Assembly: GCA_030591445.1 (NCBI GenBank)
Contig: JAUVBB010000009.1
Location: 1-36,427, forward strand
From: Deltaproteobacteria bacterium
GTDB lineage: Bacteria; Myxococcota; B64-G9
Direction: 5' to 3'
Length of the DNA: 36,427 nucleotides
In this document: piece after piece, positions 1 to 36,427 of the stretch
Numbering within the stretch: the stretch's first letter is position 1
Layout of the letters: every line of letters begins with the position of its first letter
Made by a program: the position numbers and the translations under genes
Notes under the pieces: model-generated
What the model saw: the letters and a program-made list of their open reading frames with translations, nothing else
What the model was told of the DNA's origin: nothing
The model's database searches: none

Positions 1-636
1 CTGGGCGTCATTCATGGTTCGAGAGAGGATAAAGAATATTTCGCCGAGCTCGATCCGGTTTACGTAAAGTTTAAGAGCGGCGGCGAAGCCGAAGTGGGCA
101 AAAATTTCGTGGTTATTCGCACCATTCGCAAGATTTTCCACCCCATTACCGGCGATTTCAAAGGTTACTATACCCGGGTGTTGGGCACCCTGCAGATTGT
201 GTCCATGGATGAGAGACTTGCCACGGCCTACATCACTTCCTCCATGGTGGAAATGAAGCGCGGCGACCGGCTCATGCCCTGGATGCCGCAGCTGAGCAAG
301 AATGTTGCCCCAACTCCCAACTCCGTGGAGTTGAAGGGCTATATCATGGATTCTAAGACCATCCTGACCAGTTTCGGGGAGAGGAACATCGTCTTTATCG
401 ACCAGGGCACCGCGCACGGAGTGCAAGAAGGAAATGTATTTGATGTAATCCGGCGTGAAGACGGTCTTATTGAGCTGGGTGACAAGACCGTAGATCATTG
501 GGACAAAAACCTACCGGCTGAGATTTTTGGCCGGGTCATGGTGATCGATGCCCGGCCACAGGCCAGCACCGGTATAGTTTTGGCCAGCCTGCGCGAGTTG
601 AGAATCGGCGATCGTTTGCTCATGGCCCTGCGCTAA
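1..636 (+). CDS. C-terminal part of a probable LysM-type envelope protein (5' truncated)
   Basis: The frame is open from the first base of the window to the TAA at 634-636, so the gene starts upstream. The first internal ATG is at 94 but the reading is protein-like before it. The 211 visible residues contain two similar beta-rich segments. The second, near FIDQGTAHGVQEGNVFDVIR, reads like the C-terminal half of the LysM-domain proteins often found just upstream of dprA in deltaproteobacteria. No LysM repeat is visible because the N-terminus is missing, so the name rests on position and general resemblance. It precedes dprA by a gap of under 90 bases on the same strand. An envelope or peptidoglycan-associated role is inferred. 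It could equally be another beta-rich exported protein. Confidence 0.5.
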   Translation: MGVIHGSREDKEYFAELDPVYVKFKSGGEAEVGKNFVVIRTIRKIFHPITGDFKGYYTRVLGTLQIVSMDERLATAYITSSMVEMKRGDRLMPWMPQLSKNVAPTPNSVELKGYIMDSKTILTSFGERNIVFIDQGTAHGVQEGNVFDVIRREDGLIELGDKTVDHWDKNLPAEIFGRVMVIDARPQASTGIVLASLRELRIGDRLLMALR

Positions 637-723
637 AAGATTAAGCGAAAAATCCCTCCCATTAGTGTCTGTTCGTAAAAAACCTTGACGGGACAGGTCC
701 GGGTCGTGGTAGATGAGGCGGCC

Positions 724-1611
724 ATGGAAAAAAGTACCGCTACCTTTAAACCGGAAGACTCGGGCTTTCCTGATTGCCTGCGGTCGATTCCTTCCCCACC
801 GGCGCAGCTCTATATGCAGGGCCGCTTGCCGTCGATGCCCAGGGTAGCCGTGGTTGGTTCCCGCGACGCGGATGAATACGGCTTGCGCATGGCGGGGGAA
901 TTGGGTGCCGGTCTGGCCCAGGCCGGGGTCACGGTGGTCAACGGTGGTGCGGCCGGAGTGGATACGGCTGCCTTGACCGGATGTTTAGAGAGCGGAGGTT
1001 CCGCGGTGGTGGTGCTGGGAACTGGACTGGACCAAGTCTATCCGGCTTCCAACCGCGGTTTGTTTGCCCGTTTGCCCGAGCGGGGAGCGCTGCTGACCGA
1101 ACACGCGGAAGGGACCCATGGTTTGCGCGGTCATTTTGCCACCCGCAATCGCATTGTCAGCGGGCTTGCCCTGGGGGTAGTGGTGGTCAGAGCCGCCGAG
1201 AAAAGCGGAAGTTTGATTACGGCACGCTATGCCGGCCGGCAGGGCCGTCTGTTGATGGCTGTTCCAGGTCAAGCCGGTGAACGGCTCTCCGGGGGAGCGA
1301 ATTGGCTCTTGCGTCGCGGTGCGATATTGATTGAAAGCGCAAGTGACGTGCTCCAGGCGCTGGAGCTTACGGATCATCCCCAGAAAAGTCTCGCTTTTGC
1401 AGAGAAAACCTCGCCCGTGGACCTGGCCGCCAACGAGGACGAACGGCAAATGTTACAGGCGCTTGCGTCTGGTCCAGGGCCCATTGACATGATGGCGACC
1501 CGGTCCGGTTTGGACAGCGCCAAGACGGCATCTTTGTTGCTGCAGTTGGAAATCAAAGGACTGGTACAACAGCAGCCGGGAATGGTGTACAGTCTGGCTA
1601 AGACGACATGA
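724..1611 (+). CDS. dprA: DNA-processing protein DprA (Smf)
   Basis: DprA binds incoming single-stranded DNA in the cytoplasm and loads RecA during natural transformation. The protein (about 295 residues from this start) has the Rossmann-like DprA core: VAVVGSRDADEYG, then NGGAAGVDTAA, VVVLGTGLDQVYP, HFATRNRIVSGLA and KSGSLITARYA. A C-terminal winged-helix-like segment follows (NEDERQMLQALASGPGPIDM onward, about the last 65 residues). The N-terminal SAM domain of longer homologs is absent or vestigial. An in-frame TTG at 685 would add 13 residues, but it has no ribosome binding site, whereas GATGAGG lies just before the ATG at 724. It sits between the LysM-type gene and topA, a known arrangement. 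Presence of dprA alone does not prove competence, because it is widely conserved. Confidence 0.9.
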   Translation: MEKSTATFKPEDSGFPDCLRSIPSPPAQLYMQGRLPSMPRVAVVGSRDADEYGLRMAGELGAGLAQAGVTVVNGGAAGVDTAALTGCLESGGSAVVVLGTGLDQVYPASNRGLFARLPERGALLTEHAEGTHGLRGHFATRNRIVSGLALGVVVVRAAEKSGSLITARYAGRQGRLLMAVPGQAGERLSGGANWLLRRGAILIESASDVLQALELTDHPQKSLAFAEKTSPVDLAANEDERQMLQALASGPGPIDMMATRSGLDSAKTASLLLQLEIKGLVQQQPGMVYSLAKTT

Positions 1612-1643
1612 ACCCGGCTTGTTGAAGGAAGGAGCCCAAGCAT

Positions 1644-3968
1644 ATGGCGAAGCGACTACTAGTAGTGGAATCCCCCACCAAGGCCAAGACCATCAAACGG
1701 TACGTCGGCAAGGATTACTGTGTGAAAGCCTCTGTGGGCCACGTCATGGACTTGCCCAAAAGCAAGATGGGTGTGGATGTAGAAAACGATTTTAACATGG
1801 AATTGGTGGTGATTCGGGGCAAGAAAAAGGTCCTGAAAGAGCTCAGCGCCGAGGCCAAAAAGGCCGATGAAGTCTTGCTGGCTCCCGACCCTGACCGGGA
1901 AGGAGAGGCCATTGCCTGGCACATCGCCGAAGAATTGGGCAAGGTCAACGATAAGGTGTACCGGGTTATTTTTAACGAAATCACCAAGAAAGCGGTCAAA
2001 GAGGCCTTGGAGCATCCGCGGGAGCTGAACCAGAATCTTTATCGGGCTCAGCAAGCAAGGCGGGTGCTGGATCGGCTGGTGGGTTACGAAATCAGTCCCT
2101 TGCTTTGGGATAAGGTCCGGCGCGGTTTGTCGGCCGGCCGGGTTCAGTCGGTTGCCTTGCGTCTGGTCGTCGATCGCGAACGAGAAATCGATGCCTTTAT
2201 AAAGCAGGAGTACTGGAGCATCGAAGAGATGGTTCGGCCCGCCCAAAGCGACATTCCTGCTTTCAAGGCTACCCTCAGTAAAATAGACAAGAAGAAGGCC
2301 GTTATCGAGAACGGGGAACAAGCAGAGCTCATACGCAAAGAACTGGTTGAGGCCAAGCAGAAAGTGGCCAAGGTGGAGAAAAAGCCGCGTTCCCGGCGTC
2401 CGAATCCTCCTTTCACTACCAGCACTTTGCAGCAAGCGGCGGCGAACCGCCTCTATTTTACCGCCAAAAAGACCATGCGCGTGGCCCAGCAGCTCTATGA
2501 GGGCATTGAGATCGAAGGCGAAGGGTCCGTGGGTTTGATTACCTATATGCGTACCGATTCGACGCGTCTTTCGCCCGATGCGGTCGAGGCTGCCCGCGAG
2601 TACATTGGCACTGAATTTAGCAAAGAGTATTTACCGAAAGAAGCGGTGATCTACAAAACCAAGAAAAGATCACAGGATGCCCATGAGGCCATTCGTCCCT
2701 CCACGGTTGCATTTACGCCCGAGCAGCTCAAGGCCAGCCTGACGCCCGAGCAGTTCAAACTTTATAATCTGATTTGGCGACAGTTTGTCGCTTGTCAGAT
2801 GGCGCCGGCCCGCTATGACCAGACCGCCATTGTCATCGAGGCCGGGCCTCGCTATTTGCTACGGGCCAGCGGTTCCATCTGTGTCTTTCAGGGTTTCTTG
2901 GCCGTGGTCAACAACGGTGACAGCGAAGACGAGGGCCTGACCTTTCCGCCCATGGAAAAGGACGACGAGTTGGATACCGAGAAGGTCGATGCCTTGCAGC
3001 ACTTCACCCAGCCGCCGCCGCGTTTTTCGGAAGCGACCCTGGTCAAGGAGATGGAAGAGCGCGGCATCGGCCGCCCGTCAACCTACGCCAGCATTTTGGA
3101 CACCATCCAGTCCAAGCGCTATGTGGAGAAAATCCTGACCCGTCTGCACCCAACCGATTTGGGCAAGCTGGTCACCGAACTGTTGGTCGATAATTTTCCC
3201 GACGTTCTGAATGTGGATTTCACCGCCATGATGGAAAAGCAGCTCGACGAGGTCGAGGAGGGCAACGTCGATTGGGTCCAGATCATGAAAGATTTCTACG
3301 GACCCTTCTCCGAGACCATGGAGCGCGCCCGCAACGAGATGCGCGATGTCAAACGGGAGGAAGTCCCGACCGATCACAAGTGCGAGTTGTGTAACGAGAC
3401 CATGGTGATCAAGTTCGGTCGCAACGGCTATTTTCTGGCCTGCTCCGGTTATCCCAAGTGCAAGAACACCAAGGAAATCAAGAGCCGGGATGGCAACAAG
3501 GTCGAGATTGCGCCGTTGGAGGACACCGGCGAAGAGTGTGAAAAATGCGGCAAACCGATGGTGATTCGTCGTGGTCGCTATGGCCGTTTTCTGGCTTGTA
3601 GCGGGTACCCCGAATGCAAAAATGCCCGCTCGGTTTCGACTGGCATCAAGTGTCCGGAATGCAAAGAAGGAGATTTGGTAGAACGTAACTCTCGCCGGGG
3701 CCGGATGTTCTACGGTTGTAACCGCTATCCCGACTGTACCTTCTCGGTCTGGAATCAGCCCATGGACGAGACCTGTCCGACTTGTGGCTTTACGGTACTG
3801 GTGCACAAAGAGACCAAGCGCGACGGCGAGATTTTGGCCTGTCCGGTCAAGGAATGCGAGTTCAAGCGCCCCTACGACGCGGGCGAGGAAAAGGCGAAAG
3901 AAGAAAGAGCGGAAGAGGAAAAAGCAAAAGAAGAAGAGGTGGTAGCAGAAAAACAGGAATCGGCATAG
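1644..3968 (+). CDS. topA: DNA topoisomerase I (type IA)
   Basis: This enzyme relaxes negative supercoils by cutting one DNA strand. The TOPRIM domain is at the N-terminus, with Glu9 (LLVVESPTKAKT) and the DxDxE motif at Asp82, Asp84 and Glu86 (APDPDREGEAIAW). The catalytic tyrosine is Tyr301 in GLITYMRTDSTRLS, the same context as E. coli Tyr319. After about residue 575 come four C-terminal zinc ribbons. The first three have CxxC pairs (CELC, CEKC, CPEC) each closed by a second cysteine pair, and the fourth is CPTC...CPVKEC. A charged Lys/Glu-rich tail ends the protein. Length (774 residues) is normal for the family. GAAGGAAGGAG at 1624-1634 is a strong ribosome binding site for the ATG. The gene lies 32 bases after dprA and just before trmFO. 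Confidence 0.97.
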   Translation: MAKRLLVVESPTKAKTIKRYVGKDYCVKASVGHVMDLPKSKMGVDVENDFNMELVVIRGKKKVLKELSAEAKKADEVLLAPDPDREGEAIAWHIAEELGKVNDKVYRVIFNEITKKAVKEALEHPRELNQNLYRAQQARRVLDRLVGYEISPLLWDKVRRGLSAGRVQSVALRLVVDREREIDAFIKQEYWSIEEMVRPAQSDIPAFKATLSKIDKKKAVIENGEQAELIRKELVEAKQKVAKVEKKPRSRRPNPPFTTSTLQQAAANRLYFTAKKTMRVAQQLYEGIEIEGEGSVGLITYMRTDSTRLSPDAVEAAREYIGTEFSKEYLPKEAVIYKTKKRSQDAHEAIRPSTVAFTPEQLKASLTPEQFKLYNLIWRQFVACQMAPARYDQTAIVIEAGPRYLLRASGSICVFQGFLAVVNNGDSEDEGLTFPPMEKDDELDTEKVDALQHFTQPPPRFSEATLVKEMEERGIGRPSTYASILDTIQSKRYVEKILTRLHPTDLGKLVTELLVDNFPDVLNVDFTAMMEKQLDEVEEGNVDWVQIMKDFYGPFSETMERARNEMRDVKREEVPTDHKCELCNETMVIKFGRNGYFLACSGYPKCKNTKEIKSRDGNKVEIAPLEDTGEECEKCGKPMVIRRGRYGRFLACSGYPECKNARSVSTGIKCPECKEGDLVERNSRRGRMFYGCNRYPDCTFSVWNQPMDETCPTCGFTVLVHKETKRDGEILACPVKECEFKRPYDAGEEKAKEERAEEEKAKEEEVVAEKQESA

Positions 3969-3994
3969 TTGTTCCATCGGCGGCAACATCAGTC

Positions 3995-5317
3995 ATGAAA
4001 AACAGCGCGATGATTACGATTGCAGGCGCAGGTCTGGCGGGTTGTGAGGCGGCCGTATCTTTGGCCCGGGCCGGCATCGAAGTCGAATTGTTGGAGATGA
4101 AGCCGGTCTCCTATTCTCCCGCCCACCAATTGCCCGGGCCCGCCGAGTTGGTGTGCTCAAACTCTCTCAAATCTGATTCCATCGAGACGGCCCATGGTCT
4201 GCTCAAGGATGAAATGCGCCATCTGGGCTCGGTGATGCTGGAAGCGGCGACCGAGGCACAAGTGCCGGCCGGCAGCGCGCTGGCAGTTGACCGGGCCAAA
4301 TTTTCCCAGGCGGTGAGTCAAATTCTGGCTCGTTTTCCCAATATCCATTATCGGGAAGGTGTGGAAGTGAGCGCGCTTCCCGCCGGTGAGGTTATTGTGG
4401 CCACCGGGCCCCTGACCAGTGAGGGCTTGGTGGCAGAACTCCAGTCCCGTCTGGGTGGGGGCGCTGATTTATATTTCTACGATGCCTTGGCACCCATTGT
4501 GGACACGGAATCCATCGATCACGACCAGGTGTTTGCCGGTTCGCGCTGGGGAAAAGGCGGCGGCGACGGCGATTATCTCAACTGTCCGCTAAGCGAGCAA
4601 GAGTACCGAGATTTCGTGGCGGCCTTGAAAAATGCGCCTACCACCGCCCTGCATGATTTTGAGAACGTACGCTATTTCGAAGGCTGTCTGCCCATCGAAG
4701 TTCTGGCCGCCCGCGGCGATGAAACCTTGGCTTTTGGGCCCATGCGTCCGGTGGGGCTGACCGAGGAAAAAGATCGCCCCTATGCCGTGGTCCAGTTGCG
4801 GTGTGAAAACAAGGCCAAGACCGCCTACAACCTGGTCGGTTTCCAAACCAAACTTACCCAGGCCGGTCAGCGGGAAGTGATTCGAATGATCCCCGGGTTG
4901 GCCCAAGTGCAATTTCTACGCTATGGCGCCATCCACCGAAACCTTTACGTAAACGGCCCCCAGGTCTTGACCGATTCCTTCCAGCTGCGCGGTGAACCCC
5001 GGGTTCGGCTCAGCGGCCAGATCGTTGGCGTGGAGGGCTATATGGAAAGCGCGGCCATGGGCATTTTGGTCGGCTGGTTTGTCAGCCGCTTGCGGGCGGA
5101 CTTGCCTGTGCCGCCACCACCGCCGGACACGGCCTTGGGCGCGCTGTATGCCCACGTGCGTGGACAGCCGCCCCAAGATCCCTACGAACCCATGAATATT
5201 CACTTTGGCTTGCTGCCGCCCATTCGGCAAAGAGGTCGGCGGGCCCGGAGACAAGCAGCCGTGCAGAAGGCGCAGCAATCTTTGCAAACCTGGCTCAAGA
5301 CCTGGAAATCGGCATGA
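3995..5317 (+). CDS. trmFO: tRNA (uracil-54-C5) methyltransferase TrmFO, folate- and FAD-dependent
   Basis: TrmFO makes ribothymidine at position 54 of the T-loop using methylenetetrahydrofolate and FAD. The N-terminus has the FAD-binding glycine motif GAGLAGCEAA. The two functional cysteines of the family are in their usual contexts: Cys54 in AELVCSNSLKS and Cys231 in YFEGCLPIEVLA. The match to B. subtilis Cys53 supports the ATG at 3995. An ATG at 4010, five codons later, is also possible. The open frame runs further upstream inside topA, but that part is a shadow of the Lys/Glu-rich topA tail. The length of 440 residues is typical. The gene is 26 bases after topA, an order also known in Firmicutes. 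Its stop overlaps the next start as ATGA. Confidence 0.95.
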   Translation: MKNSAMITIAGAGLAGCEAAVSLARAGIEVELLEMKPVSYSPAHQLPGPAELVCSNSLKSDSIETAHGLLKDEMRHLGSVMLEAATEAQVPAGSALAVDRAKFSQAVSQILARFPNIHYREGVEVSALPAGEVIVATGPLTSEGLVAELQSRLGGGADLYFYDALAPIVDTESIDHDQVFAGSRWGKGGGDGDYLNCPLSEQEYRDFVAALKNAPTTALHDFENVRYFEGCLPIEVLAARGDETLAFGPMRPVGLTEEKDRPYAVVQLRCENKAKTAYNLVGFQTKLTQAGQREVIRMIPGLAQVQFLRYGAIHRNLYVNGPQVLTDSFQLRGEPRVRLSGQIVGVEGYMESAAMGILVGWFVSRLRADLPVPPPPPDTALGALYAHVRGQPPQDPYEPMNIHFGLLPPIRQRGRRARRQAAVQKAQQSLQTWLKTWKSA

Positions 5318-6501
5318 AGCCCCCCAAACTACCGACAGTGCGCATCAAGCAGCGTGGGGCCCGGCGTTTGCGGGCGGGCCACCCATGGGTGTATCGCTCT
5401 GATGTGCAAGACGATGGGGGCGCGAAATCCGGCGATGTGGTTCGGGTGGCGACGCGCCATGGCAGCGGCGGGCGCAACGATTTGGGGCTCGCTTTCTATA
5501 GCCGCGAATCGCAGATACAGCTGCGCCAAATCAGCCAGCATACCAGTATGCCCGATCGGGAATTCTGGCGGCAGCGCCTGCAGTGCTCGATTGCGCGCCG
5601 GAGTGATTTGGCCGACGCTGACGGTGCGGTGCGGCTGGTTTTTTCCGAGGCCGACAAACTACCAGGTTTGATCGTGGATCGCTACGCCGATGTCCTGGTG
5701 ATCCAGACCCAATGCGCTGGCAGCGACGCCCTGAAGAAGCTGTGGGTCGAGCTACTTTGCGAACTGCTTTCGCCGCGGGCCGTATTCGAGAGAAACGATA
5801 CTCCCTCCCGGCGGCTAGAGGGGCTGGCCTTTGAAAGCGGCTTGCTCTCCGGAAAACTGGATGGCCCGGTAGAGGTGCGCATTGGGGGGCTCTCTCATCT
5901 GGTCCATCCCCTCGAAGGTCAGAAGACCGGTACTTATCTCGATCAGCAGGAAAATCAAGTCTGTGCCGCTGGATATAGCCGTGGCCGCTGTCTGGATGTC
6001 TTCTCCTACCAGGGCGGGTTCGGCCTGCAGTTGGCGCAGGGCGGGGCCGAGGAAGTGACCTTGGTAGACCAGTCAGAGCGGGCTTTGGCAGCGGCGCAAC
6101 AGACCGCTGAGCGCAACCAGTTACAACTTTCCGTGCAGGCGGCCAACGCCTTCGATTTTCTGCGCCAGCAACACAAGGCTTCCCAAGAATATGATGTTGT
6201 GGTATTGGATCCTCCAGCATTTGCCAAAAACAAAGCGTCTGTCGAAGGGGCCTTGCGCGGGTACAAAGAGGTGAACCTCCGAGCCTTGCGCCTGTTGGCC
6301 GATGAGGGAATCTTGGTTACTTCGAGTTGTTCCTATCACCTTTCTGTAGACCTTTTCGAAGAGGTGCTGCAGGATGCCGCCCAGGACGCCGGCCGCGTGG
6401 TGCAGGTTATCGAGCGGCGGGGCCAATCACGCGATCATCCAGAACGGCTGAGCTTTCCCGAATCCCGTTACCTAAAATGCTTCGTGTTGAGGGTGCTATG
6501 A
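5314..6501 (+). CDS. Class I SAM-dependent rRNA methyltransferase, RlmI-like
   Basis: A predicted 23S rRNA cytosine-C5 methyltransferase of the RlmI family. The N-terminal PUA-type RNA-binding domain starts with RIKQRGARRLRAGHPWVY. The SAM-binding motif is LDVFSYQGGFGLQLAQGG, followed by the acidic motif TLVDQS, then DVVVLDPPAFAKNK. The probable catalytic cysteine lies in TSSCSYHLS near the C-terminus. The 395-residue length matches RlmI (about 396). The ATG overlaps the trmFO stop by four bases and the TGA overlaps the next gene's ATG, so all three are probably translationally coupled. Neighbouring trmFO suggests an RNA-modification cluster. The exact target base is taken from the family and is not shown by the sequence. 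Confidence 0.88.
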   Translation: MKPPKLPTVRIKQRGARRLRAGHPWVYRSDVQDDGGAKSGDVVRVATRHGSGGRNDLGLAFYSRESQIQLRQISQHTSMPDREFWRQRLQCSIARRSDLADADGAVRLVFSEADKLPGLIVDRYADVLVIQTQCAGSDALKKLWVELLCELLSPRAVFERNDTPSRRLEGLAFESGLLSGKLDGPVEVRIGGLSHLVHPLEGQKTGTYLDQQENQVCAAGYSRGRCLDVFSYQGGFGLQLAQGGAEEVTLVDQSERALAAAQQTAERNQLQLSVQAANAFDFLRQQHKASQEYDVVVLDPPAFAKNKASVEGALRGYKEVNLRALRLLADEGILVTSSCSYHLSVDLFEEVLQDAAQDAGRVVQVIERRGQSRDHPERLSFPESRYLKCFVLRVL

Positions 6502-7250
6502 GCGCGCCAATTCTACCGTCAGAGAAATTATTCAAAGCCGGAGTGACCCACGGTTTTACCACCCGTGCGCTGGGCGATGTCTTGGGTAGTCTGGAACCCT
6601 GGGAAAGACAGGCCGGCTTGCCGAGAGGCTCGGTGATATGGCTCAACCAGATTCATGGCACCGATGCCCTGGTGGTGAAACAACCGGCCGATATTTGCGC
6701 GCGTGAAAAAGACATGCGCTACGATGCCGCGGTCACCGATCGCAAAGACGTGGTCTTGACCGTGCGTACCGCCGATTGCGTACCGCTTTTGCTGTTTTGC
6801 CCGGACAGTGGTGCCGTCGGGGTAGTGCACGCCGGTTGGCGGGGCACCTTGGCCGGCGTGGTCACCAGCGCCTTGTCGGCAATGCAAGAGAATTATGGCA
6901 GTCAGCCCGAGCGCATCTTGGTCGCCATCGGCCCGTGCAGTCACGCCTGTTGTTACGAAGTGGGCGAGGAAGTACATCGACCTTTTCGGGAGCGCTTTGG
7001 CTCCGAGGCGGTCCAGATTCTGGGTTCGGCGCGACACGTCAATTTGGTGGTAGCCAACAAAACTTGGCTCATTGAGTGCGGCGTAAGAGTGGAAAACATC
7101 GACGTGGTGGATTTGTGTACCTGCTGCCGGAAAGAGCTCTTCTTCTCCTATCGGCGCGACGGGGCCATGACCGGGCGGCAAATGGCCTATATCGTGGCCG
7201 GGGCCAAGACGGACATGGAGGAACTCACCCTTGACGGCGACGAGGAATAA
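6498..7250 (+). CDS. pgeF: YfiH/PgeF family protein (laccase-domain, peptidoglycan editing / purine nucleoside phosphorylase family)
   Basis: The YfiH/LACC1 family has been described as a peptidoglycan editing factor and as a zinc-dependent purine nucleoside phosphorylase or adenosine deaminase. The metal-site residues are present: His53 in NQIHG, Cys94 in RTADC and His111 in HAGWRGTL. Other family signatures are IGPCSHACCYEVG and DLCTCCRKELFFSYRRDG near the C-terminus. With the ATG at 6498, which overlaps the preceding TGA as ATGA, the protein has 250 residues, normal for the family. An in-frame ATG at 6477 inside the upstream gene would add seven residues and is less likely. The protein has no signal peptide and should be cytoplasmic. 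The gene symbol is by family. Confidence 0.88.
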   Translation: MSAPILPSEKLFKAGVTHGFTTRALGDVLGSLEPWERQAGLPRGSVIWLNQIHGTDALVVKQPADICAREKDMRYDAAVTDRKDVVLTVRTADCVPLLLFCPDSGAVGVVHAGWRGTLAGVVTSALSAMQENYGSQPERILVAIGPCSHACCYEVGEEVHRPFRERFGSEAVQILGSARHVNLVVANKTWLIECGVRVENIDVVDLCTCCRKELFFSYRRDGAMTGRQMAYIVAGAKTDMEELTLDGDEE

Positions 7251-7254
7251 TAAC

Positions 7255-8970
7255 ATGCGGCTAAACATGGCATTGTCCTTGCTAATACTGTTGGCGGGTA
7301 TGAATAACGCTTGTTCCGAGCGCAAGCAGGAACAGAGCGAGACGCCTACCGCCAAAGAGAACGGACCCGCGGAGACCCCACCGCCCGCTCCGGCCCAGAT
7401 GCGCCTAGACGAGACCGAGCCCAACGATAAAACCGATCAGGCCACCGAGATTGGCCAGGGCTGCATAGTGTCGGCCAAACTGGAAGCGGCCCCCGGCGCC
7501 AAAAAACGGGCCTTGGACTGGTACCGGTTTTCTCCCGCCAACAAGGCCGTGATTTCGGTGCAGGTCTCGGCCGTGGCCGGGGAAGACATCGACTTGACTT
7601 TCTTAGACGCCGGCAAGAATGAGCTCTTTCGCGTGGACGCCGCTCCCGCCGGCGAGGCCGAAGGTTTTCCCAACCTGAGCATTGGCTCCTCGGCTTACCT
7701 GCGCGTGCGCGGTAGTGCCGGTGGCGCCGGTGGCGACTATCTTTTAACCGTGACCATGGCCGAACCGCAAAGCGGGCACGAGGTCGAATTCAATGGTCGC
7801 TATTCCACCGCCACCGCTCTCGCGGCCGGGCAGCGGGTAGAAGGGTTTTTGGGCATGCCTCGTGATGAGGACTGGTATTTGTTGCCGACCACGGACATGA
7901 CCAAGACCACGGTGATGCGCATTGATTTGACTGCCGTCGAAGGCGTGCGCCCCACGCTGGAGGTTCGCGATTTAGAAAGACGTTTGCTTTTAGAAACCAG
8001 CGCCGAGGCCTTGGGCCAGGGCCTGGTGGTTCGCAACTTGGGTTTGGCCGAAGGCACCGAATCGATCTTCCTGGTAGTCAAGTCTGCCTGGGTCGCCGGT
8101 CCCAAACCCAAGAAGCTCATCAAGACCGCAAACTCCAAGCAGCGCTATTCCTTGAGCACCAGCTTTGAGGAGGGTGGCGATGATTTGGAACGAGAGCCCA
8201 ACGACAAGGCCGAGCAGGCCTTTGCGGTAATCGACGGGCAAAAAGTCCGTGGCTATCTGTCCGCGGCCCATGATGTTGACTGGTATAAAATTGAAGTCGA
8301 ACGGCCCAGCCTGCTATCGGTCGAGTTATCGGCCTTGGACCGGGTGGACCTGCGCTTGTATGTGGTCGATCCCGAAAAGAAAGACGCCAAGCGGAACTTT
8401 GAAATTCTGCGCATCGACGACGGCGGCGTCAACGAGGCCGAAGTGCTTACCAACTGTGCCCTGAAGCCGGGAACAAACTACCTACGAGTAGAAGGCTCAT
8501 GGAAAAAGGTCGATGGCCAGTGGGTCCGCGATTTCGTCAATCTCGACGAAACCTATCAGCTGAGTTTGGGTCTGCGCACCGATGACGGCCGGGAAGAACG
8601 CGAGCCCAATCGCAAACCGGAATGGGCCACGCCCATCCAGGTTGGCGACACCCTGCGTGGCACCTTGCATCCCAAGGGCGATTTAGATACCTATCTGCTC
8701 GATCTGTCCGCCCAGGATGGTCCGCGCGATACCGTGATTGAGTGCACCGGCATTGCCAAACTCGACATTGCCTTGGCTCTGCTGGGCCCAGAGAAAGACG
8801 AAGACGGCCGCCACAAAGTAGAAGTCAAATCCAACCAGGGCCGCGGCGATGCTCGGGAGCAAGTCGAAAAAGAGCTCATGCCCGGCCAGTATTACATCAC
8901 CGTGCATGGCTCGCCCCGTACCGAAAGCAATACCCAAGACCAATACCTGCTCACCGTGACCCAGCCCTGA
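7255..8970 (+). CDS. Exported PPC-repeat protein, possible lipoprotein
   Basis: An exported protein of about 571 residues built of beta-sandwich modules of the bacterial pre-peptidase C-terminal (PPC) type. The hydrophobic N-terminus MALSLLILLAGMNNACSE looks like a signal peptide. The Cys context (NNAC) is a poor lipobox, so lipidation is uncertain. A Pro/Glu-rich linker follows, then about four repeats. Three start with an EPN motif (ETEPNDKTDQATEI, EREPNDKAEQAF, EREPNRKPEWATPI) and most contain a DWY element (LDWYRF, EDWYLL, VDWYKI). No catalytic domain is attached, which is unusual because PPC domains normally sit beside peptidases. A TTG at 7231 could extend the frame inside pgeF, but the ATG at 7255 gives a proper signal peptide. 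Function is unknown; binding or structural roles are plausible. Confidence 0.75.
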   Translation: MRLNMALSLLILLAGMNNACSERKQEQSETPTAKENGPAETPPPAPAQMRLDETEPNDKTDQATEIGQGCIVSAKLEAAPGAKKRALDWYRFSPANKAVISVQVSAVAGEDIDLTFLDAGKNELFRVDAAPAGEAEGFPNLSIGSSAYLRVRGSAGGAGGDYLLTVTMAEPQSGHEVEFNGRYSTATALAAGQRVEGFLGMPRDEDWYLLPTTDMTKTTVMRIDLTAVEGVRPTLEVRDLERRLLLETSAEALGQGLVVRNLGLAEGTESIFLVVKSAWVAGPKPKKLIKTANSKQRYSLSTSFEEGGDDLEREPNDKAEQAFAVIDGQKVRGYLSAAHDVDWYKIEVERPSLLSVELSALDRVDLRLYVVDPEKKDAKRNFEILRIDDGGVNEAEVLTNCALKPGTNYLRVEGSWKKVDGQWVRDFVNLDETYQLSLGLRTDDGREEREPNRKPEWATPIQVGDTLRGTLHPKGDLDTYLLDLSAQDGPRDTVIECTGIAKLDIALALLGPEKDEDGRHKVEVKSNQGRGDAREQVEKELMPGQYYITVHGSPRTESNTQDQYLLTVTQP

Positions 8971-8976
8971 TCGCCG

Positions 8977-9543
8977 TTGTCTGCTTACCAACAAGATAAG
9001 CAGGGCTTTTTGGGCCTGCTGTTTTCCCACCATCCCGTATCCGAGCGCCATTTGTGTGTCTGTGTCCCGCTAGGGCAGCGCAGACTCTATTTTTGCTCCC
9101 GCTGCCTGGGGATTTTCCCCGCCATGTTTCTTACCCTGGCCGCCGGCCGCTTCACCGGCATGTGGCCGGCATGGCTAGAATGGAGTCTGCTCCTATTGGC
9201 CCCTGTCCCCGCCATCCTCGACTGGGGCACCCGCACCGCCACCGGCCAACCCGAACGTGCCAACTGGTTTCGCTTCCTGACCGGCCTAGGCGTAGGCATC
9301 GCCGCCGGCGCCAGCCTGCACGTCAACTCCTACGCCCTGCTAGGCCCGGTGGTGCGGGCGCAATTGATGTTCCTGTTCGCCTCCACCTGGTCGGTCTGGT
9401 TGTTCAGTTACCTCCGCCGACGCCGCGCCCGCCGCGCCCGACTCAAACAAAGAATCGACCATCGGTCCAGCCTGGGCCAGATACTACAAGAATCGCTAAA
9501 AGAGACCGAACAGAAACCCGACCAAGCCAAGCCAGAGGATTAA
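8977..9543 (+). CDS. DUF2085 family membrane protein
   Basis: A small integral membrane protein of 188 residues. Near the N-terminus, SHHPVSERHLCVCV is followed by the cysteine motif FCSRCLGIF, the signature of DUF2085 proteins, which may bind a metal. About four hydrophobic segments follow (AMFLTLAAG, WSLLLLAPVPAIL, GLGVGIAAGASLHV and QLMFLFASTWSVWLF), then a very basic stretch (RRRRARRARLKQR) and a charged tail. The start is read as TTG at 8977, only six bases after the previous stop. No good ribosome binding site is visible, so coupling to the upstream gene is likely. The TAA at 9541-9543 interlocks with the stop of the convergent gene (TTA at 9540-9542). The biochemical role of the family is not known. 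Confidence 0.75.
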   Translation: MSAYQQDKQGFLGLLFSHHPVSERHLCVCVPLGQRRLYFCSRCLGIFPAMFLTLAAGRFTGMWPAWLEWSLLLLAPVPAILDWGTRTATGQPERANWFRFLTGLGVGIAAGASLHVNSYALLGPVVRAQLMFLFASTWSVWLFSYLRRRRARRARLKQRIDHRSSLGQILQESLKETEQKPDQAKPED

Positions 9544-12500
9544 GTCTCGTAGCACATGCTTTGATCGCCCTGGGCTTTGTTGTCGCCATCGTTGCATTCT
9601 TCGATCTTGTTGTCGGGGTCGACCACGGCGAAGAGGGTAATCAGGCGGGCCGGGAAATTGGTTAGGGTGGCGGTGAAGGTGATGCTTTGGCCAGGGGCAA
9701 GGGGATCGGTTAGCACGTGTTGGTGCAGGACGCTGCCGGCCTGATCGGGATCACCGGCATAGTAACGAATCTCGATGTTGGCGGCCGGTAAGGATCCGTC
9801 GTTGAAGACGGTAGTCTCGACAGTTGGATCGGGACAGGTACTGGTGTCGGTTGAGCCCAATTCGATTCGTAAATCGGCGGCATTGGCGCCGGCGACTACT
9901 GCTTTGCTGATGTCGTTGTTGTCCTCGCGACATTCGCGCTCTTGGGCATCGGCGTCTACCAAGGCGCGAATCACTGCCGGTAGGGTGGCCCGGTTATTGT
10001 AGGACGCCTGGTAGGCGACTCTGACGTAGATCAAACCACCGGGCTCCAGCGGTTTTTGGAGCAGGTATTGCAGGCGATTGCCCTGGGCATCTAGCAACCA
10101 CTCGGTTAGGTCGGGGTCGGTCCATTGTCCCTCGAAGGCAATGACCAGCGCGGGGCCTACCCGCAGGTCGCCGATGTTTTCTACTTGGACTACGATTTCC
10201 AAGTCGGTCAAAAGTTGCCCACAAGCTGCGTCAGGGGAAGAGAACTGGATGGCGGTCAAGGTGAGATCGGGGGCGGTGTTGGCCTCGCGCGGATTGGAAC
10301 GATAGGTATTGTAGATGCGGCCGTTGAAAGGAAGCCAGCTCTCTGGTTCTCGTTCCGGGATGTGGCCGCCTTCGGTGATATTGGTTACGTGGTAGGAATG
10401 TTGGTTCCAGATCCGGCGAGCCGAGACCCAATAGTCGCCCGCATCGCCCCAGACTTCGATGCCGTTGTTGTATTCGGCGTCCAGGTTTTGTGAGCAAAAG
10501 CCTGATTCGTTGGAGGTGCCAAAGACGATTTCCGCGTTGCCGTCATTGTCTACGTCAGCCACGATGGGATATTCGACCCGGGTGCGGCTTTCCGAGGGTT
10601 CGGAGAAAAGAATTTTCCCGTCCAGGCCGTTGTAAATGCGAAAGCGGCATTCATCGTTATAGATGACTTCAGCGCCGCCGTCGCCGTTGAAATCGAAAAC
10701 ACTCGAGCCGGTTACCCGGCTGGAGGCGTCCTCGGTTCTGCTTTGCCAGCCGTTGTGCAAACAAACACACTGGGAGATGCGTGTGTTGCAAACGGCTTCG
10801 CCGGCGGCACAATCGCTATCATCGGTGCAAGTTCCGCCCGGGTTTCGTGGGTCATTACCGGAAGGCAGTGGCTGTCCTTCCTGCATGACATTTGGCCAAG
10901 CCGGGCAGTTGGCGGTGGCTTCCTGGAAATCGTACAGGAGGTAGCTGGTCTCGAAGGCAGTGCCTATTTCAGGAAAGCCGTCGCCGTCAAAATCGTCAAC
11001 ATTAGGGGCGCCGCCGCGTAATGAGTCCGGGATATTGATATCTCGATATTCCACGCCGGTCTCGCCATCGAATATTTCCAAGTGGCCATCGGCAATGAGC
11101 AGAACCTCCGGTTTGCCGTCGAGCGGATTGCTCGGCCCCGGGGCTGCAAGAGGATCTTGCCCCAATACATCGGCAATGGCGCAGAAACCCTCCCGGTTGG
11201 ATATGCCGCCATTGACCACCGCTGCGTCCCAGACCACCAATAACTTGCCCTGGCAAAACGCCACTTCCTCGGGGTCGACTTCGGCGCCGCTACATTCTGA
11301 GCGCCTGGTTACGCCAGCCGGGGCCTGCGGCATCCGGTAGACCACGGAACCGGCGATGATCTCTTGTTTTTCATCCCCGACCAGGTTGGCCACGCAAGAG
11401 ATGGGGCCCTGGCCGTTTTCGCCGTGGGTCTTGGTGCCCTCAAATTCATCGAGCACCGAGAGTTTTCCTTGGGCGTCTTTTTCCAAAGTGAAAACGCTGC
11501 GCCCGACGATAATCTCGGCGAATCCATCGTTGTCCAGGTTGGCCAGGGAAGGGGCTGGGTTTTGGCCCCCCAGATCAGCAGTGTCGTTGGCCGATAAAAG
11601 TTCTCCGTTGTTTTGGTAAATGAGGATACCGTCATTCTCGGCGATGGCCACGATTTCGGGAACACCGTCGTTGTCCAGGTCGCCCACGGCCAGACTGGCG
11701 GTGGCGTCAATTTTTGCGTCGCTGTAGCTGCAAGCCATGTTGATGTCATCGCCTTCGTGCCAGACGGTGCTGCCGCAGACCGCGAAAAAATCCTGGCCCT
11801 TGTTGGGCCCACCACCGTGAATGGCCCGCAATATTCCATTCGTTGTGTATTCTGAGTTGCGGAAAGTAAGAAAAATGATTTCCGGAAAGTCGTTTTCGTT
11901 AATCAGGCCATCGCCATTGTCGTCGTCGAGGTTGGCCACCACCGGGGTCATGACCACCTGGGCAGACGCGGCGAAAGGGCTGTCGACCGCGTTTGGGCTG
12001 GCCTGGGTACCGCCCCAGGTGATTTCCGGGTTGGGCAGCACATCGGTAAATGGTTCTGGCTCCAGTCGGCAAGTTGGCTCCTCGCCGGTGCCTTGGCAGG
12101 ATCCATCTACACAGCGGGTCCAGGGCGGACAGTCCCAATCACCTTCACAACTGCAGCCGGCCTGGCAGACATCGGTCTCCACGCAAACGCTATCGAAGTA
12201 GGACGAGCTGCCACAAGTGTATAGGGCCACGTAGCCGCTGCCGTTGGCCAAGCAAACCCGCAGGCTTTGGGCGCTGCACTCTCGGCAACCGGGTTCACAA
12301 TTGTCGTCCAGGCAAAGAGTCCCGCTGCAATAGCGCTCGACCGGGCAATCAAGATCAGTGCTGCAGCTGATATCCACACAAAGAGCGCCCCCGCCGTTTT
12401 GTTCCTGACATTCTTCCCAATCCTGGCAGACAAGCTCGGTGCAGTTGTTGTCTACGCAACTTGCCGTACCGGCATTTTCCACACAGTGTTGATGCGCTGG

Positions 12501-12716
12501 GCAATTGAGTTGTTCGCAGGGATCGACCGGGGCATCCTCTCCGTCGCTGCCGTCGGCATCGCTGTCTTGGTCGCTGCCGTCCAGATCTTGCCCATCGACC
12601 GAGGCATCCGAATCTTGATTGGCGGTATCCGATGAGCAGGCAAGCGAGCTGGAAATCAAAGCGGCCATAAAGAGAAATGTCAGTAAATTCCAATTCGTTC
12701 GAAGCGTTTTCGTCAT
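9540..12716 (-). CDS. Large FG-GAP/VCBS and CARDB repeat protein, probable surface lipoprotein
   Basis: A 1058-residue exported protein. It starts with a signal peptide ending in ISSSLACSSD (a lipoprotein-like cysteine at 27, with a weak -3 residue) and an Asp/Ser-rich acidic linker. A cysteine-rich block of several EGF-like mini-domains follows (CEQLNCPAHQHC, CSTDLDCPVERYC and others). The middle is an FG-GAP/VCBS-type propeller with calcium-loop motifs such as GDLDNDGVPEIV, FDGDGFPEIG, FNGDGGAEVIYND and DVDNDGNAEIVFG. Two C-terminal CARDB-like modules each end with CxxDNN or CNDGDN. The ATG at 12716 is preceded by GGAG at a 7-base spacing; an upstream ATG at 12770 would bury the signal peptide. 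Such proteins are typical of Myxococcota surfaces and are thought to mediate adhesion or binding. No enzyme motif is visible. Confidence 0.85.
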   Translation of the reverse strand: MTKTLRTNWNLLTFLFMAALISSSLACSSDTANQDSDASVDGQDLDGSDQDSDADGSDGEDAPVDPCEQLNCPAHQHCVENAGTASCVDNNCTELVCQDWEECQEQNGGGALCVDISCSTDLDCPVERYCSGTLCLDDNCEPGCRECSAQSLRVCLANGSGYVALYTCGSSSYFDSVCVETDVCQAGCSCEGDWDCPPWTRCVDGSCQGTGEEPTCRLEPEPFTDVLPNPEITWGGTQASPNAVDSPFAASAQVVMTPVVANLDDDNGDGLINENDFPEIIFLTFRNSEYTTNGILRAIHGGGPNKGQDFFAVCGSTVWHEGDDINMACSYSDAKIDATASLAVGDLDNDGVPEIVAIAENDGILIYQNNGELLSANDTADLGGQNPAPSLANLDNDGFAEIIVGRSVFTLEKDAQGKLSVLDEFEGTKTHGENGQGPISCVANLVGDEKQEIIAGSVVYRMPQAPAGVTRRSECSGAEVDPEEVAFCQGKLLVVWDAAVVNGGISNREGFCAIADVLGQDPLAAPGPSNPLDGKPEVLLIADGHLEIFDGETGVEYRDINIPDSLRGGAPNVDDFDGDGFPEIGTAFETSYLLYDFQEATANCPAWPNVMQEGQPLPSGNDPRNPGGTCTDDSDCAAGEAVCNTRISQCVCLHNGWQSRTEDASSRVTGSSVFDFNGDGGAEVIYNDECRFRIYNGLDGKILFSEPSESRTRVEYPIVADVDNDGNAEIVFGTSNESGFCSQNLDAEYNNGIEVWGDAGDYWVSARRIWNQHSYHVTNITEGGHIPEREPESWLPFNGRIYNTYRSNPREANTAPDLTLTAIQFSSPDAACGQLLTDLEIVVQVENIGDLRVGPALVIAFEGQWTDPDLTEWLLDAQGNRLQYLLQKPLEPGGLIYVRVAYQASYNNRATLPAVIRALVDADAQERECREDNNDISKAVVAGANAADLRIELGSTDTSTCPDPTVETTVFNDGSLPAANIEIRYYAGDPDQAGSVLHQHVLTDPLAPGQSITFTATLTNFPARLITLFAVVDPDNKIEECNDGDNKAQGDQSMCYET

Positions 12717-12883
12717 AATTTCTCCAGGGCTATGTCCTTCAATTTTCGGCCTTGTGGGGTCTTGGGTCAAGTGCTTTTCATTCTAGCGGGAAAATTTTTG
12801 CTGTACTTTTCAATAAGAATGGCGCTAGTATGGCGCGCTTGATTACTAAATTGACGACACCCTGCAGCCGATATGGGACCTAG

Positions 12884-13183
12884 ATGACCAGTGTGAAAAC
12901 TAAGAGAGAGTCGCCTTTGTTTACTGCCTCCATTGACAAAATTATCGTCAAAGGCTTTCTGGCAGACCGAAGAACCGCTATCAATGAGTTGAAAACAAAG
13001 GGTTTTACTAGAAATGCAATCTTGGATCGGGCCCGGGAACTGGGTTTGAGCGACCAGTTTCTGAAATGGTGCGCGGTTGGCAAGAGTGACGTGGCCCTGC
13101 GTAACTGCCTCGGTTGTGGTGAGCGTTTCCTTTCGGTCGGTTTCCAAAACCGCCTTTGTCCCCGCTGCAAGAATCGAAAATAG
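12884..13183 (+). CDS. Small zinc-ribbon protein of unknown function
   Basis: A 99-residue basic protein divergent from the FG-GAP gene. The C-terminus has two cysteine pairs, CLGC and CPRC, 16 residues apart within NCLGCGERFLSVGF...RLCPRCKNRK, which should form a zinc ribbon. The N-terminal part (IDKIIVKGFLADRRTAINEL and the helix RNAILDRARELGLSDQFLKW) is predicted helical and resembles a compact DNA-binding fold, but no named family was recognised. The ribosome binding site is weak (GGGACC). Two open frames on the opposite strand cover the same bases; they lack any motif, so this strand is preferred. A transcriptional regulatory role is possible but not shown. Confidence 0.6.
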   Translation: MTSVKTKRESPLFTASIDKIIVKGFLADRRTAINELKTKGFTRNAILDRARELGLSDQFLKWCAVGKSDVALRNCLGCGERFLSVGFQNRLCPRCKNRK

Positions 13184-13212
13184 ACTCAGGTTTTCCCCGA
13201 AAAGTACAGAAC

Positions 13213-15351
13213 TTACTGAATTTGCAGGATTCCTGCGCGTACCCGGTTGGCGCCGTCCTGAGGGAAGCCCGGCAAAACCGTCATCCGCGGATCGTCGCTG
13301 TAGAAGCCCAGGTAGATGGTATAGCGCCCAGGGCTGAAGTTGCGCGGTACTTTTAATCTCACCTTATCGCGCACGATGTCGCCGGGCAGCCAGCGATCGG
13401 TAGGGTAGAGGCCTTGAACCGGATAGTGATCTCCGTGTATTCTTTGATCTTTCCTGCCTACCAGGTCGATGTGGATGAAGACTTGCCAATTCTTGCTCAG
13501 GGCGGTCAGGCATTCGAAATACAAGATAAGATCGAACTCCTCGCCGGTTTTCAATGGCTCGGGCTCCAGGTCGTAGCCCAGAAAGGCTACGCCTTCTTTG
13601 AACTCTGCCCGCAGCGGGTGTGCCATTGACGGTGCCTCGGAAAAGACCGAAGCGGCGATGGGATTGAGATCGGCCACCCCCGGATCCAGACGGTTGGAGG
13701 CCAGGGTATAGCGCAGATTGCTGCCCGGCAAGACGTAGAGGTGTTTGCCGGTTTCTTTTCGCGAGGCGCGGTTGACGGCGGCAAAACCTTCGGCCACCGA
13801 GAGGATGAACACGCGCCGATCTTGTTTCAGGACATTGGCCACGGCGGATTCGGACGATAGTTTTACGATGGTGTCCTGGGAGTGGAACACCTCTCCGCGC
13901 CAATTCATCTGGTACTGGTAGAAGCCATCACCGGGTTTGGCGTAGCGATGGTAGGAGTCAAAGAGATCTTTTTGGGACATGGTGTGTCCCAGGGCCGGGT
14001 GATAAATCCAGGCCAGTATCAGCGTGCAAGCTGCCGCCAGCCCCAACAATGCGCGCCGGGGCCAGATATGCCGGTCGGCAAAGCGGCTCCAGAGTAGTAC
14101 CGCACCCATGGCGATGGCGATGCCCAGCAGCCACCATCTTGGGTACTGTTCGGCGGGCAAAGGCCGATCATAGGCGTAGCTGTGCAGATTGGATAGATGA
14201 GCCGGGGAGGAGACCAGGTCATTGGCGACCATGGCCAGCAGCAAGGCTCCCAGTGGTGCCAGCAGTTTCCAGCCAAAGCGCTTGTTGTCTGCCAGCGCCA
14301 GGCCGGTGAGCAAAGCCAAGGGGGGCAGGGCTGGGAGGATGTAGTGGTGGAACTTGGTTACGATTAAGGAAAAGGTGGCAAAGGTGACGGTGAAATAGAC
14401 CAGCAAGAACAGGTTCAATTTGTCGGCTTTGGACTGCGGGCCCCGCTCTCTTAATGCACCCAGGACCCGGCCAAAGGTCAGCGGAATCAGGGCCACCCAT
14501 GGGAAAAAGCCATAGCCCAGCTGGGAGACGAAATATTCGAAGGTGCCGCGATCGCCGTGGACACCGCTAAAGGCGCGATCAATGTTGTGGCGAAAGAAGA
14601 ACTCGTTGAAGAACTTATCGCCGTACTTAAACAGCATGGTGGCATACCAGGGCGCGGCAATAAGCAGAAACAGCGGAATGCCCAGGTGAATCTTCATCTT
14701 GAGTAATACGCGCCAATCGCCGGACAGTAACAAATAGGCCAGGACCACCACCACGGGGATGGCCAAGCCCAAGGGCGTTTTGCCCAGGGCGGCCAGGGCG
14801 GCAAAAATGTAGATGCCGTAAATATCGCGCTTGCGCGGGTTTTCATCGAGGGCCACTTGGAAAAAGCAGCCCAGACAGCCCAAGAGGAAAACACAAAAGA
14901 CGATGTCGGTGATGGCCTGGCGGGCGACGAAATAGTAAAACGGGCAGGTGGCCATGACCACGGCGGCCAGCAGTCCCCGGCGAGAATCGGTGGATCGGGC
15001 CACCAGCCGATAGGCCAGAAAAACGCCCAAGATTCCCACCAGGGCAAAGGGCAAACGCGCGGCCAGAGCCGAGATGCCGAAGATCTTGAAACTGCTAGCC
15101 ATCATCCAGAAGATGAGCACCGGCTTGGAAAAGAACAGTTCGTTGCGCCAGCGCGGAGTGAGCCAATCTCCATCGGCCACCATCCGGCGGGCTACCTCGG
15201 CGTAGTGGGTTTCCCAGGGATCCCATAGTCCCGCGCTGCCCAGAAAAGGAAAAATGACCAGGGCGCCGATAAACACCGCCCAGGTGCCCGGGCTGCGCAG
15301 ATGCTCGAGCAAAACTTGCGCAATCGGTCTTTTTACGGTCTCCAGTTCCAC
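13213..15351 (-). CDS. ArnT-like GT39-family membrane glycosyltransferase
   Basis: A polytopic inner-membrane glycosyltransferase of 712 residues that should transfer a sugar from a polyprenyl-phosphate donor to an envelope acceptor. The first periplasmic loop has the acidic motif LWDPWETHYAEVARRM, matching the catalytic Asp/Glu region of ArnT and PMT-type enzymes. About a dozen hydrophobic helices follow. The C-terminal soluble part, about 130 residues from GVAFLGYDLEPEP, is a beta-sandwich often attached to bacterial GT39 enzymes (HIDLVGRKDQRIHGDHYPVQ, LYPTDRWLPGDIVRD). The start is GTG with AGGAG six bases upstream on the minus strand. The gene is monocistronic. Whether it modifies lipid A or another glycan or protein cannot be read from the sequence, because no arn genes are nearby. 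Confidence 0.85.
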   Translation of the reverse strand: MELETVKRPIAQVLLEHLRSPGTWAVFIGALVIFPFLGSAGLWDPWETHYAEVARRMVADGDWLTPRWRNELFFSKPVLIFWMMASSFKIFGISALAARLPFALVGILGVFLAYRLVARSTDSRRGLLAAVVMATCPFYYFVARQAITDIVFCVFLLGCLGCFFQVALDENPRKRDIYGIYIFAALAALGKTPLGLAIPVVVVLAYLLLSGDWRVLLKMKIHLGIPLFLLIAAPWYATMLFKYGDKFFNEFFFRHNIDRAFSGVHGDRGTFEYFVSQLGYGFFPWVALIPLTFGRVLGALRERGPQSKADKLNLFLLVYFTVTFATFSLIVTKFHHYILPALPPLALLTGLALADNKRFGWKLLAPLGALLLAMVANDLVSSPAHLSNLHSYAYDRPLPAEQYPRWWLLGIAIAMGAVLLWSRFADRHIWPRRALLGLAAACTLILAWIYHPALGHTMSQKDLFDSYHRYAKPGDGFYQYQMNWRGEVFHSQDTIVKLSSESAVANVLKQDRRVFILSVAEGFAAVNRASRKETGKHLYVLPGSNLRYTLASNRLDPGVADLNPIAASVFSEAPSMAHPLRAEFKEGVAFLGYDLEPEPLKTGEEFDLILYFECLTALSKNWQVFIHIDLVGRKDQRIHGDHYPVQGLYPTDRWLPGDIVRDKVRLKVPRNFSPGRYTIYLGFYSDDPRMTVLPGFPQDGANRVRAGILQIQ

Positions 15352-15430
15352 GTTTCTCCTCTCGCCGCAGCCAGTCTACCCGAAGGAGCCGCCCAGATTC
15401 AAATCGCAAATGATAGCAGCTTGGGCAATG

Positions 15431-15465
15431 TTGACTTTCGCTTGGGGATGGAGCGAAAATATAAT
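15431..15465 (+). promoter_or_regulatory. Weak candidate promoter upstream of the barrel gene
   Basis: A perfect -10 hexamer TATAAT lies at 15460-15465 in an AT-rich run, and TTGACT lies at 15431-15436. The spacer of 23 bases is too long for a normal sigma-70 promoter, so only the -10 element is convincing. Confidence 0.25.
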
Positions 15466-15490
15466 TCGTGAGAAACAACCACTTATTCGT

Positions 15491-15579
15491 CGTCCTCGAA
15501 AGTTTCTGTCGATAAATGGAAAACAAATTAAAAATACTTAGTCCCCGACAGAAACGAGACTGTCAATAAATGGAAAATC
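15491..15579. repeat. Degenerate REP-like pair upstream of the perfect inverted repeat
   Basis: GTCCTCGAAAGTTTCTGTCG at 15492-15511 and GTCCCCGACAGAAAC at 15541-15555 are diverged copies, in opposite orientation, of the arms found at 15595-15694. After each, a similar tail occurs: GATAAATGGAAAACAA at 15511 and CAATAAATGGAAAATCA at 15564. The four arms together make a small cluster of related palindromic elements. Confidence 0.65.
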
Positions 15580-15594
15580 ACAAGAAAAAAATCC

Positions 15595-15694
15595 GTCATC
15601 CCCGAAAAGTTTCTGTCGGGGATCTCGTGAATAACCTATCGATACAGGATGTTAGGGAATCCTGGGTCCCCGACAGAAACTTTTCGGGGATGAC
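15595..15694. repeat. Perfect 28-bp inverted repeat (REP/BIME-like) across the barrel gene start
   Basis: The bases at 15595-15622 (GTCATCCCCGAAAAGTTTCT...) are the exact reverse complement of 15667-15694 (TCCCCGACAGAAACTTTTCG...), with 44 bases between. Each arm can also fold on itself through CCCCGA and TCGGGG. The right arm contains the probable start codon ATG at 15690-15692 of the downstream gene. No transposase is adjacent. The layout resembles REP doublets (BIMEs). Confidence 0.85.
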
Positions 15695-17225
15695 TTGGCT
15701 TTTTATAGTCCTGCTGGCTTTCGTCCCAAGATTAACCCGGGCTGCCGATGACTATGGTTTTGACCTTCGATTGAGTCTAAGTAACCGGATCGCGCTCAAG
15801 AGCAACTTGCTTGATACCGAAGGATCTTTCTCCAGAGTCTATCGCGAATTTTTGCGAGAGCCGCTTGAGGTCTACCAGAGTTTCCACAACCTTAGTTTTG
15901 ATAAAGACGAGCTGGGACACTCCATTTTTTTTGCCATGGGCTTCGACTGGTCCCTGGGCTCGATTTTTTCCGCCCACCTGAGCATGGATAGCGGTGAGAT
16001 CAAATTTCGGCCGCTGGTCAGCTATCATCCGTCCCCCCTTTGCGAGGGCACCAATGTCGATGCCCGCTGCGGGGTAACCGCCAATGGCCGGCCCATCGAA
16101 ACCGAAGGCCAGGAGACCTGGTTCGTGCGCGAATTGTACCTGGAAGCGGGTTTCGGCTCTGGGCAATGGCTATCACTCCGCGCCGGCAAGATGCTGGTCG
16201 ATGTGGGCAGTGGCTTTGTCATGGACAATTACTCCTTGGGCGGCATGCTCAGCGCCGATCTTGAGATGGGCTATGGACTCCCCTGGAGACTTGAACTAGG
16301 TGCCACCCTCCCCGCCGGTGACTTTACCGCCAAAGGCAAGCACAGCCCTCTGCTGGTGTTGGATCTGGCTTATACCTTTAGTTTCCTGGAAGAAATCGGT
16401 TTGTTTTTCTCCTGGTATCACGACGGTGACGATTCCCTGGGCGAGATTTACCGATCGACCATCGAGGATTTGCTGGGTTGGTATAACATGCAGGACGTCA
16501 AGGTGGGTTCCCGTGGGGATATTTTCTGGCTAGGCCTGCGGGCCAACTGGATTTTTGCCCGCGCCACCCTGTCGCTGACCGGAATCATAGAGTTTGGTAG
16601 TTTCGATGCCAGCATCGAAGCCACCAACCCATTTACCGATAGAAGGTTTACCCACAATGGCCGATCGGAGAGCCTGGGGGGCATGTTCGATGGCTCACTG
16701 CATTTCGATTTGAGCGATCAGATCACCGCCGGCTGCTTTTTTCTTTTTCTCTCTGGTGAAACCGATACCGAACGCACCGAGTCCCAGCAGAGCCGATATT
16801 CCAGTTTTATTTCCGTATTTCCCTATATTACCAGAACCAACCTCTTTTTCTCCGGCGGCATGAACCAAAACTTTTCCGCTCGCCATTTTGCCTCGGCCGG
16901 AATTAACGGCCGCGGTGTCTTGGCCCCCGGGCTTACCCTGGGTATGAGCATTACCGAGGACATGAGCATTCGGGCGGTGAGCGCGCTTTTGTTCTCCCAT
17001 GGCGCCCATCCCATCTCGGCCAGCCGCTTTTATGGTTGGGAAAACAACTTGAATTTCAAATGGTTCGTGTCCAAGCAGCTGCGTCTTTTGTTCGAACTAG
17101 ACCATTTGTGGACCGGCGCATTCTTTGATTTTCCCAAGCCCTTGGAAAAGGTTGTTGCCTCAAGGGTTTATACCGAGGAGCCCTCTGCCTGGAAGATTCT
17201 GGTTGGAATTGACCTGTTCTTCTGA
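15690..17225 (+). CDS. Putative outer-membrane beta-barrel protein
   Basis: A 511-residue protein (551 if the ATG at 15570 is used). The sequence from 15690 begins MTWLFIVLLAFVPRLTRAAD, a signal peptide with a cleavage site near TRA-AD but without the usual basic n-region. The rest alternates hydrophobic and polar residues, with many aromatic strand ends, and finishes ILVGIDLFF. A C-terminal phenylalanine is the classical outer-membrane barrel signal. The 40 extra residues of the longer frame are encoded by the inverted repeat at 15595-15694, so they are probably not native. The repeat appears to have replaced or displaced the original start. No specific porin family was recognised. The ECF sigma gene follows after 40 bases on the same strand. 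Confidence 0.65.
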   Translation: MTWLFIVLLAFVPRLTRAADDYGFDLRLSLSNRIALKSNLLDTEGSFSRVYREFLREPLEVYQSFHNLSFDKDELGHSIFFAMGFDWSLGSIFSAHLSMDSGEIKFRPLVSYHPSPLCEGTNVDARCGVTANGRPIETEGQETWFVRELYLEAGFGSGQWLSLRAGKMLVDVGSGFVMDNYSLGGMLSADLEMGYGLPWRLELGATLPAGDFTAKGKHSPLLVLDLAYTFSFLEEIGLFFSWYHDGDDSLGEIYRSTIEDLLGWYNMQDVKVGSRGDIFWLGLRANWIFARATLSLTGIIEFGSFDASIEATNPFTDRRFTHNGRSESLGGMFDGSLHFDLSDQITAGCFFLFLSGETDTERTESQQSRYSSFISVFPYITRTNLFFSGGMNQNFSARHFASAGINGRGVLAPGLTLGMSITEDMSIRAVSALLFSHGAHPISASRFYGWENNLNFKWFVSKQLRLLFELDHLWTGAFFDFPKPLEKVVASRVYTEEPSAWKILVGIDLFF

Positions 17226-17265
17226 TGGCAGCGCAACTTACCGGCTGAAAGTGTGTTAATAAAAC

Positions 17266-17856
17266 ATGGAAGCCAAAGGTGAAATAACTCCTGATCCCGA
17301 TGCCGAGCTAATGCTTCGGGTGCGAGATGGCGACCAAAGGTGTTTTCAAGACTTGTTCGTACGACACTCGCCGGCCTTAGTCGGCTTCGTAGATCGGTTC
17401 TTTCGCAATCGGGCTGTGGCCGAAGAAGTGGTGCAGGAGGTGTTTCTGAAGGTATATCGGGCTCGCAAAAGCTACCAAATACGTTCAAAATTCACGACTT
17501 GGCTCTATACCATCGCCACCCGCACCTGCTACAACGAACTGCGCCGCGGAGTTCACCGGGCCAAATTCCAGGCACTGGAGGAGAGCTCCCCCAAACAGGT
17601 GCGCCCGGTTGAATCTTCGGCCCAGCAAGACTTGGAAGCTCGGCGCCTGGCTGAACTGGTAGACCGCACTCTGCAAAGCTTACCCGAAAACCAAAGGTCT
17701 GCCTTCATGCTAGTTCGCTTTGGCGGCCGATCTTATGCGGAAGTGGCCGAAATATTGGATCTTGGCCTATCCGCGGTAAAGTCACTGGTTTTTCGTGCCA
17801 CCGATGCCGTACGCAAGGCCCTTGAGGCCAACGACGAAGTGGAGAAGGAAAAATGA
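17266..17856 (+). CDS. ECF-type RNA polymerase sigma factor
   Basis: A sigma-70 family ECF sigma factor of 196 residues. Region 2 spans roughly residues 25-95: DLFVRHSPALVGFVDRFF, AEEVVQEVFLKVYRARKSY and FTTWLYTIATRTCYNELRR. Region 4 spans about 130-185: TLQSLPENQRSAFMLVRFGG, YAEVAEILDLGLSAVKSLVF. It directs transcription of an envelope or stress regulon whose members are not visible here. Its stop overlaps the start of the anti-sigma gene as ATGA, the usual coupling that fixes the ratio of the two proteins. The upstream 40 bases contain no clear promoter, so transcription may begin before or within the barrel gene. Confidence 0.93.
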   Translation: MEAKGEITPDPDAELMLRVRDGDQRCFQDLFVRHSPALVGFVDRFFRNRAVAEEVVQEVFLKVYRARKSYQIRSKFTTWLYTIATRTCYNELRRGVHRAKFQALEESSPKQVRPVESSAQQDLEARRLAELVDRTLQSLPENQRSAFMLVRFGGRSYAEVAEILDLGLSAVKSLVFRATDAVRKALEANDEVEKEK

Positions 17857-18317
17857 ACTGCGCCCAAATAAAACAAGATCTGCTGGCCCTGGCCGATGGC
17901 GAGTTATCGGCGCCGGAGGCCACCCGTCTGCAGGAGCATATTCAAAGCTGCGCCGATTGCCGCGCCGCCTATGAACAGTGGCAAAAAACCCTGCAAGCGC
18001 TAGCCAAGACGCCTGCCACCGAACCATCACCAGGCTTGAACCAACACTTCTTCGAGAAGCTCGATCAGGAGACCCAAGGTTCTTGGCTCCCTGCCTGGCT
18101 ACAAATTTTTCGAAAGCCCCCAGTTTTGGCCGGCGCCGGCGCACTGGTCGGCCTGGTACTGATCCTCTTGTGGCTGCAACCGGCCAGTCCTCCCGCCGAT
18201 CAATCAGAAGAAATGATCGCTCGGCACCTGGAGATGTTTGACGATTACGAAACCCTCCGCCAACTAGAACTCCTGGCCGACCTCGAATACATCGAGGCCC
18301 TGAGCGATGAGGTCTAA
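17853..18317 (+). CDS. Zinc-containing anti-sigma factor (ZAS type), membrane-anchored
   Basis: A 154-residue anti-sigma factor that should hold the upstream sigma factor inactive at the inner membrane. The N-terminal cytoplasmic zinc domain has Cys3 and the motif His29-xxx-Cys33-xx-Cys36 (HIQSCADC). One transmembrane helix is at about residues 89-110 (PPVLAGAGALVGLVLILLWL). A short periplasmic tail of about 44 residues ends in a leucine-rich helix, YETLRQLELLADLEYIEAL. That helix resembles part of the next gene product (LLQNLELLQKMDVVRDL), which suggests that the two exported segments may pair or compete. The start overlaps the sigma stop and the next gene starts four bases after the TAA. 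Confidence 0.9.
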   Translation: MNCAQIKQDLLALADGELSAPEATRLQEHIQSCADCRAAYEQWQKTLQALAKTPATEPSPGLNQHFFEKLDQETQGSWLPAWLQIFRKPPVLAGAGALVGLVLILLWLQPASPPADQSEEMIARHLEMFDDYETLRQLELLADLEYIEALSDEV

Positions 18318-18320
18318 ACG

Positions 18321-18557
18321 ATGGTTCGTTGGCTGAGCGCAATATTAATCATTTTGCTCCCGATCTTGGCATTTGCCGGAGAGCAAGAGAGCAAGAAGCT
18401 GGTTCAAATGGACGACAAGCAAAACAAAAAGCCCCTAGCCGCTTGGGAACGAGAAGTCATCGAGAACCTAGATCTCTTGCAGAACCTAGAATTGTTACAA
18501 AAAATGGATGTGGTCCGTGATCTGTCCATTCTGAAAAACGGTGGGAGTAAGTCATGA
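18321..18557 (+). CDS. Small exported leucine-rich protein of an ECF sigma operon
   Basis: A 78-residue protein. MVRWLSAILIILLPILAFAG is a signal peptide with cleavage near AFA-GE. The mature 58 residues are charged and probably helical, with ENLDLLQNLELLQKMDVVRD near the C-terminus. LELL at residues 56-59 aligns with LELL at residues 138-141 of the anti-sigma periplasmic tail. No named family was recognised. It lies between the anti-sigma and DUF3106 genes with a 4-base overlap on the right, so it is in the same transcript. A periplasmic accessory role in sigma control is inferred from position. Confidence 0.7.
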   Translation: MVRWLSAILIILLPILAFAGEQESKKLVQMDDKQNKKPLAAWEREVIENLDLLQNLELLQKMDVVRDLSILKNGGSKS

Positions 18558-19069
18558 AAACTCTATCCCCAGCATCCCTGGTCCTGTTGGCAACCCTGAT
18601 CCTGGCCGGAGCAGCCCCAGCCAAGGCGCAGGCCCCAGAACAAGCCCAGCCAGCCGCATCCTCGGACCTGCAAGAGCGCTGGAAATCCCTGAGCCCCGAG
18701 CAACGCCTGGCGCTGAAGCAAAAACTAGAGCAGTTCAAGGCCCTGCCCGCCGAACGCCGCCAACAATTGCGCAACCGCCTAAAAGAATTCCGCACCCTAC
18801 CCAGCGCCGAGAAGCAACGCCTACGCAAGAACTACCGCGCCTTCCAAAAACTCTCCTCCCGCGAGCAAGCCGTAATGCTAAAACGCTTCGACAAATGGCG
18901 CAAAATGCCCGAAAAAGACCGCAAACGCTTCCGCCGCCAAATGCGCCGCCTAGACCGCATGGACCCCGCCCAGCGCCAACGCTTCCAAAAGAAAATGCGC
19001 CGCTGGATGAAAATGTCCCCCAAAGAACGCGAAACCCTCCGCCACCGCAAACGCCGCCCGAGCAGGTAG
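18554..19069 (+). CDS. DUF3106 family exported basic protein
   Basis: A 171-residue protein with the signal peptide MKTLSPASLVLLATLILAGA...AKA-QA. The mature part is one long basic helical region with repeated phrases: WKSLSPEQRLALKQKLEQF, LPAERRQQLRNRLKEFRTLP and SAEKQRLRKNYRAFQKLSSR, typical of DUF3106. These resemble periplasmic Spy/CpxP-like or CnrX-like helical proteins in general character, but no metal site is clear. The last part is very rich in Arg/Lys/Met (MRRLDRMDPAQRQRFQKKMR). The ATG overlaps the preceding stop as ATGA. It is probably the last gene of the sigma operon and may act as the periplasmic sensor or effector. The function of the family is not established. Confidence 0.75.
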   Translation: MKTLSPASLVLLATLILAGAAPAKAQAPEQAQPAASSDLQERWKSLSPEQRLALKQKLEQFKALPAERRQQLRNRLKEFRTLPSAEKQRLRKNYRAFQKLSSREQAVMLKRFDKWRKMPEKDRKRFRRQMRRLDRMDPAQRQRFQKKMRRWMKMSPKERETLRHRKRRPSR

Positions 19070-19765
19070 CGCGCCAGAATCGCACGCGAGAGGCTGCTTG
19101 AAAAGTAGAGGGTAGCTCCTCCGTCCCCGGTTTCCCATCGAGAGAGTGGCCTTTGGCGGCATGATTTTTGCGGAGAGTAAAATAGGCTTTTGTCTCTTCG
19201 CGGAAATTCTAGAACTCACTATTATAAAAAGAGAATACTGAAATACAAGCAAAATTTGCGGAGTTTGCGGACTCCGGGAATTTACATAAATGATGATTCA
19301 CTTTCCGGATTTTCTGATGAATTACTTCTTACGAATCAGTGTTAGGGAAAATTCCCAAGGGTGAACATATCATCCGTATTGCAGCCAAAGAACTTGGCAA
19401 TCTTGAGGGCCAAGAAAAAGTGCCACCCACGGAGTGAGAAATTTTGACGCGCTTCAAAGGTGCGTCAATTCTATCATATTAGTATGTTAGGATTCTTGAT
19501 GGTGATGGAACACGCTAGATTTGGCGAAGTGGGTGGTACCTTTCGGGGCTGGGGTACCTTTCGGGGCTGGGCCGGGCTAAGGCCGCGGAGATCTTTGGGG
19601 AAAATTGGGGTGGAGGGTCGAGGAGAAAAAATGTAGGCTGTTTTGCGAGTTTATTCGGATTTAGCGATCAGAATCGGGCAATGGGGGACTCTATGGGGTG
19701 GAAGAAACAAAGCAAACCGACATCGCACCAGAGATGATCTAGCAATGCAAAGGGAGGAATGAACG
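19070..19765. other. Gene-poor repeat-rich interval before the TPR gene
   Basis: About 700 bases without a convincing gene. It holds a short CTCCGTCCCCGG copy (19118), a stem-loop GCGGAGAG/CTCTTCGC (19170-19201) and a perfect 6-bp stem CGGAGT/ACTCCG (19259-19276). There is also a 7-bp inverted pair TTGACGC/GCGTCAA near 19444-19468 and an 18-bp tandem repeat (19535-19570). A protein-like open stretch at 19321-19437 reads VLGKIPKGEHIIRIAAKELG before a TGA and lacks a start, so it may be a gene remnant. The makeup suggests decayed mobile or repeat DNA. Confidence 0.55.
19535..19570. repeat. Exact 18-bp tandem duplication
   Basis: GGTACCTTTCGGGGCTGG occurs twice head to tail (19535-19552 and 19553-19570). 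The left edge GGGTGGTACCTTT is an imperfect reverse complement of AAAAGTGCCACCC at 19416-19428, so the two could be ends of a small palindromic element. Confidence 0.85.
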
Positions 19766-21142
19766 ATGAGAATGATGGTGATTTTTCTGGGGTTGATGGT
19801 GATTGCTGCCGGCTGTGCGCACAAAAGTGGTTCCAAGGCGTTGCCGGTTACGCAGGGTGCTCAGGACGAGGGCGCAAAGGGCGCGGGGAGTGAATGGGAG
19901 ACTCTCGTAAAAGAATCCAATGAACGTAGTCAAATGGGAGAATATGACCTGGCTGTCGATCTCGGAAAAAAGGCTCTTGAATTGGCTGAGCGGAATGTTG
20001 GCTCCAATCACCCCGATGTGGCCACGAGCCTGAAAAACTTGGCCGATCTATACATGATCCAAGGCAAGCTCAAGAAGGCAGAGAAAACACACAGGCGTGC
20101 GCTGGCAATATGGGAGAAGGCACTGGGTCCAAATCATCCCAACGTGGCCACGAGTCTGAACAACCTGGCATTGGTCTATAAAACCCGAGGCAAGTATACC
20201 AAAGCTGAGCCGCTTTATATCCGCGCGGTGGCGATACGGGAGACTGTGCTTGGATTTGGCCATCCAGATGTGGCCACGAGCCTGAGCAACTTGGCTGAGT
20301 TATACAGAGCCCAAGGTAAATTCGACATAGCCGAGCCGCTTTACAAGCGATCGTTGATGATAAGGGAAAAGGCACTTGGGCCGAATCATTCAGATTTGGC
20401 AATCAGCCTGAACAACCTGGCTTTGCTATACAACGCCCAAGGTAAGTACGCCGAAGTCGAGTCGCTCTACAAGCGTTCGCTGGCAATATGGAAAAATGAG
20501 CTGGGGCCGGAGCATCCGTATGTGGCCGCGGGCCTGAATAATTTGGCTTCTCTCTACCACTCGCAAGGCAAGTACACAGAGGCCGAGCCACTTTACAAAC
20601 GTGCTCTGGCGATTGATGAGAAAGCTTTTGGTCCCAATCACCCAAATGTGGCCAGAGACCTGAACAACCTAGCTGAACTCTACCGTACCCAAAGCAAGTA
20701 CACGCAGGCCAAGACGATTTACCAGCACTCTTTGTCGATATGGGAAAAAACGTTGGGGCCGAATCATCCGAATGTGGCAACTAGTCTTAATAACCTGGCT
20801 CTTCTCCACTTTACCGAAGGCAAGTACACCGAGGCCGAGCTGCTCATCAATCGCTCGCTAGCGATTGATGAAAAAGCCCTTGGTCCTAATCATCCCTCAT
20901 TGGCAACAGGCATTAACAATCTGGCCACGCTCTATTTTGTCCAAGACAAGTTCGCTGAGGCAGAGCCTTTTTGCAATCGCGCTTTGGCGATACAGGAAAA
21001 GGCGTTGGGTCCAGATCATCCCGATGTGGCACAGAGCCTGGAGAATCTGGCGGCCCTGTATCGAAAAACGAACCGGGACAATGAAGCAGAGAAACTTGAG
21101 CAGCGGGTGGCGAGGATTCGGGCGAAGAGGAATGGCCGTTGA
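19766..21142 (+). CDS. Tetratricopeptide-repeat lipoprotein (42-residue kinesin-light-chain-type repeats)
   Basis: A 458-residue protein with the signal peptide and lipobox MVIAAGCAHKSG (Cys17 region), so probably an anchored lipoprotein. After a linker and one divergent helical pair (WETLVKESNERSQMGEYDLA) there are nine consecutive 42-residue repeats. Their consensus is GPNHPxVATSLNNLALLYxxQGKYxEAEPLYKRALAIxEKAL, of the TPR_12 or kinesin light chain type. The repeats form a superhelix for protein binding, and no catalytic domain is attached. GGGAGGAATGAACG before the ATG is a strong ribosome binding site. The repeats are similar in DNA too, so copy number could change by recombination. Just after the stop, the first part of the gene is partly repeated. 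Confidence 0.88.
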   Translation: MRMMVIFLGLMVIAAGCAHKSGSKALPVTQGAQDEGAKGAGSEWETLVKESNERSQMGEYDLAVDLGKKALELAERNVGSNHPDVATSLKNLADLYMIQGKLKKAEKTHRRALAIWEKALGPNHPNVATSLNNLALVYKTRGKYTKAEPLYIRAVAIRETVLGFGHPDVATSLSNLAELYRAQGKFDIAEPLYKRSLMIREKALGPNHSDLAISLNNLALLYNAQGKYAEVESLYKRSLAIWKNELGPEHPYVAAGLNNLASLYHSQGKYTEAEPLYKRALAIDEKAFGPNHPNVARDLNNLAELYRTQSKYTQAKTIYQHSLSIWEKTLGPNHPNVATSLNNLALLHFTEGKYTEAELLINRSLAIDEKALGPNHPSLATGINNLATLYFVQDKFAEAEPFCNRALAIQEKALGPDHPDVAQSLENLAALYRKTNRDNEAEKLEQRVARIRAKRNGR

Positions 21143-21177
21143 GAATGATGGTGATTTATCAGGGTTTGATGGTAGGG
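21140..21177 (+). pseudogene. Truncated copy of the 5' end of the TPR lipoprotein gene
   Basis: TGAGAATGATGGTGATTT at 21140-21157 is identical to 19767-19784, the start of the TPR gene, and similarity continues (…GGGTTTGATGGT against …GGGGTTGATGGT). In frame it reads MRMMVIYQGLMVG beside MRMMVIFLGLMVI of the intact gene. The similarity stops where the AAAATAACC repeat begins at 21182. It is most simply a second, tandem lipoprotein gene of which only the signal-peptide start remains. Confidence 0.65.
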
Positions 21178-21181
21178 GTTG

Positions 21182-21228
21182 AAAATAACCTCCGTCCTCG
21201 CCGACACGCTTCCGTCCCCGCCGACACC
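21182..21228. repeat. AAAATAACCTCCGTCC-type repeat, copy 2, with internal 20-bp duplication
   Basis: AAAATAACCTCCGTCCTCGC... (26 bases, 21182-21207) matches 21970-21995 at 24 of 26 positions. Within it CCTCCGTCCTCGCCGACACG is followed at 21209 by CTTCCGTCCCCGCCGACACC, a tandem 20-base unit with three changes. It lies directly after the truncated gene start. Confidence 0.7.
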
Positions 21229-21282
21229 CCCCCAAAGGGAAGATTCCCAAAGAACCCGGCTAACCTCGTCCTGTCCAATGAG

Positions 21283-21400
21283 TCACCCGGCAAGAGCCTT
21301 GAGTTTTTTCTTTGTGAGCAGGGCATCGAGGACTTTTTTGATGAGTTCCTTGTTCTCGGCGGGGGGGGGCGACTTCATGGAACATTTTGAGGAGCCATAA
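21283..21400 (-). pseudogene. Possible 3' fragment of an unknown gene
   Basis: On the minus strand this stretch reads PPPAENKELIKKVLDALLTK KKLKALAG and then stops, which looks like the C-terminus of a real helical protein. The longer frame starts inside the next gene at 21465 and is not credible as a whole. A run of nine G at 21361-21369 interrupts the segment and could mark a frameshift. No family was recognised, and the + strand frame here is low-complexity. Confidence 0.25.
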
Positions 21401-21409
21401 AGGACATTC

Positions 21410-21805
21410 ATGAAAGACATAAATCTAGAATTTGAGTTCTTGCTCAAGAATTTTGCAAGGCTCACACAAAAAGCTCAGAACCTTGAGTCACCTAATCCAG
21501 AAGATGACCAATTCATAAAGGCAGCAATGGTCGGGTTTTCTAAGTATTCTCGTACTGAGGAGTGGGCACAGGAGCATTATCGGTACATACAGTCTTACCG
21601 GATGGGAGATTACTCTGATACTTCCTTGGCTGTACTTCACGGAGAAAAAGCTGGCAAAGCCGCAGTGTTTGCTTGCTTGTGTCTTGGACTCCTTCTTGGA
21701 ATGTACCAAGCGGAAGAAATCTCAGATGAAGAGTTTAAAATTGCCGAGGCTCAGTTGCCTGGTTTTATGTTGATGAACACAGGCATCTTCTCTCACCCTG
21801 CATGA
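21410..21805 (+). CDS. Small acidic protein of unknown function
   Basis: A 131-residue protein, not recognised. It is acidic and mostly helical: the N-terminus is MKDINLEFEFLLKNFARLTQ, the centre has EEWAQEHYRYIQSYRMGDYS, and a hydrophobic stretch AAVFACLCLGLLLGMYQAEE could be a buried helix or a single membrane segment. No cysteine motif or catalytic pattern is visible. AAAGGA six bases before the ATG supports translation. Its base composition is lower in GC than the housekeeping block, which fits the accessory character of this interval. The domain organisation recalls small cytoplasmic immunity-like or DUF proteins, but this is only an impression. Confidence 0.55.
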   Translation: MKDINLEFEFLLKNFARLTQKAQNLESPNPEDDQFIKAAMVGFSKYSRTEEWAQEHYRYIQSYRMGDYSDTSLAVLHGEKAGKAAVFACLCLGLLLGMYQAEEISDEEFKIAEAQLPGFMLMNTGIFSHPA

Positions 21806-22153
21806 GTATCTACAACCGCTGAAATTCAGGGTTTGCCCGTCCTGTCCAAATACTCGGATGACCCCAAAACGGTGTCTGTCGCTCTCGTGACGCGACACGA
21901 GCCAGCCAAAAATCATGATTTCGATCGATTTTCGGACCGACGGCATTTACGTTCTTCATGGAAAGGTCTAAAATAACCTCCGTCCCCGACGACACCGACG
22001 ACATGCCCGACGACACGTTGTATTTGATCGCCTTAGCACTGAATGGATGTCGGGTTATTTCCGGATGAACAACTTTTTCTTTGTTTTGAAACCTTGATTG
22101 AGCTATCTTCCTTCGCGCGTTACTCAATCTAGATGAATCATGGAGGTGTCGGA
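21806..22153. other. Intergenic interval with repeat copy 3 and an inverted repeat
   Basis: About 350 bases without a gene. It contains the AAAATAACC-type repeat (21970-21995) followed by CGACGACAC-rich sequence to about 22018. The 7-bp inverted pair GATTGAG (22096-22102) and CTCAATC (22123-22129) sits upstream of the lipoprotein gene and could be an operator. No promoter hexamers of good quality were seen. Confidence 0.45.
21970..21995. repeat. AAAATAACCTCCGTCC-type repeat, copy 3
   Basis: AAAATAACCTCCGTCCCCGA and the next six bases differ from copy 2 (21182) at two positions. It is flanked on the right by GACGACACCGACGACATG, which repeats GACGACA. No transposase gene is next to any copy. 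Confidence 0.75.
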
Positions 22154-22897
22154 ATGCAAAGAAGAAAAGAATACTCAATTTGGGTGTTGTGGTTGGTTGT
22201 AGTAGTATCAGTCAGCCTGGTATTTGGATGTACCTCGATGGGGTTCGGATATGACCTGAAAGAGCTTAAGCGAAGCGTTACCTTCAAAACCCAATGCCCG
22301 GTAGATAAAATCAAAGTAGTAGAGGCGATGGAGGCAGGAGTTGGGCATTCGAAATTTAAATTGGATGTTTGCGGAAAGTCTCAAGACTGGAATCGCATGG
22401 GCAGTTCCTATTTTCAGGAAGGACATGGACCTTTGGATCCAGCTGCGCCCGTTCCCCAATCGAATGCCAAAAATCAAGAAATTAGAGCAGAGCCCCAAGC
22501 GATAGACTCCGAAACCAAGGTGGAACAATCTCAAGAATCGCAGCTAGCTTCTGTACCCCAGGAGCCCAAGCAATCCCAGGTTACCCCAGCCCGGACAATG
22601 CAGTCCAATGGTGATTGCTGTTGCTCTTTGGCCGATTATCAGTCGTTGCTTAAACGCGTGGCCGATCTTGAATTGAAAATCGCGGGGGAAAAGACCAACC
22701 TGGAACTGATTGAAGATCTGAAAGATCCTCGTGATATGGCATGGTCGCTAAGGTGCCAAGCGGCAAAAAAACTTGGGGAAAGGAAAGCCCGAGAGGCTAT
22801 TGTACCTCTGGAGCAAGTAATAGCATCGCCTGCCTTTAGCTCCTCCTTGAAAAGAGAGGCCCAGGCAGCACTGAACAAGATTCAAGGACAGTACTAG
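22154..22897 (+). CDS. Probable lipoprotein with HEAT-like C-terminus
   Basis: A 247-residue exported protein. MQRRKEYSIWVLWLVVVVSV...LVFGCTSMG is a lipoprotein signal with the lipobox VFGC. The first domain contains CPVDKIKVVEAM and VCGKSQDW, the paired CP...CG pattern of a small domain common in myxobacterial lipoproteins. A Gln/Glu/Pro-rich linker follows, then a CCC cluster (GDCCCSLADYQSL) beginning a coiled coil. The C-terminal helices (CQAAKKLGERKAREAIVPLE, LKREAQAALNKIQ) resemble one to two HEAT repeats. The start at 22154 has GGAGGT seven bases upstream; an ATG at 22133 is earlier but lacks a signal. Function is unknown. Confidence 0.65.
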   Translation: MQRRKEYSIWVLWLVVVVSVSLVFGCTSMGFGYDLKELKRSVTFKTQCPVDKIKVVEAMEAGVGHSKFKLDVCGKSQDWNRMGSSYFQEGHGPLDPAAPVPQSNAKNQEIRAEPQAIDSETKVEQSQESQLASVPQEPKQSQVTPARTMQSNGDCCCSLADYQSLLKRVADLELKIAGEKTNLELIEDLKDPRDMAWSLRCQAAKKLGERKAREAIVPLEQVIASPAFSSSLKREAQAALNKIQGQY

Positions 22898-23065
22898 CAG
22901 CTATGCTGTCGCGGGCATTGTCGACAGACAGGAACTCAGGGGTCTCTGGTTGTCTGGTTTTTACTCAAGAAAGAAAGCGAAAAAACCGCACAACATCACG
23001 AGACCCTAATCATGCCCAACATTTTCTTATGCACTAGAAGCCAAGGGAAGTTTTTTGGGGCGGGA

Positions 23066-23644
23066 TTATTGCCACGTTCCTTCGAATATGCAGCGGGTGT
23101 CGCCGCGGGAGCGGCATTCGGAGTGGACTACTTTCATGTTTTTGGCGCCGGCAAGTTCGAACATTCTGGCGAGATAGCCTTCTAGTTCTCGGCAGAAGAG
23201 TTCGTCTTTGAAGGGCATGTCGACCAGGGTGAGGGAGGCTTCGGTTTTGCTCTTGCGGTTGATGGTTACGGATCCAAAATTGAAAAATTGGCGCCAGTAA
23301 CTGGCCGCTTTCTCCATGAGGTAGCCGGGATTGGCCACGCGCATAAGCATTCGTTTGATGGTGGTGAGATCGCGCTCGGAGCGGAAGCGGCCGTGATCGG
23401 TCATGATGGATTTGTCGCCGTTGGCTAGATGCTCGACCAAACAGCGGTTGGTTCTTAGCCGGATTTGCATATCGATCCAGGCGATGGATACCGCGGTTTG
23501 TAGGGTTTCGCGCACTTCGGAGGGCACTTGATTTAGAAAAGATTCCCAACTCTCTTGGCCAAATCGATCTTTGATGAAATCCTTGATCGATCTGAAATAG
23601 ACACCCTTGGTTTGGTGCACTGGTTTTTCTGGTTCTGTTTTCAT
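23066..23644 (-). CDS. TIGR02265/DUF2378-type protein (myxobacterial family)
   Basis: A 192-residue cytoplasmic protein matching the TIGR02265 (DUF2378) pattern. It opens KGVYFRSIKDFIKDRFGQES, then IMTDHGRFRSERDLTTIKRM, ANPGYLMEKAASYWRQFFNF and ends HSECRSRGDTRCIFEGTW. The final Cys...GD..Cys.F...W resembles the end of V4R-like ligand-binding domains. The family is expanded in Myxococcales and its function is not established; small-molecule sensing is inferred. The open frame extends upstream to 23809, but that part covers a terminator and tRNA-like sequence, so the ATG at 23644 is preferred. It has no Shine-Dalgarno sequence, and a promoter 15-40 bases upstream would give an almost leaderless message. 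A second frame (23034-23735) over the same bases is a shadow. Confidence 0.7.
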   Translation of the reverse strand: MKTEPEKPVHQTKGVYFRSIKDFIKDRFGQESWESFLNQVPSEVRETLQTAVSIAWIDMQIRLRTNRCLVEHLANGDKSIMTDHGRFRSERDLTTIKRMLMRVANPGYLMEKAASYWRQFFNFGSVTINRKSKTEASLTLVDMPFKDELFCRELEGYLARMFELAGAKNMKVVHSECRSRGDTRCIFEGTWQ

Positions 23645-23658
23645 GGGGTAGTCGCTTA

Positions 23659-23687
23659 ATTGTACAGGAAATGGTTTCGCTTGTCTT
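23659..23687 (-). promoter_or_regulatory. Candidate sigma-70 promoter for the TIGR02265-type gene
   Basis: On the minus strand AAGACA (23682-23687) is followed after 17 bases by TACAAT (23659-23664). Transcription would begin about 8 bases before the ATG at 23644, which agrees with the lack of a ribosome binding site. Confidence 0.35.
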
Positions 23688-23713
23688 TCTTTTGTGCCGA
23701 TTGGCATTAAATG

Positions 23714-23749
23714 AAAAAAGGCTATGCCGAAGCAAAGCCTTTGTTTTTT
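23714..23749 (-). terminator. Intrinsic terminator, symmetric (works on either strand)
   Basis: The stem AAAGGCT (23717-23723) pairs with AGCCTTT (23736-23742), and an inner TGC-CGAA-GCA hairpin extends it past an A-A mismatch. T-runs follow on both strands (GTTTTTT on +, CTTTTTTC on -). No + strand gene ends nearby. On the minus strand it would end a transcript carrying the structured tRNA-like region at 23755-23935. Confidence 0.75.
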
Positions 23750-23754
23750 GTTTC

Positions 23755-23935
23755 GGCGTGCCCAGACAGCCGCGGGGTGCGAACCCCGACGGCGGTCCAG
23801 GTAGCCCACTGAGCTAGGTAGCGTAGAATGTTTTCATTCACGCTACGTTTACTCAGGTTTGTTCAACCATCGCCCACACCGCAAAGCGGCGGTGCACGAC
23901 GCTTGAATTACTGAAGCGTACTTACCTGACTTCAT
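23755..23935 (-). ncRNA. Candidate structured RNA with tRNA-like remnant
   Basis: Read on the minus strand, this stretch contains in order ACGCTT/AAGCGT and CCGC/GCGG stem-loops and a 12-bp hairpin with one bulge (GTAGCGT-GAATG-AAAA-CATTC-ACGCTAC, 23818-23846). Then come the tRNA-type A-box TAGCTCAGTGGG, about 19 bases, the T-arm GGGGTTCGCACCCC, and the terminator at 23714-23749. Relative to a tRNA, the anticodon arm is missing and the two acceptor sides do not pair, so it is not a functional tRNA. It may be a tRNA fragment left by an integration event or a small RNA. No expression evidence is available. Confidence 0.35.
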
Positions 23936-24568
23936 TCCAAGTCCATCCCCAAAAGTTGTCTGATTTAACTTTTTCTTGGTTCCCATGTGGTCATCTACTC
24001 TCATGCTGAAAATCGTTGGCAACGTACGAACGAGACAAACCTGTCGCAAGAATCAGACCAAATTGTGTAATTTATTTTGGTCAATATTAACAGCTAGTTA
24101 CAAAATGACAGAAATTTCAAGTGTTGCCAATAGGAGTCAATTTTTCAGTGGAAAATTCTAGAAACTATATTTATTGTGATTTTATAATGACTTACATGGT
24201 GCTGATCTAAAAGCTACACTTGTAAATTAATGAGGTGCTGGATTTGAGCACTTACAGCTTCAGCTGTTTCCTCAAATAGTACCTTTGGGCTGAAAACTCA
24301 GAACTGTTTCTTTAGGGTTACATGATAGTTTTAAGTGAGACATTTGCGTAACTAGCGGTAAATATAGTGCATAACAATATGGACCTTGGCTTTTCCGTAA
24401 ATATTGTAACCCTGGGGATACTGCATAGAAGGCTAGTGATTTGGATAAGTTATGGTAATAACGCGGTAAGTCAGTATTTTCTTGCTTGGTACGAGACTTG
24501 CTAGAACAGGGGCGAACTGACACACGAGGCGAAGCATGAGCGAAGTCGGGCCAAATGGAGAAATGACT
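23936..24568. other. AT-rich intergenic stretch with a nested hairpin
   Basis: From about 24040 to 24530 the base composition is clearly AT-rich compared with the GC-rich neighbours, and no credible gene is present. A nested stem-loop lies at 24242-24277: outer stem ATTTGAG/CTCAAAT, inner stem ACAGC/GCTGT with loop TTCA. It could be a regulatory leader of the nuclease gene or foreign DNA. Two small frames overlapping 23849-24161 have no support. Confidence 0.5.
24242..24277. repeat. Nested stem-loop in AT-rich DNA
   Basis: ATTTGAG (24242-24248) pairs with CTCAAAT (24271-24277), enclosing ACAGC-TTCA-GCTGT (24254-24267), with small internal loops of 5 and 3 bases. No T-run follows, so it is not a typical terminator. 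Confidence 0.6.
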
Positions 24569-26653
24569 ATGAAGCGGCATATGAGAATTTTGATGGCATT
24601 GAGTTTGGCGATGCTGACCTTGTCTGCTTGTGACCTGCGCGGGTCGATTGGGGACAAGCCTTATGATTCTAGTTTGCAAGTGAATTACTTGCTGGACGAT
24701 GTAAACCAGCGGGGTCGGATTTCGTTTGGTGGCGAGGTTTCGGGGGAATTTGTCGTCGATGCCCAGGCGGAGGCTTATGTCTTTGCAGGGGAGGCCGGCG
24801 CGGAAATCGCGATCGAAAACACCCAATTGGGTACTGCCCGGGCACTCGACAGTGTGCTTTATCTTTATGGTCCTGCTGGTGACGACGGCTCGTTTGCCGA
24901 TGCCTCTATTGGCTGGGATGATGACAGTGGTTGGGGCCTGCATGCCGAAATCGATAGCTTTACCTTGCCGGCTGCTGGGGACTATCTAATGGTTCTGGGA
25001 ACCTATGGCGACTATGGTCGCGGCCAATACCGGATCGAGCTGCGCTGTCTGCAAGACGACTGTGCGCCGGCCTGTACCCTGGACTGTGACGACGGCGATC
25101 CCTGTACCGAAGATTTCTGCCATCCGGTTGAGGGCTGCTTGCACGAACCGGTAGACTATAAATGTTCCGGCGGGGGCATGCCCAGTGGCGTGGAAGAGCG
25201 GGGCAGCATTGAATTCGGCGGGGAAGTCTTTGGCGAGTTTGTGGCCGACCAGCAGCGTGACGGCTATTTGTTTTCCGCGGCGGCCGGGGCCCTGGTGAGT
25301 TTGGACAATACCAACTTGGGTAGCAGCCAAAGTTTGGATAGCATGCTCTTTCTTTATGGTCCGGCCGATGCGCAAGGCAATTTCGGCGCCGAGGCCATTG
25401 CCATCGACGATGACAGCGGCTGGGGGGTCCATGCCCGTATAGCCGACTTTTCCCTGCCGGCGCCGGGACAGTACCTGGTCGTGATCGGAACTTATGCCGA
25501 CACCGGTCGTGGCCGCTATCGACTCGAGCTTCGTTGTGAACAAGAAATCTGTATCGAACAAGGACCCATCCGGGTGAGCAAGACCCGCGTGCTTACCGCC
25601 GAGAGCAACCTGCGCGACAACTTCAGCGTGAGCTTGAGCCAGGCGCCGACCGAGCAGGTGGTTGTTTTACTAGAGAGTTCGGATGTCGACGAAGCCGTAA
25701 TCTACCCGGCCAGACTGGTATTTTGCCCAGCCGGCTACCATGTGGAGCCTTACGAATGCGCACTGAATGAAGAAGGCGATCCGGTTGACGAATGGAGCCG
25801 GACTATCGAAGTGTCGGTCATCGGAGTCAACGATGCCGACAACGACGGTGACCAGGCCTTCTCGATTGCGCTGAGCTTGCAGACCGAGGATTTGTATTAC
25901 GGATCGGTGGAACTTGCCGATATCGCGGGTGTCAACAGCGACCAAGCCGCGGCGCCTGACTATAGCTCCCTGGATGGTTTGGCTGACGAAGCTCTAATCG
26001 ATGGTCTCTACGGCATGTTGCGCGAGCACTTCGTCTTCGGTTACTCAGGACAAAACAGCGCCCGCAACATTATGTTCTCGGCGGTCGACCTGCACGACGG
26101 CCTAGTCGAGTGTATATACACCGGCATGACTATTTCCCGGTCGTCGGACTCTTCCGAAGCTTTCGGCAAAGGACTCAACACCGAGCACACCTGGCCCCAG
26201 TCGCAATTCGATAAGCTGGAACCGATGAAATCCGACTTGCACCATATTTTCCCCAGCGATGTCACCACCAACAGTTACCGTGCCAGCTACGACTTCGGCA
26301 TGACCACCAACAAGTACGCCACCGGTTCAGTGCTGGGTTCCTCGGTAGACAGTTCAGCCACGCGCGTATTTCAGGTGCGGCCGGAACGACGCGGCGATGT
26401 TGCTCGCGCCCATTTCTACCTGGTGGCCCGCTACCGCAACGATACCGAACTCGGCGTGGTTTTCGACGATGATAGCCGTGATGACAACGGCGCCATCAAG
26501 CCATCCGAAGAATCGGTATTGAGAGCCTGGCACTTACAAGACCCAGTCGATGCCACCGAACTTCGCCGCAATGATCGCATTGATGCCTACCAGGGCAACC
26601 GCAACCCCTTCATCGATCAACCCGATCTCGTCGACCGCATCAGTGATTTCTAA
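24569..26653 (+). CDS. Secreted lipoprotein nuclease: duplicated beta-sandwich module fused to an endonuclease I (EndA/NucM) domain
   Basis: A 694-residue exported protein. The signal peptide with lipobox LTLSACDLRG suggests a lipid anchor. Two copies of a module of about 115 residues follow (GRISFGGEVSGEFVVDAQAE and GSIEFGGEVFGEFVADQQRD, each ending YR.ELRC), separated by a cysteine-rich segment with CDDGDPCTEDFCHPVEGC. A Calx-beta-like domain comes next (IRVSKTRVLTAESNLRDNFS). The C-terminal 240 residues are endonuclease I: NTEHTWPQSQFD with the probable catalytic His, MKSDLHHIFPSD, RGDVARAHFYLVARY and NDRIDAYQGNRNPFID. Such enzymes degrade DNA outside the cell. GGAG lies 8 bases before the ATG at 24569; the frame opens at 24536 without a signal peptide at its start. 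Confidence 0.85.
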   Translation: MKRHMRILMALSLAMLTLSACDLRGSIGDKPYDSSLQVNYLLDDVNQRGRISFGGEVSGEFVVDAQAEAYVFAGEAGAEIAIENTQLGTARALDSVLYLYGPAGDDGSFADASIGWDDDSGWGLHAEIDSFTLPAAGDYLMVLGTYGDYGRGQYRIELRCLQDDCAPACTLDCDDGDPCTEDFCHPVEGCLHEPVDYKCSGGGMPSGVEERGSIEFGGEVFGEFVADQQRDGYLFSAAAGALVSLDNTNLGSSQSLDSMLFLYGPADAQGNFGAEAIAIDDDSGWGVHARIADFSLPAPGQYLVVIGTYADTGRGRYRLELRCEQEICIEQGPIRVSKTRVLTAESNLRDNFSVSLSQAPTEQVVVLLESSDVDEAVIYPARLVFCPAGYHVEPYECALNEEGDPVDEWSRTIEVSVIGVNDADNDGDQAFSIALSLQTEDLYYGSVELADIAGVNSDQAAAPDYSSLDGLADEALIDGLYGMLREHFVFGYSGQNSARNIMFSAVDLHDGLVECIYTGMTISRSSDSSEAFGKGLNTEHTWPQSQFDKLEPMKSDLHHIFPSDVTTNSYRASYDFGMTTNKYATGSVLGSSVDSSATRVFQVRPERRGDVARAHFYLVARYRNDTELGVVFDDDSRDDNGAIKPSEESVLRAWHLQDPVDATELRRNDRIDAYQGNRNPFIDQPDLVDRISDF

Positions 26654-26803
26654 TCAGTGCCCATCTCAAAACCTCGACGAACACAAAAAAAGTATAATGT
26701 TTTCGTAGTACACTCAAACAGCGAGTGCTGCAAAAGGCGCCGCTCGTCCGCGAAAATAGGGCTTTTGAGACGAGTACTAAGCAGCTTACCGAAGCAGGAA
26801 AAC
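26654..26803. other. Convergent intergenic interval with a weak stem-loop
   Basis: Between the nuclease stop and the glutamine synthetase stop there is an interrupted stem CTCGTC (26743-26748) and GACGAG (26769-26774), with AAAA/TTTT pairing inside. It lacks a clean T-run, so a bidirectional terminator is only possible. A TATAAT at about 26695 has no matching -35. Confidence 0.25.
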
Positions 26804-28168
26804 TCAAATTCGTTCAAAGTAGCGCGCTCGTTCGGCGTTGGTGACGATATTGTCGAAGAAGGCCTGTTCGTTTTCGGCCAGCTTGCGATAGTGGGCAACT
26901 ACATCGGCGCCGAAGGCCTCTTGGGCCAGGGTACCGGCCGAGAGGCATTGCAGTGCTTGGTATAGGGTCGAGGGTGCTTTTTCGACACCTTCGGTTTGGT
27001 AGGCGTTGCCGACCACGCGCTCGGCCAGGGGTCGTTTCTGGGCAACTCCATCCAGACCGGCGGCCAGGGTGGCGGCGAAGGCAAGGTAGGGGTTGACGTC
27101 GGCGCCGGGCATGCGGTTTTCGATGCGTAAAGAAGCACCGTGGCCAACCACCCGAAAGCCGCAGGTGCGGTTGTCGGTATCCCAGGCGATGGCGGTGGGG
27201 GCAAAGGAAGCGGCGCGGTAGCGTTTGTAGGAATTGACCTGGGGGGCGAAGAAAATCGACAGATGAGCGGCATGGTGCATGCAACCGGCCAAGAAGGATT
27301 CAAACAGGGCCGAAGGCTGCTCATTTTGCGGGTCCCAGAAAAGATTGTGGCCGTCGAGATCTTGTAAGCTGAGATGAATATGGCAAGAGCTACCTGCCAT
27401 TTCGTGGGCTACTTTGGCCATGAAGGTGGCCGAGCGGCCGTGTTTTTCGGCCAGCAGTTTGACGCCATCTTTAAAGATGACGTGCTTGTCGGCCATGGTC
27501 AGGGCATCGGTGTAGACCAGGTTGACCTCGTGTTGGCCACGGCCCCATTCGCCCTTCGAACTTTCGACCGGGATGCCGGCCAGGGGCATCAGGTTGCGAA
27601 TGTCGCGCAGCAGCTCTTCGTCTTTAGATGTACCCAGGATGTGGTAATCGATCAGGTAGGAGGTAGTGGGCTGGAGTTTGGCAAAGCCTCGTTCGGCCTG
27701 TTCTTGGTAATTTCCCTGGAAAAGAAAGAACTCCAGTTCGGACGCCATCTGGGGCACAAAGCCAAGCTCTTTGCAGGCTGCCAGTTGTCTTTGCAGGATG
27801 CGCCGGGGGCTGGGTTCGGCGGGACTGCCGTCGGTACGGAACAAGTCGCACAGTACCAGCGCGGTCGCCGGCATCCACGGAATTTGGCACAGGGTGGACA
27901 AATCGGGCTGCATGGCCATGTCCCCGTAGCCGCTGTCCCAACTAGAGAATTCGAAACCGGGCAAGGGCTCGAGTTCCATGTCACAAGTGAGCAGATAGTC
28001 ACAGGCGTGAATCTTGCCAGTTTGCAGTTGCTCGAGAAAATATCTGGCCGGGCTTCGTTTTCCCATCAGGCGGCCATAGGGATCGACAAAGGCTGTGATC
28101 ACGGTATCTACCTTGCCGTTTTGTACCAATGCTTCAAGATCGATGGGCAGCTTTTTGGCTGAACTCAC
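26804..28168 (-). CDS. Glutamine synthetase family protein, PuuA-like (gamma-glutamyl-amine ligase type)
   Basis: An ATP-dependent ligase of the glutamine synthetase superfamily, 454 residues. The N-terminal beta-grasp segment is VDTVITAFVDPYGRLMGKRS. Catalytic-domain signatures follow: ASELEFFLF, GEWGRGQHEVNLVYTDAL, GSSCHIHLSLQD, YKRYRAASFAPTAIAWDTDN, and RIENRMPGADVNPYLAFAA. It ends VTNAERARYFERI, like the PuuA/gamma-glutamylputrescine synthetase group rather than GlnA. The frame is open to a TTG at 28234. The GTG at 28168 has AAAGGAG six bases upstream on the minus strand and is the better start. No polyamine catabolism genes are nearby, so the amine substrate is unknown. It lies 86 bases downstream of the histidine kinase. 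Confidence 0.85.
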   Translation of the reverse strand: MSSAKKLPIDLEALVQNGKVDTVITAFVDPYGRLMGKRSPARYFLEQLQTGKIHACDYLLTCDMELEPLPGFEFSSWDSGYGDMAMQPDLSTLCQIPWMPATALVLCDLFRTDGSPAEPSPRRILQRQLAACKELGFVPQMASELEFFLFQGNYQEQAERGFAKLQPTTSYLIDYHILGTSKDEELLRDIRNLMPLAGIPVESSKGEWGRGQHEVNLVYTDALTMADKHVIFKDGVKLLAEKHGRSATFMAKVAHEMAGSSCHIHLSLQDLDGHNLFWDPQNEQPSALFESFLAGCMHHAAHLSIFFAPQVNSYKRYRAASFAPTAIAWDTDNRTCGFRVVGHGASLRIENRMPGADVNPYLAFAATLAAGLDGVAQKRPLAERVVGNAYQTEGVEKAPSTLYQALQCLSAGTLAQEAFGADVVAHYRKLAENEQAFFDNIVTNAERARYFERI

Positions 28169-28254
28169 GCCGGCTCCTTTCCAGGGAGGGTTAGATCGTG
28201 GTCCTAAAAAGTCAGATTTCAGCAGGTCTGTCAACCATCGAGCTTAGGCAGCTC

Positions 28255-29370
28255 TCAGTGGCAGGGGATATGAACAGAAATTCTGGTGTGCTGTCCGTCG
28301 GGACCGTCATTTACCCGGATGAATCCGCCATGGCCGTCGACGATGTTCAATGATATCGGCAAACCGAGGCCGGTGCCGTTTTCCTTGGTGGAGAAAAAGA
28401 AATCAAATATCCGCTCGCGCAGATCTTCCGGGATGCCGGGGCCGCTATCGGTGATGTCGATAACCCAATAGCCTTTGTTGCCCAATTCTTCTCCATGAAG
28501 GTCAATCCGGACATCGCCGCCGTCCGGCATCACGTCCATGGCATTGATGATCAGGTTAACCAGCACCTGCATGAGTTGGTCCCGGTCTCCTTGGATGCTG
28601 GCCTCGGGCACCGCGCAAGTTGCTTCCATCTGGATGTGTTTCTTTTTTGCCTGCGTCTCCATCAGACCCACCACGTGATGGAGGAGATCGCATAAGTCCA
28701 TTTGCCGCTTCAGGAATTTTCCGGGGCGGGCGAAACCTAGAAATTGGTCGAGAGTCTTGGACAGGCGCTTGAGTTCCTTCTGTTGAATTTCGACCAGCTT
28801 GCGGCGCGGGGAATCTTCGGCTATCTCGTCGGCAATCGCTTCGGCCGCACCTTTGATTGAGGCGATGGGATTCTTGAGTTCATGGGCAATGCCCGCGGTC
28901 AGTTCTCCCAGGGCCTTGAGTTTCCCGGCGCGAATTAATTGTTCCTCGAGAAGCTTCTTCTCTTCAATGGTCTCTTTGAGCTGCTTTGCGATCAATTCCT
29001 GGCGGTGCCTTTCTTTTTGCTCTCTCTCGGCCAAAACGCCGGTGATTAACGCAATAATGTTGTAGAGAAGCATTTCCAGTATTTTTTCGATGGATGCGCC
29101 GGGGTCACGCTCGAAGAAGTAAGTAAAAGCATGGGGCAGGTAGACGAGTGAGGCGACAATGGATGCGCCCAAACTACCTTTCAGCCCGAACTGGAATGCG
29201 CCCAGCACAATGGGGATGTAGTAGAGTCTTCTGAATATGTCGTGGAGCCAATGGTGCTTCGCGCCGGTGAAGTAATGGAAAAATGTAACCAGGGCAATGG
29301 GTAGCCATAAGATCAACAAAGCCCGCCAGGAAAGAAACCAAGGCAACTTGGTCCTTTCGGCTTGGGTCAT
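28255..29370 (-). CDS. Membrane sensor histidine kinase of a metal-efflux operon
   Basis: A 371-residue kinase. The N-terminal ~115 residues have about three to four membrane helices (ALLILWLPIALVTFFHYF, YYIPIVLGAFQFGLKGSLGA, ILEMLLYNIIALITGVLA) with no large periplasmic domain. A coiled coil follows (REQKERHRQELIAKQLKETI). The H-box is at His163 in LTAGIAHELKNPIASIKG, the N-box is NLIINAMDVMPDGG and the G-boxes are DITDSGPGIPEDLRERIFDF and NGTGLGLPIS, an NtrB/ZraS-type arrangement. The start overlaps the response regulator stop by four bases, so the two are translated together. Since metal-efflux genes are upstream on the same strand, copper or silver is the likely signal, though membrane-embedded sensing here has no recognised metal ligands. 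Confidence 0.9.
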   Translation of the reverse strand: MTQAERTKLPWFLSWRALLILWLPIALVTFFHYFTGAKHHWLHDIFRRLYYIPIVLGAFQFGLKGSLGASIVASLVYLPHAFTYFFERDPGASIEKILEMLLYNIIALITGVLAEREQKERHRQELIAKQLKETIEEKKLLEEQLIRAGKLKALGELTAGIAHELKNPIASIKGAAEAIADEIAEDSPRRKLVEIQQKELKRLSKTLDQFLGFARPGKFLKRQMDLCDLLHHVVGLMETQAKKKHIQMEATCAVPEASIQGDRDQLMQVLVNLIINAMDVMPDGGDVRIDLHGEELGNKGYWVIDITDSGPGIPEDLRERIFDFFFSTKENGTGLGLPISLNIVDGHGGFIRVNDGPDGQHTRISVHIPCH

Positions 29371-30749
29371 GTACCCGTCTCCTGATTCTTCTTCATGGCT
29401 ATCTGGTACTTTTCAATTCGATACAGAAGAATATGCCGCTGTATGCGCAGAAATCTGGCCGTCTTGGATTGGTTGAAGTCGTTTTTTTTCAGAGCGGCGA
29501 CAATGATTTGGCGCTCTAGTTCGTCCAAGGATATTCCTTCGGCCGGAATCTTGAAGATCAGTTCGCGGTCTCCGCTGACGGCATGAATAGCCGGCAAGGT
29601 CATGGACGCCGGCAGCAACTCGGCCCGCAGTTCGTCGCCATTGGACAGCAGTGCCAGCCTTTGGCAGGCGTTTTCAAGTTCGCGCACATTGCCCGGCCAG
29701 GAGTACGACTCCAGGGCGTCCAATAACTCTTTGCCCAGACGGGTTGGTTTTCCTTTGGCGTACTTGGTAAGAAAATGATCGGCCAACAACACGATGTCTC
29801 CTTGCCGCTCACGGAGCGGAGGGAGATCAATGGGAACGACATTCAAGCGGAAATAGAGATCTTCGCGGAAAGAACCGTTCTCAATCGCCTGTTCAAGGTT
29901 GCGGTTGGTGGCGGAAATGATTCTTAGGTCAATCTCAAGGGACTTATCTCCACCCACGATATCGACCTTCTGTTCCTGCAAGACCCGCAGCAAGCGGGGT
30001 TGCAAGTCTGCGGGTAAGGCGCCGATCTCGTCCAGAAAAATGGTTCCGCCGTCGGCCTGTTGGAATTTGCCTTTGCGATCGCGGGTCGCGCCCGTGAAGG
30101 CTCCTTTCACGTGCCCGAACAATTCGCTTTCGAGTAGTTCCTTGGGAATCGCGGCACAGTTGATCGGAACGAAGGGGCCGGATGCGCGTTCGCTTTTGAG
30201 ATGAATCCGCTTGGCGACAATTTCCTTGCCGGTGCCACTCTCTCCGCGCAACAAAACACTGGCATCGGATGCGGCCACCCGATCGGCGAGATTGACCAGT
30301 TTCTCCATCACCTCGGATTGGTAGATAATCTTGCCGGTTTCCGATGGTCTCATCGATTCGTACTTTTCGACTTTTTCCTTAAGCACGATGTATTCGACTG
30401 CCTTCTGGAGCACCATTCTGACATGATCGCGGCTGGTCGGCTTGGGGATGAAATCGAAAGCTCCCGTTTTCATCGCCGTCACCGCCGTCTCGATGTCACC
30501 AAAGGCGGTAATCACAATGACAATGGTGGCCGGCGCCCGCTTGTGGATTTCTTGTAATAGGGAAAGCCCGTCCATCTTGGGCATCTTCAGATCGGTCAAA
30601 ACCAGAGGGCAGGGCTGCTTCTGAAACTGCGCCAAGCCTGCTTTGCCGTCGACCGCGGTGTCTACTTCAAAGCCCTCTTCGTTGAGCTGGAAGCGCATGA
30701 CTTCACGGAAACTTTCGTCATCGTCGACGAGCAGTATGCGGGGTTTCAT
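29367..30749 (-). CDS. Sigma-54-dependent response regulator (NtrC/ZraR type)
   Basis: A 460-residue activator of sigma-54 promoters. The receiver domain has ILLVDDDE and the phosphorylated Asp53 (VLTDLKMPKMDG), with Lys103 in FDFIPKPTS. The AAA+ domain has Walker A GESGTGKE (169-176), GAFTGA at 216-221 for contact with sigma-54, GGTIFLDEIG (Walker B) and PGNVRELENACQRL. A Fis-type helix-turn-helix ends the protein (ALKKNDFNQSKTARFLRIQR). AAGGAGGG eight bases before the ATG is the ribosome binding site. It follows the DUF3347 gene by 42 bases. It should activate the cus-like operon or another sigma-54 promoter, but no such site could be found inside the window. Confidence 0.95.
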   Translation of the reverse strand: MKPRILLVDDDESFREVMRFQLNEEGFEVDTAVDGKAGLAQFQKQPCPLVLTDLKMPKMDGLSLLQEIHKRAPATIVIVITAFGDIETAVTAMKTGAFDFIPKPTSRDHVRMVLQKAVEYIVLKEKVEKYESMRPSETGKIIYQSEVMEKLVNLADRVAASDASVLLRGESGTGKEIVAKRIHLKSERASGPFVPINCAAIPKELLESELFGHVKGAFTGATRDRKGKFQQADGGTIFLDEIGALPADLQPRLLRVLQEQKVDIVGGDKSLEIDLRIISATNRNLEQAIENGSFREDLYFRLNVVPIDLPPLRERQGDIVLLADHFLTKYAKGKPTRLGKELLDALESYSWPGNVRELENACQRLALLSNGDELRAELLPASMTLPAIHAVSGDRELIFKIPAEGISLDELERQIIVAALKKNDFNQSKTARFLRIQRHILLYRIEKYQIAMKKNQETGT

Positions 30750-30791
30750 GGCAGTACCCTCCTTGCTGGATGGCTTGGTTCGGCCGCGTCT

Positions 30792-31343
30792 TTACTTATG
30801 CTGTTGTGTTTTTGCCGTTCCTTCACCCGCGACGATTTCGCCACATCGAAGCATTTTTGCTCCATAATAGGGATTGGCGATAGTGGTCCCCTGCTGTAGC
30901 CATGCACCTGGCGCCATCGAACAGTAAGCCACACTGACCCCCTTCGGTTTGGACATCGTTGCCCACATGGCCATGGGTTTGGATAATTCTTTCAGTGACG
31001 CGCGCATGGCTTTGATGGTTTTGGTATTCTTTAGTAGTCGCGCCGCTGTTTTCAACTTGGCGGGAATTTTGGAATAATGCATGGCGTGTTCGCCGGAGAC
31101 AGAGGCGGCATCCAGCTTGTTGGCCAAGCTCTCCATTTTTCTTGCGGCCTCGACCACGCCCTCGGTTTTGTCGGCGGCCAAGGCCGTCGGGATCTTGAGG
31201 TACTGTTCGAGAATGGCTTGCATCTGCTGGTCGAATTTCTGAGAACCTGCCCGGGCAGTTGCTGCTTGGTTCAAAACCAGGGCAAAAGCGAGCACGGCAA
31301 AACTGGCAATTGTTTTCGTCTTTGTTGGGTAATAACGGCTCAT
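30792..31343 (-). CDS. Stand-alone DUF3347 exported protein of a cus-type operon
   Basis: A 183-residue protein with a signal peptide (…IASFAVLAFALVLNQAATARA-GS). The mature part is DUF3347: QMQAILEQYLKIPTALAADK, then VAYCSMAPGAWLQQ and NPYYGAKMLRCGEIV. In many CusB-type adaptors this domain is fused at the C-terminus and binds copper or silver; the Cys/Met residues CSM (usually CPM) and RCGE are kept here. The separate gene between cusA and the regulator suggests a free periplasmic metal carrier to the pump. AAGGAG precedes the ATG, and the cusA stop is 12 bases upstream. Confidence 0.85.
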   Translation of the reverse strand: MSRYYPTKTKTIASFAVLAFALVLNQAATARAGSQKFDQQMQAILEQYLKIPTALAADKTEGVVEAARKMESLANKLDAASVSGEHAMHYSKIPAKLKTAARLLKNTKTIKAMRASLKELSKPMAMWATMSKPKGVSVAYCSMAPGAWLQQGTTIANPYYGAKMLRCGEIVAGEGTAKTQQHK

Positions 31344-31355
31344 AGCTAGCTCCTT

Positions 31356-34300
31356 CTAGTTGATAGGGATGAATTTAACCCCGTATCCGACAATTGTGAG
31401 CAGCACGGGGACTGTAACACAAATGGCGGTGATCTTTGGGTAGCGCTTCCATAATAAATATATGGCCGGCAGAATGACCAAGGTGAGCACCGTTGATGAG
31501 ATCAATCCTCCCACCATGGGTGCCGCGATTCTCTTCATAATTCTGGTGCCCGTTTCGGTGCCGAACATGATCGGCAGCAAGCCGATAGTGGTGGTGGCAA
31601 CAGTCATGAGCTTGGGCCGCACCCGATCTACCGCACCCTCTATGATGGCTTGTGTTGTGTCGGCCAATGAATGCAGGCGACCCTCTTTTTGCCAGCGGTG
31701 ATAGGTCTCGTCCAGATAGACCAGCATCACCACCCCGGTTTCCGCGGCCAGTCCCGCCAGGGCGATGAAACCAACCGCTACTGCCACCGAGAGATTATAG
31801 CCCGCAAAGGACATGAGCCAGATACCGCCAACCAAGGCAAAGGGGAGGGTACCCATGACGATTAGACTTTCGGTGACGTTTCGACAGTGCATGAATAGAA
31901 GCAAAAAGATAATGGCGAGGGTCAGAGGGACCACAATCGCGAGTTTTTCTTGGGCTCGTTCCATGTACTTGTATTGGCCGGACCACTCGATATCTACCCC
32001 TTTGGGCCGCTCTATTTGGTCGGCCACGGCTTGCTTGGCTTTCTTTACGTAACCGCCCACATCCGAGGTTTTGAGATCGACAAAAATCCAGGCGGTTCTG
32101 CGGGCATTTTCACTCTTGATGGCGGGCGCCCCTTTGACGATTTTGATGTCGGCCACTTGGATCAGGGGCACCGCATGGCCCATTGGCGTGGGCACGGCCA
32201 CTCGTTTCAACTTTTCAATGTTGGACCGGAGCTCTCGGGGATAGCGCACGTTTATGGGGTAGCGTTCCAGACCCTCTACCGTCCAGCTTACGTTCATCCC
32301 ACCAATGGCACTACGAATCACATCCTGTACATCCGCCACCGTGAGTCCAAAACGAGCCGCATCTTTTCTCCTAACCTGGATGTCGATAAAGTTGCCGCCC
32401 ACCACTCGCTCGGAATAGGCCGAGAGGGTATCGGGTAATTCCCGCAGCACTGCCTCGATTCTTTCCCCCAGATCCGACAACTGTTGGAGATCACTGCCCA
32501 TCAGTTTAATACCTACCGGCGTCTTGATGCCGGTGGCCAGCATGTCGATCCGGGTCTTGATGGGCATGGTCCAGGCATTGGTCAAGCCGGGGAACTGAAC
32601 CATCCGGTCGAGTTCTTTGATGATGTCTTCAATGGTCTTTCCCGGTGGCCATTGGTCTTTCGATTTCAAGATGATGGTGGTCTCGATCATGGACAAGGGG
32701 GCCGGGTCGGTCGCGGTTTCGGCGCGGCCGATTTTGCCCAGAACGTGCTCCACTTGTGGGTGACTTTTGATGATCTTATCTGTTTGTTGCAAGAGCTCTT
32801 TGGCCTTGGTAATGCTGATGCCAGGGGGCGTGGTGGGCATATAAAGCAGATCGCCCTCGTTGAGCGGGGGCATGAACTCTGATCCCAGCTTACTGTATGG
32901 ATAAATGGTGGCAACAATAAGGATCAGCGCAGTCGCCAGGGTCCAGAGTGGAAAGCGCAAAACGGTTCTGATGACCGGGCGATAGATCCAGATAAAAAAG
33001 CGACTGATAGGATTCTTGGCTTCGGGTAAAATCTTGCCGCGCACAAAGAAGAACATCAGCACCGGGATAATGGTGATGGCCAGCACCGCCGAGGAGGCCA
33101 TGGCGAAAGTCTTGGCAAAGGCCAGCGGCGTGAACAAGCGGCCTTCTTGTTGTTCGAGTGTGAACACGGGCAGAAAACTGACGGTTACGATCAAGAGCGA
33201 GAAAAAGAGCGCCGGTCCCACCTCTTTGGATGCCCGCATCACGAGCTCACTTTGGCTGAGCCCGCCATCTCTTTCTTTGTGTTTGTGCATATTTTCGACC
33301 ATGACCACCGACGCATCCACCATGACCCCGATGGCGATGGCGATACCGCCCAGGCTCATGATGTTGGCATTGATGCCCAGAAGTTTCATGACCCCGAAGC
33401 TCATCAGGATTCCTACCGGCAGGGTGAACAATGCGACAAAGGCCGATCGAAAGTGGAGCAAAAAGAGAATGATGATGAGCGCAACCACGATCATTTCTTC
33501 GCTGAGTTTGTTTTTCAAGGTATCGATGGCCCTAAGGATGAGGCCGGATCGATCATAAGAGGTATGGACCTCTACTCCCTCGGGAAGCCCGGGCTTGAGT
33601 TCCTCGAGGCGATCTTTGACTCTCTTGATGACTTCCAGCGCGTTTTCGCCGTAGCGGATAATGACAATGCCGGACACGGCTTCTCCTTCTCCATTCATTT
33701 CGATGATGCCGCGCCTGATTTCCGGCCCAATTTGGATGTTGGCTAACTGGGAGAGCATGATCGGAGTGTGGGTATCCTTATCGACTCCCACCGGCACGTT
33801 TTCCAAATCCTCAATGGAGCTGATATATCCCTTGCCTCTGACCATAAATTCGGTCTCGCCCATTTCGAGCAGCCGGCCGCCGACATCGATGTTCGAGCGT
33901 TTGATGGCTTTGTTTACCGCCTGAAGACTTACACCGTATGCCCGCAACTTCTCTGGGTCTACCTCGACCTGATACTGCTTTACATAGCCGCCGGCCGATG
34001 CCACTTCGGCCACCCCTTTGATGCCCATCAAGGCATAGCGAAGGTACCAATCTTGAATCGAGCGTAACTGGGCCAGATCGTGTTGGTCCGATATCAGCGA
34101 GTACATGTATACCCAGCCGACTCCGGTTGCGTCTGGTCCGAGCTGCGGGGTGATGCCTTGCGGGAGTCGTCCTTGCACGAAGTTCAGGTACTCGAGTACC
34201 CGAGAACGGGCCCAGTAAAGATCGGTGCCATCTTCAAAGATGATGTACACCATGGAAAACCCGAAGAAAGAATATCCCCGCACGGTCTGCGCATAGGGAA

Positions 34301-34526
34301 CCGAGAGCATGGCGGTGGTAAGGGGATAGGTGACCTGATCTTCCACCACCTGGGGCGCTTGACCCGGGTACTTGGTAAAGACAATGACTTGCACATCGGA
34401 GAGATCGGGAATGGCATCCACGGGGGTGTTGAGCATGGCCCAAAGGCCGCCCACAATCACGATGGCTGTGACGATGATGACAAAGAATCGATTCTTGACG
34501 CTGCCTTCAATTATTTTTTCGATCAT
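31356..34526 (-). CDS. cusA: Heavy-metal RND efflux pump inner-membrane protein, CusA type (Cu/Ag)
   Basis: The 1056-residue RND transporter exports monovalent copper or silver from the periplasm and cytoplasm using the proton gradient. Two sets of membrane helices flank large periplasmic domains. Proton-relay residues appear in IGVMVDASVVMVEN, LAAETGVVML and VRPKLMTVATTT. The three metal-site methionines known from E. coli CusA have equivalents: Met552 (SEFMPPLNEG), Met613 (PLSMIETTI) and Met662 (RIDMLATGIKTP), so Cu/Ag rather than Zn/Co/Cd is predicted. Length is normal. GGGAG seven bases before the ATG is the ribosome binding site. It follows the cusB-like gene by 22 bases. Confidence 0.95.
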   Translation of the reverse strand: MIEKIIEGSVKNRFFVIIVTAIVIVGGLWAMLNTPVDAIPDLSDVQVIVFTKYPGQAPQVVEDQVTYPLTTAMLSVPYAQTVRGYSFFGFSMVYIIFEDGTDLYWARSRVLEYLNFVQGRLPQGITPQLGPDATGVGWVYMYSLISDQHDLAQLRSIQDWYLRYALMGIKGVAEVASAGGYVKQYQVEVDPEKLRAYGVSLQAVNKAIKRSNIDVGGRLLEMGETEFMVRGKGYISSIEDLENVPVGVDKDTHTPIMLSQLANIQIGPEIRRGIIEMNGEGEAVSGIVIIRYGENALEVIKRVKDRLEELKPGLPEGVEVHTSYDRSGLILRAIDTLKNKLSEEMIVVALIIILFLLHFRSAFVALFTLPVGILMSFGVMKLLGINANIMSLGGIAIAIGVMVDASVVMVENMHKHKERDGGLSQSELVMRASKEVGPALFFSLLIVTVSFLPVFTLEQQEGRLFTPLAFAKTFAMASSAVLAITIIPVLMFFFVRGKILPEAKNPISRFFIWIYRPVIRTVLRFPLWTLATALILIVATIYPYSKLGSEFMPPLNEGDLLYMPTTPPGISITKAKELLQQTDKIIKSHPQVEHVLGKIGRAETATDPAPLSMIETTIILKSKDQWPPGKTIEDIIKELDRMVQFPGLTNAWTMPIKTRIDMLATGIKTPVGIKLMGSDLQQLSDLGERIEAVLRELPDTLSAYSERVVGGNFIDIQVRRKDAARFGLTVADVQDVIRSAIGGMNVSWTVEGLERYPINVRYPRELRSNIEKLKRVAVPTPMGHAVPLIQVADIKIVKGAPAIKSENARRTAWIFVDLKTSDVGGYVKKAKQAVADQIERPKGVDIEWSGQYKYMERAQEKLAIVVPLTLAIIFLLLFMHCRNVTESLIVMGTLPFALVGGIWLMSFAGYNLSVAVAVGFIALAGLAAETGVVMLVYLDETYHRWQKEGRLHSLADTTQAIIEGAVDRVRPKLMTVATTTIGLLPIMFGTETGTRIMKRIAAPMVGGLISSTVLTLVILPAIYLLWKRYPKITAICVTVPVLLTIVGYGVKFIPIN

Positions 34527-34548
34527 GGCGCGACTCCCTAATCACCAA

Positions 34549-35823
34549 TCATTTCTTTTTTTCTACCAAGTCCATGCCGCAGATGGGGCAAGATCCCGGA
34601 CCTTCCTGCACAATGTTGGGATGCATGCCACAGGTCCAGTAGCTGCTGGCATGGCTGTCTTCTTCGTGACTGTGTTCTGTAGCCGAGGTCTGCGGACCGG
34701 TCCTTTTGGCCTGGAGTCTGGCGGCCAGTAATTTCTGTACCGCTTCTTGCAGTTGGGACTCGGAATCAAGCAGGAATTGACCGGAGGTAACGACGATTTC
34801 ACCTTCCTGCAAGCCTGACAGTACTTCGCTGGTCTGCTCATCGCCGGTAAGCCCGGTCACAATCTCACGCGGTTCGTATCTGCCGATTTGCTTGCTTACG
34901 AATACCAGTTGCCGCTCGCCGGAATGAAGGATGGCCTCGGTGGGAATGGCCAGCACGTTGTCCTTTCGCTGCGCCTCGATGCGTACGGTGGTGAACATGC
35001 CGGGCTTGAGTCCCAAGCCGGGGTTGGCAAACTCGAGGCGCACCTTCAGCGTTCGACTCTTCTTGTTCAAGGTTGGATAGATGTAGTTTACTGCGCCTTG
35101 AAAGCTCCGGCCGCGTTGAAAGGACAGTTCCATGGTGGTTTTCTGCCCCACCCGGATCCAGGGCGCGTCGAACTCGTAGACTTCGGCATTGACCCAGATT
35201 TTTTTCAGGTTACCGATGCGGTACAAGTCGCTGCCGGCTTTGATGCGGGCTCCGGCCACCACGTTCTTGTGCAGAATGTAGCCGGCACGGGGCGCGCGAA
35301 TCAGTAGGGCCCGGTTCACGTTTTGTTCGGCCACAATCCGATTCAGGACCGATCGGGGAATGCCCCAGAGCAGGATACGATCGGCGGCCGCCTGGCTGAG
35401 ATCGCTGTTTTTGCCGCTGGTGTTATAGGCCAGCAAATATTCTTTCTGCGCCGAGACCAGTTCGGGAGAATAAATGGAGAACAAGGCCTGCCCTTTTTTG
35501 ACCTCCTGGCCGGTCTGGTCCGCGTAGATCTTTTCGATCCAGCCGGAGAAGCGAAGATTGACCACGGATAACTGGTCCTCGGCCACTTCCACCTCGCCAA
35601 TGGTGCGTATTTTACGCGAGATCGACCCCCGCTTTACCTCGACCACGCGCACGCCCATGTTTTGAACCATAACCGGATCGATTTTGATGATTCCAGCCGA
35701 TGAGCCTCCGCCTTGTTGGGCGGCGGCGCTTGGGATCTGTTGGCTGCCAAAGCCGGCAATGACGGCTAACGTTGCGCCCAGGACAACTATGGCCAGCTTC
35801 GATAGTTTTTGGCTTTGGTTCAT
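34549..35823 (-). CDS. cusB: Periplasmic adaptor of the Cu/Ag efflux system, CusB type, with C-terminal metal-binding domain
   Basis: The 424-residue adaptor links CusA with the outer-membrane channel. An N-terminal signal region (LAIVVLGATLAVIAGFGSQQ) is followed by barrel-sandwich and alpha-hairpin segments (KGQALFSIYSPELVSAQKEY, RAPRAGYILHKNVVAGARIK) and the beta-barrel ANPGLGLKPGMFTTVRIEAQ. After a His/Glu-rich linker, the last ~30 residues are a heavy-metal-binding domain, YWTCGMHPNIVQEGPGSCPI...CGMDLV, with two CGM/CPICGM motifs. That domain is usually at the N-terminus of such adaptors, or on P-type ATPases, so its position is notable. GAGGTG precedes the ATG. The cusC-like gene ends nine bases upstream. 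Confidence 0.93.
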   Translation of the reverse strand: MNQSQKLSKLAIVVLGATLAVIAGFGSQQIPSAAAQQGGGSSAGIIKIDPVMVQNMGVRVVEVKRGSISRKIRTIGEVEVAEDQLSVVNLRFSGWIEKIYADQTGQEVKKGQALFSIYSPELVSAQKEYLLAYNTSGKNSDLSQAAADRILLWGIPRSVLNRIVAEQNVNRALLIRAPRAGYILHKNVVAGARIKAGSDLYRIGNLKKIWVNAEVYEFDAPWIRVGQKTTMELSFQRGRSFQGAVNYIYPTLNKKSRTLKVRLEFANPGLGLKPGMFTTVRIEAQRKDNVLAIPTEAILHSGERQLVFVSKQIGRYEPREIVTGLTGDEQTSEVLSGLQEGEIVVTSGQFLLDSESQLQEAVQKLLAARLQAKRTGPQTSATEHSHEEDSHASSYWTCGMHPNIVQEGPGSCPICGMDLVEKKK

Positions 35824-35832
35824 ATCCGCACC

Positions 35833-36427
35833 TCACTGGGTGTTATTGGGTAAGCGAGTACCGACTTCTAATTCCACTCGCACTTGTTCCATTTGCGTGC
35901 TTGCCTCGGCAATTTGTATGGCCCGATCGAACTCCAACAATTGAAGTTCTGCTTGGAAGAGGGAGGTAAAGTCAGCCCGGTCGGTTCGATAGGCTGACAG
36001 GGTAGCCTTCAGTGTCATGTCCGCTTCAGGAACGAGAACTCCGCGGTAGGTGCTTGCCTTCTGGGCTGCCCGTTCCCAGGATGCCAATGCGCTTTCTAAG
36101 GCGGCCTGGATCTGGTCCAGCTTTGATCGTCTCGCCTCATCGGCGGCACCGGCATTGGCCAGGTGCTCGGCCGCCTTGGCTTGATAACGGTTGGTGTAGT
36201 CGAGTGGCAGCGGAACCGCCAAGCCAATACTGAAGAAATCCGCACCAGGGTCGGCACCAGCGGGTGTGCGAATGCGGTAGCCCGCCCAAACCGTAATATC
36301 CGGCCAGCGTTCGTAAGCCACTGCGTCCGCGGTCTTACGATGCCAATCAGACCTTGCCTGGGGCTGCATAAGGAGCGGACTGTATTGCGCGGCTAGATGC
36401 ATCAAAGCCGCCAAGTCCAACCCACGC
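35833..36427 (-). CDS. cusC: Outer-membrane channel of the TolC family, CusC-like (N-terminus outside window)
   Basis: The frame is open to the right edge of the window, so the N-terminal part is missing. About 198 residues are visible. They show the second half of a TolC-type protein: YERWPDITVWAGYRIRTP, FFSIGLAVPLPLDYTNRYQA, a long helical hairpin (AKAAEHLANAGAADEARRSK, LDQIQAALESALASWERAAQ) and the closing helices FTSLFQAELQLLEFDRAIQI. It should form the outer-membrane tunnel of the CusCBA pump. It ends nine bases before cusB. The promoter and any regulator site of this operon must lie beyond the window. Confidence 0.85.
   Translation of the reverse strand, partial: RGLDLAALMHLAAQYSPLLMQPQARSDWHRKTADAVAYERWPDITVWAGYRIRTPAGADPGADFFSIGLAVPLPLDYTNRYQAKAAEHLANAGAADEARRSKLDQIQAALESALASWERAAQKASTYRGVLVPEADMTLKATLSAYRTDRADFTSLFQAELQLLEFDRAIQIAEASTQMEQVRVELEVGTRLPNNTQ

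Follow-up and report, generated by a model that had tools for sequence, protein, structure and literature searches.

The minus strand of the window, the whole stretch of 36,427 nucleotides analysed here, carries from about 24140 to 23714 what is probably a paralogue of a short sigma-54-dependent peptide gene with a structured 3′ region, and this reading is considered likely. The gene order would be upstream element, GG-N10-GC promoter, leader, tiny peptide ORF, three-hairpin 3′ region and intrinsic terminator, with a transcript of about 320 nt. A promoter motif, an ORF family, hairpins and an association with an exporter can all be read from the sequence, and on this basis the gene is predicted to be transcribed and its product translated, cleaved and exported. 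It would belong to a set of about 20 secreted-peptide precursors with the leader M-K-x-K-T/S-x-V/I-K/R-A-G and a variable core behind it. The only C39-peptidase ABC transporter of the genome, on contig C454, probably cleaves and exports them. A second copy, on contig C292, has both peptide and RNA tail intact; the window copy seems to have lost the peptide recently but retains promoter and RNA fold, so that its present product would be a strongly structured RNA without coding function. For the hairpin tail, the most likely role is to stabilise or regulate the transcript, with action in trans as a possibility. The original prediction, of a small structured RNA with tRNA-like features at 23714-23935, covered too short an interval and overlooked the sigma-54 promoter and the peptide ORF; what it observed is partly confirmed and its interpretation partly supported. 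The features of the unit are collected in Table 1.

Table 1. Features of the unit and the gene downstream of it, in the direction of predicted transcription
Feature	Position in window	Strand	Remarks
Conserved upstream element TTGACTCCTATTGGCAACACTTGAA	24116-24140	(-)	Candidate enhancer (UAS) for a sigma-54 activator
Sigma-54-type promoter TTTGGTCTGATTCTTGC (GG-N10-GC)	24046-24062	(-)	Identical in the C292 copy
Peptide ORF remnant	23922-23986	(-)	ATGGGAACCAAG/-1/AAAGTTAAATCAGACAACTTTTGGGGATGG..., by alignment to the C292 ORF MKAKTEVKSGNFWGWTY
SL1 hairpin	23907-23862	(-)	88% identity with C292; outer two pairs altered on both sides, pairing kept
SL2 hairpin	23857-23807	(-)	Base CTGAG/CTCAG; contains the reported "A-box" TAGCTCAG
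SL3 hairpin	23806-23755	(-)	Contains the reported "T-arm" GGGGTTCGCACCCC; hairpin retained in C292, TTCG loop not
Intrinsic terminator AAGGCTTTGCTTCGGCATAGCCTTTTTT	23742-23714	(-)	Hairpin 23742-23717 plus T run
Downstream gene	23644-23066	(-)	TIGR02265

The folded region and its paralogue

The hairpin region of the minus strand (23714-23935) has a minimum free energy (MFE) of -101.8 kcal/mol, compared with -70.0 ± 4.7 for shuffled sequences (z -6.8; 0/200 shuffles), and excluding the terminator gives z -7.2. The series of hairpins and the intrinsic terminator proposed originally are thus both confirmed. In the source genome (6.86 Mb, 610 contigs) there is one further RNA copy, on C292, which when folded separately gives the same SL1-SL2-SL3-terminator layout with z -5.8 with the terminator and -4.4 without it; 46 of the 70 mapped pairs of the window MFE structure are also present in the independent C292 structure. 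Significant folding in two independently folding paralogues, together with the conserved helices, supports the description of the region as a small structured RNA.

Conservation between the two copies is uneven, with identities of 95% in the promoter, 51% in the transcript leader, 76% in the ORF and 48% in the linker, and of 100% in the strands of the SL2 base, 34% in the SL2 apex, 65% in SL3 and 86% in the terminator, whose stem carries a T-A to A-T swap. Pairing in the SL2 apical arm is retained in both copies with three double changes. A 40-pair consensus, which was fitted to both copies, keeps all its pairs and includes 6 two-sided changes, against 0-1 in slid controls. In the MFE structure of the window itself, 29 pairs are changed and 14 of these are still canonical (8/11 two-sided, 6/18 one-sided). 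Such evidence from two sequences is suggestive, not proof, and covariation is thin because there are only two RNA copies in anything searched. An exact-pattern scan of 84,980 species genomes, from which near relatives of the source genome were perhaps left out, returned 78 loci with the SL1 core, all judged to be chance, with at most one carrying any of three flanking motifs and with covariance scores of ≤14.4 bits. Blastn in 97 genomes and a covariance model (R1) in 195 genomes of the phylum found the RNA in its own genome only. As for a repeat or mobile element, an identity that was considered and rejected, the genome holds just two copies and an exact-pattern search of IMG/VR found none.

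The A-box-like string TAGCTCAGTGG and the GGGG-TTCG-CACCCC hairpin are both present, and TAGCTCAG and GGGGTTCGCACCCC occur in the right order for a tRNA. However, the A-box corresponds to the 3′ side of the helix at the base of SL2, and TAGCTCAG is conserved in the paralogue because CTGAG and CTCAG form the SL2 base in both copies. C292 has GGGGACAATTTTCTCTCC where the window has the TTCG loop, so a T-loop TTCRA or D-loop conserved in homologues is not seen in this sole paralogue. These two observations led us to drop the tRNA reading. ARAGORN called 0 tRNA or tmRNA genes in the region, and the Rfam search gave only chance-level matches: none reached the gathering score, and relaxing the threshold to E ≤ 10 still brought up no tRNA family. 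The likeness to tRNAs and tRNA-like structures is thus one of short A-box-like and T-arm-like strings in an RNA that has no D- or anticodon arm, has no model match and does not conserve those strings as tRNA features. The AT-rich flank is indeed present upstream, as promoter and upstream element rather than as an integration scar; the window proteins that were scanned included no integrase, and both copies have their own promoter and terminator. It is consequently extremely improbable that the region is what integration left of a tRNA, or that the RNA mimics the tRNA elbow, and a conserved tRNA-like role of the window RNA is refuted.

The promoter and the broken peptide ORF

The promoter has the GG-N10-GC signature of a sigma-54-dependent gene, and transcription would start near 24034 on the minus strand. 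With at most one mismatch, the pattern of the promoter core occurs at 31 sites genome-wide compared with 3 for a reversed control. The upstream element TTGACTCCTnTnnGCAACACTTGAA lies ~55 bp upstream of TTTGGTCTGATTCTTGC in both the window and the C292 copies, and within 3 mismatches it has only three sites in the genome (C440, C292 and C78). At each of them a sigma-54-type promoter comes ~55 nt further on, and after it a peptide ORF or its remnant; the element was found in none of 9 other genomes. C78, the site additional to the window and C292, has the tiny ORF MKVQTKVRAGQDWKD after its sigma-54 site. This arrangement suggests that the element may act as an enhancer. The C78 peptide gene is adjoined by an ORF that by eye is a group II intron-type reverse transcriptase (L087, 1-780). 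The window also encodes an NtrC-type sigma-54 activator with its histidine kinase (29367-30749 and 28255-29370, both on the minus strand), which need not control the TTTGGTCTGATTCTTGC promoter, and an ECF-type sigma factor (17266-17856, plus strand).

In C292 an intact ORF lies between promoter and hairpins and reads MKAKTEVKSG followed by NFWGWTY. Frame 0 of the window remnant reads MGTKKKLNQTT.. and the homologous frame reads VKSDNFWGWTWNEVR up to a stop codon; the lesions are a one-base deletion in an A run, a Gly-to-Asp change at cleavage position -1 and a weak RBS. A -1 slippage on AAG-AAA-AAG, giving MGTKKKVKSDNFWGWTWNEVR, would restore the homologous frame and length, but there is no canonical tandem slippery heptamer (G AAA AAG), the RBS is weak and Asp replaces the cleavage Gly in the slipped frame, so that continued expression of the window ORF by this route seems very improbable. 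In the frame shared by the two copies 5 of 10 codons differ, 4 of the 5 synonymously. Since the differences are mostly synonymous, most of the divergence would have arisen while both copies were coding and the loss of the peptide would be recent, which implies in turn that the RNA fold was kept as part of a peptide-coding transcript.

The recent loss of the peptide also agrees with the main alternative to the peptide-gene reading, that the window copy is a passive pseudogene with a dead ORF, whose hairpins are a functionless 3′ UTR and terminator not yet eroded; that only two copies are known and that other family members do without the RNA point the same way. Passive sequence is not expected, however, to keep the SL2 apical arm paired in both copies at 34% identity, or to hold SL1 at 88% when leader and linker have drifted to about 50%, and this alternative is considered unlikely. 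The preferred reading, a duplicate of a peptide gene with a structured 3′ region, leaves room for a further step in which the window copy has become a stand-alone, trans-acting sRNA that is sigma-54-dependent and no longer needs the peptide. The promoter (95%) and the helix strands (88-100%) are conserved while the ORF is broken, the window fold is more stable than that of C292, and the architecture resembles that of Pxr from Myxococcus, which has been described with a predicted sigma-54 promoter, an enhancer region and three stem loops (PMC5684412). Against this, the mostly synonymous ORF substitutions mean that conservation of the RNA may reflect constraint from the time when the peptide was intact, and a stand-alone sRNA is therefore entertained as a possibility only.

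A family of tiny peptide ORFs and its probable exporter

Inspection of the promoter-core sites exposed further tiny ORFs of the same kind, and about 20 of them, with the form MKxK[TS]x[VI]K[AS]G plus a variable tail, are scattered over the genome (for example MKAKTEVKSGNFWGWTY, MKTKTTVKAGVNPLTTLTGETIDLENWA, MKTKTEIKCGDWKDRR and MKIKTQIKAGMDDPDGSAQHVTKNN). The degenerate pattern MKxK[TS]x[VI]K[ASC]G, built from this genome, is found in it at 16 places with at most one mismatch and at a few more with two; at one mismatch it is absent from reversed controls of the same genome and from the 23 nearest genomes. The codons of the family vary at third positions, which the pattern left free, so that only the degree of this variation is informative. 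A sigma-54-like site lies 65-94 nt ahead of eleven of the 20 ORFs, against an expectation of 0.38, and four others (L123, L130, L132 and L134, on C266, C561, C72 and C155) have an ECF-like promoter, GAAACGAT-N15-GTAT, in place of it. Nine members scanned from this genome gave no NCBIfam match and no Pfam match above cut-off, and the leader strings tried were not found printed in the literature searched. The R1 model, run with filters off over 15 other loci of the family, found nothing convincing (best match at an ORF L122, E 0.9); since other members lack the RNA tail, the RNA is not needed for the peptide.

The peptide cores seem to diversify partly via frameshifts. TTTTGGGGATGGAC is common to the window (~23960-23940), C292 (L126) and C276 (L124) in different reading frames, ATGGACGATCCTGA (MDDPD) is common to C276 (L124) and C561 (L135), and the core DWKD(RR) occurs in three otherwise separate peptide genes (L120, L121 and L136, on C78, C203 and C76). 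The Trp-rich FWGWTW prompted the idea of a trp-type attenuator, which was discarded since the unit has a terminator of its own at its end and the cores of other family members are unrelated.

When the 195 phylum genomes were searched without allowing mismatches, 12 genomes besides the source proved to share this N-terminus, in many cases as tandem arrays (for example MKIKTKVRGGPRGCGPGGISIYYEL). A C39-peptidase ABC transporter is flanked by those arrays that were inspected, and in genome G104 it is accompanied by HlyD and outer-membrane partners. The source genome has exactly one C39 peptidase domain (PF03412), in an HlyD - C39-ABC - ABC operon on C454 that lies 7.6 kb from one peptide ORF and whose exporter is 43-44% identical to those beside the tandem arrays. 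When the N-terminal part of the C454 protein was searched against the 195 genomes, close homologues (E ≤ 1e-80) were found in 23, comprising 13 of the 13 genomes with ORFs and 10 of the 182 without (Fisher 1.8e-14, uncorrected for shared ancestry). In each of the 13, the exporter gene and an ORF lie 1.4-7.6 kb apart, always within 8 kb. The exporter was not used in finding the ORFs, and the association therefore independently supports them as exporter substrates. In three large phylum-mate genomes (G159, G171 and G163), L177, L178 and L181 are tandem precursors with cores PRGCGPGGIS[IY].., flanking a C39-ABC exporter on both sides at L177; they are possible RiPPs, and no modifying enzyme was seen among the few neighbouring ORFs scanned.

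The family ORFs are probably precursors of the double-glycine type with a leader of 10 residues. Known recognition by C39 domains depends on hydrophobic residues at -4, -7 and -12, ahead of GG, GA or GS (PMC10885120). The family leaders end instead in AG in most members of this genome, also in SG or CG, and in GG in many members of other genomes; the Gly at -1 is invariant, except for the Asp of the window copy. Position -4 is V/I, -7 is K/Q, and a leader of only 10 residues has no -12 position. With the double-glycine peptides of peptidase-containing exporters (PCATs; ComAB, LahT, RtgAB and NHLM-type operons) the family shares a leader ending in Gly, V/I at -4, a variable core and multiple precursors per exporter, and as in NHLM systems the C39-ABC protein has an HlyD partner and a second ABC protein. 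It differs in the short leader, in K at -7, in the usual A-G ending and in precursors that are mostly scattered and in many cases sigma-54 driven; the score of the exporter falls far short of the NHLM equivalog cut-offs. A functional likeness to PCAT peptides is kept even though the strict leader motif is absent.

Relation to known regulatory RNAs and significance

Pxr of Myxococcus xanthus, an sRNA with paralogous copies in some myxobacteria (PMC5684412, PMC5568312), appears to be the nearest known architecture. The window unit shares with it a sigma-54 promoter, a candidate enhancer and three stem loops, a likeness in architecture only and compared by description, and it differs in having a paralogue that carries a peptide ORF. 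R1 had no match outside its own genome in the 195 phylum genomes, among which the presence of Pxr carriers is inferred. The model name (Mxa) of the downstream gene points to a Myxococcus family. The window RNA probably forms a structured 3′ end and may by now act independently, with some resemblance to Pxr.

SgrS/SgrT and RNAIII combine a short peptide ORF and a structured regulatory RNA on one transcript. The C292 gene likewise joins a short ORF to a structured RNA, as in dual-function and 3′-UTR-derived sRNAs, but of its two copies only one still has the ORF.

Recognition of double-glycine peptides usually relies on a longer leader that carries a known motif, and both gene callers and such leader screens would miss precursors 15-35 residues long whose leader has 10 residues. 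A scattered sigma-54-controlled set tied to one exporter would be a testable system of peptide signalling or competition. Taken at its fullest, and put forward tentatively as a rather doubtful whole, the picture is of a myxobacterium-like organism with a lineage-specific bank of about 20 scattered short-C39-leader peptide genes under sigma-54, a second group being ECF-like, of which at least one has a conserved structured 3′ RNA and one duplicate has turned into a free regulatory RNA. The window and C292 pair would offer a before-and-after comparison for regulatory RNAs arising from peptide genes and, if the picture is true, a peptide gene would have been caught turning into an sRNA gene.
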